A stretch of DNA of 64,000 bases from Deltaproteobacteria bacterium (lineage in GTDB: Bacteria; Desulfobacterota; Syntrophia; Syntrophales; UBA2210), in contig JAFGTS010000006.1 in NCBI GenBank assembly GCA_016933965.1, positions 1-64,000 of the forward strand. The letters are read 5' to 3'. This document shows positions 1-64,000 of the stretch, piece after piece. Each line of letters begins with the position of its first letter. Within the stretch, counting starts at the first letter, position 1. The notes below the pieces were generated by a model. The model worked only from the letters and a program-made list of their open reading frames with translations, did no database searches and was not told the DNA's origin. Position numbers and translations under genes: made by a program.

Positions 1-22
1 AGCCCATAACTGCTTAAAAATA

Positions 23-50
23 CTGGATTCCGTGTCAAGCACGGAATGAC
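23..50. repeat. REP-like hairpin repeat
   Basis: An 8-bp perfect inverted repeat (ATTCCGTG at 27-34, CACGGAAT at 40-47) lies in the context CTGGATTC...GAATGAC. Related units occur at 18804-18856 and 49676-49704. It is on the 3' side of the por operon and has no U-tract, so I call it a dispersed repeat rather than a terminator. Confidence 0.55.
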
Positions 51-123
51 AAGCCAGAGCAGAATCGACTTTTTGCGAGTGCATCATAATGAAGCGTCAA
101 GCGAAATAACGATCAACTATTTT

Positions 124-152
124 CCGAATCCCGACTCTCGAATCCCGATCCC
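124..152. repeat. Degenerate heptanucleotide array
   Basis: This stretch contains variants of the 7-mer CGAATCC. It is one of at least seven such arrays in this window. It lies downstream of porB. Confidence 0.5.
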
Positions 153-157
153 TGCCT

Positions 158-180
158 TTGTATATGGACGTTTTACGAAG
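158..180. repeat. Remnant end of the AAAAAGTCCAT palindromic element
   Basis: TATATGGAC followed by GTTTTACGAAG resembles one terminus of the long palindromic element at 10460-10575. Only one arm is present, so this looks like a decayed copy. Confidence 0.4.
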
Positions 181-194
181 TCTCCGGGGACGGC

Positions 195-1094
195 TCACGA
201 TTCGGCGCGCCGAACGAATTCATCCCACCGGCTGTCAACGTGATGTTGAAAGCGATTGAGCTGCTCGATGCTCATCTTCTTGAAACGACTCTGCCGCTCG
301 ACATAGCTGACGACGGGCTGGCGCTTGCCTTTCTTGGCCAGTGTCTCGCTTCTTCCCGTGAACCGGAATTTTCCGTCCTCGATCTCAAAGAGGGGAAACA
401 CGCCCGTTTCCACCGCGAGTTTTCCGATCCGTACCGTGTCCTTTGCCGGGTATCCCCAGCCCGGGGGGCAGGGCGTGTCGATGTGGATATACCGGGTGCC
501 CTTGATCCTCTTTGCCTTGACGAACTTGTCATAAAGATCGGCGGGATAGGCGGGTGATACGGTTGCCAGGTAGGGAATATCATGGGCTTCCATGATCTTG
601 ATCAGGTCCTTCTTTTTTTCCTGCTTGGTCAGGATGGGCGTCGTGGTCGTCAGTGCTCCCATGGGTGTCGCTCCGGACCTCTGGGTTCCCGTGTTCATAT
701 AGGCTTCGTTGTCATAGCAGGCAAAGATGAAATCCGTGTTTCTCTCGGCGGCGCCGCTGAGCGACTGGATTCCCATGTCATAGGTGCCGCCGTCTCCCGT
801 GAGCGCCAGAACGGTGATGTCGGGACGGTTCAGTGCCTTCAGGGCCGCGACTATCCCCGAGGCGGAGGCGGCATTTCCGGCGAAGGTGATGTTGATCGCC
901 GGAACGATGACCGAGCAGACGGGATAAAGCCCGTGGAGAACGCAGAGGCAGCTGGGGGGAATGGCCACGATGGTATTTTCCCGAAGCGCCTTGAGGATGA
1001 AACGATAGGCCAGGGAAAGGCCGCATCCCTGGCAGGATCGGTTGCCGGGAAGTATGTATTCGGTTTCGTTTATTCTGAATATATTTTCCTGCAT
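195..1094 (-). CDS. porB: Pyruvate:ferredoxin oxidoreductase, beta (TPP-binding) subunit
   Basis: This is the beta subunit of the four-subunit pyruvate:ferredoxin oxidoreductase, which binds thiamine diphosphate and one Fe-S cluster and works in the cytoplasm. It has the N-terminal Cys motif (SCQGCG), the TPP signature GDGGTYDMG and the YMNTGTQRS segment typical of PorB rather than of 2-oxoglutarate enzymes. The length of about 299 residues is normal. A TTG at 1115 would also be in frame, but it overlaps the porA stop; the ATG at 1094 follows a GGGG-rich stretch and gives the usual N-terminus. It is last in the porGDAB operon. Assignment to pyruvate rather than another 2-oxoacid rests on motif resemblance. 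Confidence 0.93.
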   Translation of the reverse strand: MQENIFRINETEYILPGNRSCQGCGLSLAYRFILKALRENTIVAIPPSCLCVLHGLYPVCSVIVPAINITFAGNAASASGIVAALKALNRPDITVLALTGDGGTYDMGIQSLSGAAERNTDFIFACYDNEAYMNTGTQRSGATPMGALTTTTPILTKQEKKKDLIKIMEAHDIPYLATVSPAYPADLYDKFVKAKRIKGTRYIHIDTPCPPGWGYPAKDTVRIGKLAVETGVFPLFEIEDGKFRFTGRSETLAKKGKRQPVVSYVERQSRFKKMSIEQLNRFQHHVDSRWDEFVRRAES

Positions 1095-1099
1095 TTCTT

Positions 1100-2308
1100 C
1101 TACCCCGTGTGACAATTCAGCCAGAATGTTTTATTGTCCCGGTCTCCCCGCTCCATCATTTCGATGGAGGACGCCACCGCTTCTGACAATTCCCGTGCCT
1201 TGACGTCACGGCCGCCGATCCCAGAGATGTAGTTGTGAACAGGCGCCTTCACCTCGCTGCCGTAAAGCGCCGATTTCAGGTCCGTCGACATGCCTCCGGT
1301 GAAGCCGTAGCTGACACACTTTTCAAATACGACGATCATCTTCGCCCGGGCGAAGGCGTTTCGAACTTCTGATATCGGGAAGGGACGGAAAACCCTGATG
1401 CCGACTGCACCGGCCTTGATTCCTTCTTTTCGAAGGGCGTCAACGGCGACGGTCGTCTCGGCGGCTATGGAACCCATGCCTGTCAGGAGGATGTCGGCGT
1501 CTTCGGTCAGGTATTCCCATATCATGCCGCCGTGATCACGGCCGAAGAGCCGGGCGAATTCATCGCTCGCCCGCTCGATGACGGGAGCCGAGTCCAGCAG
1601 TGCCGCCTGCAGCTTGTAGCGCATTTCCATGTAGCCGTCGCACAGGACCCCCTCGGCGTTTTCCCGCCGCCAGGGGAAAAAGACGGGGTTGACGGTCCGG
1701 GGGTGTTCCGGCGAAATCTCGGTGTGCGGCTTGTACGGCGGCAGGTATTCCCGCACCGTACTTTCTTCGGGAATTTCCACGGGCATCATGGTGTGGGACA
1801 GAACGAACCCGTCGTAGCAGACCATGACGGGAATATATACCGATTCGGCGATCCGGTAAGCCTGGATGATCGTGTCGATGATCTCCTGGTTGTTGCGGCA
1901 GTACATCTGGATCCACCCGGCGTCCCGTTGGGAAAAGGAATCCTGCTGGTCGTTGAAAATGGACCAGGGTGCCCCTACGCCGCGGTTCACGCAGCACATG
2001 ACGATGGGAAGCCGCGAGCCGGCGGCCCAGTGGATCTGTTCGTGCATGTAGAGAAGCCCGTTGGCGCTCGTCGCGGTGAAGACCCGGGCCCCCACGGTCG
2101 ACGCCGAGATACAGACCGTCAACGCCGAATGTTCACCCTCAACCCGGACATATTCGGCCCGCAGCTCTCCGCTTTCCACGTAGGTCGAGAGCTTTTCCGA
2201 CAGGCTGGTCTGGGGGGTGATCGGATAGGCGGCTATGACATGGGGTTTCACGAGCTTGACCGCCAGGGACGCCGCCTCGTTACCCGTAATGATCCTGACG
2301 TCACTCAT
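1100..2308 (-). CDS. porA: Pyruvate:ferredoxin oxidoreductase, alpha subunit
   Basis: This is the alpha subunit (pyrimidine-binding and core domains) of the ferredoxin-linked pyruvate oxidoreductase, interconverting pyruvate and acetyl-CoA + CO2. Family features seen are the N-terminal GNEAASLAVKLVKP, AAYPITPQTSL, the EGEHSA glutamate region and the FTATSANGLLYMHEQ segment. The length of about 402 residues matches PorA. A GTG at 2314 precedes the ATG at 2308 used here, and both overlap the 3' end of porD, implying translational coupling. In an anaerobe with acs nearby, the enzyme may run either way depending on ferredoxin potential. Confidence 0.94.
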   Translation of the reverse strand: MSDVRIITGNEAASLAVKLVKPHVIAAYPITPQTSLSEKLSTYVESGELRAEYVRVEGEHSALTVCISASTVGARVFTATSANGLLYMHEQIHWAAGSRLPIVMCCVNRGVGAPWSIFNDQQDSFSQRDAGWIQMYCRNNQEIIDTIIQAYRIAESVYIPVMVCYDGFVLSHTMMPVEIPEESTVREYLPPYKPHTEISPEHPRTVNPVFFPWRRENAEGVLCDGYMEMRYKLQAALLDSAPVIERASDEFARLFGRDHGGMIWEYLTEDADILLTGMGSIAAETTVAVDALRKEGIKAGAVGIRVFRPFPISEVRNAFARAKMIVVFEKCVSYGFTGGMSTDLKSALYGSEVKAPVHNYISGIGGRDVKARELSEAVASSIEMMERGDRDNKTFWLNCHTG

Positions 2309-2597
2309 CGTCACATTCCACCTTTCTTACCATCCTGATGGCATTCGGTGGGCATTCTTCCGCGCAGATGCCGCACCCCTTGCAGTAGTCGAGATTTATC
2401 CGCACCGGGATGGACATGGAAACAACGCCGTCGGGACAATAGAGCCAGCAGAGAAAGCAGGCGGCCTTGTTCTTTGAGGAGGGGATGCACTTGGTGTGAT
2501 CGATGACCGGTTTCAGATCGCTCCAGTCCCCCGTTTTCCCTGCTTCACCGATGGCCGGGGAGCAGATACCCGCGATATTCGTGTCTTGTTTCTCCAT
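2301..2597 (-). CDS. porD: Pyruvate:ferredoxin oxidoreductase, delta (ferredoxin-like) subunit
   Basis: This 98-residue protein is the small electron-transfer subunit of the Por complex. The C-terminal part holds a second-cluster motif CKGCGICAEECP and, before it, a wider Cys set (CIPSS...ACFLCWLYCP) that matches the split first [4Fe-4S] ligand set of PorD proteins. It lies 2 nt downstream of the porG stop and overlaps porA, consistent with one transcript. The roughly 30-residue N-terminal extension before the first Cys is usual for PorD. Confidence 0.93.
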   Translation of the reverse strand: MEKQDTNIAGICSPAIGEAGKTGDWSDLKPVIDHTKCIPSSKNKAACFLCWLYCPDGVVSMSIPVRINLDYCKGCGICAEECPPNAIRMVRKVECDDE

Positions 2598-2599
2598 TG

Positions 2600-3166
2600 T
2601 CAGTCTTCCTTCGGTGCGCCGGTTCGCTCGTAGGCGATCCTGATGGCCTCAAAATTTGCGTAAGCCTGATCTTCGGCCATTTTTTTCCTGATCCCCCGCT
2701 GAATATTGTCCAGCGTGATCAATCCGGACATTTTTACAAAGGACCCGACAAGCGGCGTGTTTACCGTCGGCAGGCCGCCGACAAAAAGACGCTGTTCCCG
2801 GGCTATGCGGGCGGCATCGATGACAACGGCGCTGTGGCAGCCGTTCAATGACAGGTCCTCCAGACAGCGCGACGTGTTGATGATGATGGTCCCGGTTTCC
2901 TTCAACCGTTCCGGGATGTTCATGATGTCGAGGAGTGATTCGTCGAGCACGACGGCGTAATCGGCGTATTCGATCTGTGAAAAGGTCCGGATGGGCTCTT
3001 CCGATATTCTCGTTGAGGCGGTCAGCGGGGCCCCCCGTCTCTCCGGACCGAAGGTCGGGGCCGTCGTCACTCCCTTGAAGCCCTGAATATAGGCTGATTC
3101 CGCGACGATCTCCGATGCCAGGACGACACCCTGTCCGCCCCTGCCGTACCAGATGATTTCATACAT
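2600..3166 (-). CDS. porG: Pyruvate:ferredoxin oxidoreductase, gamma subunit
   Basis: This is the CoA-proximal gamma subunit of the Por complex and the first gene of porGDAB. It opens with the family motif YGRGGQGVVLASE and contains the GPERRGAPLTASTRIS region. The ATG at 3166 is chosen because GAGGG lies 6 nt upstream and the preceding in-frame codons belong to the structured leader; the longer reading frame to 3232 would run through the attenuator hairpin. The length of 188 residues is normal. Expression is probably controlled by the leader at 3208-3396. Confidence 0.93.
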   Translation of the reverse strand: MYEIIWYGRGGQGVVLASEIVAESAYIQGFKGVTTAPTFGPERRGAPLTASTRISEEPIRTFSQIEYADYAVVLDESLLDIMNIPERLKETGTIIINTSRCLEDLSLNGCHSAVVIDAARIAREQRLFVGGLPTVNTPLVGSFVKMSGLITLDNIQRGIRKKMAEDQAYANFEAIRIAYERTGAPKED

Positions 3167-3181
3167 GGCCGTTCCCTCATG

Positions 3182-3198
3182 CACGCCCCGGGCGTGCG
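3182..3198 (-). promoter_or_regulatory. porG: Hairpin just upstream of the porG ribosome-binding site
   Basis: A 7-bp perfect stem (GCACGCC / GGCGTGC) with a 3-nt loop ends 5 nt before the GAGGG ribosome-binding site. It could set ribosome access or protect the processed 5' end. It is structure only; no regulator is implied. Confidence 0.4.
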
Positions 3199-3207
3199 TG
3201 TACAGGT

Positions 3208-3241
3208 AAAAAAAAGGCCATGGGTGAGTCACCCATGGCCT
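3208..3241 (-). terminator. Intrinsic terminator inside the por leader (attenuator)
   Basis: Read on the minus strand, AGGCCATGGGTGA and its exact complement (3229-3241 and 3215-3227) form a GC-rich stem around one central base and run directly into eight U residues. It lies 40-75 nt upstream of porG, between promoter and gene, so it can only make sense as a conditional terminator. Its 5' arm (3231-3241) is complementary over 11 nt, with one G-U pair, to 3282-3292 upstream, which would act as antiterminator. Confidence 0.75.
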
Positions 3242-3279
3242 CCTTGCTTCTCTGTTTCTTCCTTTACATCCAACGATGA

Positions 3280-3368
3280 ACAGGCCACGGGTATGTCACC
3301 CTGGTAAGAGCGAGGCACAAGAGGTATAAAAGGCTTTTTCGCTGCACTGTTCGTTCCGTCCGGCCTGT
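3280..3368 (-). ncRNA. Candidate riboswitch aptamer in the por leader
   Basis: On the minus strand, a 7-bp closing stem (ACAGGCC at 3362-3368 with GGCCTGT at 3280-3286) encloses a 5-bp stem (3339-3343 with 3309-3313) and a small hairpin (3298-3304 with 3285-3292). The 3' strand of the closing stem and hairpin contains the antiterminator segment 3282-3292, so folding this domain would release the downstream terminator. I do not recognise a known class: there are no TPP, cobalamin, glycine, SAM or c-di-GMP consensus boxes. Confidence 0.5.
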
Positions 3369-3396
3369 CATGGTATAACCATGAAGAATTCCGCAA

Positions 3397-3425
3397 TTCC
3401 TATACCAAACGGTTCGGAATGTCAA
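3397..3425 (-). promoter_or_regulatory. Predicted promoter of porGDAB
   Basis: TTGACA (3420-3425) and TAGGAA (3397-3402) are separated by 17 nt on the minus strand. The predicted start near 3390 gives a leader of about 225 nt containing the aptamer-like fold and attenuator. The same hexamer pair with the same spacing precedes the outer-membrane protein gene at 7405. Confidence 0.5.
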
Positions 3426-3457
3426 CAGCTATTTTTGACTGATTCTGAGCTGTTGAC
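3421..3457. promoter_or_regulatory. 10-bp inverted repeat between divergent por and SDR genes
   Basis: GTCAACAGCT (3421-3430) and AGCTGTTGAC (3448-3457) form a perfect inverted repeat with a 17-nt spacer. Each arm contains a TTGAC, so the two arms overlap the -35 of the por promoter and a possible weaker -35 facing the SDR gene. It has the layout of an operator controlling both directions; no regulator gene is adjacent. Confidence 0.45.
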
Positions 3458-3559
3458 GCGCTCCGGGGTATCTGTTACAGGATAAAAGATCCCGCCGGGC
3501 GGGGGAATCCGGTGAGTAGAAAGCCGGAAGACCAAAGGGAGATTGAAGGAGGAGTTGCG

Positions 3560-4351
3560 ATGGATCTTGGATTACAGGGTAAGACGGCCTTTGTCGCCGG
3601 CGGGAGCATGGGGCTTGGTAAAGCCGTGGCGATGGAACTGTGCCGGGAAGGAACACGGGTGACCATCTGCGCCCTCGATGATCCTGAACTGCCGAAAGCG
3701 GTGAAGGAGATCGCCGGCGAAACGGGCGGCGAGATATATGCCGTCGCCGCCGATCTCGCCGATGCAGAGCAGGCACAAAAAGCCGTCCGCGAATCACTGG
3801 ATCGGTTCGGGAGCCTCGATATCCTGGTGAATAACGCCGGTGGTCCCCCATCGGTCCCCTTTCTCGAGATCGATGACGGTCTGTGGGAATTCGGGTTCAG
3901 GCTGAATCTTCTGAGCACCATCGTCATGACCCGGGAAGTGATCCCGGTCATGAAGGAACGAAAATGGGGGCGGATCATCAACATGACCTCCATTTCGGTG
4001 AAACAGCCCATCGATGGCCTTATCCTTTCAAACACGATCAGATCGGGTGTGATCGGTCTCGCGAAGACCCTCTCCACCGAGCTGGCCCCCTTCAACATTA
4101 CCGTCAACAGTGTATGTCCCGGTTACACCCTCACGGATCGAGTGAGAAATCTCGCCGCGGCCGTCGCCGGGAAGGAGAATACGACACCCGAGGCGGTCAT
4201 CGCCCGGTGGGAGGCCGCCATTCCCATGGGCAGGCTTGGAACACCGCAGGAATTCGCCAGCCTGGTCACCTTTCTTGCCTCGGAACGTTCCGGGTACATC
4301 ACAGGAGCGGCGATCCAGATAGACGGGGGCTGGTATAAGGGGGTGATGTGA
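3560..4351 (+). CDS. SDR-family protein lacking the catalytic Tyr and Lys
   Basis: This is a short-chain dehydrogenase/reductase-fold protein of 263 residues. The Rossmann N-terminus reads AGGSMGLGKA and the NNAGG segment is present. At the active site the Ser is kept (MTSIS), but where Tyr-x-x-x-Lys is expected, 13 residues later, the sequence is SNTIR, so Tyr is Ser and Lys is Arg. Known SDR subgroups with an imperfect tetrad resemble this, and their substrates are unclear. The ATG at 3560 follows GGAGGAG; the frame is open further upstream without a better site. It stands alone, divergent from por. Oxidoreductase activity cannot be assumed. Confidence 0.85.
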   Translation: MDLGLQGKTAFVAGGSMGLGKAVAMELCREGTRVTICALDDPELPKAVKEIAGETGGEIYAVAADLADAEQAQKAVRESLDRFGSLDILVNNAGGPPSVPFLEIDDGLWEFGFRLNLLSTIVMTREVIPVMKERKWGRIINMTSISVKQPIDGLILSNTIRSGVIGLAKTLSTELAPFNITVNSVCPGYTLTDRVRNLAAAVAGKENTTPEAVIARWEAAIPMGRLGTPQEFASLVTFLASERSGYITGAAIQIDGGWYKGVM

Positions 4352-4356
4352 AAATA

Positions 4357-4412
4357 CGATTAGCGGATTAGGGATTACCGGATTACGGATTAGTGAGGTC
4401 GAATCCCGAATC
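4357..4412. repeat. Degenerate heptanucleotide array
   Basis: Repeats of the 7-mer CGGATTA (several copies) are followed by CGAATCC units. The array starts just after the SDR stop and runs into the 3' end of the convergent hflX gene. Confidence 0.6.
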
Positions 4413-6038
4413 CCCGATGACCCATTCCATCTGCTCCAGAAGAGGTGGGAACGTTTCCGGGTTAAGGGCCGATATGGGCGTTGCCCTGTATCGGTCGCAG
4501 AGCGTTTTCAGCAGTGTCTTGTCGGAGACCCGGTCCTCCTTGTTGAAGACAAGGAGCCTGTTCTTGTGCATCAGGTCAAGTTCTTCAAGGATCGTCATGA
4601 CGGCCTCGATATGTTCTTCGAAGTTCGGGTTCGATATATCGACGACGTGAAGAAGCAAGTCCGCTTCGTGGAGTTCTTCCAGTGTGGCGCGGAAAGCCGC
4701 AAAAAGCTCCTTGGGAAGATTTCTGATGAATCCCACCGTGTCGGTGATGATCGCTTCCGTATCCCGGGGAAATCGGAGGCGGGAGCTTTTCGGGTCAAGG
4801 GTGGCGAAGAGCTTGTCTTCTGTCAGGACGGAGCTGTCGGTCAGCATGTTCAGAAGCGTCGATTTGCCGGCGTTCGTGTAGCCGACGATGGAAATGACGG
4901 GAAGTGCCTTTCGCTTCCTTTTTTCTCTTCGTTGGTTCCTGCCCTTCCTGACGGTTTTCAGCTCTTTTTCGAGATGGTTGATCCGGTCGTAGACCCTCCG
5001 CCGGTTGATCTCGAGCTTTGTTTCGCCCGGGCCTCTACCCCCGATGCCGCCGGTGAGCCGGGACATGGCCGTGTTCTTGGTTATCAGGCGGGGGAGCAGA
5101 TATTTGAGCTGGGCCAGTTCCACCTGGATCTTGCCTTCCCTCGAATGCGCCCGTTGTGAGAAAATGTCGAGGATCAGCTGTGTGCGGTCTATGACCCTGA
5201 GCTCGGTGAAATCCGCGATGCAACGGATCTGTGCCGGTGTCAGCTCGTGATCGAAAATGAGAATATTGGCGCCGATCTGCAGGGCCCGGATCACCAGGTC
5301 AGACAGTTTCCCCCTGCCCAGAACATACTTGGGGTCGATCCTGTCCCGGTGCTGAACGATGGAATCGAATACCTCAACACCCGAGGAACGCGCGAGTTCC
5401 CTGAGTTCCGCCATGGAGTTCTCACCGTCAAGACGCAGGTCCGTTTCAACCCTGACCAGGATGGCGCGGTTCCGGGAATCGACCTTCCGCGCCGTCTGTT
5501 TCCGTGCCATTTCGTCTTCCAGGGCCTGGATGAATTCAAGAAAGTCGACTTCGAGTTCCGACGGCCGTGCCGGTTCCATCTGAAACCAGTAAGTTCCCTG
5601 TTGGTTTTCCGGAATGAGATGGGCCGTGTGAACCTTCCCCGGAAGCCCCTTGTCATCCACCTCTATGGCGCAGACCAGATCGAGACGGAGCATGGCGAGG
5701 TCCGTCAGGTCGTCCCTGGTGAGTGATTCGCCGTTCAAATGGGTGTGCAGCAGTCTCAGGCCTTTGAGCCGTGTTGATGAAGCCCTGAATCCATCCAGGT
5801 TCGGTATGACGATTTCTTTGTGATCTCCGCAGATCACGTAGTTGATTTCACCACGTCGGCTCACAAGGATTCCGATCTGACGGTTAATATCGCGCGATAT
5901 TTCGGTCAGGTTTCTGGCGAGATCATGGGGAAGGATGGTCCGTGGCGGGATTTTTCTTCTGTAAAGCTGCTGTATCTTTCTGATTTCCGCGGCTTTCAGC
6001 CCGGTTACGTTACCGTAGATCCTGTTTATTGCCGGCAC
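4383..6038 (-). CDS. hflX: GTPase HflX (ribosome-associated) with N-terminal extension
   Basis: HflX is a GTPase that binds the 50S subunit and rescues or splits stalled and hibernating ribosomes. The G domain is clear: [12 protein letters not shown] (G1), [10 protein letters not shown] (G3) and NKED (G4). The HflX N-domain precedes it, with the glycine-rich [14 protein letters not shown] linker. At 551 residues it is about 120 longer than E. coli HflX because of an N-terminal extension of roughly 160 residues, a form common in other bacterial and archaeal lineages. The start is a GTG at 6038 with a weak GAGG upstream. The last bases overlap a heptanucleotide array. Confidence 0.93.
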
Positions 6039-6121
6039 CTCGCTTGTATGAAACCAACGGTCCCCTTATTGAGGGTCCCTGTGTTTTTCAGCCTACCATG
6101 GCGCATTGAACCATTCAACAG

Positions 6122-6146
6122 AAAAAACCCCGGGCAAAGCCGGGGT
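6122..6146 (-). terminator. Terminator of the outer-membrane protein gene
   Basis: On the minus strand a 6-bp GC stem (CCCCGG/CCGGGG) is followed by six U residues. It lies 35 nt after the stop codon of the gene ending at 6181. Confidence 0.8.
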
Positions 6147-6180
6147 CGCTGTCCTGTCTGTCCTTTTTCAGCCGGGAAGT

Positions 6181-7407
6181 TCAGAAGTTCACCGTCAGCT
6201 TGTTCAGCAGAAGATAATCGTCATTGCCCTCATTGCTGATTCCGGCATCCTTGGTCGGCTCTCCCGCCATGAGGTATCCGAACCCGATCATGTAGTCGAG
6301 GTTATCGTAAAGCTTGTAGGTTGCCGTGACATCTATCTCCTGGCCGTAATCAGCGTTCAATCTTCCTTTTTTCTCGTTTACCCGGGCGAACGTATAGGAG
6401 GCGGTCAGGGTCAGTTCATCGAAGGGTGATGTTCCGAAGAACAACTGGTAAAGACTGGCGTTCGTCATGGATATTTCTACGTCCTCATCCGGTGAGAACC
6501 CGTATTCCTTCCCCCAGTGATCGAGGGCGTCGTTCCAGAGGATCAGGCAGGGATCCCAGCCGTTTCCCCCGGTCAAAACTCCTTCCACATTGTCCGTGTC
6601 GGGATCGTCACCTCTGACGAAGGCGTACATCGCCCCAACGAATGATTGTCCCAGGTCATACTTCGCCTTGAGGTACCATGAGTAGGATGCGATGTCACTT
6701 TCCGCGTATCCCACGGATATCTTCCGCTCAAGGTCGTTTTGAACCGTGCCCCAGGCATAATTGACCTGACCTTCCAGGTAGGTCGGTCCCATACTGGCTT
6801 TGAAATAGGGTGAAAGGATATGGTACCGCGTCCGTGATCCGGAACGAACCCGTTCGTCCCCGTTGTCGATGACCAGGGTATAGAGCATTCCACCTTCTAT
6901 TTCCTCATCCCGGTAAACGGCGCCCGCCGCGTATCTGTCGTCGGCGGTGAAAGGCAGGATGGGATCGGACGTCTGTTCCATCGTTTTTTCCGTAAAGAAA
7001 ACCAGCGATACGGGACTTTCCGCGGGTGTAACGATTATCCGGGGACCGCTCTTCGATGTTGAGCCGAATCCCGTTCCCCAGGCGTCACGGGCACGGACGT
7101 ATCCGATATCAACAGTACCCAAGGTGGTCATGAAACGCAGGATGGTCGGATCGCTTTGAAAAGGCTTGACGCCGGACAGGAATTCCGTTCCTGTGTGGTT
7201 CGTCGCTTCGCTCGGCATCAGGCGGTGGGAGGTTTTAAAAAGGGGAACCCTTTGGATGCCCGACAGACGATATTTCTCTGCCGCACAGATGGATGAATCC
7301 GTATAGACAGTATCTGATATAAAATGATAAGAATCCGTTGCTTCGACGGGTATGCCGGTAAGACAGAACACCGTCAGAAGAAACAGCCCCATAATCGGTT
7401 TTTTCAC
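6181..7407 (-). CDS. Outer-membrane beta-barrel protein (porin-like)
   Basis: This is a predicted 408-residue outer-membrane beta-barrel protein. It has a signal peptide (about residues 1-23, ending near VEA), alternating amphipathic strands rich in Tyr, Trp and Gly, and a terminal Phe (LTVNF), the usual barrel-assembly signal. The segment from about residue 95 (TLGTVDIGYVRARDAWGTGFG) resembles the second half of porins seen in related anaerobes. Residues 25-85 do not look like barrel strands, and the typical first strands are not obvious. The GTG start at 7407 follows GGGAGG. It shares architecture, but not obvious close identity, with the porin at 9075. Substrate unknown. Confidence 0.75.
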   Translation of the reverse strand: MKKPIMGLFLLTVFCLTGIPVEATDSYHFISDTVYTDSSICAAEKYRLSGIQRVPLFKTSHRLMPSEATNHTGTEFLSGVKPFQSDPTILRFMTTLGTVDIGYVRARDAWGTGFGSTSKSGPRIIVTPAESPVSLVFFTEKTMEQTSDPILPFTADDRYAAGAVYRDEEIEGGMLYTLVIDNGDERVRSGSRTRYHILSPYFKASMGPTYLEGQVNYAWGTVQNDLERKISVGYAESDIASYSWYLKAKYDLGQSFVGAMYAFVRGDDPDTDNVEGVLTGGNGWDPCLILWNDALDHWGKEYGFSPDEDVEISMTNASLYQLFFGTSPFDELTLTASYTFARVNEKKGRLNADYGQEIDVTATYKLYDNLDYMIGFGYLMAGEPTKDAGISNEGNDDYLLLNKLTVNF

Positions 7408-7526
7408 CGAGATATCCTCCCAAATACCCGAGCAAAAACCCTTTCGGAACTTGCCTGTTCCAATGTCCCTGTGTAAACTATACCTCCCTTTTTTCTATCA
7501 GAACCAGCCTTTTCCTCCGATATTCT

Positions 7527-7555
7527 TTCCTATCAATGCCTTGTTATTGTGTCAA
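7527..7555 (-). promoter_or_regulatory. Predicted promoter for the gene at 7407
   Basis: On the minus strand TTGACA (7550-7555) and TAGGAA (7527-7532) are separated by 17 nt, leaving a leader of about 115 nt before the GTG start. Confidence 0.5.
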
Positions 7556-7607
7556 GAAATTATTTTTATAGCCTTTTTGGTGCCGCCGTTCCCTTTTTAG
7601 ACAGTCC

Positions 7608-7804
7608 GAAACGTTAAAGGAAGTGGCAGAGGGGCAAAGCGACAGAGTGACAAAGTGAAAAACGTGAAACCTGTGATATCCAGTGTTCCTTCAGATCCCC
7701 CTTTGGCAAAGGGGGATCAAGGGGGATTTTAATATGAAAATCCTTCCCCATCTCCTCTTTTACGAAGGAAGGATAGAAATTCTTGAATCCCACGGAAACA
7801 TTTC
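7608..7804. repeat. MITE-like element, copy A (197 bp)
   Basis: It is bounded by GAAACGTT at the left and AACATTTC at the right (one mismatch from a perfect 8-bp terminal inverted repeat). It shares long blocks with copy B at 31120-31257, including GGGGCAAAGCGACAGAG and CGTGAAACCTGTGATATC, and contains a TCCCCCTTTGGC-type purine/pyrimidine palindrome. There is no coding capacity. It fills most of the gap between 7408 and 7845. Confidence 0.6.
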
Positions 7805-7845
7805 AATGGTCGCTTAAAAAGTGATGAAGCCTGAACGGAAGCCCC

Positions 7846-8772
7846 TTAGAATTGTTCGAGCAACTCCTTCTTTTTCCGTTCGTAGTCCTCCTCGGTGATG
7901 AGCCCCTTGTCAAGGAGTCCCTTCAGGGTCTCCAGTTTTGTCGTGATATCCCCGGCAGGAGCAGGTTGTTCCGTTACGGCGGGTTGCGTGACCGCCGGTG
8001 ACGATGCCGCTTCGGGTGACGTGACGACGCCGATGGTTCCCGCGTAGGGAGAGAATCGAATGCTGTCATTGCTTCTCTTCACGAATGCCCCGAGAAACTG
8101 TTTCTGCTCGGGGGAGGCGTTCCTGGCTTCCACCATGCCCTCACAGCGAGCCGCATCGAGTACTTCGAAATACATGATGTAGAGAACGGATTTATTGCCG
8201 AAATCGATCCGCTTGTCGAAGGCTTTTACCAGCAGGCATTCGGGGACGGTGTATCCCTTTGCGGTAAGAATGTCGACTTCATCGTCGGGAAACAGGCGCG
8301 ACGAAGTATACAGCTGGTAACGGTATTCATCGCCCAGTATATTGATGTTCCCCGACTCGATGCCGGTATCGATCCAGTTTCGAGAGGAATCGAACGTCAC
8401 CAGGCTTGGATCACCGATGAGGGAGTATATGCGGATTACCACCCCCTCTTTCAGGACGCCCGACGTGCCGGGAAGTCCGAAAAGGTGGGAAACCTTGCTC
8501 ATTCGTGCCTCGTCGCGAGCGGTTCCGACCCCTCCCTGCCGCTCTATGTTCCGTGACTCTTCAACGGTGCCGATGAAGTCCAAGGTCCTGTCCATGGTGA
8601 TCCGGACCGGTGGATCGGCCGGTGAAACAAATTCGTGATCATCAAGATACCGGTCCGTTCCGATGCTCTGAAGTTGATCGGAGAAATCCTTTTTTATCTT
8701 TTCTGCTTCCGTGCAGGCGGTGCATCCGACAGAAAAAGCAATTATAATCAATAATATCAAAAAATTCCTCAT
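7846..8772 (-). CDS. Lipoprotein with C-terminal SHOCT domain
   Basis: This is a 308-residue predicted lipoprotein. A short hydrophobic signal ends in a Cys-containing lipobox (SVGCTAC). The middle region (about 45-225) is not recognised. A Pro/Ala/Thr-rich linker (about 240-265) leads to a SHOCT domain at the very C-terminus, with the hallmark LLDKGLITEEDYERKK. SHOCT domains are short oligomerisation modules found on otherwise unrelated proteins, so they give no function. The gene stands alone, with a MITE-like repeat downstream. Confidence 0.75.
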   Translation of the reverse strand: MRNFLILLIIIAFSVGCTACTEAEKIKKDFSDQLQSIGTDRYLDDHEFVSPADPPVRITMDRTLDFIGTVEESRNIERQGGVGTARDEARMSKVSHLFGLPGTSGVLKEGVVIRIYSLIGDPSLVTFDSSRNWIDTGIESGNINILGDEYRYQLYTSSRLFPDDEVDILTAKGYTVPECLLVKAFDKRIDFGNKSVLYIMYFEVLDAARCEGMVEARNASPEQKQFLGAFVKRSNDSIRFSPYAGTIGVVTSPEAASSPAVTQPAVTEQPAPAGDITTKLETLKGLLDKGLITEEDYERKKKELLEQF

Positions 8773-8904
8773 TTCGAGAACTCCTTCACGTGTGATGGGC
8801 GGGGGGCCGATTCATGGCTGTGGCCTGCGCCGAAGCGGTGTTTTTTTGTCTCTTGAAGCGTATATAGGGGGGAAAAGAATGGAATGTCAATGGGAAAAAA
8901 TGAC

Positions 8905-8933
8905 TTGACAAGCGGGAAAAGCGATGGTAGCTT
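8905..8933 (+). promoter_or_regulatory. Predicted promoter of the porin gene at 9075
   Basis: TTGACA (8905-8910) and TAGCTT (8928-8933) are separated by exactly 17 nt. The leader of about 135 nt before the ATG contains nothing else I recognise. Confidence 0.6.
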
Positions 8934-9074
8934 CGCGACAACATTGGAAATTCAGGCGTATAGTTATGCGAAAAATACAAAAGGGAGGGGGTGGTTTCGG
9001 AAAACAAAAATGTTGTATATGTAAACGGCACAGTAAACGGGTTTAAGCTAATGAACAATTAGGAGGAAATAGAT

Positions 9075-10382
9075 ATGAAAAAAGTACTCGTAGTACTCTT
9101 GGCTCTGGGCCTTGTCGTGGCATTCAGCATGCCCGCCTCGGCACTGGAGAACATCTTTGGCGGGTATTGGCGTACGCGCGCCATCATGGAGAAAAACTTT
9201 ACCGGTGACGATTCGGAAGCCATGGACCTGCAGCAGGTCGATACCCGGACCCGCCTCTATTACACGGCGAAATTCACCGATTATTTCAAGTTCGTCAACA
9301 AGTTCGAGTTTGATGCAGTGTGGGGCACCGGTCCGTTGGGAGACATCGGGTCCGATGGACAGGTCTTCGAGATCAAAAACTCCTACGTTGATTTCACCGT
9401 TCCTTCAGTGAACATAAAGGCCGGTATCCAGGGTTTCGTCCTTGGCCGCGGGTTCCTCTTCGATGACGACGCTTCGGGACTGAAGGTCACCTACTTCAAG
9501 GACAACCTCCTGGTTCCCTTTGTATGGGTGAAGGCCTTTGAAGGCGGCGCCGGCAAGGACATGAACGACCGGGACGTCGATGTTTACGTCCTCGCTCCCA
9601 TCATCAAGATGGACAAGATCACAGTGAGCCCCTACGCGGTGTGGATGACCTCGCAGGATATCAATGGCTGGGGCGTCAATCTGGGAAATCCCCTTCTTAC
9701 AATAGCAGAGTCTTGTGATGTCTACTACCTCGGTCTCGATGTGGACGCCGACCTGGGTGCTGCCAGTGTGTGGTTTACCGGTATTTACGAGTTCGGTGAT
9801 GCCGATGTAAATGCTGCTGTATATCAGGCCATTTATGGGGTTGCGCCCCCCGCGGATTCCGTTGATGTCAGTGCATACCTCATAGCCCTTGGCGGCAGTG
9901 CTGATGTTACCGATATGGCCAGTGTCCATGGCGAGTTCTTCTATGCCACCGGCCAGGAAGACGGCCTGGGAACGGTCATCTTCAATGGTGATGACCTGGA
10001 TGCCTTCACCGTTACCGCCGGTCAGAGCTATTACTGGGCGGAGATCATGGGTCTTGGCATATTTGACGAGCAGGCCTCTAACGGTTCCTGTGCCGACGGG
10101 ATTTCCGACATCATGGCCGTCAACCTGGGTGCCACTGCGAAGCCCATGGACAAACTGTCCGTGACCCTCGACCTGTGGTATGCCACGCTGGCTGAGGATG
10201 ATGCCAATGGCGAGGACGACCTGGGAACGGAAGTCGACCTGATCGTTACATACAACCTGATGGAAAATCTGAACCTCGATTTCGTCGCCGCTTACCTCTT
10301 TGCCGGCGATGCAACGACGGGTAAGGCGAAAGACGATGCCAATCCTTACGAGATCGGCACCCGCCTGTCCTTAAGCTTCTAA
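9075..10382 (+). CDS. Outer-membrane porin
   Basis: This 435-residue protein has a clear signal peptide (residues 1-23, cleavage after ASA) followed at once by a barrel start (GGYWRTRAIMEKNF) and a C-terminal strand ending LSLSF with the terminal Phe needed for barrel insertion. It is acidic, with repeated Asp-rich loops, and has the overall pattern of a 16-strand porin. AGGAGG lies 8 nt before the ATG, and a good TTGACA-17-TAGCTT promoter precedes it. The strong signals suggest an abundant protein. Substrate is not predictable from sequence. Confidence 0.85.
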   Translation: MKKVLVVLLALGLVVAFSMPASALENIFGGYWRTRAIMEKNFTGDDSEAMDLQQVDTRTRLYYTAKFTDYFKFVNKFEFDAVWGTGPLGDIGSDGQVFEIKNSYVDFTVPSVNIKAGIQGFVLGRGFLFDDDASGLKVTYFKDNLLVPFVWVKAFEGGAGKDMNDRDVDVYVLAPIIKMDKITVSPYAVWMTSQDINGWGVNLGNPLLTIAESCDVYYLGLDVDADLGAASVWFTGIYEFGDADVNAAVYQAIYGVAPPADSVDVSAYLIALGGSADVTDMASVHGEFFYATGQEDGLGTVIFNGDDLDAFTVTAGQSYYWAEIMGLGIFDEQASNGSCADGISDIMAVNLGATAKPMDKLSVTLDLWYATLAEDDANGEDDLGTEVDLIVTYNLMENLNLDFVAAYLFAGDATTGKAKDDANPYEIGTRLSLSF

Positions 10383-10406
10383 GGACACCCTGTAGCACGT
10401 ACTTCG

Positions 10407-10442
10407 GAAAAGGCCGGGGGCATCTGCTTCCGGCCTTTTTTT
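10407..10442 (+). terminator. Terminator of the porin gene
   Basis: An AAGGCCGG/CCGGCCTT stem is followed by seven T residues, 30 nt after the stop. Confidence 0.88.
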
Positions 10443-10459
10443 TGCCGAAAGATTAACAA

Positions 10460-10575
10460 CTTCGTAAAAAGTCCATATGCTGCGTTGCGCTTCATCCTTC
10501 GTCATTGCGACGTACGCAACAGTACGCCTCATTCCTCAGGATTCGCGCGCCTTGCCTATGGACTTTTTACGTAGC
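10460..10575. repeat. Long palindromic intergenic element (AAAAAGTCCAT family)
   Basis: The left arm CTTCGTAAAAAGTCCATATGC is mirrored by the right arm GCCTATGGACTTTTTACGTAG, with partly complementary interior. Sequences of this type are familiar intergenic repeats in Geobacter-like and related genomes. Single-arm remnants lie at 158-180 and 39383-39404. No transposase is present here. Confidence 0.7.
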
Positions 10576-10658
10576 TGTCTCGTTTACTCTGATCCCGATC
10601 AGCCTTTCAATCGCTTTCATGGTGTGTGAAGCAACAACTGGATTTTAGAGTGAGTTCG

Positions 10659-11002
10659 AGCATAAGGGCAGCGGCGTATTCACGATCGGGCATTTTGAAT
10701 ACCCCTCGCCGTTCAGAAAAGAGGGTGTTCACACCCCGGAAATTCGACCGGCGTTGACCGCTTGTGAGGATGTTTTTTCCGTCCCATTACCGGTTCCCTG
10801 CTTCCCTTGTTTTCAAAGGTTTTGAGTTAATTCGGCCCCTCTTTTGAAAGTCCGTTGTTCTTCCTATTTTTTTCTTGACAGTGGATACATTTTTTGATTA
10901 CCTTCCGTGAGTTAGTGTCATGTGACCTTGAGTCATATTATGACCTTTGTTTATCTGTCTGGTTTTTGAATCTTTGCATTTTTAATCGAGCATAAGGACA
11001 GG
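10659..11002. promoter_or_regulatory. acs: acs upstream region with promoter, palindrome and direct repeat
   Basis: This covers most of the 660-nt gap before acs. TTGACA (10875-10880) and a weak TTACCT (10898-10903) are 17 nt apart, giving a leader of about 140 nt. A 13-bp near-perfect palindrome GTCATATTATGAC (10932-10944) lies just downstream of that start, in the position of a repressor site. The segment TCGAGCATAAGGRCAG occurs twice (about 10658 and 10987). No regulator gene is adjacent. Confidence 0.4.
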
Positions 11003-11045
11003 ACGGAAGACCATTAAATAGCAAAAAAATGGAGGTAGTTGGACT

Positions 11046-13016
11046 ATGGCAGAAGAGAAGGTGCAGTTGAAGGATGTCTATCCCGTACCGGAGTGGATTC
11101 GTAAGGGTGCGTGGATCAGCAGCAAGGAGCAGTACGAGGAACTCTATAAGAGATCGATCGAAGATCCTGAGGGATTCTGGGGTGAGGTCGCCGAGGAGTA
11201 TGTGACGTGGTTCAAGAAATGGGACAAGGCTGAAGATTATAATTTCGACATGAGAAAAGGTCCCATCTATGTCAAATACTTCGACGGCGGTCAGCTCAAT
11301 GTTTCTTATAATTGCCTCGACAGGCACCTGGAAAAGAGAGGCGACCAGGTTGCCATCCAGTGGGAAGGCAACGAGCCCGGTGAGGACAAGGCGTTCACCT
11401 ATAAGGACCTCCACGAGCAGGTCTGCAAGTTCGCCAATGTGCTCAAGGCCCACGGGATCAAAAAGGGCGACAGGGTCTGTCTGTATCTTCCCATGATCCC
11501 CGAGCTTGCCATCGCCATGCTTGCCTGTACCCGGATCGGCGCGATCCACAGCATCGTCTTCGGCGGATTTTCCTCCGATGCGCTGCGGGACAGGATCCAG
11601 GACAGCGAAGCGAAACTTCTCGTTGTCTGTGACGGTACCTTCCGTGGTTCCAAGGCCGTTCCCCAGAAGGCGAACTCCGACGCGGCCCTGACGACCTGTC
11701 CGTCGGTGAAGACGGTCGTCGTCGTTGAGCGGGTCGGCGACAAGATCAAGTGCGACTGGACGGAAGGAAAGGACCTGTGGTGGCATGATGAAATGGCGAA
11801 AGTGAACGCCGAATGTGAGCCGGTCCCGATGGAGGCGGAAGACCCCCTCTTTATCCTTTACACCTCGGGTTCCACGGGAAAACCGAAGGGCGTCATGCAT
11901 ACCACCGGTGGCTATCTTACCTACGTCGCCTACACTCACAAGATGATATTCGATTACCATGAAGGCGATATTTACTGGTGCACCGCCGACATCGGCTGGG
12001 TAACGGGACACAGCTACATCGTCTACGGACCGCTCTGTAACGGGGCGACGTCGATCATGTTCGAGGGTGTTCCGAATTATCCCAACATGAGCCGCTTCTG
12101 GAAGATCGTCGAAAAATACAAGGTCAACATTTTCTATACGGCACCCACGGCCATCCGTGCCATCGCCAAGGAAGGCGACACCTGGGTGAAGGCCGCCGAT
12201 ATATCCTCACTGAGGATTCTCGGTACCGTCGGCGAGCCCATCAATCCCGAAGCGTGGAACTGGTATTTCAACCTGATCGGCCGCGGTGAATGCCCCATCG
12301 TCGATACCTGGTGGCAGACGGAGACGGGCGGCATTCTGATCACGCCCCTTCCCGGCGCGATCGATATCAAACCGGGCATGGCCACGGTTCCCTACATGGG
12401 TGTCTGGCCGGTCCTGCTCAATGACGAGGGCAAGGAACTGACGGAAACGGTCACCTCCGGCGCCCTGTGCATGAAGAAGCCCTGGCCGGGGATCATGAGA
12501 GGCGTCTATGGCGATCCCAAGCGATTCCAGGAAACCTACTTTGAGCAGTTCCCCGGATACTATGTCGCCGGTGACGGTGCGCGGCGGGATAAGGACGGCT
12601 ACTACCAGATCACCGGTCGGATCGACGACGTTATCAACGTTTCCGGTCACAGAATGGGAACGGCAGAGGTTGAGAGCGCCCTCGTCGCCCATGACAAGGT
12701 CGCCGAAGCGGCCGTCGTCGGCTATCCGCATGAGATCAAGGGTCAGTCGATCTATGCCTTTGTGACCCTGAACGCCGGTGTCGAGAAAACCGATGAACTG
12801 AAGAAAGAGCTGGTGGCGCATGTCAGAAAAGAGATCGGTCCCATTGCCACCCCTGAGAAGATCCAGTGGGCCGACGCACTTCCCAAGACGAGAAGCGGCA
12901 AGATCATGAGAAGGATCCTTAAAAAGGTTGCCGCCCATGAAATTTCCGACCTGGGAGACACTTCAACCCTGGCCGATCCGTCGGTCGTTGACGACATCGT
13001 CAATAACAGAGTCTGA
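11046..13016 (+). CDS. acs: Acetyl-CoA synthetase (AMP-forming)
   Basis: Acs activates acetate with ATP and CoA to acetyl-CoA, AMP and PPi. All landmarks are present: the phosphate loop [11 protein letters not shown] near residue 272, WWQTETGG near 422 (adenylate-binding, with the Trp that limits the pocket to small acids), and the C-terminal [10 protein letters not shown] containing the catalytic, acetylation-sensitive Lys near 614. The 656-residue length is standard. GGAGG lies 9 nt before the ATG. It is upstream of etfBA but separated by a hairpin, so it is probably its own transcription unit. In a syntroph it could also run in the ATP-forming direction; that is inference. Confidence 0.97.
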
Positions 13017-13028
13017 GAGCAGCACACG

Positions 13029-13060
13029 GGGCCGGGCCGTTTCACGACGGTCCGGCCCAT
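13029..13060 (+). terminator. Hairpin terminator after acs
   Basis: A strong 11-12-bp stem (GGGCCGGGCCGT with ACGGTCCGGCCC, one wobble) begins 13 nt after the acs stop. The following ATTTAAAATCTT is only a weak U-tract, so termination may be partial. Confidence 0.55.
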
Positions 13061-13143
13061 TTAAAATCTTTGCATGAAAAAACTGAGGATGAGTGGTCCT
13101 GGACGCAAGGCAGGAAATCATTTGTCCGCGAAAGGAGGTTGTT

Positions 13144-13914
13144 GTGAACATTGTTGCATGTGTAAAACAGGTTCCTGATACGGAAGCGTTGATCAAGGTG
13201 AAACCGGACGGCTCCGGTATCGACGAAGGCGGGATCAAATGGGTCATGAATCCCTATGATGAGTATGCCGTGGAAGAAGCTTTGAAGCTGAAAGAAGCGA
13301 AGGGCGGCGAAGTGACGATCGTGACCGTCGGTCCGGCTCGTGCTATTGAGTCGATCCGCACCGCTCTCGCCATGGGCGCCGAAAAGGGCATTCATATCAG
13401 CGATCCGGCCCTTGACAATGCTGATGCTTACAACACGGCGGCCGCTCTTGCCGCGGCGATCAAGGGTGTCAATCCCGATATCATTTACTGCGGTATGAGA
13501 GCGATCGACGATGACAACGGTCAGGTCGGTTCGGTGCTGGCGGAACTTCTTGGTCTTCCTCAGGTAACGGTCGTAACGAAGATCGATTACGAAGAGGGAA
13601 AGATCAAGGCCGTAAAGCCGATCGAAGGTGCCCAGCTCCTTATCGAAAGTCCCCTTCCCTGTGTCGTCACGGCGCAGAAGGGATTGAACGAGCCCCGGTA
13701 TGCGTCACTGCCGGGTATTATGAAGGCAAAGAAGAAACCCGTCGATGTGAAGGACGCGGCGGCACTCGGTGTTTCCGTGGCCCCGAAATCAAAGGTTGCC
13801 AAAATGACGCCCCCTCCAGAGAGAGCTCCCGGTAAGATCATCGCCGGCGATGATCCGGCTGCAAAAGCCGCCGAGCTGGTCAGGCTTCTGAGGGAAGAGG
13901 CCAAGGTAATATAA
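13144..13914 (+). CDS. etfB: Electron transfer flavoprotein, beta subunit
   Basis: EtfB binds AMP (or a second FAD in bifurcating types) and, with EtfA, accepts electrons from acyl-CoA dehydrogenases. It opens with the typical NIVACVKQVPDTE and contains GMRAIDDDNGQVG and the ETF-beta signature region around residues 155-180. The start is GTG at 13144 directly after AAAGGAGG; an in-frame GTG at 13093 lacks such a site. The length of 256 residues is normal. It is followed 22 nt later by etfA and then by the membrane Fe-S oxidoreductase, an arrangement associated with delivery of beta-oxidation electrons to menaquinone. Confidence 0.95.
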   Translation: MNIVACVKQVPDTEALIKVKPDGSGIDEGGIKWVMNPYDEYAVEEALKLKEAKGGEVTIVTVGPARAIESIRTALAMGAEKGIHISDPALDNADAYNTAAALAAAIKGVNPDIIYCGMRAIDDDNGQVGSVLAELLGLPQVTVVTKIDYEEGKIKAVKPIEGAQLLIESPLPCVVTAQKGLNEPRYASLPGIMKAKKKPVDVKDAAALGVSVAPKSKVAKMTPPPERAPGKIIAGDDPAAKAAELVRLLREEAKVI

Positions 13915-13936
13915 AAGAAAGGGAGGTGGATGAATC

Positions 13937-14911
13937 ATGGCAAAAGGTGTATGGATTGTAGCGGAACAGAGAGACGGAGCCTTACGTAAGGTTTCTTTCG
14001 AAATAGCCAGCGCGGCGAGAAAACTGGCCGATGAACTGGGAGTTGAAGTGTGCGCAGTTCTCCTGGGGTCCGGTGTCGAAGGACTGGCTCCCGAGCTGGG
14101 AAAATACGGTGTTGATAAAGTATATGTGGCCGATGACGCCGCCTTTGCGCAATACACGACCGATGCTTATGCCGCGGCCGTCGCGAAAGTGGTCAAGGAA
14201 AACGATGGGGCCATCCTGCTTCTCGGTGCCTCGGTACAGGGGAAAGACCTGTCGTCACGACTGGTCGGTGCGCTGGCCACGGGAATGGCTTCAGACTGCG
14301 TGGAACTCGGCATCGCCGACGGCAAGCTTCTTGCGAAGCGGCCCATGTACGCTGGTAAGTGCTTCGGAGAGGTCGTGACCGACGTGACTCCCCAGATGGC
14401 GTCCCTGCGGCCCAACGTGTTTGCCGTCGTGGAAAACGCGAAAGCAGGCGAAGTTGTCAAATTTGACGCCGGACTCGATGCCGGTGCCCTGAAAACAAAG
14501 GTCCTGGAAGTCCAGAAGGACGCCAGCGGCAAGGTCGACCTCACCGAGGCCGACAAGATCGTTTCAGGCGGGCGCGGTATGAAGGGACCGGAAAATTACA
14601 CTATTCTGGAAGAACTGGCAGGCGTGATCGGTGCCACCGTCGGCGCGTCGAGAGCATCCGTTGATGCCGGCTGGCGGCCCCAGAGCGATCAGGTCGGGCA
14701 GACGGGCAAGGTCGTGTCCCCGAACCTGTACGTTGCCTGCGGTATTTCAGGCGCCATCCAGCATCTGGCCGGTATGAGCTCCTCGAAATACATCGTCGCG
14801 ATCAATAAGGATCCGGAAGCTCCCATCTTCGCGAAGGCCGATTACGGTATCGTTGATGACCTGTTCAAGGTGGTTCCCGAGATCACGAACGCAGCGAAGA
14901 AAATCATGTAA
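13937..14911 (+). CDS. etfA: Electron transfer flavoprotein, alpha subunit
   Basis: EtfA carries the FAD. The C-terminal FAD domain is canonical: [44 protein letters not shown] and the terminal [16 protein letters not shown]. The length of 324 residues is normal. GGGAGG precedes the ATG. Its expected donors are the acyl-CoA dehydrogenase at 23392-24540 and related enzymes; the acceptor is probably the product of the next gene. A strong hairpin follows the stop. Confidence 0.96.
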
Positions 14912-14924
14912 CAGCGGACATGTT

Positions 14925-14953
14925 CGGCGTCCGGGGTATTCCCCCGGACGCCG
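14925..14953 (+). terminator. Strong hairpin between etfA and the membrane oxidoreductase
   Basis: A perfect 12-bp stem (CGGCGTCCGGGG / CCCCGGACGCCG) with a short loop starts 13 nt after the etfA stop. It has no U-tract, so it is more likely an RNA-stabilising or partial-termination element that lets etfBA exceed the downstream gene. Confidence 0.5.
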
Positions 14954-15106
14954 CTTCATTACCGCGATCCGCACCGACTTGTTCTTTTACTGGAAAATGA
15001 TGACGCGACATAATCGAGAGCCCCTTTGGAATGCATGGCAGTATCCCAGCGGGCCTTTCGTTCGATATAGACGTCATGAAGCGTATTTAAGTGAGAGGGA
15101 GGCGTT

Positions 15107-17260
15107 ATGGCACACGGTGGACACATATACACGGTAGGGAACGAAGGGAGAGAAGTTTTCTGGAACGCCCCGTTTCCGACGGAACCGATTCTCTTCATTC
15201 TGACAGCCATTGTTCTCGTCATATTCGGTTATGGACTGTACCGGCGCTGGCAGATGTGGAAGGCTATCGGGAAACCGGAAGACAGGACGGATCAGCCGGG
15301 AGAACGGATCAAGGCACTCATCATTAATGGTTTGCTGCAGGCGCGCACCTTCAGAGAGTCATACGCCGGCATTCTGCATGCATTGATTTTCTTTGGATTT
15401 GCTGTTTTAATCTTCGGCGCCGCCATTGACGCAACCCAGTTTCACATCGGACTCCCCTTCTTTCACGGACCCTTCTATCTGTGGTTTTCATTAACAATGG
15501 AAATATTCGGGCTTGCCGTTCTGATCGGTGTCGTTATGGCACTGATGCGGCGGTATATTCAGAAACCCGATCTTCTTGGATACCGGGGTATACCCGACAA
15601 TACGGCCGATGACGCCATCGTGCTTATCATCATCGCCGGCATCGTGGTGACGGGATTTTTCATTGAGGCCCTGCGGCTCCATGTCAACGTCAACGTCGAT
15701 GGTTTTACCTGGGGCCACTGGTCATTTGTCGGCTATGCCCTGTCAAAGACCTTCACGGGCGTCAACTTTGATACGGCACGGATCTTCCATAAAGTTCTCT
15801 GGTGGACCCACGCCTTTCTGACATTTGCCTTCATCGCCTATCTGCCATGGTCCCGACTGCTTCATATCATTACCACACCGGTGAACCAGTACATGAAGTC
15901 GCTGAAGCCGGCGGGCTATCTCGAGCCGATAGCCGATTTCGAAACGGCCGAGTCCTTTGGTGTGGGGCGGCTTGAAGATTTTACCTGGAAACAGATCTTT
16001 GATTCCGATGCCTGCACGCGCTGCGGCCGTTGTCAGGATGGATGCCCGGCCTATCTCTCCGGTAAGCCCCTGTCGCCGAAGAAGCTGATCCAGGATATTA
16101 AAAAACACTGGGAAGAGAGGGTGCCGATCGTCATGGCCGCCAGAAAAGCGGCCGGGGAAGAGGGTGAACCCGAAATCCCGGCGCCGGAAAAGGCCCTGCT
16201 CGGTGAAGTTATCGATATGCACGAACTGTGGGCCTGTACAAACTGCATGTACTGCATGGAGAACTGTCCCGCCTTCGTCGAGCACGTGCCGAAGATCGTC
16301 GGGATGCGGCAGTACAAGGTACTGATGGATGCCGATTTCGCCCCGGAACTCCAGCTGACCTACCGGAACATGGAAAACAATTCCAACCCCTGGGGAGTTG
16401 GTGCCCATCTGCGCGGTGAGTGGGCCCAGGGCTTGGATATAAAGACCCTGGCCGAGGACCCGAATGTTGAGTACCTCTTCTATGTCGGCTGTTCCGGCTC
16501 CTTTGACGACCGTGCCAAGAAGGTATCCATCGCTCTGGCGAAGATTCTGAAAACCGCCGGTGTCAGTTTCGGTATCCTCGGGGCCGAGGAAGGGTGCTGC
16601 GGCGACTCCGCCATGAGGGGTGGGAATGAGTACCTCTATCAGACCCTGGCACAGATGAATATCGAGACCATGAACGGCTACGGTGTGAAAAAGATCATCT
16701 GTTCCTGTCCCCACGGGTACAATGCCCTTAAGAAGGATTATCCCCATTTCGGCGGCAACTATGAGGTCTATCATCATTCGGAAATTCTCGCCGACTTGAT
16801 CGCTCAGGGAAAGATACAGCTGAAAAAGCCGGTGGAAGGGATTTTTACCTATCATGATTCCTGTTTCCTGGGGCGGTACAACAACGTGTACGAACAGCCT
16901 CGAAAGACCCTGAACGCCGTCCCCGGCATGAAACTTGTTGAGATGGAACGGAATTATGCGAAGAGTTTCTGCTGCGGCGCCGGCGGCGGCAGAATGTGGA
17001 TGGAAGAGGATATCGGCGAGAGGATCAACGATATGAGAGCCGATCAGGCGATCGAGGTGAATGCCGGGACGATTGCCGTCGGATGCCCCTTCTGTCTGAC
17101 CATGATGGCCGACGGTATCAAGGACCGGGGTAAGGAAGAAGAGATGAAAGCCCTCGACATCGCGGAAATAGTCTGGGCTGCCATGGGCCTTGAAGAAAAA
17201 CCGAAAGAGACCGGAGCGGCCGAAGAAAGCCCGGCCGATGCGGCGGAAAAAACCGAGTAG
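15107..17260 (+). CDS. Membrane Fe-S/heme oxidoreductase, ETF:menaquinone oxidoreductase (EMO) type
   Basis: This 717-residue fusion has an N-terminal membrane domain of about five helices (residues ~22-250, with several His that fit heme b ligation), then two [4Fe-4S] motifs (CTRCGRCQDGCP near 303 and CTNCMYCMENCP near 377) and two CCG domains of the heterodisulfide-reductase D type (CCGDSAMRGG near 497, SFCCGAGGG near 620). This is the DUF224/EMO architecture found beside etfBA in syntrophs and Geobacter, where it passes electrons from reduced ETF to menaquinone. It follows etfBA here, supporting that role. GAGGGAGG precedes the ATG. Confidence 0.93.
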   Translation: MAHGGHIYTVGNEGREVFWNAPFPTEPILFILTAIVLVIFGYGLYRRWQMWKAIGKPEDRTDQPGERIKALIINGLLQARTFRESYAGILHALIFFGFAVLIFGAAIDATQFHIGLPFFHGPFYLWFSLTMEIFGLAVLIGVVMALMRRYIQKPDLLGYRGIPDNTADDAIVLIIIAGIVVTGFFIEALRLHVNVNVDGFTWGHWSFVGYALSKTFTGVNFDTARIFHKVLWWTHAFLTFAFIAYLPWSRLLHIITTPVNQYMKSLKPAGYLEPIADFETAESFGVGRLEDFTWKQIFDSDACTRCGRCQDGCPAYLSGKPLSPKKLIQDIKKHWEERVPIVMAARKAAGEEGEPEIPAPEKALLGEVIDMHELWACTNCMYCMENCPAFVEHVPKIVGMRQYKVLMDADFAPELQLTYRNMENNSNPWGVGAHLRGEWAQGLDIKTLAEDPNVEYLFYVGCSGSFDDRAKKVSIALAKILKTAGVSFGILGAEEGCCGDSAMRGGNEYLYQTLAQMNIETMNGYGVKKIICSCPHGYNALKKDYPHFGGNYEVYHHSEILADLIAQGKIQLKKPVEGIFTYHDSCFLGRYNNVYEQPRKTLNAVPGMKLVEMERNYAKSFCCGAGGGRMWMEEDIGERINDMRADQAIEVNAGTIAVGCPFCLTMMADGIKDRGKEEEMKALDIAEIVWAAMGLEEKPKETGAAEESPADAAEKTE

Positions 17261-17290
17261 CCGCACCTCAGGGAATCGCCATGAAACAGA

Positions 17291-17326
17291 AGCCCCCGAA
17301 AAGGCTGTGCCTTCGGGGGCTTTTTT
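17291..17326 (+). terminator. Terminator of the etf-EMO unit
   Basis: A 10-bp stem (AGCCCCCGAA / TTCGGGGGCT) is followed by a run of T residues, 30 nt after the stop. Confidence 0.9.
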
Positions 17327-17361
17327 GTGGCGCCTGAAAGGATCCTTTTGAGGGACATGAC

Positions 17362-18612
17362 ATGTATGAAGGGTTTGATCCAGAAAGCATGAACAGGAAG
17401 TTTCAATGGCGAGCGCTCCCGGCGAAGGAACTTCTGGCACGGATCGAGCCGCTGTTGCACTGCATCGGAGCGGCTCCTCCCCTTGATATCAGTTTTGCGG
17501 ATGATTTGGGAATTCCCGTGTATCTGACCGTGCGAACCACCGACCTGCGGGGATGTGCGCTTTCTTCCATGAAGGAATGGGGACAGCTTGATTTCTGCTG
17601 TGTCCATTCAGGGAAAGGACTCGGTCACGAAGATGCCCGCGTTTCCTGCATCATGGAAGCCATCGAGCGTTACAGCGCCGGCCCCGGGTGCTTGGTTGAA
17701 CGGGTACGGGAAGATACGTTTCATGATCTGGGAGCCATCGCGCTTGATCCGAGGGATTTCTATCTGCCGCCGGGTGTTCATTTTTCGCCGGACAAAAAGC
17801 TGCAGTGGTACTGCGGGACCGATGTGATCAGCGGAAGATCGGTGGCGGCACCCGTCGACTGTGTTCTTATGGATATGCCGGACTCAGCGTACCCTTTTGA
17901 GGGATTTGAAACAAAGCGCCTGGGTTTCTTTTTTTCCAACGGCCTCTCGGCGGGACCCTCCCTCGATGAAGCATTGATATCGGGGATCTGCGAAGTGGTC
18001 GAACGTGACGCTCAGTATCGCCTCCTGAGCGGGGACGGACCGATGCCGACGGAATTGCTCCTTGCCGGGGACCCCGATCTTGATGCATGGGTTCGGCTCT
18101 TCGCCGCCCATGACCTCACCCTCAGGGGATTTCATCTGAACCATGTCGACTGTGTGTACACGGCCATCGCGGTCAGCTGGGACCGCTATTGCCGTATCCA
18201 CGTTACCGGCATGGCGGCTGATCCGGATCTTCGTACGGCTCTGACCGGGGCGATCCTGGAACTCATCCAGCAACGGTCCTTTACCTTTTTCAGTGAGTGG
18301 AAAACCCGCCGCCGGCATTTCCCCATTATCAGGTATATCAGGGAACGGATTCATCCCGAGAGGTACGCAGACGAACCTCCCGCTTCATTCTGGACCGGGC
18401 GGTGCGGGGAACCGCTGCCTGTCGAGCAGGCCGGCGAACCTTTCCCCCGGGACCTTCAGAGCCTGGTTTCGTCTCTGTCGAGGTCGCACCGTGTCGTGGG
18501 ATTCGACCTGACCCATCCCGAATTGGCCATCCCTGTCGCGCGGGTCCTCATTTCAGGGATGAAAAACGGGTATCTCGACTTTAGTCCCGTACTTTCCTTT
18601 ATCAAGGATTGA
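17362..18612 (+). CDS. Stand-alone YcaO-domain protein
   Basis: YcaO proteins use ATP to activate peptide-bond oxygens, forming azolines or thioamides on peptides or proteins. The fold's ATP-site motifs are visible: SGKGLGHEDA then EAIERYSA (~83-106), SNGLSAG (~192), CEVVERDA (~210) and ELIQQRS (~300). At 416 residues it has neither the TPR tail of E. coli YcaO nor the Pro-rich C-terminus of azoline cyclodehydratases. No TfuA, E1-like partner, dehydrogenase or precursor peptide is adjacent, so the target is unknown. The ATG follows GAGGG. A terminator separates it from the EMO gene. Confidence 0.88.
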   Translation: MYEGFDPESMNRKFQWRALPAKELLARIEPLLHCIGAAPPLDISFADDLGIPVYLTVRTTDLRGCALSSMKEWGQLDFCCVHSGKGLGHEDARVSCIMEAIERYSAGPGCLVERVREDTFHDLGAIALDPRDFYLPPGVHFSPDKKLQWYCGTDVISGRSVAAPVDCVLMDMPDSAYPFEGFETKRLGFFFSNGLSAGPSLDEALISGICEVVERDAQYRLLSGDGPMPTELLLAGDPDLDAWVRLFAAHDLTLRGFHLNHVDCVYTAIAVSWDRYCRIHVTGMAADPDLRTALTGAILELIQQRSFTFFSEWKTRRRHFPIIRYIRERIHPERYADEPPASFWTGRCGEPLPVEQAGEPFPRDLQSLVSSLSRSHRVVGFDLTHPELAIPVARVLISGMKNGYLDFSPVLSFIKD

Positions 18613-18939
18613 TGACGTCGTGAAACATCCTCCTTCGTCGGAGGCGGGGATCGTGATTCGGAATTCGGGAATCGGGAATCGCGCAAACTGCCTTCAATTT
18701 TTCTGAAGATATCTCAGGGGTGATAGACAAAGGCCGGTTGCTTTTTTGATTGGCTTTTTCACCTGTAATTTATTATTACTCTGGCAGACACTATCCGACC
18801 GAGCTGTCATTCTCGCGAACGCGGGAATCCATGATTTGTCTGGATACCGGATCACGTCCATCAAGACATGTGATGTGTAAATTACCGAAGCAAAGTATGA
18901 CAGCCTGTTTCGCGGTAATGAATATGACAGTTGGTGACC
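18613..18939. other. Intergenic region with repeats
   Basis: This holds a degenerate heptanucleotide array (18654-18682) right after the YcaO gene and a REP-like unit (18804-18856; TCTCGCGAACGCGGGAA hairpin followed by CTGGATACCGG). I find no convincing small gene; the open frame across 18750-18962 is built from the repeats. Confidence 0.5.
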
Positions 18940-20631
18940 ATGCTTCGCATTACCTGTCGTGATAAACCATGGCTGAAGTTCTATGACCGGAGGATCCCCG
19001 AACATATTGAATACGAGCCGGCATGCCTGCCCGAATTCCTCGACCGGTCCGCGGCCGGTTTCCCCGACAGGCCGGCGCTGATATTTGAGGGATACCGGAT
19101 CACCTTCAGGGAACTGAAGGATATGGTCGATCAATGTGCCGCCTGTCTCAGCCGTTTCGGGATAACCCGCGGAGATTCCGTCGCCATCCTTCTTCCCAAT
19201 GTCGTTCCCCTGGTCGTTTCCTATTTTGCCGTCCTGAAAACAGGCGCCGTCGCCGTGGTCAATAATCCCTTGTACAGTGATCCGGAACTGGAACGTCAGT
19301 TCAATGATTCCGGTTCGCGGCTCCTGATCACCCTTGACATTCTTGCGAACCGGATGATCGCGCTCCGCCCTCGAACGTCCATACGGACGATCATCCACTG
19401 CTCGCTTGGCGACTATCTTCCCCGCGCAAAAAAGATTCTTTTCCGGCTCGTGGGAGGTCGCATGAATCTCGCCGCCTCCGTCAGGCGGGATCAGGATGTC
19501 TATTCCTGGAAGACCTGCATGGAAAGGGGAACCGGTGAGGAGACTGCTGTTTCTCCGGTGCTTCAAGGCGAGGACATCGCCATGTATCAGTATACGGGAG
19601 GAACATCAGGGGTGTCGAAGGCCGTCATGCTGACCCACCGGAATCTCAGTACCCAGGTGCAGGCGCTCAGAATGTGGTTTCAGGACGTGGCCGGCAGAGA
19701 AACGGTGATCCTGGGAGCCCTTCCATTCTTTCATATCTTCGGCCTGACGGCGGTGATGAACCTGGCCGTCTACCTGGGGTGGACCACCGTGTTGCTCCCG
19801 CGGCCACAGCCGAAAGCCATACTCGCGGCGGTCAGAAAATATCGGCCGCTCTTCGCCCCGCTGGTGCCGGCCATGTTTATCGGAATTTTGAAAGAACCCG
19901 CTCTCCGGCGGACAGACATGTCCTGCCTGGTCGGCTGTTTTTCGGGCGGAGCGCCGCTGCCGGTCGAGGTCATGCATGACTTTGAGAAAACAACGGGCGT
20001 GGCTATCATGGAAGGGTTCGGAATGACGGAAACATCGCCGGTGACCCACGTCAATCCCGTAACGGGGAGGTCACGGAAGGTGGGAAGCGTGGGGATTCCC
20101 ATTTCCGACACGGAATGCCGGATCGTTGACCTGGATACGGGTACCGATGACGTGCCCGCGGGGGGACGGGGTGAACTGCTCGTTCGGGGACCTCAGGTCA
20201 TGAAAGGATATAAGGACGCGTCCGGTCAGGAGGAACAGCTGCTGAAGGAGGGCTGGCTGCATACCGGTGATATCGCCACCATGGACGAGGACGGTTTTTT
20301 CTACATTGTCGGCAGAAAGAAGGACGTCATCATATCGAGCGGATATAATATCTACCCCCGTGATATCGATGATGTCTTCACGCAGCATCCGAAGGTTCGG
20401 GAAACCTTCACCGTCGGCGTGCCCGATGAACGGCGCGGTGAGTCCGTCAAGGTCTTCGTGGTTCCCCGGGAGGGCGCGACGGTCACGGAAGAGGAGCTGC
20501 TGGCCTTCTGCAGGGATAAGCTTGCAAAATACAAGTGGCCCGCGCATATCGAATTTCGCCGGGAGCTTCCCCGGACCAGAGCGGGCAAGATCGACCGGAT
20601 GGCATTGAAAGACACTGCGCGGGATGCGTGA
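18940..20631 (+). CDS. Acyl-CoA ligase (FadD-like, AMP-forming)
   Basis: This is a fatty-acid:CoA ligase of about 563 residues. The ATP loop YTGGTSGVSK has the FadD-type YTGG form; EGFGMTETSPV, LHTGDIATMDEDGFFYIVGRKKD and the C-terminal catalytic Lys in RTRAGKIDRM are present, so it should be functional. The start is uncertain: ATG at 18940, GTG at 18934 and TTG at 18931 are in frame and no strong ribosome-binding site is seen. The alpha/beta hydrolase follows 38 nt after its stop. Likely substrate is a medium- or long-chain acid, by family only. Confidence 0.88.
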   Translation: MLRITCRDKPWLKFYDRRIPEHIEYEPACLPEFLDRSAAGFPDRPALIFEGYRITFRELKDMVDQCAACLSRFGITRGDSVAILLPNVVPLVVSYFAVLKTGAVAVVNNPLYSDPELERQFNDSGSRLLITLDILANRMIALRPRTSIRTIIHCSLGDYLPRAKKILFRLVGGRMNLAASVRRDQDVYSWKTCMERGTGEETAVSPVLQGEDIAMYQYTGGTSGVSKAVMLTHRNLSTQVQALRMWFQDVAGRETVILGALPFFHIFGLTAVMNLAVYLGWTTVLLPRPQPKAILAAVRKYRPLFAPLVPAMFIGILKEPALRRTDMSCLVGCFSGGAPLPVEVMHDFEKTTGVAIMEGFGMTETSPVTHVNPVTGRSRKVGSVGIPISDTECRIVDLDTGTDDVPAGGRGELLVRGPQVMKGYKDASGQEEQLLKEGWLHTGDIATMDEDGFFYIVGRKKDVIISSGYNIYPRDIDDVFTQHPKVRETFTVGVPDERRGESVKVFVVPREGATVTEEELLAFCRDKLAKYKWPAHIEFRRELPRTRAGKIDRMALKDTARDA

Positions 20632-20669
20632 TCCGTCCGGGAACGCCGGCACGGGGAAAGGGTTGCGAT

Positions 20670-21470
20670 ATGAAGGTGGCATACGAGACGATCGAAGGAA
20701 TCAACGTCGCGTACGCGGTCAATGACGGGGGGCTTGAGCGAGGGCGCCCGACTCTCCTGTGCATTCATGGTTCGGGTGGGGACCATCATGTCTGGTCCGC
20801 GCAGTTTGAGGGACTGGGAAACCGCTATAATATCGTGGCCCTCGATCTTCCCGGTCACGGCCGGTCCGAGGGCGAGGGAGACCGGACCATCGCCTGTTCC
20901 GTGTCCCGGGTACGAAACCTGGTAGAGGGGCTCGGCTTGGAAAGGCCGGTCGTCACGGGGCATTCTCTCGGTGCCGCCGTGGCTCTTTCCTATGGACTTG
21001 AGCACGGCGGCGATGCCGCGGCCGTGATCGCCGTCGGCGGCGGTGCCGTCATGCCGGTCAGTCCGATGGTCTTTGAGGGGATTCGCGGGGATTACTCGTC
21101 CTTCATCGCCTTTGCCCCTGAGCTCGCCCTTGCAAAGGAGAACCGGGAAAGCCTGAGGGATATCCTGATCGAAGGATTTTCACGGGTACCGCCCGATGTC
21201 CTCTATAACGATTTTCAAGCCTGTGACGGATTTGATATCACGAATGACCTGCACCGGATCGAGATACCGGTCCTGGTCATATGCGGCGACGCGGATAAAA
21301 TGATGCCGCCCCGATTCTCCCGCTTTTTGCACGAATCCATTTCCGGTTCATGTCTTTCCATTCTTCCCGGCTGCGGTCATTTCCCCATGCTGGAGGACCC
21401 GGCTGCCTTCAACGCCGCCGTCACGGAATTTGTGGAAGATATTTCCCGCGGGCTTTCCGGCCGGGGCTGA
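20670..21470 (+). CDS. Alpha/beta-fold hydrolase
   Basis: This 266-residue alpha/beta hydrolase has the oxyanion region HGSGGDHHVW, nucleophile elbow GHSLG, acid in CGDADKMMP and final His in GCGHFPMLED, so a full triad is present. The ATG at 20670 follows GAAAGGG. The open frame continues upstream inside the ligase gene but those residues are not hydrolase-like. It sits between an acyl-CoA ligase and a flavodoxin-like gene, possibly in one operon. Substrate cannot be assigned; thioesterase or esterase activity is possible. Confidence 0.85.
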   Translation: MKVAYETIEGINVAYAVNDGGLERGRPTLLCIHGSGGDHHVWSAQFEGLGNRYNIVALDLPGHGRSEGEGDRTIACSVSRVRNLVEGLGLERPVVTGHSLGAAVALSYGLEHGGDAAAVIAVGGGAVMPVSPMVFEGIRGDYSSFIAFAPELALAKENRESLRDILIEGFSRVPPDVLYNDFQACDGFDITNDLHRIEIPVLVICGDADKMMPPRFSRFLHESISGSCLSILPGCGHFPMLEDPAAFNAAVTEFVEDISRGLSGRG

Positions 21471-21503
21471 CCAGCGGTGATCGCAGATCAAAAGGAGCTC
21501 ATC

Positions 21504-21959
21504 ATGGCGAAAATACTTATTGTCTATCACTCTCAGACGGGGAATACGAAACGGATGGCCGAAGCGGTGCGTGAGGGAGTTCTCAGCATTGAAACGGCTG
21601 AAGTGATGATGAAAACGGCCGGCGAGGCCGGCATCGATGACCTGCTCGATTGTGAGGGGATCGCCCTGGGAACGCCTGAAAACTTCGGATACATGTCGGG
21701 GGCCGTGAAGGATTTCTTTGACCGTACCTTCTATCCCGCCGAGGGGAAGGTGTTCAGAAAACCCTATGTGGTGTTCATCAGTGCAGGGAACGATGGCACC
21801 GGTGCTCTGAACAGCATCGAACGTATCGCCCTGGGTTATAAATTCAAGAAAGTATACGAGCCCGTGATCTCCAGAGGGGTGTTGACACTGGAGACCCTCG
21901 ACAGATGCCGTGAACTCGGCCAGGTCCTGGCGGGGGGAATAGACGCGGGAATATATTGA
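21504..21959 (+). CDS. Flavodoxin-like protein
   Basis: This 151-residue protein has the FMN phosphate loop HSQTGNTKRM at residues 9-18 and the flavodoxin-fold segment GTPENFGYMSGAVKDFFDR. It is an FMN-binding redox protein of the flavodoxin/NADPH-dependent FMN reductase-like group. The ATG at 21504 follows AAAGGAG. It is the last gene of the + strand run that begins at 18940. The redox partner is unknown; electron carriage to or from Por is conceivable but unsupported. Confidence 0.85.
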   Translation: MAKILIVYHSQTGNTKRMAEAVREGVLSIETAEVMMKTAGEAGIDDLLDCEGIALGTPENFGYMSGAVKDFFDRTFYPAEGKVFRKPYVVFISAGNDGTGALNSIERIALGYKFKKVYEPVISRGVLTLETLDRCRELGQVLAGGIDAGIY

Positions 21960-21962
21960 ACG

Positions 21963-22004
21963 TCGGGATTACGGATTAAAAGGATTACGGATTACGGATT
22001 AAGT
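21963..22004. repeat. Heptanucleotide array (GGATTAC units)
   Basis: Five near-perfect copies of GGATTAC/GGATTAA are present. The array sits between the convergent flavodoxin and apgM genes, immediately after the flavodoxin stop. Confidence 0.65.
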
Positions 22005-22120
22005 GTTAACCTGTCCTCCGTTATTACGAAGTGATCTCAGGGATATATGATGAGATTACTGCCCGCGATTCGGTGGATCGGCAATGATGGGACACCCGGA
22101 GTTTGACGGACCTGCTTTGG

Positions 22121-23329
22121 TCAGGCCCCGAATCGCTTCAACCGGCCGGCGTGGGCCAGGGCGAGCCCCATGAGGTGAACCATGGGCATGCGGCCGATGC
22201 CGCCGGCGATGCAGTCTCTTTCACCGAAGCGGGTTACGCCGTCGGTGCGGACCGTCGCCCCGTGGATCAGGACCGGAACGGGGTGCCAGCTGTGCGAGGA
22301 GAGGGCCGCCGGTGTCGAATGATCGCCTGTTACCACCAGGACATCGGGGTTCAGAGCGGTGACCGAGGGGATCAGGGCGTCCACTTCCTCGATGACCTGT
22401 ACCTTGCCGGCGAAGTTGCCGTCCTCGCCCCGCGAATCCGTCTGCTTCACATGAAGAAAGAAAAAATCGTACTGTTCGAAAGAGGTCCCGAGTGCCGTGA
22501 ATTCATCGGGGATCGAATCGGTCCCCGAATGGACGGTCATCCCCAGCAGGCGTGCGATGCCCCGATACATCGGGTAGTTGGCGATGGCCAGGGCATTCAG
22601 CCGGTATCGTTCCCGCATCGTCCGGTATGCCCGGTAGCGGGCGAAACCGCGGAGAAGGATCATGTTCGCCCGTTGTTCGTCGGCGAGGACCCGTTGTGCC
22701 TGCCCGATGATATCTTCAATGACCGCGGCGGTCTCCCCTGCCTCCGGCGAGAGAGGGCGAGGCGGCAGGGGCTGTTTTCCAGTTGTTCCCGGGTCGGTGT
22801 CTTCAATGTCCTCATGGAAGGTCTCTCCCCTGAGGACGAGCAGTGCCCGGTGTTCTCTGACCGTTTCAAATGAAACCGAGATATTTCCCGCAAGCTTGAC
22901 CGTGTCGCTGAGTTTTTCGCAGAGCCGCCGGTTCGTTTCCGAATCGATCCGTCCCGCGCGCCTGTCGATCACCATGTTGTTATCGTCGACCGTGGCGAAG
23001 TTGATCCGGGCGAAAAGGTCTCCTTCCTTCATGGGGAAATCAATTCCCGCCGCGGCCAGGAGGCCCCTGCCGACAGTATGTGCCTCGGGATCATAACCGA
23101 ACAGGGCGAAATGTGCCGGTCCGCTCCCCGGAGTGACCCCGTAACCCACGGGGTCCAGGAGGCCGCATACGCCTTCACGGGCGAGGGCATCGAGGTTGGG
23201 CGTTGCGGCGGACTCGAGTTCCGTCAATCCCGTTTCCGGGTGGGGAAGTCCGCCAATGCCGTCCATGATGAGAAAAACGATCTTCCTGTCACTGTCGGTG
23301 ACCAGCGTGTCTATAAGTCCCGGATTCAT
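22121..23329 (-). CDS. apgM: 2,3-bisphosphoglycerate-independent phosphoglycerate mutase, archaeal type
   Basis: This enzyme interconverts 3- and 2-phosphoglycerate in glycolysis/gluconeogenesis. It is a metal-dependent alkaline-phosphatase superfamily enzyme of the ApgM branch (402 residues, shorter than bacterial GpmI). Motifs include FLIMDGIGG (metal Asp), ATPNLDALA, SGPAHFALFGYDP (nucleophile-Ser region), KQTDSRGEDG and VTGDHSTP with C-terminal metal ligands. ApgM-type enzymes are common in Desulfobacterota. It lies downstream of the beta-oxidation operon with a 60-nt gap and may be partly co-transcribed. Confidence 0.93.
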   Translation of the reverse strand: MNPGLIDTLVTDSDRKIVFLIMDGIGGLPHPETGLTELESAATPNLDALAREGVCGLLDPVGYGVTPGSGPAHFALFGYDPEAHTVGRGLLAAAGIDFPMKEGDLFARINFATVDDNNMVIDRRAGRIDSETNRRLCEKLSDTVKLAGNISVSFETVREHRALLVLRGETFHEDIEDTDPGTTGKQPLPPRPLSPEAGETAAVIEDIIGQAQRVLADEQRANMILLRGFARYRAYRTMRERYRLNALAIANYPMYRGIARLLGMTVHSGTDSIPDEFTALGTSFEQYDFFFLHVKQTDSRGEDGNFAGKVQVIEEVDALIPSVTALNPDVLVVTGDHSTPAALSSHSWHPVPVLIHGATVRTDGVTRFGERDCIAGGIGRMPMVHLMGLALAHAGRLKRFGA

Positions 23330-23391
23330 CGGACCACCTGCTCCCGGTCAGCGGGTGGGATGACTCCCGCCCGTTGTGTCGTTGTCCCGCA

Positions 23392-24540
23392 TTATCTCAT
23401 ACCCAGCAGTTTCCGCGCAATGACGACCCGCTGGATCTCGTTGGTTCCCTCATAGATCTGGCAGATCTTCGCGTCGCGCATGTGCCGTTCAGCCGGGTAA
23501 TCCTTGCAGTAGCCGTACCCGCCGAATATCTGTACGCCCTCGACGGCCGCATGCATGGCGACGTCCGATGCGTACATTTTCGCCATGGCCGATTCCTTCT
23601 CGAAATTAAAACCGTTGTCCTCGAGCCAGGCCGCCTTGAGCAGCAGCATTTCAGCGGCGTCAAGCTGTGTCGCCATATCCGCGAGCTTCCACTGGATCGC
23701 CTGGAAGGATGTAATGGGCTGTCCGAACTGGACCCGGTCCTTGGCATAATCGATCGAGTCTTCAAGGACGGCTCGTCCGATGCCGAGTGCCTGGCAGCCG
23801 ATGCCGATCCGGCCCGCGTTCAGGCCTTCCATCATCTGGCGGAACCCCTCGCCCGGTTTGCCGAGCAGGTTTTTGGCCGGCACCTCGGCGTCTTCAAAGA
23901 CCAGTTCCGCCGTCCCGGAGGCCAGGATCCCCATTTTCTCTTCGATCGTTCCCAGTGAAAACCCGGGGGTGTTCTTCAGGTCAACGACCAGATTCAGAAT
24001 ACCCTTGTATTTTTTCGACGGGTCTTCCGTTGCCGCCAGCACACAGTAGCGCGCGACGTTTCCGTTGGTGATGAATTTTTTGACACCGTTCACGACGTAA
24101 GTGTCGCCTTTCAACTCGGCACGGCACCGCAGCGCTGCCGCGTCACAGCCGGCTCCGGCTTCCGTCAGGGCGTAACAGCCCTCCACCGTGCCGCCGGCGA
24201 CGGGGGCGAGAAATTCCAGCTTCTGCTCGTGGGTTCCGTACGATTTTACAGGATGGCCGTAGAGCGAATTATTGACGGAAGTGATAACGCCGCAGCTCGC
24301 ACAGCCCCGTGATATTTCCGTCAGGGCGAGAACGTAGGTGACGTTATCCATTCCCGCACCGTCATAATCGGTCGAGACGGATACTCCCATAAGCCCCATT
24401 TCACCGAGCTTCCGGCAGATCTCCTCCGGATGTCGATGGGTTTCATCCAGTTCAGCGGCGATCGGCTTGATCTCCTCATCGGAAAACCGCTTCACCATGT
24501 CTCTGACCATCTGTTGTTCTTCCGTGGGTGCGAAGTTCAT
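23392..24540 (-). CDS. Acyl-CoA dehydrogenase, short-chain type
   Basis: This FAD enzyme oxidises acyl-CoA to 2-enoyl-CoA (or the reverse), handing electrons to ETF. It has the ACAD signatures CYALTEAGAGCDA and QIFGGYGYCKDYPAERHMRDAKI split over the usual positions, and the catalytic Glu in YEGTNEIQ. The 380-odd residue length and overall pattern match butyryl-CoA-type dehydrogenases. ATG at 24540 has AAGGAG 7 nt upstream; the ATG at 24546 is too close to it. It is the last gene of the thiolase-hbd-crt-acd operon. EtfBA at 13144-14911 is the likely partner. Confidence 0.94.
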   Translation of the reverse strand: MNFAPTEEQQMVRDMVKRFSDEEIKPIAAELDETHRHPEEICRKLGEMGLMGVSVSTDYDGAGMDNVTYVLALTEISRGCASCGVITSVNNSLYGHPVKSYGTHEQKLEFLAPVAGGTVEGCYALTEAGAGCDAAALRCRAELKGDTYVVNGVKKFITNGNVARYCVLAATEDPSKKYKGILNLVVDLKNTPGFSLGTIEEKMGILASGTAELVFEDAEVPAKNLLGKPGEGFRQMMEGLNAGRIGIGCQALGIGRAVLEDSIDYAKDRVQFGQPITSFQAIQWKLADMATQLDAAEMLLLKAAWLEDNGFNFEKESAMAKMYASDVAMHAAVEGVQIFGGYGYCKDYPAERHMRDAKICQIYEGTNEIQRVVIARKLLGMR

Positions 24541-24589
24541 GGACATACTCCTTTTCGTGTGTTTGAATGATCAGCCTTCTCCGGGCGGC

Positions 24590-25372
24590 CTATTTCCCCG
24601 TGTATGCCGGTTTCCTCTTTTCAAGGAAGGCCGTCATGCCTTCCTTCTGATCGCGGGTACTGAAGCACTGCGCGCAGCACTCAACTTCAAGCCGGTTCGC
24701 GTTGTCCAGAGAGAGGTCATATCCGAAGTTGATGGCATGCTTTGCCATCTTTAACTGGAAGGGGGGCATGCCGCACAGCTTTTTCGCGAATTTCACCGTT
24801 TCTTCCATGAGCTGGTCGGCGGGAAAGACCTGATTCACGAGGCCGATCTCATAGGCCCGCCGGGCATCGATCTGACCACCGCCCATGATGAGTTCCTTGG
24901 CCCGGCCCATTCCCACCAGGCGCGCCAGACGCTGTGTTCCTCCCCAACCCGGGATCAGCCCGATGAGGATTTCAGGTTGTCCGAAGCGTGCCGTTTCCGA
25001 TGCGAACCGGATATCGCAGGCCATGGAGATCTCGGTTCCCCCGCCGAGGGCGAAGCCGTTGACGGCCGCAATGGACGGCTTCGGCGTCGTTTCGAGCAGT
25101 CTCAGGGTTTCGTGCCCGAGTTCCATGAAAGCGAGGGCCTCCCTCGGTTCGAGGTTCTGCATTTCCGAAATGTCCGCGCCGGCCACGAAGGCCCGGTCTC
25201 CCGAGCCGGTCAGGATGATGACCCTTACATCCTCGTTCTCACGGCATGCCGTGACGGCATCCCTGAGTTCCGACATGGTCTCTGAATTCATGGCGTTGAG
25301 CGCTTTCGGCCGGTTGAAGGTGATCGTGGCGATCCCGTCTTCAATGCTCATCAGCAGGTTTTTGAATTCCAT
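24590..25372 (-). CDS. crt: Enoyl-CoA hydratase (crotonase)
   Basis: The enzyme hydrates 2-enoyl-CoA to 3-hydroxyacyl-CoA, the second step of beta-oxidation. At 260 residues it is a standard crotonase. Both catalytic glutamates are visible (LGGGTEISMACD and FGQPEI), as is the oxyanion-hole GADISEM segment and PGWGGTQRL. AAAGGAGG precedes the ATG. It lies between hbd and the acyl-CoA dehydrogenase gene. The crotonyl-CoA preference is inferred from the operon. Confidence 0.95.
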   Translation of the reverse strand: MEFKNLLMSIEDGIATITFNRPKALNAMNSETMSELRDAVTACRENEDVRVIILTGSGDRAFVAGADISEMQNLEPREALAFMELGHETLRLLETTPKPSIAAVNGFALGGGTEISMACDIRFASETARFGQPEILIGLIPGWGGTQRLARLVGMGRAKELIMGGGQIDARRAYEIGLVNQVFPADQLMEETVKFAKKLCGMPPFQLKMAKHAINFGYDLSLDNANRLEVECCAQCFSTRDQKEGMTAFLEKRKPAYTGK

Positions 25373-25389
25373 TGCGGTTCCTCCTTTGC

Positions 25390-26250
25390 CTATTCTCCGC
25401 TGTAATCGTAAAAACCCCTGCCCGTCTTTCGTCCCAGGTACCCGGCGTCCACATACTTTTTCAACAGGGGGCAGGGCCGATACTTGCTGTCGCCCAATCC
25501 CTTGTGCAGGACCTCCATGATCGCCAGGCAGGTGTCGAGACCGATCAGATCGGCCAGTTTCAGCGGTCCCATGGGGTGGTTCATGCCCAGGGTCATGATA
25601 CTGTCAATGGCCTCAACGGTCCCGACCCCTTCATAGAGGGCGTACACGGCCTCGTTGAGCATCGGGATCAGGATGCGGTTGGAGATGAATCCGGGGAAGT
25701 CGTTGCACGATACCGGGACCTTGCCGAACATTTTCGACAGCTCTTCCGTGATCAGGAATGTTTCCTCCGCGGTGGCGAGACCCTTGATGATCTCAACGAG
25801 TTTCATGACCGGCACGGGATTCATGAAGTGCATTCCAATAACCAACTCGGGCCGCTTCGTGGCGGCGGCGATCCGGGTGATAGGGATCGAAGATGTGTTC
25901 GACGCAAGGACGACACCGGGTTTGCAGACAGTGTCAAGGGTCCGGAATATTTCCAGCTTGAGGTCCTCTCGTTCAATGGCTGCCTCGACGACGAAATCGG
26001 CGTCCTTCATGTCGTCCAGCGAGGTGCTCTTTTGAATGCGCCCGAGAACGGCTTCCTTGTCGGCCGCCGAGATCTTTTCCTTTGAAACCAGCCTGTCGAG
26101 ATTCTTGGCAATGGAAGCATATCCCCGGTCGACGAATTCGTCTTTTATGTCGTTCAGGATGACCTGCAGGCCTCCCAGGTGCGCGGCCACCTGGGCGATG
26201 CCGCTGCCCATCTGGCCGGCGCCGACGATACCGAATGTTTTCACTTTCAT
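25390..26250 (-). CDS. hbd: 3-hydroxyacyl-CoA (3-hydroxybutyryl-CoA) dehydrogenase
   Basis: This NAD(P)-dependent enzyme oxidises 3-hydroxyacyl-CoA to 3-ketoacyl-CoA. It has the Rossmann start [14 protein letters not shown], the [13 protein letters not shown] segment with the catalytic His, SNTSS, and the [12 protein letters not shown] motif linking to the C-terminal domain. At 286 residues it is the single-function Hbd type, not the large FadJ/FadB fusion. AAGGAG precedes the ATG. It is second in the operon behind the thiolase. Confidence 0.95.
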
Positions 26251-26308
26251 GGTGTTTACTCCTTTATGTTTCCGTTATGGTGTTGCGCATGGTCCCGGGT
26301 GCGGATCG

Positions 26309-27598
26309 TTACACACGTTCCAGAACGATGGCCATTCCCTGACCTCCGCCGATGCACAGGGTCGCCAGGCCGAGATTGAAATCCTTCTTGTTCATTTCCA
26401 TGGCGAGACTGTAGGTGATGCGGGCCCCGGTACAGCCGATGGGATGGCCGATGGATATACCGCTTCCATTCAGGTTGCAGGTGTCGATACTGATATCCAG
26501 TTCCCTCATGCAGGCGATCGCCTGGCAGGCAAAGGCTTCATTGAGTTCAACGTAATCTATGTCCTTCATGGTGAGGCCGAGCTTTTTCAGGACCTTCCTC
26601 GTCGCCGGTATCGGTCCCAAACCCATGTAGGCGGGATCCACGCCGCCGGAGGCGAATCCCCTGATCTTCACCAGCGGTTTCAGGCCGAGTTCCTTCGCCT
26701 TTTCGGCGCTCATCACGACAACGGCCGCGGCGGCATCATTTATCCCCGAGGCGTTGCCGGCCGTGACGGTCCCGTCTTTCTTGAAGACCGGCGGCAGTTT
26801 TCCCATCTTTTCAATGGTCGTGTCCATCGGCCGTTCATCCGTGTCAAAAACAGTGGGGTCGCCCTTTTTCTTCGGAATGACGACGGGGACGATCTCGTCC
26901 GCCACGGAACCGGCGGCGATGGCCGCCCGGGCCCGCTGGTGGCTCATGAGACCGAGTTCGTCCTGCTCCTGCCGTGAGATCCCGTACTTAGCGGCGATGT
27001 TTTCGGCGGTGAATCCCATGTGGTACTGATTAAAGATCTCGTAGAGACCGTCATGAACCATCAGATCGGCGATCTTGCCGAAGGGCATGCTCATCCGGTA
27101 TCCCCACCGGGCGTTGGGAAGAGCGAAAGGCGCCTGGCTCATGTTCTCCATGCCGCCCGCGACGATGATATCGGCGTCTCCCGACTGAATGATCTGCGCG
27201 GCAAGCGTGATGGCCTTCATACCCGAGGCGCAGACCTTATTCACCGTGATTGCGTTGGTTTCTTCCGGCAGGCCCGCATAGATCGATGCCTGCCGCCCGG
27301 GGTTCTGACCCTGCCCGCCGGTCAGGACGTTCCCCATGATGCATTCGTCCACGTAGACCGCGTTCAGTGAATCATCGTAGTCGTAATATTTCTGGTTGAT
27401 CTCCGTCTTGTCGAATTCGCCGAAGATATCGGGACGGCACGACTTGATAAAATCGCTGATGACCGGCCTGAGGCCCGCACGTTTGAGTGCTTCCTTGATA
27501 ACGAGAGCTCCGAGGTCGACGCACCTAACATCTTTCAGAGATCCGCCGAAGGTTCCAACGGCTGTTCGCGCTCCGCTCACAATAACAACATCTTTCAT
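26309..27598 (-). CDS. Acetyl-CoA acetyltransferase (thiolase) with internal insertion
   Basis: This thiolase cleaves acetoacetyl-CoA/3-ketoacyl-CoA with CoA. The nucleophile is in [10 protein letters not shown]; the other catalytic residues are in [16 protein letters not shown] and LCIGGGQG. At 429 residues it is about 35 longer than a typical thiolase because of an insertion near residues 40-75 ([20 protein letters not shown]...), a feature I associate with a thiolase subfamily in Desulfobacterota. The ATG at 27598 follows GAAGGGAGAA; the longer open frame to 27706 runs through the operator region and is rejected. First gene of the beta-oxidation operon. Confidence 0.94.
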
Positions 27599-27662
27599 GG
27601 ATATTCTCCCTTCAATCGTAATGTTTTTTTTAATTGTATCCGCTTCAAAGCCGGCGGAACGA

Positions 27663-27677
27663 AATGACCAGGTCATT
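27663..27677. promoter_or_regulatory. Perfect palindromic operator upstream of the beta-oxidation operon
   Basis: AATGACC-A-GGTCATT is a perfect 15-bp palindrome about 65 nt upstream of the thiolase start and just upstream of a TACAAT that could be the -10. It resembles sites bound by TetR-family fatty-acid degradation repressors. No tetR gene lies in this window. Confidence 0.55.
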
Positions 27678-27864
27678 CGTGGAGCTGTGTTCGCGATCTC
27701 CGTCATCTCCGACTGCGAGGAACCGTCGGCCCGTTCACAGGGTATAAGGGGTCCGGCATATCCTCGTCAGGTCCGCCTTTTAGAAAAGAACCGATGTTCA
27801 TCGCGGCTCCACCCCGGTGACTGTTTCTGAGAGCGGAGTGCCGGTGAACGAGGTGTTCCTCTGT

Positions 27865-29328
27865 TTAATCGAATTCGGTGACGAATTCAACCTCTCTGGG
27901 GCACTTGTATGCCGATAGGTAGGTTCTGCAATGGCGGATGATGTCCTTTTCGTCCGCCCCTTCCTGGTTCTTCCGTATAATGAAGGCCTTGACGATCTCT
28001 CCCCGCATCAGGTCCTCTTTCCCGACGACGCGGGAAGCGGCGACGGCGGGATGGAGGTCGAGAATGTCTTCAACTTCCTTCGGGTATACATTGAACCCGC
28101 TGGTGATGATCATTCGTTTCTTCAGGCCCGTCAGAAAGATATAGCCTTCGGTATCGATGTAGGCCAGGTCGCGCGTGTAGAGCCACCCGTTTTTCAGCAC
28201 CTCCGCCGTTGCTTCCTCTGTCTTGTAGTATCCCTTCATGACATTGGGACCCTTGATAAGCAGCTCCCCAATCTCGCCCGGTGCGAGTTCCCGATCCGTA
28301 TCATCGACGATCCTGGCCTGAACTTCAGGGATCGGTATGCCGGTGGAACCCGGCTTGTTCACCATGTTCATCCGGTTCACGGAACAGACCGGTGACGCCT
28401 CGGTCAGGCCGTAGCCCTCCATGAGAATGGCACCGAACTTCTCCCTGAAGGGGGAGATGTGCTCCGGGGGCATCTTGGACCCGCCGGTAATGCAGAACCG
28501 CAGAGAGCTGAGATCGTAATTGTCCGCGTCGGGATAGAGAAGCATGCCCAGGTACAACCGGGGAACGGCGGCGATATAGGTGACCCGTTCCGTTTCGATG
28601 GCGCGAAAGATCGTTTCCAGATTGAACTGGTCCATCATGACCAGACCGGCGCCGATCTTCAGGATCATCAGCATGTTCACCGTGGCGCCGAAGGAATGGT
28701 AGAGGGGGATGAGGCACAGACCCTTGTCGTCCTTCGTTCCATTACAGACGTCCCGCAGCAATATGGACTGGGTCAGAAGGTTTCCGTGGGTCAGCACCGC
28801 GCCGAGCGGTTTTCCCGTGAGACCCGATGTATAGATCATGACCGCCGGGTCATCGGCCTTCATTGCAACGGTCTCGATCCGTTCGGCGGTTCCCGTCCCG
28901 GCCTTTTCCATGGAGAACCCGTCATCGGTGTCGTCAACGGTGATGAGGTGAGGACACCCCGGGGCGTTGTTCTTCATCTCGCCGTATCTTTTTGCTCCCT
29001 GGGGGGTCGTGATAAAGGCCCGGGCATCACTGTTGTTGAGAAGATAGGTAAGCTCATGGGGAGTGGAGGCCACATTCACGGTGACGGCCACGCCGCCGAG
29101 TTTCAGAACAGCAAAGTAGGCGGCGATGAACTCCGGGATATTGGGGAGCATGATGGCCACCTTGTCCCCGCGGGTAATGCCGAGACCCGTGAGCCGGCGG
29201 CCGAGAAGCCCAACCGCCCGGTCAAGGTCTTCATAGGTATATCGAGTGTCTTTATATGTCAGGAACGATCTGTCGGGATAGCGGCCGCAGGTTTCATCCA
29301 GCATCGTTCCAAGATTTTCCGTTTCCAT
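27865..29328 (-). CDS. Acyl-CoA ligase-like protein with degenerate motifs and missing C-terminal lysine
   Basis: This is an adenylate-forming ligase-fold protein of 487 residues (ATG at 29328 with GGAGG 6 nt upstream; the frame also opens at a GTG at 29340). The fold is complete through the C-terminal subdomain hinge, but several signatures are altered: the ATP loop reads YTSGLTGKPLG (Thr to Leu, Lys to Leu), TGD is TRD, and GRKK is GLKK. The protein stops at EFVTEFD, just before the segment carrying the catalytic Lys (normally P-x-x-x-x-GK). GYGLTEASPV is kept. It may be inactive, regulatory, or a thioesterification-only enzyme. The gene has no internal stop or frameshift. Confidence 0.85.
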   Translation of the reverse strand: METENLGTMLDETCGRYPDRSFLTYKDTRYTYEDLDRAVGLLGRRLTGLGITRGDKVAIMLPNIPEFIAAYFAVLKLGGVAVTVNVASTPHELTYLLNNSDARAFITTPQGAKRYGEMKNNAPGCPHLITVDDTDDGFSMEKAGTGTAERIETVAMKADDPAVMIYTSGLTGKPLGAVLTHGNLLTQSILLRDVCNGTKDDKGLCLIPLYHSFGATVNMLMILKIGAGLVMMDQFNLETIFRAIETERVTYIAAVPRLYLGMLLYPDADNYDLSSLRFCITGGSKMPPEHISPFREKFGAILMEGYGLTEASPVCSVNRMNMVNKPGSTGIPIPEVQARIVDDTDRELAPGEIGELLIKGPNVMKGYYKTEEATAEVLKNGWLYTRDLAYIDTEGYIFLTGLKKRMIITSGFNVYPKEVEDILDLHPAVAASRVVGKEDLMRGEIVKAFIIRKNQEGADEKDIIRHCRTYLSAYKCPREVEFVTEFD

Positions 29329-29457
29329 GAAATCCTCCACGATTCACAAGCACGTGACATAGCACAAAGGACTATTTTACTTCAACAAAATTGACAACGT
29401 TATTGCCTGTCCCGGGATCGCCCGAATCTACTGTGTTCCATCGGTTTGCCGTAGTTT

Positions 29458-29486
29458 CTTGACATTTCACCGCGTGGTACGATACA
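29458..29486 (+). promoter_or_regulatory. folD: Predicted folD promoter
   Basis: TTGACA (29458-29463) is followed after 16-17 nt by GATACAT, 40 nt upstream of the folD start. Confidence 0.45.
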
Positions 29487-29525
29487 TAAAAAAAATTTAT
29501 TTCATCTGGAAAACGGAGCGATGAC

Positions 29526-30380
29526 ATGGCGGTTATTATCGACGGGAAAAAGGCGGCGGAAGATATCAGGAACGAGATACGGGAAAAGGCCGCTCGGATC
29601 AGGGAGACGCGCGGTATCACGCCGGGACTGGCGGTGATCCTGGTGGGGGATGATCCTGCGTCGCAGATATACGTCAGGAACAAGGAGAAAGCCTGTGCCG
29701 CGGCGGGTTTCCTGTCCCGTCAATACCGGCTGCCCGGCGACACGCAACAGGACGTCGTCATTGACCTGGTGCAGGAATTGAACCGGGACGCCGACATTCA
29801 CGGCATCCTGGTGCAGCTTCCCCTGCCGGGACGGATGGATCCGGAGGCCGTCGTCGAAGCCGTTGACCCCAAAAAGGACGTCGACGGGTTCCATCCCTAC
29901 AACAGGGGAAGACTGTTCACTGGCACCCCTTACCATAGTGCCTGCACCCCACTGGGGATCATCGAGCTGCTTGACCGGTACGATATCGGCATCGAGGGCA
30001 AGGAGGCGGTCATCGTGGGAAGAAGCAACATCGTGGGAAAACCCCTCGCCCTGATGCTTCTCAGAAGACATGCCACCATTACGGTCTGTCACACGCGCAC
30101 GCGGGACCTCGGCTCCGTCACGGCGAGAGCCGACATTCTGGTGGCGGCGGCCGGCAGTGCCGAGATGATCACCCCCGAGATGGTAAAGGATGGCGCCGTC
30201 GTGATCGACGTGGGGATGAACCGGACGCCCGAGGGCCGGCTGACGGGCGATGTGGCGAAAACGGTTGCCGGCAAGGCTTCCTATATAACACCCGTGCCGG
30301 GCGGTGTCGGCCCCATGACCATCGCCATGCTGCTTTCAAACACGCTGCAGGCAGCGGAAAGCAGCCCTGACGTCCGATAG
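29526..30380 (+). CDS. folD: Bifunctional methylenetetrahydrofolate dehydrogenase/cyclohydrolase
   Basis: FolD oxidises 5,10-methylene-THF and hydrolyses methenyl-THF to 10-formyl-THF, serving one-carbon metabolism and, in acetogens and syntrophs, formate-linked C1 flow. It has the active-site segment QIYVRNKEKAC (Tyr and Lys) and the signatures QLPLPGRMD and GRSNIVGKP, plus the terminal PVPGGVGPMT. The 284-residue length is normal. GGAG lies upstream of the ATG. The MBL-fold gene follows after 43 nt. Confidence 0.96.
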   Translation: MAVIIDGKKAAEDIRNEIREKAARIRETRGITPGLAVILVGDDPASQIYVRNKEKACAAAGFLSRQYRLPGDTQQDVVIDLVQELNRDADIHGILVQLPLPGRMDPEAVVEAVDPKKDVDGFHPYNRGRLFTGTPYHSACTPLGIIELLDRYDIGIEGKEAVIVGRSNIVGKPLALMLLRRHATITVCHTRTRDLGSVTARADILVAAAGSAEMITPEMVKDGAVVIDVGMNRTPEGRLTGDVAKTVAGKASYITPVPGGVGPMTIAMLLSNTLQAAESSPDVR

Positions 30381-30423
30381 GGAAAGCGGACCCGGAGGGG
30401 AAAAGAGACAAAAGGAGGGAGAT

Positions 30424-31038
30424 ATGACGGGAAACATTTTCTGGCTCGGCCACTCGAGCATCAGGATAAACGGAGAAAAGATCATTTATATCGATCCCTG
30501 GAAGATCAGGGGCGAGCAGAAAGCCGACCTCGTGCTCATCAGTCATTCCCATGATGATCACCTTTCTCCGGCGGATGTAAAGAAGGTACAGACGCCCGAT
30601 ACGGTCATCATCACCACTGGGGACTGCGCCGGCAGGCTTTCGGGAACGGTCAGGGTCATCACGCCCGGCGGGACCATCACCGTTGATAACGTATCCGTCG
30701 AAGCCGTGCCGTCCTACAATCCGTCGAAACCGTTTCATCCGAAGCACAACAACTGGGTCGGGTTCATCATCACCATGGATGGGACCAGGATCTACTATTG
30801 CGGTGACACCGATTACATCCCCGAGATGGATGCGATACAAGCGGACATCGTCATCGCGCCCGTCGGCGGGACCTACACGATGACGGCCGAGGAAGCCGCG
30901 CGCATGGTGAACATCATAGGGCCGAAGGCGGCGATCCCGATCCATTACGGCGACATCGTCGGATCGATCGAGGACGCCGAGAGATTCCGTGAGCTCTGTG
31001 ACTGCCCCGTGGATATAAAGCCGGTCGTCCAAGGATGA
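30424..31038 (+). CDS. Metallo-beta-lactamase-fold hydrolase (UlaG-like)
   Basis: This is a 204-residue MBL-fold protein with the metal motif SHSHDDH, a later Asp in CGDTDYIPE and a final His in PIHYGD. The lack of long insertions and the N-terminal WLGHSS match the UlaG-like/L-ascorbate-6-phosphate-lactonase-type family, whose members are mostly uncharacterised and may act on phosphorylated or nucleotide substrates. GGAGGG precedes the ATG. It is probably co-transcribed with folD, but no specific link to folate is known. Confidence 0.87.
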   Translation: MTGNIFWLGHSSIRINGEKIIYIDPWKIRGEQKADLVLISHSHDDHLSPADVKKVQTPDTVIITTGDCAGRLSGTVRVITPGGTITVDNVSVEAVPSYNPSKPFHPKHNNWVGFIITMDGTRIYYCGDTDYIPEMDAIQADIVIAPVGGTYTMTAEEAARMVNIIGPKAAIPIHYGDIVGSIEDAERFRELCDCPVDIKPVVQG

Positions 31039-31119
31039 TCATCCCTTATACGAAGCCGTTCTGCATGAAAAAACACATACGAATATCTGCTCATGGAAGC
31101 CATCACTTTTCATCGGCCC

Positions 31120-31257
31120 GAAACGTTATGGTCAGTGGCAAAGGGGCAAAGCGACAGAGCGACAAAGTGAACATCGTGAAACCTGTGATATCAAGTGTTC
31201 CTTAAGTTCCCCCTTTGCAAAGGGAGGAGAAAACCCTTGAATTCCCAAAAACGTTTC
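31120..31257. repeat. MITE-like element, copy B (138 bp)
   Basis: It is bounded by perfect 8-bp terminal inverted repeats GAAACGTT (31120-31127) and AACGTTTC (31250-31257). The body matches copy A (7608-7804) except for an internal deletion of about 60 bp. It occupies much of the 385-nt gap between the MBL gene and groES. Confidence 0.6.
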
Positions 31258-31326
31258 AATGGCCGCTCCTGAGAGAATGCTTCCGTGAATAAAGTTCCGG
31301 GCTTTAAAAAAATTGTGAGAGCACGC

Positions 31327-31355
31327 TTGACAGGATGGAAATCATGCATATGTTA
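31327..31355 (+). promoter_or_regulatory. groES: Predicted groESL promoter
   Basis: TTGACA (31327-31332) lies 17 nt before ATGTTA (or 16 before TATGTT), about 70 nt upstream of groES. I see no CIRCE inverted repeat, so HrcA control is not supported. Confidence 0.45.
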
Positions 31356-31423
31356 GTGGTGCTCATCGAAAAATCAATAGAAACCATTGGTTTATTACAT
31401 TGCAAGAAAGGAGATTTGAAAGG

Positions 31424-31714
31424 ATGAAGATCAGGCCATTGCATGACAGGATCATTGTTAAGCGATTGCAGGAAGAGGAAAAGACAAAGGGCGGGATAAT
31501 CATTCCCGACAGCGCGAAGGAAAAACCGATGGAGGGTGAGGTCATCGCCGTCGGTCCCGGGAAGCGCACGGAAGATGGTAAGTTGATAAAGGTCGATGTG
31601 AAGGCCGGTGACCGGGTCCTCTTCAGCAAATACGCGGGAACGGAAGTGAAGATTGACGACGTGGAACATCTCATCATGCGGGAAGATGATATCCTGGGAG
31701 TTATTGAAAAGTAA
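31424..31714 (+). CDS. groES: Co-chaperonin GroES
   Basis: GroES is the heptameric lid of the GroEL folding chamber. The 96-residue protein has the N-terminal [13 protein letters not shown], the mobile-loop region [19 protein letters not shown] and the C-terminal [14 protein letters not shown]. The ATG at 31424 follows AAAGGAG; an in-frame ATG at 31400 lies upstream of that ribosome-binding site. groEL follows after 24 nt. Confidence 0.98.
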
Positions 31715-31723
31715 AAAGCGTAA

Positions 31724-33370
<1,647 letters not shown>

Positions 33371-33410
33371 GACCGGCATTCCGGTAAAAAGTCAGAAACA
33401 TAACGTAACG

Positions 33411-33445
33411 AAAAAGCCCCGTTACCGGCAGGAACGGGGCTTTTT
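33411..33445 (+). terminator. Terminator of groESL
   Basis: AAAAAGCCCCGTT pairs with AACGGGGCTTTTT around a 9-nt loop, 40 nt after the groEL stop. Confidence 0.92.
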
Positions 33446-33547
33446 GCGTTCCGTCAAAATGGACGTTCTGCGGAGTCGTCAAAGATATTGCCTATAAAAG
33501 ATGAAGTATGCTAAGAGAGGCGGAATAAAAATGACCGGGAGAAGTAC

Positions 33548-36346
33548 ATGGATTACAAGGATACGTTGAATCTGCCGAAAACATCATTTCCCATGAAAGC
33601 CAACCTGGCGCAGAAGGAGCCGGAAATGCTCAAGCGCTGGGAAGAAATGGATATCTATAAAAAGATCAGGGATATTTCAAAAGGAAGGGAATCATATATT
33701 CTGCATGACGGGCCGCCCTATGCCAACGGCGATATCCATCTCGGCACGGCCCTGAACAAGATCATCAAGGATATCGTGGTCAAGTCAAAGAACATGTCGG
33801 GGTTTGACAGCATTTACGTCCCGGGCTGGGACTGCCACGGACTTCCCATCGAGCACCAGGTGGACCTGAAGCTCGGTGACAAGCAGTATACCCTCTCACA
33901 GGGAGAAAAGCGGCGGCTCTGCCGGGACTACGCCGAACGGTTCGTAAATATCCAGCGCAAGCAGTTCAAGCGATTCGGTGTTTTCGGTGAGTGGGACAAT
34001 CCCTATGTGACCATGAGCTATGACTATGAGGCGCGGACCGTCGAGGAGTTCGGGGAACTCTTCCTCAAGGGGGATATCTACAAGGGTGAGAAACCGGTGT
34101 ACTGGTGCGCCTCCTGTAAAACGGCACTTGCCGAGGCGGAAGTGGAGTACGCCGATCATTCGACCCCGTCCATTTACGTAAAGTTCCCCGTCATATCCGA
34201 CATTTCGTCGGTGCTGCCGAAACTCGCCGGTGAAAAGGTTTTTGTGGTCATCTGGACCACCACCCCCTGGACGATACCCGCCAATCTGGCCATCGCCTTT
34301 CACAAGGATTTCGATTATGTGGCCGTCAAGGTCCGCGGCGATGTGCTCATATTCGCCAAGGAACTGATGGATTACTGCATGGACGCCTTCGGATATCGCG
34401 ACGAACCCTATGAGATACTTGATGAGTTCAACGGCTCCGTCGTGGAGGGACAGAAGTGCAGGCATCCCTTCATCGACCGCGAGAGCGTGCTGATCCTGGC
34501 ACCCTTCGTCACCCTTGACGCCGGAACGGGGACCGTCCACATCGCCCCCGGCCACGGCCAGGAAGACTATGAGATAGCGCTGGAATACGGTCTCGAAGTG
34601 TACGCCCCCGTCGATGACGATGGAAATTTCACGAAAGACGTCGATTTCTTCGCCGGCCAGTTCGTCTTTGATGCGAACGACGCCGTCAACGAAAAGCTGA
34701 AGGAGGTCGGGGCGCTCCTGGGTCTGCACAGCATGGAGCATCAATACCCGCACTGCTGGCGCTGCAAGAACCCGATCATCTTCAGGTCGACGGAACAGTG
34801 GTTCGTCTCGATGGAGGCGAATAATCTTCGCCGCCGTGCCCTTGACGCGATCGACCAGGTCACATGGGTCCCCGCCTGGGGCCGTGACCGTATCTACGGC
34901 ATGATAGAAAACCGCCCGGACTGGTGTATTTCACGCCAGCGCCTCTGGGGCGTCCCTCTGACGATATTCTATTGCAGGAACTGTGGAAAATACTTGGTGA
35001 CGAAGGAGATCATGGACCACGTGGTGGCCCTTGTCAGGGAACACGGCGCCGATGTCTGGTTCGACCGAGAGGCCGGTGACCTCCTCCCGGAAGGGACCGT
35101 CTGTCCAGAGTGCGGCGGCGGTGACTTCAAAAAGGAAATGAATATCCTTGATGTCTGGTTCGACTCAGGCGTGAGCCACGCGGCCGTTCTGGAAAACAAT
35201 AAGGCTTGGAAAGGCCTGCGGTCGCCCGCCGACATCTATCTCGAGGGCAGCGACCAGCACCGGGGCTGGTTTCATTCGTCGCTGCTCGAGTCCGTGGGGA
35301 CCCGGGACCGGGCACCCTACCGGACGGTTCTCACCCACGGGTTCGTCGTCGACGGCGATGGGAAGAAGATGTCCAAGTCGATGGGAAATTTTGTCGATCC
35401 CCAGGTCCTGGTCGATCAGTATGGTGCCGAAATACTGCGGCTCTGGGTGGCCGCAGAGGATTATACCGTTGATATCCGTATCTCCGAAGAAATACTCAAG
35501 CGTCTCGTCGAAGCCTACCGGCGTATTCGCAACACCAGCCGCTACATCCTGGGCAACCTCTATGACTTCGACTGTACGGCCGACAGTGTGCCCTATGAGG
35601 AAATGGAAGAGATCGACCGGTGGATCCTGCACCGGCTTCAGGAGATCATCAGGCGCGTGCGCGGTGCCTATGAAAATTATCAGTATCACATGGTGTACTA
35701 TCTCCTCTATAATTTCTGTACCGTAGACCTCAGCGCTCTGTACCTGGATGTTCTGAAAGACCGCCTGTATACGTCACGGGCGACCTCGACGGAGCGGCGG
35801 TCGGCCCAGACGGCCATGCATATCATTCTCGATGCCATGGCCCGCCTGCTTGCCCCGATCCTGACCTTCACGTCCGAGGAAATATGGCAGAGCCTTCCTC
35901 TCTGTGAGGGAAAGATGGAAAGCGTTCACATGACGCAGTTTCCGGAAGAGGACGAATGCTATATCGATGCCGATCTCGGTGAGCGATGGAAAACGCTCAT
36001 CGGGGTGAAATGGGAGGTCTCAAAGGCAACGGAACTGGCGCGACAGAAAAAGATCATCGGTCATTCACTCGATTGCCGGGTGGAAATGGACGCGCCGGAA
36101 AAGCTGCGCGACCTTCTGGAAAAATACCTGCCGAGCCTCAGATCGCTTCTGATCGTATCCCAGGTTGAACTGACCGATCGGAAGGGAATCGCCGAACCTT
36201 ATGAAAGCGCCGAATATGAAGGCCTTGTTATCGGCGTGTCCCGGGCCCGGGGTGAAAAATGCAACCGCTGCTGGAATTACAGCGAAACGGTCGGGACCGA
36301 TGCGGAGCATCCCGAGATCTGCGAACGGTGTCGGAGCAACCTCTGA
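33548..36346 (+). CDS. ileS: Isoleucyl-tRNA synthetase
   Basis: IleS charges tRNA-Ile and edits valine. The class I motifs are [15 protein letters not shown] (HIGH region, residues ~57-70) and KMSKS near 608; the CP1 editing domain lies between. The C-terminal zinc finger (CNRCW...CERC, ~904-927) marks the bacterial type. The length of 932 residues is standard. lspA follows about 75 nt downstream, a common ileS-lspA pairing. Confidence 0.98.
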
Positions 36347-36420
36347 AAACAGGGGGGATGGCACGTCCGTCTTCATGGAATTCGGAAAGGCTGTGATATA
36401 TTCCTTCGGAGGCATCTGAT

Positions 36421-36897
36421 ATGAAAACGAAGTATTTTGTGTTCTTTGTGACCCTGCTGGCCGTCGTTCTCCTCGATCAGTTCCTGAAACTCTATATCAG
36501 CTCGCATTTCTGGCCCCATGAATCGGTCAGTATCATTCCGGGATTCCTTGATCTCACCTACGTGAAGAACCCGGGAGCCGCTTTCGGCTTTCTTGCCGAC
36601 GCGCCACCCGTTTTCCGATCCTTCTTCCTGATCATTGTTACCCTGATCGCCATGATCCTGATCCTCTATTTCATCGCCAAGAGCAAGGCGCGGGAGGTCC
36701 TGCTGACCTTCTCGCTCTCTCTCATCATGGGAGGGGCCCTCGGCAATCTGATAGACCGGGTACGATACGGAGAAGTGATCGATTTTCTTGACTTCTATAT
36801 CGCTTCTTATCACTGGCCCGCGTTCAATATCGCCGATACGGCCATCACGATCGGGGCACTGCTGCTTCTTTACGAAATATTCAGGCGAAGGGCATAG
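36421..36897 (+). CDS. lspA: Signal peptidase II (lipoprotein signal peptidase)
   Basis: LspA cleaves the signal peptide of diacylated prolipoproteins in the inner membrane. The 158-residue protein has four predicted helices, the conserved NPGAAFG motif and both catalytic Asp regions (GNLIDRVRYGEVIDF and FNIADTAI). GGAGG lies upstream of the ATG. The several lipoproteins in this window are expected clients. Confidence 0.97.
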   Translation: MKTKYFVFFVTLLAVVLLDQFLKLYISSHFWPHESVSIIPGFLDLTYVKNPGAAFGFLADAPPVFRSFFLIIVTLIAMILILYFIAKSKAREVLLTFSLSLIMGGALGNLIDRVRYGEVIDFLDFYIASYHWPAFNIADTAITIGALLLLYEIFRRRA

Positions 36898-36962
36898 TCC
36901 CCGCGAAGCGGCACCTGAAGGACCATGGCGGGGAAATCCACCGCGGGACCGCGCGGCGCCTC

Positions 36963-37424
36963 TCATTCCGGCAGAATGATCGTTACGTCAAGATATTTTC
37001 GTCCCCACTCGAGGGCATCGTCGTGGCTGCGGAAAAAGATATCGATGTGATCGCCCTGTATGGCGGTGCCCCGGTCATGCACAACTCCCCATCCATAGCC
37101 GGGGACATACATCCGCGTGCCGAAGGGATATTTGGGATCGGCCGCGATGGTCCCGGGCCGTGCCCGTGAACCGTCGGCCGTCATGCCCACGATTTTACGC
37201 TCCCCCTTGCGGGGGCCGTAGGCATGCACGGGCGGACCGATGCAGCCGTATTTCCGTTCCCACCCGCAGGATTCCGGACCCGCGTCATAAGCGGTGACGA
37301 GCATGGTGCGAACGATCTTTCTGTGCCGGGCGTGTTTCGGCAGGGAACAGCACCCGCCGACCAGTGTGATAATGGCGGTAAGGATGATGATCCTGGCTGT
37401 CGCGGTCGATCGGAATCGTCTCAT
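36963..37424 (-). CDS. 3D-domain lipoprotein (MltA/RpfB C-terminal-like)
   Basis: This 153-residue protein has a signal peptide with lipobox-like VGGCC near residue 25 and a 3D (Asp-Asp-Asp) double-psi barrel at the C-terminus: GTRMYVPGYGWGVVHDRG...GDHIDIFF. Such domains occur in lytic transglycosylases (MltA) and resuscitation-promoting factors, so cell-wall glycan binding or cleavage is plausible. Two Cys in CGWERKYGC could form a disulfide. It sits just downstream of dctM, possibly at the tail of the TRAP operon, without an obvious functional link. Confidence 0.8.
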   Translation of the reverse strand: MRRFRSTATARIIILTAIITLVGGCCSLPKHARHRKIVRTMLVTAYDAGPESCGWERKYGCIGPPVHAYGPRKGERKIVGMTADGSRARPGTIAADPKYPFGTRMYVPGYGWGVVHDRGTAIQGDHIDIFFRSHDDALEWGRKYLDVTIILPE

Positions 37425-37433
37425 GGCACCCCC

Positions 37434-38735
37434 TTACCGCATAAGGCTCGGCAGGAAGAGCGCGATCTGGGGAAAGGGGATCAGCAGCAGTGTTCCGACG
37501 ATGAGGGCGATCAGGAGGGGCATCACGCCTTTGAAGATAACATGGAGCGGGACGTCCCGGGCGACGCCGCTGACGATATAGACATTGATACCCACAGGAG
37601 GGGTGATGACGCCGATCTGTGTGATGAGAACGATGATGACGCCGAACCATATGGGATCGTAGTTGAGGTAGAGAATGACGGGATAGAAGATGGGAATGGT
37701 CAGCATGACCAGTGCCAGGGCGTCGATGAAACAGCCGCCGACGAGGTAGAGGGCAATGATGATGAGGATGATGAAAAACCTCGGCAGATCGATGCCCGCT
37801 ATCCAGGTGGCGATGTCGAAGGGGATGCGGGTCACCGCGAGAAAGTGACCGAAGATGGTGGCGCCGGCCACGATCACCATGACCATGCAGGTGATGCGGG
37901 TCGTCTCGAAAAGGGAAGTGGCAAACCCCTTCAAGCTCAGGTTGCGCCGTATCACTGCCAGGAGCAGGGTTCCAAAGGCCCCGATCGCTCCCGCCTCGGT
38001 AGGCGTGAAAAAACCCACGAAGAGACCTCCCATGACGAGCACGAACAGGATCAGGGTCTCCAGGACGCCTGACAGTGATTCAAGTCGTTCCCTGAACGAT
38101 GCCCGCGGTCCCCGGGGCCCCAGGTCCGGCCTGAGGCTGGCCCATATGAGGATCGTGATGACAAAAAGAACGGTCAGGAGTAATCCCGGCAGAATTCCAG
38201 CCATGAACAGCTTGCCGATGGACTGCTCCGTGAGAATGCCGTAAACGATGAATATAACGCTCGGGGGGATCAGGATGCCAAGGCTTCCCCCGGCGGCGAT
38301 CACTCCCGTGGCAAGTTCCGGTTTATAATTATAGCGTTTCATCTCCGGAAGGGTCACTGCCGCCATGGCGGCCGCCGTCGCGTTCGTTGAACCGCAGATC
38401 GCCGCGAAGGCGGCACAGGCGCCGATTGCCGCTATCGCCAGCCCGCCGGGCCAGTGACCGATGAACTTGTATGCGGAATCGAAAAGTCGCTTACTGATGC
38501 CGGAATGGTACGCGAGCTGGCCCATGAGCACGAACAGGGGGATCACCGTCAGATTGTAGGAGCCGAAAACAGAATAGATGTCCTTGGCGATGAGGTTCAG
38601 AGAGGCGTCAAAGGAAACGAGATACCCGAAGCCGAGGAACCCGATGACGGCCATAACGAATCCCACAGGCATCCGCGAAAAGATAAAGATGAACAGAGCA
38701 ACGATTCCGATCAGGCCGATGACGGTGGGGTTCAT
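37434..38735 (-). CDS. dctM: TRAP transporter large permease subunit
   Basis: DctM is the 12-helix transport subunit of a TRAP system, driven by the ion gradient. The 433-residue protein is hydrophobic throughout with the DctM motifs CGSTNATAAAM and GILIPPSV and the C-terminal TPPVGINVYI. The ATG at 38735 overlaps the dctQ stop by 4 nt (ATGA), giving translational coupling; the longer frame upstream is inside dctQ. Together with dctQ and dctP it forms a complete transporter. Confidence 0.95.
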   Translation of the reverse strand: MNPTVIGLIGIVALFIFIFSRMPVGFVMAVIGFLGFGYLVSFDASLNLIAKDIYSVFGSYNLTVIPLFVLMGQLAYHSGISKRLFDSAYKFIGHWPGGLAIAAIGACAAFAAICGSTNATAAAMAAVTLPEMKRYNYKPELATGVIAAGGSLGILIPPSVIFIVYGILTEQSIGKLFMAGILPGLLLTVLFVITILIWASLRPDLGPRGPRASFRERLESLSGVLETLILFVLVMGGLFVGFFTPTEAGAIGAFGTLLLAVIRRNLSLKGFATSLFETTRITCMVMVIVAGATIFGHFLAVTRIPFDIATWIAGIDLPRFFIILIIIALYLVGGCFIDALALVMLTIPIFYPVILYLNYDPIWFGVIIVLITQIGVITPPVGINVYIVSGVARDVPLHVIFKGVMPLLIALIVGTLLLIPFPQIALFLPSLMR

Positions 38736-39214
38736 GAAAGCACCTTTTTCAGTGATGCGGCGATCTCCTTTATGAGTACCAGACAGACGACGGCGCACCC
38801 GAGGGAGATTCCGAAGGCAAAGGGATAGATCGGCAACTGGATCGTGAGGGATACCTCGCCGGTTGCTCGGAGGCTCAACCCGTACATGAAGCTCTGCCAC
38901 GATATGATCCCGAAGAGAAGCATGCTGATGATGCCGTTGACGGCGTCAATGGCGTTCTGCACCCGCTTCGAGAATCGCTGGACGAGAAATTCCACGGCGA
39001 TGTGACCACCCTGCAGGGTCGTGTAAGCAAGGGCAAAGGCCACGACCACCGTTCCCAGCAGGCTGACGATCTCATAGGTGCCGGGGATGGGGTGCCGGAA
39101 AAGGCGAAGCACCACGTCGCAGCAGGTCAGCAGCATCATGACCGTCAATGCCGCCGCCGCGACCCAGTTGAAGACATCTGAAAGAATGCCGACAGGTTTT
39201 TCAAAGTGAAGCAT
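38732..39214 (-). CDS. dctQ: TRAP transporter small permease subunit
   Basis: DctQ is the four-helix small membrane subunit that pairs with DctM. The 160-residue protein has four hydrophobic stretches and the DctQ family pattern CCDVVLRLFRHPIPGTYEIV and AFALAYTTLQGGHIAVEF. GGGAG precedes the ATG. Overlaps dctM by 4 nt; dctP lies 196 nt upstream. Confidence 0.93.
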   Translation of the reverse strand: MLHFEKPVGILSDVFNWVAAAALTVMMLLTCCDVVLRLFRHPIPGTYEIVSLLGTVVVAFALAYTTLQGGHIAVEFLVQRFSKRVQNAIDAVNGIISMLLFGIISWQSFMYGLSLRATGEVSLTIQLPIYPFAFGISLGCAVVCLVLIKEIAASLKKVLS

Positions 39215-39382
39215 GGCTCGCTCTCCCGCGCTCCCCGTATTGGGAGGTCAGGCGCCCCGGCGCACTGCCCTGCGCACGGGGAGCCGTGACCTCTGGAATA
39301 TGCCAGACACCGATCTCTCTCAAAAGATCGAAAACAGTATCAGTTGATGCGGCTTTGTGAAAAGTGCCAGAAGCGCACCGAA

Positions 39383-39404
39383 GCATATGGACTTTTAACG
39401 AAGT
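39383..39404. repeat. Remnant arm of the palindromic element
   Basis: GCATATGGACTTTTAACGAAG matches one arm of the element at 10460-10575. It lies immediately at the 3' end of dctP. Confidence 0.5.
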
Positions 39405-39409
39405 CGCTA

Positions 39410-40435
39410 TTACTTCCTGTTCTTTCCTATCAGACGCTGAACCTCCTCAACGGCCTGCTTCCCGGGGAGGTTCTTCTCTTCCGCGCCCGATATGTATTCA
39501 TCGATAACGGGCCGGACCGCCGCTACCCACCGTTTGCTTTCCTCGTCGGTGAGTGAAAGGATCTCATTTCCCCTTTCGAGCGTGAACTTCCGTCCTTCGT
39601 CATCGCTCGAATCCCAGACCTTCCCATGGATGTCGACCCATTCGCGGCTTATCCCGTCCATGATGTCACGGATATCCTGGGGGAGCGAGTTCCATTTATC
39701 CTTGTTCATGACCACGAACATGGCGGTTGTGTATCCCACGCTGTTGCAATCGGTGGTGTATTTGATCACTTCGGCCTGTTTCCATCCCTTGAGCGTCTCG
39801 ATGGGAGTGAAGGTCCCCTCGACGACCCCTTTCTGCAGGGCCTCATAGGTGGCTCCCTGGGGCATGGCGACCGGAACACCGCCCAGTGCCTCCGCAACCT
39901 TTGCGCTCAGGCCGGTGGAGCGGATCTTCATGCCCTTCAGTTCTTCCAGGGTCCTGACGGGTTTCTGTGTGTGGAGAAGACCCGGTCCGTGGGCGTGGAT
40001 GTAAAGGACCTTGACATCCTTGAGTTCCTCCGGCTGCATGGTTCTGGCAAATTCGTCGGCGACCCGTGTCGCCACCAGACCGCTGGGATATCCGTGAGGA
40101 AGGTCAAGGGCCTCCATAACGGGAAACCGGCCACGGGTGTACGCGAAGCAGGACATGCCGATGTCGGAAATGCCGTTCACAACCCCGTCATAGCACTGGT
40201 TGGCCGCCGTCAGGGTGCCCCCCGGGAAAAGGGTGATTCGGACCCTGCCGTCGGTTCGTTTTTCCACTTCCTGAGCCCAGTCAACGGCTGCCTTGCACTG
40301 ATCGTGCGTGGGTGGAAAGAATATGCTGTAGGTCAGGTTCACCGTTTGTGCCTGGACCACCCCGGGACCGGCCGGTATGCACAGAAATGCCAGTACCAGC
40401 CCCACTGCCAAGATACTCTGCGTCATTCTCCTCAT
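39410..40435 (-). CDS. dctP: TRAP transporter substrate-binding protein
   Basis: This is the periplasmic binding protein of the TRAP system. It has a signal peptide (about 1-30, ending VQA) and the DctP fold, with FFPPTHDQ near the mature start, LFPGGTLT, the conserved Arg in [10 protein letters not shown] and [18 protein letters not shown] at 40435 follows GGAGGG; five upstream codons in the frame lack a site. The substrate is not predictable; the Arg suggests a carboxylate. Gene order dctP-dctQ-dctM. Confidence 0.93.
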
Positions 40436-40893
40436 TGTTGTTCCCTCCATCTAACATATTGATATGGCATTCATTTGTTTTAACGATAGAATAAGCTGCT
40501 GATCGATTCATGCAACCACGAAGTGGTTGGTTCGGGAAGCCTGCTTGACCATCCACGGACGGACGGGCAGCAGGCATTAATACATGTAGGCGTAGAAATA
40601 AAAAGGAAGGCTTTTGAAAGGATGATGCTGTCTTTCGTTCATCTGCTCAGCTCAATTCAAAGGATTAGTGCTGTCTGTATGTAATTTTACGGTTCCTGTC
40701 AAGTACTTTGTACGGTCCCTGTCCGTTCTCCGGCGGTCCCGTTTTTTTGACGGGGCTCTGCCCGGTACCGTGCAGCGATCTTCCAACAGGTGCGCGATGC
40801 TGGGATGACAAGGGGTTCCGTTGAACAGGACCGCCGCGGGGACCGGGCCTTCTTCCCGGGCCGCCCCCGCGGCCATCTCGTAACAAGCTGTTC
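40436..40893. other. Intergenic region, no gene seen
   Basis: A 458-nt gap upstream of dctP. Its right part is unusually G/C-rich and contains a 9-bp perfect stem (40833-40841 with 40865-40873) that follows the stop of the minus-strand gene ending at 40894; it lacks a U-tract. Open frames here on the minus strand are Arg/Pro-rich with no start signals and I do not call them. Confidence 0.4.
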
Positions 40894-41187
40894 TTATTCG
40901 TCTTTTTTCTTGTCTTTGCCCTTGGTCACTTCAGCTTTCAGCTTTTCCAGTTCCGCTTTTGTCTCCTCAAGCTCTTTCTGTTTGATCTCCTGTTCCTTCT
41001 GCAGGTCCTTCTTTTCCTGCATCTGGTCCTTCAGTTCGTCGATGCCAACGTAAACGGCAAGGGCGCCGCCGAGAAGAAGAATGATGGGAATTCCGCCCTT
41101 GAGAATGATCAGGAAATCAGAACCCCACAGTACAAGACCGACAAACCCCAGAACCGCTGCAACGAGACCTCCGATTAATACCTGCAT
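40894..41187 (-). CDS. Small membrane protein with C-terminal coiled coil
   Basis: This 97-residue protein has two hydrophobic helices (about 2-22 and 28-47) followed by a highly charged Lys/Glu coiled coil ending in KGKDKKKDE. The ATG at 41187 has AGGAGG 9 nt upstream; the frame remains open further upstream without a site. I do not recognise a family. Topology suggests a membrane anchor with a cytoplasmic coiled-coil tail. It is monocistronic. Confidence 0.65.
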   Translation of the reverse strand: MQVLIGGLVAAVLGFVGLVLWGSDFLIILKGGIPIILLLGGALAVYVGIDELKDQMQEKKDLQKEQEIKQKELEETKAELEKLKAEVTKGKDKKKDE

Positions 41188-41425
41188 TTCCGCAAACCTC
41201 CTAATGAATAATTTCCGTTGATGGCATAGTAAAAAACCGATTACGGCATGTGGAATGGTCACTAAAGAACTTTTGCTAACATAAATCCCATTCTCAGGCA
41301 AGGTGAAAATACAGAAAAAATTCTTGCTTAAAATTACATATTACATTAAGTTACAACCCTTTCAGTGGATGGAGGCCGTCCTGTCGGACGGTGTTCCCGC
41401 GAACTCTGTCACGGTGGTGAAGCAC

Positions 41426-41806
41426 ATGATCGATCTCGATTTTGATAAGGCCGGCGGATTGGTTCCCGCCATAGTGCAGGACTGTGAAACCGGTGAAGTC
41501 CTGATGCTTGCTTACATGAACCGCGAATCATTCGCGAAGACCCTGGAGACGGGCAGGGCCACCTACTGGAGCCGTTCACGGAACACGCTCTGGGTGAAGG
41601 GTGAGTCGTCGGGGAACGTTCAGCTGGTTAAAGACCTGTTTGTGGACTGTGATTCCGATACGATCCTGCTCAAGGTCGAACAGGTCGGCGGTGCAGCCTG
41701 TCACCTGGGGTACCGGTCCTGTTTTCACCGCCGGCTGGCGGGTTCTGACACACTGGAGATCACCGGTGAAAAAATATTTGATCCGGAGGACGTATATCGC
41801 TCATGA
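41426..41806 (+). CDS. hisI: Phosphoribosyl-AMP cyclohydrolase
   Basis: HisI opens the adenine ring of PR-AMP, the third step of histidine synthesis. The 126-residue protein has the metal motif DCDSDT, the YWSRSR segment and the Cys-containing [13 protein letters not shown]. The ATG at 41426 gives a normal length; the open frame back to 41303 is AT-rich and probably promoter. No HisE (pyrophosphohydrolase) domain is fused, so HisE must be encoded elsewhere. hisG starts inside its last codons (4-nt overlap). Confidence 0.93.
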
Positions 41807-42675
41807 GTCTGTTGAAACTGGGAATTCCCAAGGGAAGTCTTGAAGCCAGTACGGTTGAGTTGTTCAAAAAGGCCGGATGGCGGATCACTTACGACAGCCG
41901 CAGCTACTTCCCCGACATAGATGATGATGAGATCAACTGCTCCCTGGTGCGGGCCCAGGAGATGTCGCGGTACGTTGAGCAGGGAACGATCGATCTCGGT
42001 CTGACCGGCAGGGACTGGATCATTGAAAACGGTTCGGACGTCATGGTCGTCCAGGACCTGGTGTATTCAAAATCCACGGCCCGCCAGGCCAGGTGGGTAC
42101 TGGTGGTACGGGAGGATTCCCCCATCGCGACGATCGAGGACCTGGAAGGGAAAAAAATATCCACGGAACTGGTCAACTTTACCACTATGTATTTCCGGGA
42201 CAGAAATATCAACGTCCAGGTGGAGTTTTCATGGGGTGCCACGGAAGCCAAGGTGGTGGAGGGGCTGGTTGACGCCATCGTGGAAGTGACGGAAACGGGA
42301 AGCACTCTCCGCGCCAATAAGCTGAAGATCATTCATGAACTCATGAAGACCAACACTCAGCTCATCGCGAACAGGAATGCCTGGAAGGACCCCTGGAAGA
42401 GAAACAAGATCACGCAGATCAATACCCTTCTGCAGGGATCCCTGTCCGCCACGAACAAGGTGGGGCTGAAATTGAACGTGTCCCGGGAAAATCTGGGCCG
42501 GGTGGTCCTACTGCTCCCATCCCTGAAGGCGCCCACCACGTCGGCCCTCTATAATGAGGAATGGTTCGCCGTTGAGGCGATCGTGGACAAGGACATTGTC
42601 AGGGAACTGATCCCCATTCTTCAGGACGCCGGTGCGGAGGGCATCATAGAGTACCCCTTGAACAAGGTGATATGA
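41803..42675 (+). CDS. hisG: ATP phosphoribosyltransferase, long form
   Basis: HisG joins ATP and PRPP, committing flux to histidine. At 290 residues it is the long hexameric form with a C-terminal regulatory domain (about 215-290) that normally senses histidine, so no HisZ is needed. N-terminal [18 protein letters not shown] and [14 protein letters not shown] (PRPP loop) are present. It overlaps hisI by 4 nt. Confidence 0.96.
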
Positions 42676-42687
42676 AAGGTGCGGGCG

Positions 42688-43275
42688 ATGACGAGAACAG
42701 GTGTTGTTGAAAGAAAGACCAGGGAAACCGATATCTTCGTAGAGATCAGACTCGACGGGAACGGTGCCGGAGAGATCGCGACGACCATACCTTTTCTCGA
42801 CCACATGCTGGCGCTCATGGCGAAACACGGTTTTATGGACATCACCGTGCGGGGGAGCGGCGACACCGATGTGGATTACCATCACCTCGTGGAGGACCTC
42901 GGCATCTGCCTGGGAGAGGCCATGAGGCAGGCCATCGGTGATAAACGGGGGATCCGCCGGTACGGCGCGGCGCTCATCCCCATGGACGAGAGTCTCGCGT
43001 CGGTCGCGGTGGACATGTCGGGCAGGTCCTGCCTGGTCTTCAAGGCCGATTTCAAGGGCAAGAAAATACGGGATTTCGATCCGTTGCTCTTCAAGGAATT
43101 TTTCAAGGCCCTGGTGGACAACGGGGGAATAACCTTGCACATAAACATGGTGTATGGTACAAACCCCCACCACATGGCCGAGTCCATATTCAAGGCATTT
43201 GCCCGGGCTTTCAGCGAGGCGGTTTCCATTGATGACCGTGTCGAAGGCGTCATGTCCACGAAAGGCAGCCTCTGA
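42688..43275 (+). CDS. hisB: Imidazoleglycerol-phosphate dehydratase
   Basis: HisB (IGPD) dehydrates imidazoleglycerol phosphate. It is the single-domain form (195 residues) without the phosphatase. Metal-binding repeats are FLDHML, DYHHLVEDLGICLGEA and the C-terminal NPHHMAES. ATG at 42688 is preferred to an in-frame GTG at 42679, with GAAAGG upstream. It follows hisG by 12 nt. Confidence 0.95.
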   Translation: MTRTGVVERKTRETDIFVEIRLDGNGAGEIATTIPFLDHMLALMAKHGFMDITVRGSGDTDVDYHHLVEDLGICLGEAMRQAIGDKRGIRRYGAALIPMDESLASVAVDMSGRSCLVFKADFKGKKIRDFDPLLFKEFFKALVDNGGITLHINMVYGTNPHHMAESIFKAFARAFSEAVSIDDRVEGVMSTKGSL

Positions 43276-43360
43276 AACCGGGCGTTCGACTATTGATACC
43301 CTCTTGACATATTCCGGGCATACCCTTTCATGCCGAAGAGGTGCAGAGGGGGTGAATTTC

Positions 43361-44068
43361 ATGAACAGAACACTTTTCAGGTGGGTGAAATCCGTCCCGG
43401 GGTGCTGCGCTTTGTTGTTGCTCTTCCTTGCCGGCTGTTCCGCCGGGAGCGCGGTATCAACGAGACATTTTGTTCCTGAAAGCACCGTGGTCTGCAATGC
43501 CATTGCGGTGGCTCCTTTTCAAACGGTCCCCGTCGATGTCTCACGGGGGGAATACGGTATCTGTCCTCTCTGCGGCATGATGATGAGAAGCTGTCCCTGC
43601 CGGTCTTCCGGTGATCCCTGCAGGATCGTGGAAGACCTGTTCCTCGAAGGCCTGCGGGAGCGTAAAAGTCCGTCGGTCATACCTGGCGAGAAGGTCGCCG
43701 CCGTCTACCGGAGGATATTGACCGATTCCTTTACCCTGTCGCAACGGGAGGTCATGCAGGCCCTCGGTCGCGAGTTGCAGGTCGATCATGTCCTGGCCGG
43801 GTACGTGTTCTGTTACCGGGAAAGAAAGGGGTATGCCTATTCCGTCGATACTCCCTCATCGGTCGTCTTCAGTGTACACCTGGTACGGGTGGAAGACGGG
43901 GCCCTGGTGTGGCGGGGTATTTTCGACAAGACCCAGAGCTCCCTCTTTGAAAACCTTCTTTCTCTGCCGTCCTTCATCAGGGAGCGGGGGAAATGGGTGA
44001 CCGCCGGCCGCCTTGCTGAGGAAGGAGTCACGGAAATCCTCAGGACGTTCCCGGGAACCGGAGAATAA
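43361..44068 (+). CDS. Lipoprotein with Cys-rich segment, inside the his cluster
   Basis: This 235-residue predicted lipoprotein (lipobox FLAGC near residue 26) carries an unusual Cys cluster near 68-85 (CPLCGMMMRSCPC...C) resembling a zinc or metal site. The rest (about 100-225) has the layout of outer-membrane-associated CsgG/LpoB-like domains: a VAPF strand near the start, then VDHVLAGYVFCYRERKG and a later strand pair. GAGGGGG precedes the ATG. It lies between hisB and hisA in the same direction, so it is probably co-transcribed, but no role in histidine synthesis is implied. Function unknown. Confidence 0.75.
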   Translation: MNRTLFRWVKSVPGCCALLLLFLAGCSAGSAVSTRHFVPESTVVCNAIAVAPFQTVPVDVSRGEYGICPLCGMMMRSCPCRSSGDPCRIVEDLFLEGLRERKSPSVIPGEKVAAVYRRILTDSFTLSQREVMQALGRELQVDHVLAGYVFCYRERKGYAYSVDTPSSVVFSVHLVRVEDGALVWRGIFDKTQSSLFENLLSLPSFIRERGKWVTAGRLAEEGVTEILRTFPGTGE

Positions 44069-44147
44069 TACAAAGAAAAATGGATGCGGGGAAAAACGGG
44101 ACCGGGCAGGAGCAGGCGTTTCGGTACCCTTCCCGTGAAATGGTGTT

Positions 44148-44894
44148 ATGCTGATCATACCGGCCATTGATGTACAGAACGGAAACTGTGTGCGCCTTCT
44201 TCAGGGGGATTTTTCCCGGAGCACCGTTTACGGGGATGATCCCGCCGCCGTTGCCCGGCAATGGCAGGATCGGGGCGCACAGCGTATCCACGTTGTCGAT
44301 CTCGACGGGGCCCGTGAGGGAAGTCCCCGAAACAGGCGGGTCGTCGGGGATATCGTCAAGGCCGTGGATGTACCGGTGCAGGTCGGCGGCGGTATCCGTG
44401 ATGAGGTGACGGTCCGGGAATATCTCGATATGGGTGTGAGCCGGGTTATCCTGGGCACGGCGGCGTTAAAGGACCGGGAAAGCGTCTTCGCTATCTGCGA
44501 CCGGCACCGGGGTTCGATAATCATCGGCATCGACGCCAGGAACGGGGTCGTGGCCGTCGAGGGATGGGTCGAAAAAACGGAAAAATCCCCCGCCGAGATC
44601 GCTGCGGATTACGAGCAGTGCGGCCTTGATGCGATCGTATACACCGACATCGGTCGGGATGGCATGGAAACGGGCGTCAACGTGGAGATGACGGCGGCCC
44701 TTGCCCGGGCTGTCAGGGTGCCGGTCATCGCGTCGGGCGGCGTGCGGGGATTGGATGATATTCACAGATTGCTGGCCGTAGAATCGGCGGGTATCAGCGG
44801 TGTCATTATCGGGAAAGCCCTTTACACGGGGGCATTGAACCTGGAAGATGCCATTGCCGCGGCTCGGCGGAACATCCGGCGGGACTCCCCGTGA
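44148..44894 (+). CDS. hisA: Phosphoribosyl-ProFAR isomerase
   Basis: HisA isomerises ProFAR to PRFAR. This 248-residue (beta/alpha)8 barrel has the catalytic Asp in IPAIDVQNGNCVRL and the second Asp in YTDIGRDGM, along with GGGIRD and ASGGVRGLDD phosphate-binding loops. The HVVDLDGA motif favours HisA over HisF. It follows the lipoprotein gene. hisF, hisH, hisC and hisD are not in the window. Confidence 0.95.
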   Translation: MLIIPAIDVQNGNCVRLLQGDFSRSTVYGDDPAAVARQWQDRGAQRIHVVDLDGAREGSPRNRRVVGDIVKAVDVPVQVGGGIRDEVTVREYLDMGVSRVILGTAALKDRESVFAICDRHRGSIIIGIDARNGVVAVEGWVEKTEKSPAEIAADYEQCGLDAIVYTDIGRDGMETGVNVEMTAALARAVRVPVIASGGVRGLDDIHRLLAVESAGISGVIIGKALYTGALNLEDAIAAARRNIRRDSP

Positions 44895-44929
44895 GGGAAA
44901 GCCGGTGAATATGCGCGGAGGGATGGGTC

Positions 44930-45274
44930 ATGAAAGACTGCATTTTTTGTAAGATTGTCAGAGGAGAGATCCCGAGCACTATCGTCTATGAATCCGAGCG
45001 TGTCCTTGCCTTTGACGACATCAGCCCCGCCGCCCCGGTCCATGTCATCGTGGTGCCGAAACAGCATGTGGCAACCCTCATGGACCTGGGGGATGATTCT
45101 CTGGACGTGATGAAGGATATCACGAAAGCGGTCCAGGAAGTGGCGCGCATCAAGGGTGTCGATGAACGAGGTTTCAGGATGGTCATCAATTGTAACGAGG
45201 AAGGAGGACAGGTCCTTTTTCACCTCCATGTCCACGTCCTGGGAGGCAGGCGCCTGGAAGACGATATGGGATGA
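44930..45274 (+). CDS. HIT-family nucleotide-binding protein
   Basis: This is a 114-residue HINT-type purine nucleoside phosphoramidase-like protein. It starts with the typical CIFCKIVRGEIPS and ends with the histidine triad HLHVHVLGGR. It is probably the last gene of the his transcription unit (hisA-HIT gap 35 nt). HIT genes beside hisA/hisE or hisI are frequent, but the reason is not established. Confidence 0.94.
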   Translation: MKDCIFCKIVRGEIPSTIVYESERVLAFDDISPAAPVHVIVVPKQHVATLMDLGDDSLDVMKDITKAVQEVARIKGVDERGFRMVINCNEEGGQVLFHLHVHVLGGRRLEDDMG

Positions 45275-45278
45275 AACA

Positions 45279-45314
45279 GCGGGCAGGTCCATGCCCCGTC
45301 GTTATTTTTTTTTG
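45279..45314 (+). terminator. Likely terminator after the HIT gene
   Basis: A short GC stem (CGGGC / GCCCCG) is followed by TTATTTTTTTTT right after the HIT gene. The stem is imperfect. Confidence 0.5.
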
Positions 45315-45331
45315 AAAGGCGGTCCGGTGAT

Positions 45332-45359
45332 TTGACAATCGCCGGGGAACAACTAAATT
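45332..45359 (+). promoter_or_regulatory. Predicted promoter of yqeY-dnaG-rpoD
   Basis: TTGACA (45332-45337) and TAAATT (45354-45359) are 16 nt apart, about 70 nt upstream of the yqeY start. Confidence 0.5.
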
Positions 45360-45427
45360 AAGAGTAATGCCTAACTCATGAGAGTGAAAGGCACCCTCCG
45401 GTGCCCGATGGAAAGGTAGTGTTCGGA

Positions 45428-45874
45428 ATGGATATTTTGAAACGAGTTGACGCGGAAATGATCACGGCCGCGAAGGCGAAGGATAAAATACGCCTGTCGG
45501 CCCTCAGGATGATGAAGGCTGCGCTCCATAACAGGCAGATTGATCTGAAGGAAAAGTTCACGGAAAAAGAGGCCTTGCAGGTGTTTTCTTCCCTGGCGAA
45601 ACAGAGAAAGGACTCTATCGAACAGTTCCGGAACGGTGGGCGGATTGACTTGGCTGAAAAAGAAGAGCAGGAACTCAGGGTGATCCAGGAATTCATGCCC
45701 GAGCAGATGTCGGAAGAAGAGATACTGTCGGTGATCGAGAAAGCCATTGAAGAAGCCGGCGCCACGAGCGCGCGGGACATGGGAAAGGTCATGAAGGTCC
45801 TCATGCCCCGGTTGACGGGAAAGGCCGACGGAAAAGTCGTCAGTGACATGGTCAAGGCGAAACTTTCTTCCTGA
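45428..45874 (+). CDS. yqeY: GatB/YqeY-domain protein
   Basis: This 148-residue YqeY protein is related to the C-terminal tRNA-binding domain of GatB. It has the family pattern RLSALRMMKAALHN, LRVIQEFMPEQMSEEEI and DMGKVMKVLMPRLTGKADG. Its cellular role is not settled. ATG at 45428 has GAAAGG upstream. The usual rpsU that precedes yqeY-dnaG-rpoD in many bacteria is absent here. Confidence 0.93.
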   Translation: MDILKRVDAEMITAAKAKDKIRLSALRMMKAALHNRQIDLKEKFTEKEALQVFSSLAKQRKDSIEQFRNGGRIDLAEKEEQELRVIQEFMPEQMSEEEILSVIEKAIEEAGATSARDMGKVMKVLMPRLTGKADGKVVSDMVKAKLSS

Positions 45875-45972
45875 TGGAGATGAAGGAGCGCCGCGCCGAA
45901 GGCGGCGTGCCCCCCGCCGCGTCACCGCGGGACAGGGCACGTGCCCATCGCGACCCGAAGGGGAGGTCGAGA

Positions 45973-47799
45973 TTGACAGGGCATATTCCTCAGGAAACAA
46001 TAGAAGAGATCAAAAGCCGGGCGCAGATCGTCGATATCGTCTCCGAGTACGTAACCCTCAGGAAACGGGGCAGAAACCACATCGGCCTGTGCCCCTTTCA
46101 CCGGGAAAAGACCCCGTCCTTTACCGTCAATCCCGAAAAACAGATCTTTTACTGCTTCGGGTGCGGAGAAGGGGGGAATGTCATATCGTTTCTCATGAAA
46201 ATGAACACGATGACCTTTCCCGAGGCGGTCAGGAGCCTGGCGGGAAAGGTGGGTGTCATCATCCCCGTGAGCGATCCGACTCCCGGGGAGAAAAAGAAAA
46301 TCAGCGAGCGCGAGGCGGTCCACCGGATCAACATGGCGGCCGCCGAATTTTTTTTCGCCGGCCTCTCCTCGAAGAGAGGTCGTACCGCTCGGGAATATTT
46401 GAAGAAAAGAGGTATCAGTGATCCCGTCGTCAAGAAATATTTTCTGGGCCACGCGCCCGATGAATGGCGGGAACTGAAGGGACACTTTGAAAAAAAAGGC
46501 ATACCCCTGGAACTTGCCGGAAAAGCGGGACTGATCGTATTCCCCGATACGGGGCAGCCCTATGATCGTTTCAGGAACAGGCTGATCTTTCCGATCCAGG
46601 ACCTGAACGGAAAGGTGGTCGCCTTCGGCGGCAGGATTCTCGGTGAGGGCGAGCCGAAATATCTCAATTCGCCGGAGTCGCCCGTGTATACGAAGGGGAG
46701 AACACTCTACGGGCTCTACCAGTCGAGGGACGACGTCCGCCGTGCCGACGCGGTCATAATCGTGGAGGGGTATTTCGACCTCCTGGCGCTCTGGAACGCC
46801 GGCGTTACGAATGTGGCGGCCACGCTCGGCACCGCCCTGACCAGGGATCAGGCGGCCTTGATACGACGGTTCACCCGGAACGTCATCATGATCTTCGATC
46901 CCGATGAGGCGGGCATCCACGCCGTCGAGCGGGGGCTCCAGATATTTCTCGAAGAACAGATGGAGGCGAAGATCGTTATTCTCCCCGATAAGCGCGACCC
47001 CGCCGACTTTGTGTCGGAATCGGGCGGTGATGCCCTTCGGGAACTGATCGGCGGCGCCCGTTCCATGGTGGACTATTATATCGATCATGTCATCGGCGGA
47101 AAAAAGACCCTTGAAGAGAATCTTCGTTCCGCCCGGGAATCGGTGAGTTTCTTCGCCGGCATCGCGGACCCCATCCAGCGGGGGCTTTTTATCAGGCGTG
47201 TCGCCGAACGGCTGGGGATCGAGGAGGCGCTTCTCACGGCCGGCGTGTCACGGCTCCTCTCGAAGCCGCGCGGGACGGGAGAGCAGGAGCCGCCCGAGCG
47301 GGGGAGAAAAAAGGTTCCAGCCACTGATTCCGTCGAGCTGAACCTGCTGCACCTCATGATGGAATACCCCGGTGTTATTGATACGGTCGTCACCGGGAAC
47401 GTCGTCGAATGGTGCCTGGACGAGGATGTCCGTGACGCGGCGTGGAAAATGATCGATGAATGGAAGCGTGGCACCGGAACGGACGCCGGGGATTTTGTCG
47501 CCGCCCTTCCGGCGGGAAGCGTCCGGGAGGGGCTCCTGAAGCGGATGGTGGAATCACCGTGCAGCGATGACGTTGTTGAAAGGATGCTTCAGGATACGAT
47601 ACGCAAGATCAGGTCCCGCTGGTATCGAAGAAAGCACCAGGTGCTGAAGATGAAGCTTGCGGAAGCCCAGAAACGGGGCGACGCGGAACTGCTGCATGAA
47701 CTGCTCAGGGAAAAGGACGGACTGATAAAGGAAGAGCGGGGTCTGTCCGAAGCCGGCAGGGGAGAGGGACCGATGGGTCGTGAAGAGGGAATATTCTGA
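45973..47799 (+). CDS. dnaG: DNA primase
   Basis: DnaG makes RNA primers at replication forks. It has the N-terminal CHC2 zinc finger (CPFH...CFGCG), the TOPRIM core (VEGYFDLLALWNAG, FDPDEAG) and a helical C-terminal helicase-binding region. I choose TTG at 45973 because GGGGAGG lies just upstream and the protein then starts GHIPQETIEEI as in other primases (608 residues). The frame also opens with ATG at 45874, overlapping yqeY, but that adds 33 Arg/Ala-rich residues unlike primase. Confidence 0.93.
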   Translation: MTGHIPQETIEEIKSRAQIVDIVSEYVTLRKRGRNHIGLCPFHREKTPSFTVNPEKQIFYCFGCGEGGNVISFLMKMNTMTFPEAVRSLAGKVGVIIPVSDPTPGEKKKISEREAVHRINMAAAEFFFAGLSSKRGRTAREYLKKRGISDPVVKKYFLGHAPDEWRELKGHFEKKGIPLELAGKAGLIVFPDTGQPYDRFRNRLIFPIQDLNGKVVAFGGRILGEGEPKYLNSPESPVYTKGRTLYGLYQSRDDVRRADAVIIVEGYFDLLALWNAGVTNVAATLGTALTRDQAALIRRFTRNVIMIFDPDEAGIHAVERGLQIFLEEQMEAKIVILPDKRDPADFVSESGGDALRELIGGARSMVDYYIDHVIGGKKTLEENLRSARESVSFFAGIADPIQRGLFIRRVAERLGIEEALLTAGVSRLLSKPRGTGEQEPPERGRKKVPATDSVELNLLHLMMEYPGVIDTVVTGNVVEWCLDEDVRDAAWKMIDEWKRGTGTDAGDFVAALPAGSVREGLLKRMVESPCSDDVVERMLQDTIRKIRSRWYRRKHQVLKMKLAEAQKRGDAELLHELLREKDGLIKEERGLSEAGRGEGPMGREEGIF

Positions 47800-47817
47800 A
47801 GGCAAGGAGCAAGGACA

Positions 47818-49575
47818 ATGAAAAAAATAATGAAATCCGATGAGGTACAGAAACTTATATCACTTGGCGAGGAAAAGGGCTTCCTTACCTACGACGATAT
47901 CAATGATATGCTTCCATCGGATATCGTGTTGTCCGAACAGATCGACGACATCATGATCCTCTTCGGGGAAAAGAACATCGATGTCGTCGACGCCGACAAG
48001 GCCGACAAGATAGACATCAAGAAGGATGTCGATGATACGGACGATCAGAAGGAGGCCGACCTCCTTTCGGCGGTGCCCATATCGACACTCGGCAAGACCG
48101 GTGACCCCGTTAAGATGTACCTCAGGGAAATGGGCCTCGTGTCTCTCCTGAGCCGTGAAGAAGAGGTGGAAATAGCGAAGCGGATCGAAGAGGGGGAAAA
48201 GAAGATACTGGCCACCCTTTTGAGCCTTCCCATTTACGTGGACCAGATCGTCATTATCGGCGCGCGTCTGAAAACGGGAGAGGTGCGCATCAAGTCCGTC
48301 GTCGACAACCTGGAGGACGAGAGCGGCTTCATGGAGGAGGACATCCAGCGAGAGCGGGTGCAGAAACTTATCGATCAGATCACGAAACTGCACCGGAGGA
48401 ATGGTACCATTGAGGAGCGTCTCAAAGACCCCGATCTGGATGAAAAGAGGATCAAACGGCTGACCAGGGAGCTGGAGAACAACCGGCAGAAGATCGTCGA
48501 ACTGTGCATGGAAGTGCGGTTCAGCAAACGGCGCATCAGCAAAATGAGCTCCGATCTGAAGGACGCCGTGGCCCGGATCGAAAAATATGAGAGGAAGATA
48601 CAGGTATGCAAGGATAAAACGGGTATGTCCCTGAACGCGCTCGATCGGGTATTCGCCCGGATGCGCAACGAGCCCCAAAAGGTGAAGGCCATCGCCAAGG
48701 AGAACAGGGTATCCCTGGAGAAGCTGAAAGATGCGGAAAAGACGATACGCGAAGGCCGGAGGGAGTTCAAGCGGGTGGCCGCAGAGATCGGAGCGCCGAA
48801 GGAAGCGCTCAAGAACATACTCGAGCAGATCTCCAATGGAGAGCGGGAGGCCAACGAGGCCAAACAGAAGCTGATAAAGGCAAACCTGCGTCTCGTCGTC
48901 AGCATTGCCAAGAAATACACGAACCGGGGACTGCAATTCCTCGATCTCATCCAGGAGGGCAACATCGGCCTCATGAAGGCCGTGGAGAAGTTCGAGTACC
49001 AGAGGGGTTACAAGTTCTCCACATACGCCACCTGGTGGATCCGGCAGGCCATAACCCGTGCCATTGCCGATCAGGCGCGTACCATACGGATCCCCGTTCA
49101 CATGATAGAGACCATCAACAAGCTGATACGGACCTCTCGATACCTCGTGCAGGAACTGGGCAGGGAACCGAATCCCGCTGAGATTGCCGATAAAATGGAA
49201 TTTCCCCTGGATAAGGTAAGAAAGGTCCTGAAGATCGCCAAGGAGCCCATTTCTCTCGAAACCCCGATCGGCGAGGAAGAGGACAGCTCGCTGGGTGATT
49301 TCATAGAGGACAAGAAGATCATGTCTCCCTCGGAGGCGACGATGAGCATGGACCTGGCCAACCAGACCAGAAAGATCCTGTCCACGCTGACGCCGCGGGA
49401 GGAAAAGGTACTGCGGATGCGCTTCGGTATCAGCGAAAAGTGTGATTATGATCTCGACCTGAACAGTGACAAGCTGACCGACACGGTCCAGCGGGCCCGG
49501 AAGATAGAGGCGAACGTGCTCAAGAAGATGCGATCGTCATCGCGAAGGCGGGAGATCAAGAGCGGGACGAAGTAA
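47818..49575 (+). CDS. rpoD: RNA polymerase sigma-70 factor with divergent region 4.2
   Basis: This 585-residue sigma-70-family factor is in the standard dnaG-rpoD position. Region 1.1 (residues 1-60), region 1.2, a non-conserved insert, and regions 2.1-2.4 ([14 protein letters not shown]...[15 protein letters not shown]) and 3.0 are normal. Region 4.2 is not: after [14 protein letters not shown], the helix-turn-helix reads [18 protein letters not shown]. The -35-contact residues Arg584 and Glu585 of E. coli are Val557 and Gln558 here. There is no indel, and the other frames do not encode the missing motif. Probably a second primary-type sigma exists. Confidence 0.93.
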
Positions 49576-49589
49576 AAAAGTGCCTGAGT

Positions 49590-49640
49590 ACGATCCGTGA
49601 TTCGTTATTCAGAATTCGGGACTCGTAATCCGTAATCCCT
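49590..49640. repeat. Degenerate heptanucleotide array before the rpoD terminator
   Basis: About seven 7-mers (GTGATTC, GTTATTC, AGAATTC, GGGACTC, GTAATCC twice and more) follow the rpoD stop and lead into the terminator. Confidence 0.6.
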
Positions 49641-49650
49641 TATTGCAGTT

Positions 49651-49672
49651 GCCCGATTTATCGGGCTTTTTT
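49651..49672 (+). terminator. Terminator of rpoD
   Basis: GCCCGA-TTTA-TCGGGC is followed by six T residues. A nearly identical stem with the same flanking AGTTGCCCGAT is found on the minus strand at 63091-63104. Confidence 0.85.
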
Positions 49673-49675
49673 ATT

Positions 49676-49704
49676 CTGTCATTCCCGCGCAGGCGGGAAT
49701 CCGG
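49676..49704. repeat. REP-like repeat
   Basis: TGTCATTCCCGCGCAGGCGGGAATCCGG has the same CCCGC...GCGGG hairpin core as the unit at 18804. It abuts the ridA stop. Confidence 0.55.
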
Positions 49705-50088
49705 TCAATCGCAGAAGGCGATCGCCTCTATCTCGAGCGGAGCGCCGCGGGGAAGGTCCCGTACCTCGATGCAGACCCGCGCAGGCCGCGAATCTCCAAA
49801 GTATTCATCATAAACAGCGTTGAGCTCGGCGAACCGCTCCATGTCGGTCAGGTAAACGGTGACCTTCACGACACGGTCGAGGTCGGAGCCGCCCGCTTCA
49901 ATGATCGCTTTCAGGTTTTCAAGGGCCCGCCGTACCTGGCGTTCGAATGACCCCGAGGCGGATTCTCCCGTCTTCGGGTCGATCGGTAACTGACCGGAGA
50001 CGAACAACCAGTTGCCGGCTCTGATTGCCTGGGAATAGGGTCCCACCGGTTCCGGGGCCTTGTCGGTCATGACGGGCGTGCGTTCCAT
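49705..50088 (-). CDS. ridA: RidA-family enamine/imine deaminase
   Basis: RidA hydrolyses reactive 2-aminoacrylate-type enamines released by PLP enzymes. The 127-residue protein has the family motifs PVGPYSQAI and FVSGQLPIDPKTG, the catalytic Arg in ARVCIEVRDLP and Glu in EIEAIAF. ATG at 50088 has GGAGGAG upstream; an in-frame ATG at 50109 lies before that site. Monocistronic. Confidence 0.95.
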   Translation of the reverse strand: MERTPVMTDKAPEPVGPYSQAIRAGNWLFVSGQLPIDPKTGESASGSFERQVRRALENLKAIIEAGGSDLDRVVKVTVYLTDMERFAELNAVYDEYFGDSRPARVCIEVRDLPRGAPLEIEAIAFCD

Positions 50089-50513
50089 GGGCGGCGCTCC
50101 TCCATTCAAGATGATTACCTGCTTTTACTCGCAGATGCGGGGAATGGTCAATGAAAAAAAATGAGTGCCTGAGTTCCTAAGTATGAGTGCCTGTTATTGC
50201 CCCCCCTCTTTTATAAAGAGGAATTGGGGGAGATTTTACTCTTTGTTTTTCCGGAATCCGCATGACTGTTCACCAGTTTGATCCGTAATCCTCTTTAAAA
50301 ATCCCTCCCAACCTCCCTTTACAAAGGGAGGAGAAAAACGAGAAAAACCTATAAATAAGGCAACGACAATAATGGGTCAGGGAATACGGATTAGGGATTA
50401 CGGATTACGAGTTACGATTAACGATTCCCGAATCGCGTTTTACGAATCCCGATTGTCCTTGCACAAGGACGGCGCCTTTGTTATTGAGATAATTTACGTT
50501 TAAGCACCATGGT
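50089..50513. other. Intergenic region of repeats before xseA
   Basis: This holds purine/pyrimidine palindromes of the CCCTCTTTTATAAAGAGG and CCTCCCTTTACAAAGGGAGG kind (50200-50335), a heptanucleotide array (50377-50452) and a 7-bp palindrome GTCCTTG-CA-CAAGGAC (50455-50470). I see no gene. Confidence 0.5.
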
Positions 50514-51875
50514 ATGCATCCTATGGAACATATTCTGACCGTTACGGAATTGACGCAACAGATAAAGGACCTTCTGGAAAGCCGGTTCGGATACGTCTGG
50601 GTCGCCGGCGAGGTGTCGAACCTGAGGCGGCCGGGGTCCGGCCATGTCTATTTCACCCTCAAGGATGAAGAAAGCCAGATCCGCGCCGTCCTGTTCCGCC
50701 CGTACGCGTCACGGATCGGTTTTGCCCTCGAGGAGGGGATGAGCATCGTCTGCCGGGGCCGGCTGTCCCTGTACCAGCCCCGCGGGGAATACCAGATCAT
50801 TGTCGAAGCGGCGGAGCCACGCGGGCTGGGCGCCCTGCAGATGGCCTTTGAACAGCTCAAACGGCGGCTCGAAGCGGAGGGCCTCTTCGCCCCCGAAGCG
50901 AAAAAGGCCGTTCCCTTCCTGCCCGACAGGATCGGTATCGTCACCTCTCCCACGGGAGCGGCCGTCAGGGACATCCTGAACATCACCCGCCGCCGGTTCT
51001 CGTCCGTTAATATCCTTATCGCCCCTGTCCGGGTACAGGGCATGGAGGCACCCCCTGAGATATGCCGAGCAATCGAGGCCCTGAATTCCCTGAGCGATAT
51101 AGATGTCATTATCGTCGCCCGGGGCGGCGGTTCGCTTGAAGACCTGTATCCCTTCAATGATGAACGGGTGGCGCGGGCCATATTCGCCTCCCGGATCCCG
51201 GTCATCTCCGCCGTCGGCCATGAAATAGATTTCACCATCGCCGATTTTGTCGCCGACCTGCGCGCCCCGACGCCGTCCGCGGCGGCTGAACTGGTCGTGC
51301 CGAACCGGCGGGACCTGGTGGAACGCCTGGAAACACTGAAAGCGCGCCTGTTATCGGGCCGGCGCAACATGGCGGCCCGCCTGCGGGAGCGGGTGAATTA
51401 CCTTCAGGGGAAGATACCCCACCCGAGAAGACGGATCGTCGACCTGCGGCTTCTCGTGGACGATCGGCTGTCGGAGCTGATCGAGACCCTCAGGCGTGAT
51501 ATCGGCGCCAGGGGGAAAGAGGTATCCGCTCTGCGCGGTCTCCTGCTTCGGTCGAGTCCGGACAGGCGGGTTCGGGAACACGGGAGAGCTCTCGACAACA
51601 CGCTGCGGCACCTGCACATGTCATTGCGTGTGTATCTGCGGGAGCTGGAAAGCAGGGTCCGGCGGAACGCGGCGCTGCTTGACGGGTTGAGCCCGCTCGC
51701 GGTCCTCAGGCGCGGGTACGGGATCATCAGGAAAATACCGGACGGGACGGTGATCAAAGATGCCGCAACGGTCGCAGCGGGCGACCTGGTATCGGTCAAG
51801 ATCGCCCTCGGCGGTTTTGACGCGAGGGTGACAGAGGTAACAGAGGAGCACGAAGATGGCGGAAAAGAAATTTGA
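50514..51875 (+). CDS. xseA: Exodeoxyribonuclease VII large subunit
   Basis: XseA is the catalytic subunit of exonuclease VII, degrading single-stranded DNA. It has the N-terminal OB-fold (WVAGEVSNLRRPGSGHVYFTLKD), the catalytic core with RIGIVTSPTGAAVRDI, VARGGGSLEDL and SAVGHEIDFTIADFVADLRAPTPSAAAE, and a long coiled-coil C-terminal part. The start is uncertain between ATGs at 50514 and 50523, as no good site precedes either. xseB overlaps its 3' end. It leads an operon with isoprenoid genes. Confidence 0.96.
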   Translation: MHPMEHILTVTELTQQIKDLLESRFGYVWVAGEVSNLRRPGSGHVYFTLKDEESQIRAVLFRPYASRIGFALEEGMSIVCRGRLSLYQPRGEYQIIVEAAEPRGLGALQMAFEQLKRRLEAEGLFAPEAKKAVPFLPDRIGIVTSPTGAAVRDILNITRRRFSSVNILIAPVRVQGMEAPPEICRAIEALNSLSDIDVIIVARGGGSLEDLYPFNDERVARAIFASRIPVISAVGHEIDFTIADFVADLRAPTPSAAAELVVPNRRDLVERLETLKARLLSGRRNMAARLRERVNYLQGKIPHPRRRIVDLRLLVDDRLSELIETLRRDIGARGKEVSALRGLLLRSSPDRRVREHGRALDNTLRHLHMSLRVYLRELESRVRRNAALLDGLSPLAVLRRGYGIIRKIPDGTVIKDAATVAAGDLVSVKIALGGFDARVTEVTEEHEDGGKEI

Positions 51876-52098
51876 AAAGGCCCTTGAACGGCTGGAGGAT
51901 ATCGTCCGCAGGCTGGAGGAGGGTGAAATGACCCTCGATGAATCGCTGAAGGCCTTTGAAGAGGGCATCCGGCTGGCGCGGTTCTGTTCAAAGAAGCTTG
52001 ATGAGGCGGAACGCAAGGTGGAAGTGCTGCTGGCCGATGAAGAAGGATTCACCGTGGAGCCCTTTCCCGGAGAAAGTGAACCGGGTGAAGAGGGATAG
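51856..52098 (+). CDS. xseB: Exodeoxyribonuclease VII small subunit
   Basis: XseB is the 80-residue helical-hairpin subunit that decorates the XseA coiled coil. It shows the family pattern FEKALERLEDIVRRLEEGEMTLDESLKAFEEG. It overlaps xseA by 20 nt, so the two are translationally coupled, and is followed within 5 nt by ispA. Confidence 0.95.
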   Translation: MAEKKFEKALERLEDIVRRLEEGEMTLDESLKAFEEGIRLARFCSKKLDEAERKVEVLLADEEGFTVEPFPGESEPGEEG

Positions 52099-52102
52099 AG
52101 TC

Positions 52103-52993
52103 ATGGAACTGGACGCGTACCTCAGGGAGCGGAAAGAGCTTGTCGATGAAGCGTTGAACGAGCGTATCCCGGCGGGCGATCCACTGTCCTCATCCATCTT
52201 TGAGTCGGTCCGCTACAGTCTCTTTGCCGGGGGGAAGCGGATACGGCCCATCCTCTGCATGGCCGCCGCCGAGGCCCTGGGTGGTGACAGTGAGTTGGTG
52301 CTTCCCGTTGCCTGCGCCCTGGAGATGATCCATACCTATTCGCTGATCCATGACGATCTACCTGCCATGGATAACGATGACTTCCGGCGGGGGAAACCGA
52401 CGAATCACACCGTCTTCGGGGAAAATATCGCCATCCTGGCCGGTGACGCGCTCCTGACGGAGGCCTTTCGGGTCATGTCGGAGCCTGCCGGCAGCCCCCT
52501 GGTACCGGCGGAACGGATACTCGCCGTCATCGGTGAAATATCACGAGCGGCGGGTTTTTACGGCATGGTGGGCGGCCAGGTCGTGGATATCATCTCGGAA
52601 GGAAAGGCCGTGGACCTTGATACGCTTTCCTATATACATGAAAAAAAGACAGGCGCGCTGATCACCGTGTCTCTCCGGTCGGGGGCCATCCTGGCCGGGG
52701 CGGGGGACACTGAACTTGCAGCGCTGACACAATACGGCGGGAACATCGGCCTTGCCTTTCAAATAGCCGACGATATCCTTGATATTGAAGGCGACAGGGA
52801 CCTTCTGGGAAAGGACACCGGTGCCGACGGTGTCCGGGGAAAAATGACCTTCCCCGCCCTCATGGGGATCGAGAGATCCCGGGAGCAGGCCCGGCGCCTT
52901 GTCGAGGAGGCACTCTCGGTGATCGCGTCTTTTGATGAAAGAGCCGAACCGCTGCGGCTTATCGCCCGCTTCATCATCGAGCGGCGGTCCTAG
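52103..52993 (+). CDS. ispA: Farnesyl/geranylgeranyl diphosphate synthase
   Basis: This trans-prenyltransferase condenses IPP with allylic diphosphates to C15-C20 products. The first Asp-rich motif is DDLPAMDNDD and the second DDILDIEGD. The 296-residue length fits the IspA/short-chain group. ATG at 52103 follows GAGGG; the open frame further upstream lies inside xseB. The order xseA-xseB-ispA-dxs-tlyA is common in bacteria. Product length (C15 or C20) is not certain. Confidence 0.95.
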   Translation: MELDAYLRERKELVDEALNERIPAGDPLSSSIFESVRYSLFAGGKRIRPILCMAAAEALGGDSELVLPVACALEMIHTYSLIHDDLPAMDNDDFRRGKPTNHTVFGENIAILAGDALLTEAFRVMSEPAGSPLVPAERILAVIGEISRAAGFYGMVGGQVVDIISEGKAVDLDTLSYIHEKKTGALITVSLRSGAILAGAGDTELAALTQYGGNIGLAFQIADDILDIEGDRDLLGKDTGADGVRGKMTFPALMGIERSREQARRLVEEALSVIASFDERAEPLRLIARFIIERRS

Positions 52994-53022
52994 ATTGATG
53001 AAAAAAAACGGGAGCATTGCCG

Positions 53023-54918
53023 TTGGATACAAAGAAGGAACATCTTTTAGACAGGATCACCGCGCCGTCCGATGTACGCGCTCTTGAACCGGCAGAGCTG
53101 GAACAACTCGCCGAGGAGATCAGGGGCATGATCATCGAGACGGTCTCCCGGAACGGGGGGCACCTGGCTCCATCGCTGGGGACCGTCGAGCTGACCCTGG
53201 CGCTGCATTACGTTTTCAATACCCCCCACGACCGGATCGTCTGGGACGTAGGACACCAGGCATACGCACACAAGATCATCACGGGCCGCCGGGACGTCTT
53301 CGATACCCTGCGCAAAGACAGGGGCATCAGCGGGTTTCCAAAACGCAAGGAGAGCCCTTACGATGTGTTCGACGTGGGACACAGCAGTACCTCGATCTCT
53401 GCCGCCTCCGGCATTGCCGAGGCGCGGTGCCTGAAGGATGATACCTACAAGGTGATCGCCGTCATCGGCGATGGGTCCATGACGGCGGGCCTTGCCTATG
53501 AAGGCATCAACTGGGCGGGTGATCAGAAAAAGGACCTCATCGTGGTCCTCAACGACAATGAAATGTCGATCTCCGAGAACGTGGGGGCGCTGTCCTCGTA
53601 CCTGAACCGCATCATGACGGGACAGCAGATGACGAAACTGCGCAACCGCGTGCAGGCCTTTTTGAAGACCATCCCCGGTATCGGTGAACAGATGGTGAAG
53701 TTCACCAAGCAGGTGGAGGAATCCCTCAAGGCGTTCATTGTTCCCGGCATCCTCTTCGAAGAACTGGGATTCATGTATGTGGGGCCCCTTGAAGGACACC
53801 ATCTTGACCACCTCATCAAGACCTTCCGGAACGTGAAGGCCCTGGACCGGCCCGTGCTCGTGCATGTGATAACGAAAAAGGGAAAGGGGTATCACTTCGC
53901 GGAAGAACGGCCGGCACTGTTCCACGGCATCGGCCCCTTCGATATTGCCACGGGCGAACCCGCTCATGAAAACGGCGCCCCCCCGGCATACACGTCGGTC
54001 TTCGGAAAGACCATGGTCACCCTGGCCCGGGAAAATCCGCGCATCGTGGCCATAACGGCGGCCATGAGCACCGGGACGGGGCTCGATCTCCTCGCCCGGG
54101 AGATCCCCCGGCGGTTCTTTGACGTGGGTATCGCCGAACAGCACGGTGTCACCTTCGCGGCGGGTCTTGCCGTGGAGGGATTCATTCCCGTGGTCGCCAT
54201 TTATTCCACCTTTCTGCAGCGGGCCTACGACCAGGTCCTTCATGACGTCTGCCTCCAGGACCTTCCCGTCGTGTTCGCCCTCGACCGTGGCGGTATTGTC
54301 GGAGAGGACGGGGAGACCCACCAGGGGCTGTTCGACCTTGCCTACCTGCGATCGATCCCGAACATGATCCTCATGGCGCCCAAGGACGAAAACGAACTCC
54401 AGCACATGCTGAAGACCGCTGTTGAATCGAAACATCCCACGGCGATCAGGTATCCCCGGGGACGGGGTGTCGGTGTTCCCCTGGATAAGGAACCGCGCTC
54501 CCTGCCCCTCGGAAAGGGAGAGGTCCTTCGGGCGGGTGGTGACCTGGCCATCGTCGCCGTGGGCGCTTCGGTCCACCCGGCCCTTGAGGCCGCCGGCATT
54601 CTCGAGGAAAAGGGCATCGAGGCTTGTGTCATCAACGGCCGCTTCATCAAGCCCCTGGACGGGGAACTCCTCCGTGATACGGCCCGAAGGATAAAAAAGA
54701 TCCTCACCGTTGAAGAGAATGTCCTTATGGGAGGCTTCGGCAGCGCCGTCATGGAGCTTCTCGGTGACGGCGGTATTTCGGATGTCCGGATCAGGCGCAT
54801 CGGGATATCCGATACCTTTGTAGAGCACGCGTCCCAGACGGAACTGAGGAGGCGGTATTCCCTCGACGCGAGTGGGATCGCCCGGGTGGCACTGGAATTC
54901 CTGGCGGACGGGGAATAG
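53023..54918 (+). CDS. dxs: 1-deoxy-D-xylulose-5-phosphate synthase
   Basis: Dxs condenses pyruvate and glyceraldehyde-3-phosphate, the first MEP-pathway step, with TPP. It has the N-terminal [13 protein letters not shown] motif GDGSMTAG...NDNEMSIS, and the transketolase C-terminal half with [21 protein letters not shown] at 53023 has GGGAG 8 nt upstream; TTG at 53017 is in frame but too close to it. No ATG is available. Length about 631 residues. Confidence 0.95.
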
Positions 54919-54952
54919 TGTCCGTGACGCGGTCGAACGGTTCGGGCAGGTC

Positions 54953-55702
54953 ATGAAAAATGCCACACCTCGGAAAATGAGGCTCGATACGCTCCTGGTT
55001 GAACGGGGGATAGCGGCGACGAGGCAGCGGGCAAAGGCGCTGATCCTCTCCGGTTCCGTCGTGGTCGATGACCACCGCGTCGAAAAGGCCGGTGCCCTTG
55101 TTTCGCCCGATGCCGATATCCGCGTCCGTGGCGAGGATAATCCCTATGTCAGCCGTGGCGGCTTGAAGCTCAAGGGAGCTCTGGACCGGTTCGGTATCGA
55201 TGTCCGGGGAAAGGTGGCCCTCGACGTCGGCGCTTCCACAGGCGGTTTCACCGATTGCCTGCTCCAGGAGGGCGCCCGCAGGGTGTATGCCGTGGACGTG
55301 GGATACGGGCAGCTTGCCTGGAAGCTCAGGCAGGACGAACGGGTCGTTCTCTTTGAACGCACCAATATCCGTCATTTCGACGGCCGGGGCATCGAGGAGG
55401 CCATCGAGATTGCCGTTGTCGATGTTTCCTTTATCTCTCTGACACTGGTGCTCCCCGTGGTGTTGAAACTGACGGAACGGGGAGGAAGCATACTTGCCCT
55501 CATCAAGCCGCAGTTCGAGGCGGGCAGGGGTGAAGTGGGCAAAAAGGGCGTGGTGCGGGACCCGGCGGTCCATGAACGGGTGGTGCGGGAGATCGTCGAT
55601 CTCAGTGACCGTCTGGGAGTGGCCGTCGCGGGGACCTGCGAGTCGCCCATCACCGGGCCCGAGGGGAACAGGGAATTCTTTCTCCATGGGGTCAAGCGTT
55701 GA
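54953..55702 (+). CDS. tlyA: TlyA-family rRNA methyltransferase
   Basis: TlyA proteins carry an N-terminal S4 RNA-binding domain (MRLDTLLVERGIAATRQRAK) and an FtsJ/RrmJ-like SAM methyltransferase domain (LDVGASTGGFTDCLLQ, with K-D-K-E-type residues including IKPQFEAG). They 2'-O-methylate rRNA; the haemolysin name is historical. ATG at 54953 follows GGGCAGG; the ATG at 54977 is possible. 249 residues. Located between dxs and ispH. Confidence 0.9.
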   Translation: MKNATPRKMRLDTLLVERGIAATRQRAKALILSGSVVVDDHRVEKAGALVSPDADIRVRGEDNPYVSRGGLKLKGALDRFGIDVRGKVALDVGASTGGFTDCLLQEGARRVYAVDVGYGQLAWKLRQDERVVLFERTNIRHFDGRGIEEAIEIAVVDVSFISLTLVLPVVLKLTERGGSILALIKPQFEAGRGEVGKKGVVRDPAVHERVVREIVDLSDRLGVAVAGTCESPITGPEGNREFFLHGVKR

Positions 55703-55801
55703 GAGGGCTGGTGCCCGATTGCGCGTAAGACTTTACACACTCGAAACTATTGAATATTTCATAAATGCTTCGGGACGGTAAAAAGATCAGAAAGGTTCCG
55801 G

Positions 55802-57535
55802 ATGCGCGTCAAACTGGCACATACAGCGGGATTCTGCATGGGCGTGAAGAGGGCCGTTGATATCGCCCTCGATATGGCCCAGCGGGGCGGGGAAGAGAAG
55901 ATATATACCTACGGTCCCCTGATCCACAATCCGCAGACCATAGAGATCCTCGAATCACGGGGGGTCATTCCGCTGACCGATGTCAACGGGGTTCAGGACG
56001 GGCTCGTCATTATCCGGGCGCACGGGATATCCCCCGAAGACCGCGAGAAGATCAGGCGCAAGGGAATTGCCATCGTGGACGCCACCTGTCCCAAGGTGGC
56101 ACGGGTCCAGGCGATCATCAAGAAGCACAGCGGCAGCGGCTATACGGTGCTCATCGCCGGCGACCGGACCCACCCCGAGGTTATCGGTCTGCTCGGCTAC
56201 GCGTCTGACCGCGGCATCGTGGTGGGCGGTCCCGATGAGATCGCCTCGCTGCCGCCCCTCGAAAAGGTCTGCCTGGTGACGCAGACAACGCTGAATTCCG
56301 CCGTTTTTGAATCGATCGTCACCGCCGTCAGGGAAAAATATCCCGGCGCCGTCATATTCAACACCATCTGCGATTCCACGGAGCGCCGCCAGACCGAGAT
56401 CAGGAACATGGCGACCGAGATGGACGCGATCATCATCGTGGGAGGGAAGAACAGTGCCAATACCCGCCAGCTTGCCGCCATATCGCGGAAACTGGGGGCC
56501 CCGACCTTCCATGTCGAAACGGCCGCCGAACTGGAGGCCCTGGACCTCGGCGGGTATGAGAAGATAGGTGTCTCCGCCGGCGCGTCGACGCCGAACTGGA
56601 TCACCGACGGTGTCATAGATTATCTGACGCATTACCGGGAAGGATCGAGCCGGTTCGGATTGTCACGCCTTTATCGTTTCTGGTCGTTTCTGGTCCGCAC
56701 CGACCTGTATTCGGCGATCGGCGCCGGCTTTCTCTCGGCGGCGAGCATGATCCTCCAGGGACTGGCCCTCAGCGTTCTCCCCATCCTTATCGCGTCTTTT
56801 TACGTCTATGCCGTGCACGTCATCAACCGCCTGCGGAGCAGAAATATCGCGCGGCTCATGGGCAGCTACCGCAAGGAACTTTACAGCCGGCATACGAACC
56901 TCCAGTACGCCCTCGCCCTCGTCTGCCTGGCGGTGGCCCTGGTCCTTTCCTTCCTGGCGGGACCGGCCCCCTTCGTCATTCTCCTTGTTCTCTCCGTGTT
57001 CGGCGTCCTTTACAACATCAGGATCTTTCCCTGGCGCCGGCGGGTGGACCGCCTGGCGGATATCCCCGGAACGAAAAGCCTCTTTGTCGCGCTGGCGTGG
57101 GCCGCCGCAACGGCACTTCTTCCCCCGGCGGGTGCCGGCGGGTTCTTCGAACCGGCGGCGGTCATGGCCTTTCTGTTCGTCTTTACACTTGTGTTTGTAA
57201 AGTCGGCGCTCTCGGACATGATGGATATTCAGAGTGACCGGCTTGTCGGAGAAGAGACGCTCCCCGTCGTCCTGGGTGAGGCGGGGACGAAAAAACTGCT
57301 CAAGGTCATGTCCCTTGCCATGGGGCTTCTGCTCGTGGCGGGTTACCTGGCGGGATGGGGTGCCGGCGTTGCACCGGTGCTTCTGCTGCCCATATTTTAT
57401 GTGTGGATTTGTTTCCGGGTTTGTGATAAAAGAGCCCGATTTTCAAGCATTATGCTGGAAGGGCTTCTGGGGGCGAATTACATAATCGCCGGACTCGTTG
57501 CGGGGCTGTGGTTTATGATCATCACCCGTTTTTAA
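55802..57535 (+). CDS. ispH: IspH fused to a UbiA-like membrane domain
   Basis: Residues 1-280 are a full IspH (HMB-PP reductase, last MEP-pathway step): Cys12 (GFCMGVKRAV), Cys96 (DATCPK) and Cys190 (NTICDS) for the [4Fe-4S] cluster, and THPEV with Glu126. Residues 290-577 form about seven to eight membrane helices of the UbiA prenyltransferase type. The second UbiA motif is present (DMMDIQSDRLVGEETLPV, ~472-489), but at the first motif position the sequence is NRLRSRN (342-348), without the Asp residues. The fusion would tether IPP/DMAPP production to the membrane. There is no stop or frameshift between the domains. Confidence 0.9.
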   Translation: MRVKLAHTAGFCMGVKRAVDIALDMAQRGGEEKIYTYGPLIHNPQTIEILESRGVIPLTDVNGVQDGLVIIRAHGISPEDREKIRRKGIAIVDATCPKVARVQAIIKKHSGSGYTVLIAGDRTHPEVIGLLGYASDRGIVVGGPDEIASLPPLEKVCLVTQTTLNSAVFESIVTAVREKYPGAVIFNTICDSTERRQTEIRNMATEMDAIIIVGGKNSANTRQLAAISRKLGAPTFHVETAAELEALDLGGYEKIGVSAGASTPNWITDGVIDYLTHYREGSSRFGLSRLYRFWSFLVRTDLYSAIGAGFLSAASMILQGLALSVLPILIASFYVYAVHVINRLRSRNIARLMGSYRKELYSRHTNLQYALALVCLAVALVLSFLAGPAPFVILLVLSVFGVLYNIRIFPWRRRVDRLADIPGTKSLFVALAWAAATALLPPAGAGGFFEPAAVMAFLFVFTLVFVKSALSDMMDIQSDRLVGEETLPVVLGEAGTKKLLKVMSLAMGLLLVAGYLAGWGAGVAPVLLLPIFYVWICFRVCDKRARFSSIMLEGLLGANYIIAGLVAGLWFMIITRF

Positions 57536-57560
57536 CGGTGTAAATGCCGGGAGGGGCAAT

Positions 57561-58148
57561 ATGAAACAAATACTGAAAACAATGCTGATCGTTCTGTGTG
57601 TTCTCCTGGTCGGGGCCTGCGGCGGACTACGGTATTCGCAGCTCGCGCCGGACCTCGAGAATTTTCATCCCACGCGGATCGCGGTTCTTCCCGTTGACGC
57701 CGGGGCCTATGGCGAGGCATCCGGGACGGCGGACGCGATCCTGGTGCAGGCACTGATCGATACCCAGTGGTTTGCCACGGTTGTGCCGGTCGAGACCGTT
57801 CAGACCCAGATAGCAACGAATGAGACCTTCCGGGACATGCTGGTTGATTACCTGTCAAAACTGGACAAGGTCAATTATTCCGATCCGGTCCTCAGCGGGA
57901 AGATCGGAGAGACCCTGGGCGTCGACGCGTTTTTGGTGGTCACCGTCGATTTCTGGAACTTTACGATGGAAGACGATGACAAGGTGGCAAAGGTCGGGTT
58001 CAGCCTGAAGCTGGTGGAATCGCCGACGGGGCGGGTTGTCTGGAAGGCCGGTCATCACGAAGTCGAAGATTACTGGATAGTAAAACCGGACCTTGCCGAA
58101 GTCGCCGTTGAACTGGCTGAAATGATTATCAAAGAAATGCCGCATTGA
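57561..58148 (+). CDS. Lipoprotein, CsgG/LpoB-like layout
   Basis: A 195-residue predicted lipoprotein (lipobox LVGAC near residue 21). After a short linker the mature part has RIAVLPVDAG, then alternating helices and strands with a central LGVDAFLVVTVDFW and VGFSLKLVESPTGRVVWKA, a layout seen in CsgG/LpoB-type and GNA1162-type outer-membrane lipoproteins. It resembles the lipoprotein at 43361 in order of elements but lacks its Cys cluster. GGGAGGGG precedes the ATG. Function unknown. Confidence 0.75.
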   Translation: MKQILKTMLIVLCVLLVGACGGLRYSQLAPDLENFHPTRIAVLPVDAGAYGEASGTADAILVQALIDTQWFATVVPVETVQTQIATNETFRDMLVDYLSKLDKVNYSDPVLSGKIGETLGVDAFLVVTVDFWNFTMEDDDKVAKVGFSLKLVESPTGRVVWKAGHHEVEDYWIVKPDLAEVAVELAEMIIKEMPH

Positions 58149-58271
58149 AGCGGCAGTTGAGAGGGACCGGAAAACGGGGAACGAACGAGCGGATACCGAG
58201 TGCTCCGGCGATGCCGGCATCGATACCGTCAAAGGGAGGGAGCAGTAACGGAGTCTTGTTGAAATTCTTGA

Positions 58272-58463
<192 letters not shown>

Positions 58464-58579
58464 GAGCGACACCGGATCCGAATCCCCTGTACAGCAAGAG
58501 GGTCCCTGTACCCCCGTTTCCCTGCCTGCCTCGATAATACTGTTTCCCCGCGTATCCAGGAGCGTCCGGGTTGCCGCCT

Positions 58580-59215
58580 ATGAGTGTGTTCATTGCCTTT
58601 GAAGGAATTGAAGGTTGCGGAAAGACCACACAGGTCGGAAAGGCGGCGGATTATCTGACGAAGAGGGGCATCCCCTTCCTGTGCACCGTTGAGCCGGGTG
58701 GAACCGGGGTCGGCGAGGAACTGCGAAACATCCTTCTGAACAAGGTATCCCTCCGCATCCACCAGATGACGGAACTGTTCCTCTTCGCGGCGGACCGGAT
58801 ACAGCACGTTGAGGAGGTCATACTTCCGGCCCTGCGATCGGGAACGGTGGTTCTCTGTGACCGGTTCGCCGATGCCACCGTCGCGTACCAGGGTTATGGA
58901 CGGGAACTGGATATCGACGTTGTGCGGGCCGTGAACCGCTGGGCGTCGGGGTCCGCCACACCGGACATGACGATCCTGATAGACCTTCCGGTGGAGGTGG
59001 GGCTTGAGCGGGCGAAAAACCGCTCGGTACGGCTGGAAACGCCTGATGACCGGTTCGAGCGAGAACGCGTGGAGTTTCACCGCCGGGTCAGGGCGGGGTA
59101 TCTCCGGCTTGCCGGGGAGGAGCCCGACCGGTTCCGCCTGATCGACGGAACCCGGGGTATCGATGCCATTCACGAAGAGATTCGCGGCCATATCGCACGG
59201 CTGCTTGCCCGGTGA
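58580..59215 (+). CDS. tmk: Thymidylate kinase
   Basis: Tmk phosphorylates dTMP to dTDP. Motifs are the P-loop FEGIEGCGKTTQ, EPGGTGVGEELR, and CDRFADATVAYQGYGRELD (DRX). The 211-residue length is normal. ATG at 58580 is used; an in-frame TTG lies 9 nt upstream. It is followed almost directly by holB, the common tmk-holB-ricT arrangement. Confidence 0.95.
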   Translation: MSVFIAFEGIEGCGKTTQVGKAADYLTKRGIPFLCTVEPGGTGVGEELRNILLNKVSLRIHQMTELFLFAADRIQHVEEVILPALRSGTVVLCDRFADATVAYQGYGRELDIDVVRAVNRWASGSATPDMTILIDLPVEVGLERAKNRSVRLETPDDRFERERVEFHRRVRAGYLRLAGEEPDRFRLIDGTRGIDAIHEEIRGHIARLLAR

Positions 59216-59219
59216 AACC

Positions 59220-60197
59220 ATGTCGTTCCAGGATATATACGGACAGGAAATACCCATCGCAATACTACGGAATTCCCTTCGCCGCGGGCGGGTGCCCCAC
59301 GCCTACCTCTTTCACGGCATGGACGGTGTGGGAAAACGAACCACCGCCCGGGTCCTGGCCAAGGCACTGAACTGCCGGGAACGAACCGACGATTCCTGCG
59401 ATCACTGTCCCTCCTGCCTGAAGATAGACCACGGCAACCACCCCGACATCGTTTTCATGGAACCCGACGGGGTATTCATCAAGATCGAAATGGTCCGGGA
59501 CCTGCGGAGCCAGATCAAGTACCGGCCCTTTGAAGGGCGGGTCCGGGTATTCATCATTGACGAGGCCGACAGGATGAACGCACCCGCCGCCAACGCCCTT
59601 TTAAAGACCCTTGAAGAACCCTCGGTCTCGAACGTCATTATCCTGCTGACGGCGAACCTGCACGATCTGAACCAGACGATCCGGTCACGGTGCCAGAAGA
59701 TCCGATTCAATCCGATCCGTACCGACGTGGTGGCGTCGTTTCTCAAGGAGAAACGGTCCGTTGCCGACGATGAGGCCGATGAACTGGCATCGGCGTCATG
59801 GGGCAGTATCGGCGCCGCCATCGCCATGGAACAGGGGGAACGGCGGGCCCTGAAGACGGAGCTGATAGAGATACTCCTTGCCGCCCGGAGCGACAGGACC
59901 CCAAGATCAATGGTCATGCTCTCAGGAAATCTTGACGCGGACAAAAAGTCGCTCCCCGAGAAACTGGATATCCTGCGGAGTTGGTACCGCGATGTCCTGG
60001 TATACAGCGAGACGGGCAGCCGTGAAGGTCTGCTCCACCGCGACCTGGCCGATGCAACGAAACAGATGGCCGAGGATATGACGACCCGGCGCATCCTGGA
60101 GAACATCGAAACCGTCGGCCGGGCCTGCCGTGCCATCGCCCAGAATGCCAATAAACAGTTGACTTTGGAGTCGATGGTGTTTAAGCTTCTCCGGTAA
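59220..60197 (+). CDS. holB: DNA polymerase III subunit delta'
   Basis: This is the clamp-loader delta' subunit of 325 residues, AAA+ fold. It has GMDGVGKRTTAR (P-loop form), a zinc-binding CDHCPSC and DEADRMNAPAANALLKTLEEP (Walker B, sensor-1 region). In true delta' subunits ATPase activity is often absent; here the P-loop Lys is kept. The start follows the tmk stop by 2 nt. The C-terminal collar domain is typical. Confidence 0.92.
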   Translation: MSFQDIYGQEIPIAILRNSLRRGRVPHAYLFHGMDGVGKRTTARVLAKALNCRERTDDSCDHCPSCLKIDHGNHPDIVFMEPDGVFIKIEMVRDLRSQIKYRPFEGRVRVFIIDEADRMNAPAANALLKTLEEPSVSNVIILLTANLHDLNQTIRSRCQKIRFNPIRTDVVASFLKEKRSVADDEADELASASWGSIGAAIAMEQGERRALKTELIEILLAARSDRTPRSMVMLSGNLDADKKSLPEKLDILRSWYRDVLVYSETGSREGLLHRDLADATKQMAEDMTTRRILENIETVGRACRAIAQNANKQLTLESMVFKLLR

Positions 60198-60234
60198 AAA
60201 TGAAGGGGCCTCGGCCCCTGAAAGTTTGTATTGA

Positions 60235-61056
60235 ATGGATAATAGCACCGAACAGACGATCAGCATCGTCGGCGTTAGGTTCAAGGACAGGGGAAAGGTC
60301 TATACCTTCGCGGCCGGTGAACTTCAGCTGAAAAAGGATGATTTTGTGGTCGTCCACGCTGAGGACCGTCTCGCCGTCGGCACGGTCGTGACGGATGTCA
60401 TGGTCCTTCCCGACGGGAAACTGCCGGAAAATCTGAAAAAGGTCGAACGGAAAGCGACCGGTGACGATTTGAAAGCCTACGAATCGAACAAGGGACTCGA
60501 AGCGGAGGCCTTTAATTTCTGCGGCGAGCGGATAGAAAAACGGAATCTCCCCATGAAGCTCGTTGATGTGGAATGCCTCCTGGATCGGAGCAAGGTCATC
60601 TTTTTCTTCGTCGCCGACAACCGGGTCGACTTCCGGGAACTGGTAAAGGACCTGGTCCAGAAATACAAGACCAGGATAGAACTGCGACAGATCTGGGTGC
60701 GGAGCGAAGCCCGCCTCTGCGGGGGGATCGGTATTTGCGGCCGTGAGCTCTGCTGCGCGAGTTTCCTCAACACCTTTGCCCCGGTGTCGATAAAGATGGC
60801 CAAGGAACAGAACATGCTGCTCAATCCCGAAAAGATATCGGGACTCTGTGGTCGGCTCATGTGCTGCCTGGCCTTTGAGAATGACATCTATACGAAAGTA
60901 AAGAAAAGAATGCCCAAATGCGGCAAGAACATAGAAACGCCGGCGGGGAAGGGCAAGGTGGTCCGGCAGAACGTTCTCGAGGAAAAGATCTGTGTCTACC
61001 TTGAAGAGGGAAAGGAAATAGAGATCAGCATCGACGAATACCGGAAGTATAACTGA
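60235..61056 (+). CDS. ricT: PSP1-domain protein RicT (YaaT)
   Basis: RicT (YaaT) is a PSP1-domain protein that, in Bacillus, forms a Fe-S-containing complex affecting RNase Y and phosphorelay. The 273-residue sequence has the diagnostic Cys-rich segment CGGIGICGRELCC followed by CGRLMCCLAFE and a KKRMPK...ETPAGKGKVV region. It follows holB as in many bacteria; a GC hairpin (GGGGCC-TC-GGCCCC, 60205-60218) lies between them. What it does outside Firmicutes is not established. Confidence 0.93.
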   Translation: MDNSTEQTISIVGVRFKDRGKVYTFAAGELQLKKDDFVVVHAEDRLAVGTVVTDVMVLPDGKLPENLKKVERKATGDDLKAYESNKGLEAEAFNFCGERIEKRNLPMKLVDVECLLDRSKVIFFFVADNRVDFRELVKDLVQKYKTRIELRQIWVRSEARLCGGIGICGRELCCASFLNTFAPVSIKMAKEQNMLLNPEKISGLCGRLMCCLAFENDIYTKVKKRMPKCGKNIETPAGKGKVVRQNVLEEKICVYLEEGKEIEISIDEYRKYN

Positions 61057-61113
61057 ACCGCCGGTGACCGGCAGAGACGGAACAGAGAGCGGAAGGCAAC
61101 AGGAGCAGCATTC

Positions 61114-63006
61114 ATGGACAAAAGTTTTTATGTAACGACGCCCATATATTACGTGAACGCGTCACCCCATATCGGGCATGCATATACGACCATTGTGGCC
61201 GACGTCATGGCCCGGTTCCACCGGCTTGCGGGGTATCAAACATATTTCCTGACGGGCACCGACGAGCACGGCGACAAGGTGGCCGAGGCGGCCCGGGAAG
61301 CGGGGGAAACGCCCCAGTCTTATACGGACCGCATCAGCGCCCTCTTCAGGGACCTCTGGCCGGAGCTACGGATCACCAACGATTTCTTCATCAGGACCAC
61401 CGACGCGCAGCACATAGAGGTTGTGCGGTCGATCCTGCAGAAGGTCTATGACGCCGGCGATATCTATTTCGGTGAATACGAGGGCTTTTACTGTGTCGGC
61501 TGCGAGCGGTTCTACCGTGAATCGGAACTGGTCGACGGCAAGTGCCCCGACCACCTGACGGAGCCCGAGTACCGCCAGGAAAGCAATTACTTTTTCAGGA
61601 TGAGCAAATACCAGGACTGGCTCATCGGTCATATCAGGGACAATCCCGATTTCATCAGGCCCGAGCGGTACCGGAACGAGGCCCTGGCCTTTCTCCGGGA
61701 GCCCCTCGAAGACCTGTGCATCTCGCGGCCCAAGACGCGGCTGACCTGGGGGATCACCCTTCCCTTCGATGAAAATTACGTTACCTATGTCTGGTTCGAC
61801 GCGCTCATAAACTATCTCACCGGCGTGGGGTACCCCGACGGGGAAACCTACCGGACCTTCTGGCCCGCGGTACAGCACCTTATCGCGAAGGATATCCTGA
61901 AACCGCACGGCATTTACTGGCCCACCATGCTGAAGGCCGCCGGCGTTGAACCCTACCGGAATCTCGATGTTCACGGGTACTGGAACATCGAGCACGGGAA
62001 GATGTCAAAAAGTCATGGAACGGTGGTCAAACCCCTGGACCTCAAGGACAAATACGGTCTCGATCCTTTCCGGTACTACCTTATGCGGGACATGGTGTTC
62101 GGGCTGGATGCCGCTTTCAGCGAGGAAGGCATGGTGCAGCGGCTTAACTCGGACCTGGCCAACGACCTGGGCAACTTGGTGAGCCGGTCGCTCTCCATGG
62201 CCGACAAGTACTGTCAGGGAAAGGTCCCTGATGCGGGGCATGCCGAAGGCGGGGATACGGCCCTCATCGAGCGGGGCGAATCCCTTATCGACGAGGTGAC
62301 CGGTTCCTTTTCGACCCTGCAGTTTCACAAGGCGCTGATATCGGTCTGGGATTTCATCAACATGACCAATAAATACATCGTGGAGCAGGAGCCGTGGCTG
62401 CTGGCCAAGGACGAATCCCGACGCGGGCGTCTCGAAGCCGTTATGTACAACATTCTCGAAGCCCTGCGGATCATCGCCGTGATCCTTTCTCCCTTCATGC
62501 CCGGGACCGCCGAGGAGATGCTGCGCCGTCTGGGCATATCAGAACAGCAGGATTTCTCCCATGTCAGGACCTGGGGTGGCCTCCGGGCGGGCAGCGAACT
62601 GGTCCGGGGTGAGTCCCTTTTCCCACGGGTCGTCTTTGAAAAGGCCGAAGAGGCCGCGGCGCCGAGGTTGACGGACGTGAAAAAAGAAGTAACCTTCAAT
62701 GACTTCGAAAAACTGGACATCCGGGTCGCCGAGATCCTGGAGGCCGAGATGGTCCCCAAGTCGAACAAGCTCGTCAAAATGAAGATCAATGTGGGTGAGG
62801 AACGGATCATCGTTGCCGGCATGGGCAACGATTACACCCCCGGGGAACTGGTGGGGAAAAAGATCGCCGTCGTGGTCAACCTGAAACCCACAAAGCTCAT
62901 GGGAGTTGAATCGCGGGGCATGCTCCTTGCCGCGGAGACCGACGACAACGGTTACACCCTCGTCACCTTCGACGGGGACGCGAAGGTAGGGGCAAAGGTC
63001 CAGTGA
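61114..63006 (+). CDS. metG: Methionyl-tRNA synthetase with C-terminal tRNA-binding domain
   Basis: MetG charges initiator and elongator tRNA-Met. HIGH is ASPHIGHAY (residues 16-24), a zinc-binding CVGC...C..H knuckle begins near 128, and KMSKS is at 297-301. From about residue 527 the C-terminal EMAP/Trbp111-like domain (FEKLDIRVAEILEAEMVPKSNKL split) is fused, giving the 630-residue dimeric form. GGAAGGC and AGGAGC lie upstream of the ATG. It ends the tmk-holB-ricT-metG run. Confidence 0.97.
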   Translation: MDKSFYVTTPIYYVNASPHIGHAYTTIVADVMARFHRLAGYQTYFLTGTDEHGDKVAEAAREAGETPQSYTDRISALFRDLWPELRITNDFFIRTTDAQHIEVVRSILQKVYDAGDIYFGEYEGFYCVGCERFYRESELVDGKCPDHLTEPEYRQESNYFFRMSKYQDWLIGHIRDNPDFIRPERYRNEALAFLREPLEDLCISRPKTRLTWGITLPFDENYVTYVWFDALINYLTGVGYPDGETYRTFWPAVQHLIAKDILKPHGIYWPTMLKAAGVEPYRNLDVHGYWNIEHGKMSKSHGTVVKPLDLKDKYGLDPFRYYLMRDMVFGLDAAFSEEGMVQRLNSDLANDLGNLVSRSLSMADKYCQGKVPDAGHAEGGDTALIERGESLIDEVTGSFSTLQFHKALISVWDFINMTNKYIVEQEPWLLAKDESRRGRLEAVMYNILEALRIIAVILSPFMPGTAEEMLRRLGISEQQDFSHVRTWGGLRAGSELVRGESLFPRVVFEKAEEAAAPRLTDVKKEVTFNDFEKLDIRVAEILEAEMVPKSNKLVKMKINVGEERIIVAGMGNDYTPGELVGKKIAVVVNLKPTKLMGVESRGMLLAAETDDNGYTLVTFDGDAKVGAKVQ

Positions 63007-63009
63007 CAG

Positions 63010-63050
63010 GACTCGTTATTCGCAAATCGTGATTCGTGATACGTAATTCG
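63010..63050. repeat. Degenerate heptanucleotide array after metG
   Basis: Seven-mers of the GATTCGT/AATTCGT type start at the metG stop and end at the bidirectional terminator. Confidence 0.55.
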
Positions 63051-63117
63051 TTTTTGTAGTATGCCGATTTATCGGCGTTTTTGAAAAGCACCCGATGAAT
63101 CGGGCAACTACAAAAAA
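63051..63117. terminator. Bidirectional terminator between metG and the kinase/BON gene
   Basis: The outer arms TTTTTGTAGT (63051-63060) and ACTACAAAAA (63107-63116) enclose two GC hairpins. The first (GCCGAT-TT-ATCGGC, then GTTTTTG) serves the + strand; the second (CCCGATGAATCGGG), read on the minus strand, is followed by GTGCTTTT. This suits two convergent genes. Confidence 0.75.
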
Positions 63118-63151
63118 CAGATCACGGTTCACGAGTTTCCTTTCCCGGATC

Positions 63152-63207
63152 ACGATGTTCGAATCCCGATTTACGAATCCCGAATCCCGAATCCCGTTTC
63201 CCGAATC
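63152..63207. repeat. Heptanucleotide array (CGAATCC units)
   Basis: Five CGAATCC-type 7-mers are seen, the clearest array of the second unit. It lies at the 3' end of the minus-strand kinase/BON gene. Confidence 0.65.
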
Positions 63208-63227
63208 GCACTCAGGCACTGCTTTTC

Positions 63228-64000
63228 CTAAATGTCATGTATCTTCTCGTAGGCCAGGTCGACCTTCACGTCACGGACACCCGGAACGGCCTTGACGGCG
63301 TTGACGAGTTTCTCCTCCGGTTCGAGGGGGTTGATGATCCCCGTGATGACGACGATTCCCTGTTCCGGTACGTCGACATGAATATCCCCGGGGTTGAGGG
63401 CGTTCTTCAGGATCGCTGTTTCCGCCTGTTTCTGCAAGGCCCGCCGCTCGATCTCATCCATCATGGTGATACTGCACACGCCGGCCTGTTCCGATTCGCG
63501 GGCCTCCATGATGATGTCGGCGCACCCTTCGATCCCCAGCTTGTCACGGTTGACGATCAGGTCGTACAGTGAAGGGTTTTCCCACTCCATGTGGAAGGCG
63601 TACTGCATGAAATGCCTGCGGTCCCGGTCGCTCTTCTGGATCAGCTTCTTTGCCGTTTCCTCACTGATGCCCTGTGTGGTCCGTAACAGCTCGATGCGTC
63701 CAGTCTCGGACGCGTAGACACGTACATGGAGGGCACAGCCGAAGTCCCTCAGAAGAAAGGGGGCTCCGTGCCCGAGGATGATGGCGTTATCCTTGCCGGA
63801 TACGCGGTAGACAACGGCTTCCATGATATCCAGGTAGATCCGGGGTTTCGTGCTGACAAGCCGGTTGAGAAGACCGGGTGCCGTTTCATTGAGGCTTTGT
63901 AATTCCTCGGAGGAAATCCCCATCGCCACGGCCTCTTCCTGAAGCCGGCGGTCGTCATAAATGGTGAATCCGAGACGCTCCTGGATGATCCTCGCGATGG
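63228..64000 (-). CDS. Cytidylate kinase-like protein fused to a BON domain (partial)
   Basis: The gene runs off the window end: the frame is open through 64000 with no stop, and codons upstream of the internal GTG at 63929 (encoding IARIIQERLGFTIYDDRR) continue the family sequence. The N-terminal part is of the cytidylate-kinase-like family, with DRDRRHFM and the LGHGAPFLL segment; the P-loop end lies outside the window. The C-terminal 70 residues (DIHVDVPEQGIVVITGIINP...VPGVRDVKVDL) form a BON domain, usually a lipid-binding module of periplasmic proteins. A kinase plus BON combination is unusual, and its role is unknown. Confidence 0.8.
   Translation of the reverse strand, partial: IARIIQERLGFTIYDDRRLQEEAVAMGISSEELQSLNETAPGLLNRLVSTKPRIYLDIMEAVVYRVSGKDNAIILGHGAPFLLRDFGCALHVRVYASETGRIELLRTTQGISEETAKKLIQKSDRDRRHFMQYAFHMEWENPSLYDLIVNRDKLGIEGCADIIMEARESEQAGVCSITMMDEIERRALQKQAETAILKNALNPGDIHVDVPEQGIVVITGIINPLEPEEKLVNAVKAVPGVRDVKVDLAYEKIHDI

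Follow-up and report, generated by a model that had tools for sequence, protein, structure and literature searches.

Leucine codons in the leader of a 2-oxoacid:ferredoxin oxidoreductase operon point to ribosome-mediated transcription attenuation in Syntrophales

Which signal governs transcription of the oxidoreductase operon at positions 195-3166 of this DNA? In the window, i.e. the whole stretch of 64,000 nucleotides that was analysed, the genes for the four subunits of a 2-oxoacid:ferredoxin oxidoreductase lie on the minus strand behind a leader. An earlier note had read this leader as a riboswitch-like attenuator with an aptamer-like domain (3280-3368) and had named a thiol ester, CoA, pyruvate or TPP as conceivable ligands. 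Judged by its sequence and that of its relatives, the leader is very probably a leucine-sensing, ribosome-mediated (leader-peptide) transcription attenuator; a conserved Leu-rich open reading frame (ORF), a covarying antiterminator and the presence of the same element at leuA together lead to this reading. The features are listed in Table 1.

Table 1. Features of the leader and of the operon behind it, in window coordinates.
Feature	Position	Strand	Basis
Promoter-like boxes TTGACA (3425-3420) and TATAGG (3404-3399), 15-nt spacer	3399..3425	(-)	sequence; inferred
Putative leader-peptide ORF MTGRTERTVQRKSLLYLLCLALTRVTYPWPVHRWM, 35 codons + TAA	3264..3371	(-)	frame and Leu-rich core conserved in relatives; Leu enrichment against shuffles
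Closing stem 5' arm ACAGGCC, overlapping leader codons 2-4	3362..3368	(-)	partly kept, in the window's own family only
Leu control codons CUU UUA UAC CUC UUG UGC CUC GCU CUU	3306..3332	(-)	sequence
Segment 1 CCAGGG, local pairing with segment 2	3299..3304	(-)	predicted hairpin
Segment 2 ACCCGUGGCCU, 5' strand of the antiterminator, in the 3'-terminal part of the leader ORF	3282..3292	(-)	frames in relatives, covariation
Closing stem 3' arm GGCCUGU (partner 3362-3368), overlapping segment 2	3280..3286	(-)	invariant in 8 near relatives
Segment 3 AGGCCAUGGGU, common to antiterminator and terminator	3231..3241	(-)	sequence, pairing, covariation
Segment 4 ACCCAUGGCCU and U run, 3' arm of the intrinsic terminator	3208..3225	(-)	sequence, pairing conservation
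Gamma subunit gene, porC/vorC-type, first of the operon	2600..3166	(-)	TIGR02175 161 bits, above cut-off; PF01558
Delta (ferredoxin) subunit gene	2301..2597	(-)	TIGR02179, above cut-off
Alpha subunit gene	1100..2314	(-)	PorA_Arch 441 bits, below the 550 cut-off; PF01855, PF17147
Beta (TPP) subunit gene	195..1115	(-)	VOR-type 360 and POR-type 347 bits, both below the 405 cut-off; PF02775

The terminator AGGCCATGGGTGACTCACCCATGGCCT (3241-3215) is a hairpin of 12 bp with a 3-nt loop and about -26 kcal/mol, followed by eight U (3215-3208); it is an intrinsic terminator ahead of the first structural gene and confirms the one described earlier at 3208-3241. All 11 nt of segment 2 (3292-3282) can pair with segment 3 (3241-3231) in the 5' arm of the terminator, one of the pairs being G-U, exactly as had been noted, and the 7-bp closing stem ACAGGCC 3368-3362 / GGCCUGU 3286-3280 is also present. 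The fold of the whole leader is more stable than that of 200 dinucleotide shuffles (z = -3.3). Upstream, boxes resembling -35 and -10 elements occupy the same position in near relatives; a formal promoter scan made no call for the TTGACA/TATAGG boxes at 3399-3425.

What had been taken for an aptamer-like domain at 3280-3368 is the coding region of a Leu-rich leader peptide, an ORF that the earlier note overlooked. It runs from a putative start codon, ATG 3371-3369, to TAA 3266-3264 on the minus strand, and six Leu fall within the nine codons 3332-3306. The Shine-Dalgarno sequence is weak in the window, and an upstream ATG (MVIP-stop) overlaps the ORF start. In a DNA search of 60 relatives, the leader was found at the same operon within the window's family, with conservation peaking around GCCTCGCTCTTA and the terminator. 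The frame was open in every near-relative leader that was read, and the peptides are MTGRTERTVQRKSLLYLLCLALTRVTYPWPVHRWM in the window, MAHTLTGKTVYLRNLLLCLALTGVSYPWPVTYIK in L003 and MTSRRATILLRLHLLCLALLRGECPWPVTCKI in L004. Orthologous operons across the order Syntrophales were gathered by profile (A1) and their upstream regions were then read. They have the same layout, i.e. a Leu-rich peptide, segment 2, a spacer and a GGCCATGGG terminator, with a more extreme Leu-rich leader in other families of the order (e.g. MTMALGLDKARGLMRDLLLLLCLPLLLLGSLPTPIVFRKR in L005), and a few of them are without a recognisable leader. Of 66 loci retrieved from other phyla with more distant PorC homologues, 4 showed a Leu-rich ORF upstream when Leu was counted, and none showed this peptide pattern.

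A metabolite-binding riboswitch, in which a thioester, CoA, pyruvate or TPP would bind an aptamer at 3280-3368 and the antiterminator and terminator would act as expression platform, could draw on the mutually exclusive stems, on the 7-bp closing stem and on long stretches such as GCCUCGCUCUU that are invariant in near relatives. However, no complement to GCCUCGCUCUU is conserved within the leader (median z +0.39), the supposed aptamer varies freely in length and sequence apart from its Leu codons, and all close relatives that were examined have a Leu-rich ORF in this domain. The 'aptamer' folded alone gives z = -1.3, with 21 of 200 shuffles at least as stable. The closing stem does not covary, since its 3' arm, GGCCUGU, is invariant in 8 near relatives, where only one-sided changes are possible; at this place, most of the order differs in sequence. 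In place of a conserved, covarying, non-coding aptamer fold, an ORF was found, together with a stem confined to near relatives. Rfam searches of the whole window at gathering threshold and of the leader at E up to 5 returned nothing relevant, namely no riboswitch family, no T-box and no Leu_leader match, in agreement with the earlier note, which saw none of the consensus boxes of TPP, cobalamin, glycine, SAM, c-di-GMP, fluoride or T-box RNAs; two weak hits for the leader were sRNA families, far under their cut-offs. A riboswitch is scarcely credible here, and instead of the ligands proposed earlier the signal is likely to be charged leucyl-tRNA as read by the ribosome.

The enrichment in leucine is strong and specific to these leaders. 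In the 61 por leaders that have both a terminator and an ORF, the richest stretch of 14 residues has 7.5 Leu on average, against 2.3 in dinucleotide shuffles treated with the same choice of ORF; the average is 2.1 in 14 upstream regions of paralogous porC genes, at which no Leu-rich leader was found. Leucine accounts for 25% of the codons before segment 2 (arginine is next with 11%) and for 9.2% of codons in the genes of the window, and neither Val, Ile nor Ala is enriched in the leader. All six Leu codons are used (UUG 146, CUG 127, CUU 125, CUC 116, UUA 44 and CUA 18 of 576 in total), so it appears that leucine itself is the thing kept over the whole run. The best-conserved stretch of the por leaders is the core UUG-nnn-CUC-GCU-CUU, which is also present in leuA leaders. 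Within it, the Leu codons adjoining segment 2 are CUC and CUU at fixed positions in 45 and 44 of 55 leaders, respectively. This bias (3320-3306 in the window, and its counterparts in relatives) exceeds what leucine identity needs, is common to leuA leaders and has no pairing partner; perhaps the charging of one particular leucine tRNA is sensed. The spacing between the Leu run and segment 2 is variable, mostly 6-22 nt.

The RNA of segment 2 is nearly identical in most leaders, CCCGUCGUUUUUAGG, and is CCCGTGGCC instead in the por leaders of the window's family. Relative to the Leu run, it stands in frame 0, 2 or 1 in 37, 14 and 9 por leaders and in 7, 13 and 1 leuA leaders, and it encodes PVVFR, PSFLG/PWPV or ARRF-stop. 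Since segment 2 is conserved as RNA yet occurs in three frames, two selections can be separated, one on the codons upstream and one on RNA pairing at the end. These frames also bear on a nascent-peptide arrest sensor of the tnaC or erm type, in which a peptide with a conserved PxPV end would stall the ribosome on a small molecule. Such a sensor would suit the recurrence of P-W-P-V or P-S-P-V-V-F-R at the C terminus and the conservation of the CUC-GCU-CUU core beyond leucine identity. However, the C-terminal residues track the RNA, with one and the same segment 2 giving PVVFR, ARRF-stop or PSFLG depending on the leader. Moreover, leuA has the same element, and at other operons with this terminator the leucine run gives way to aromatic, Phe, Trp or Ile runs. 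Peptide arrest is accordingly regarded as highly improbable.

The leaders of one genus of the window's family (g3; L177-L180) are reduced: only two or three Leu codons remain, close to the end (VCLALPGPT, LVSLALPRPT). Their stop codon lies just ahead of an altered segment 2, GGCCTCGTC, which matches an altered segment 3, GATGAGGCC, a compensatory re-design.

Pairing was assessed in an alignment (A2) of 62 distinct por and leuA leaders, from which leaders that could not be placed were excluded. In the antiterminator, 83.5% of cells are paired across the 62 leaders, compared with 32-56% for slid partners, and 42 cells are changed on both sides, compared with 25.5 +/- 3.8 in shuffles, none of 500 reaching as high (relatedness uncorrected). 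The register of segment 2 was tied to the ORF end and selected for the best pairing in the core; this choice biases the percentage paired upwards and, to a smaller degree, the two-sided changes. The far end of the antiterminator covaries as GGAA/UUCC, GAAU/AUUC and GGUA/UACC. In the terminator, 96.6% of cells are paired, with 10 two-sided changes against 1.6 in shuffles (relatedness uncorrected). The proposal that mutually exclusive antiterminator and terminator structures attenuate transcription ahead of a 2-oxoacid:ferredoxin oxidoreductase operon is thus supported, both being kept in relatives well beyond chance. The covariation that the earlier note proposed to look for is borne out for the antiterminator, where two-sided changes exceed all 500 shuffles, and fails for the closing stem with its invariant 3' arm. 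Within the window's family (z -0.4 to -5.5), some leaders show a clear predicted segment 1:2 hairpin; across the order, where the median z is -0.36, it is not conserved.

From this anatomy, a leucine-codon attenuator would operate as follows. The leader ORF would be translated by a ribosome trailing RNA polymerase, and if leucyl-tRNA were scarce the ribosome would stall on the Leu codons 3332-3306. Stalled on the last of these, it would cover segment 1 (3299-3304), its front edge would lie just short of segment 2 (14 nt past the last Leu codon), the segment 2:3 antiterminator could form and the polymerase would continue into porCDAB. With plentiful leucine, the ribosome would reach UAA 3266-3264, over or beside segment 2, segments 3 and 4 would pair and transcription would terminate at the U run 3215-3208. 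With the footprint of a ribosome on the last Leu codon (3308-3306) masked, the full antiterminator remained in the fold; with the mask at the stop, the 3' part of the antiterminator was lost and eight segment 2:segment 3 pairs still formed, so the masking is incomplete in this crude fold model. The masked folds suggest that a stall favours read-through and finished translation favours termination. The switch logic proposed earlier, in which the folded domain leads to the terminator, is replaced by one in which expression is predicted to rise when the ribosome stalls at Leu codons.

The same terminator pattern precedes other amino acid genes. The terminator pattern AGGCCATGG-N4-20-CCATGGCCTTTT occurs at four sites in the 2.85-Mb genome, and a reversed-pattern control at none; the four are the por leader, leuA and two in tandem ahead of DAHP synthase. 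The leuA leader (G000:C28) encodes the Leu-rich MTDTLGRDIRIERTLAALGLLGLLRTIPPVVFRET and has CCCGTCGTTTTCAGG as segment 2 and CCTGAAGGCCATGGG as segment 3, the latter two being the consensus of the order, throughout which leuA leaders of the same design occur. The DAHP synthase leader (G000:C20, about 4450-4660 (+); also L205, L237 and L238) encodes MKTTMGTTYFWFSYYYYFGEPVCPLPLST with YFWFSYYYYF and is followed by two tandem terminators of the GGCCATGG family. Phe-, Tyr/Phe-, Trp- and Leu-rich leaders also precede this terminator in further families of the phylum, where genes for an aminotransferase, DAHP synthase, trp functions and leuA lie behind them. Because the leader amino acid fits the gene of known role in the cases read, leucine is the best guess for the por operon.

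Two further loci and one neighbouring gene were noted on the way. At L240 and L241, a PLP-dependent aminotransferase stands behind the Phe-run leader MKFNNFFFFFFVFTRAHPCP, so that it may be the phenylalanine aminotransferase. At L258 and L259, iorA, the gene for indolepyruvate:ferredoxin oxidoreductase, directly follows the leader MLPNTLELLGFYFFIFRGMKVRP (FYFFIF) with the same terminator; it is a second ferredoxin oxidoreductase whose leader amino acids fit the enzyme. A second LeuA-like protein adjoins leuA in the window's genome (G000:C28:17043-18572 (-); 238 bits, under the leuA cut-off) and is probably a citramalate synthase.

In Enterobacteriaceae, a leu attenuator (leuL; Rfam Leu_leader) controls leuA and allied genes, and it shares with the por leader a leader ORF rich in Leu codons, a terminator and an alternative antiterminator. 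The por leader differs from it in giving no Rfam sequence match, in having segment 2 within or over the ORF end and in its target, a 2-oxoacid:ferredoxin oxidoreductase. The control codons differ as well: the Salmonella typhimurium leader depends on CUA, as treated in a discussion of leu control codons (PMC1183508), whereas CUA is the rarest Leu codon here (18/576). The leuA leaders of the same genome and order share the layout and the Leu-rich peptide and differ in controlling 2-isopropylmalate synthase. In actinobacteria, the LEU element places a Leu-run leader peptide upstream of leuA and uses a pseudoknot and Shine-Dalgarno pairing (PMC1262725), whereas the por leader uses a terminator/antiterminator pair. 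The iorA leader of L258 and L259, from another family of the phylum, has the terminator family and a 2-oxoacid:ferredoxin oxidoreductase target in common with the por leader; its peptide is aromatic (FYFFIF) and its enzyme acts on indolepyruvate, whereas the por leader is Leu-rich. The mechanism is a textbook one and the target apparently unreported; in the open-access literature searched, there was no paper on leucine attenuation of this oxidoreductase target.

What the controlled enzyme does is a separate question. The alpha subunit scores practically the same with the POR alpha model (370 bits) as with the VOR alpha model (368 bits), and since POR and VOR models score alike, the substrate cannot be derived from homology. 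The leader suggests that the target is probably an enzyme of the leucine pathway. That anaerobes carboxylate isovalerate to form leucine was already known in the 1960s (Allison et al. 1962, 1966, as cited in PMC7356843). With about even chances, the operon would encode a branched-chain 2-oxoacid:ferredoxin oxidoreductase that converts isovaleryl-CoA, CO2 and reduced ferredoxin to 2-oxoisocaproate under leucine attenuation, and that replaces LeuA in many Syntrophales. Among 91 good genomes of the order, leuA is missing in 18 of the 49 that carry the operon and in 4 of the 42 that do not, giving an odds ratio of 5.5 (p = 0.003, uncorrected for phylogeny).

The leucine attenuator would also stand if the enzyme were an ordinary pyruvate synthase that feeds leucine synthesis, with no isovalerate route. 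This is the main alternative, though of less than even probability. PorA_Arch is the best alpha model (441 bits), the closest relative of solved structure is 9bt4, a heterotetrameric pyruvate:ferredoxin oxidoreductase, and the window's genome has leuA, ilvC and ilvD. However, the leader is enriched for Leu alone and not for Val, Ile or Ala, there is a paralogous porC that has no such leader, the beta-subunit scores slightly favour the VOR type, and the por operon is carried by 18 of the 22 good genomes that are without leuA. If the branched-chain oxidoreductase is the correct reading, the operon would be an additional route in the window's genome, since leuA, ilvC and ilvD are retained there.

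As a caution, coding leaders may be mistaken for orphan riboswitches. For the organisms, the leader would link leucine supply to an enzyme that carries the annotation 'pyruvate oxidoreductase', and so provides a functional clue beyond homology. The por operon becomes a concrete gene candidate for the carboxylation of isovalerate towards leucine in syntrophic bacteria, and the leader makes this idea testable. If it is true, the por operon, together with iorA under its aromatic leader, would point to a class of amino-acid-attenuated biosynthetic oxidoreductases.
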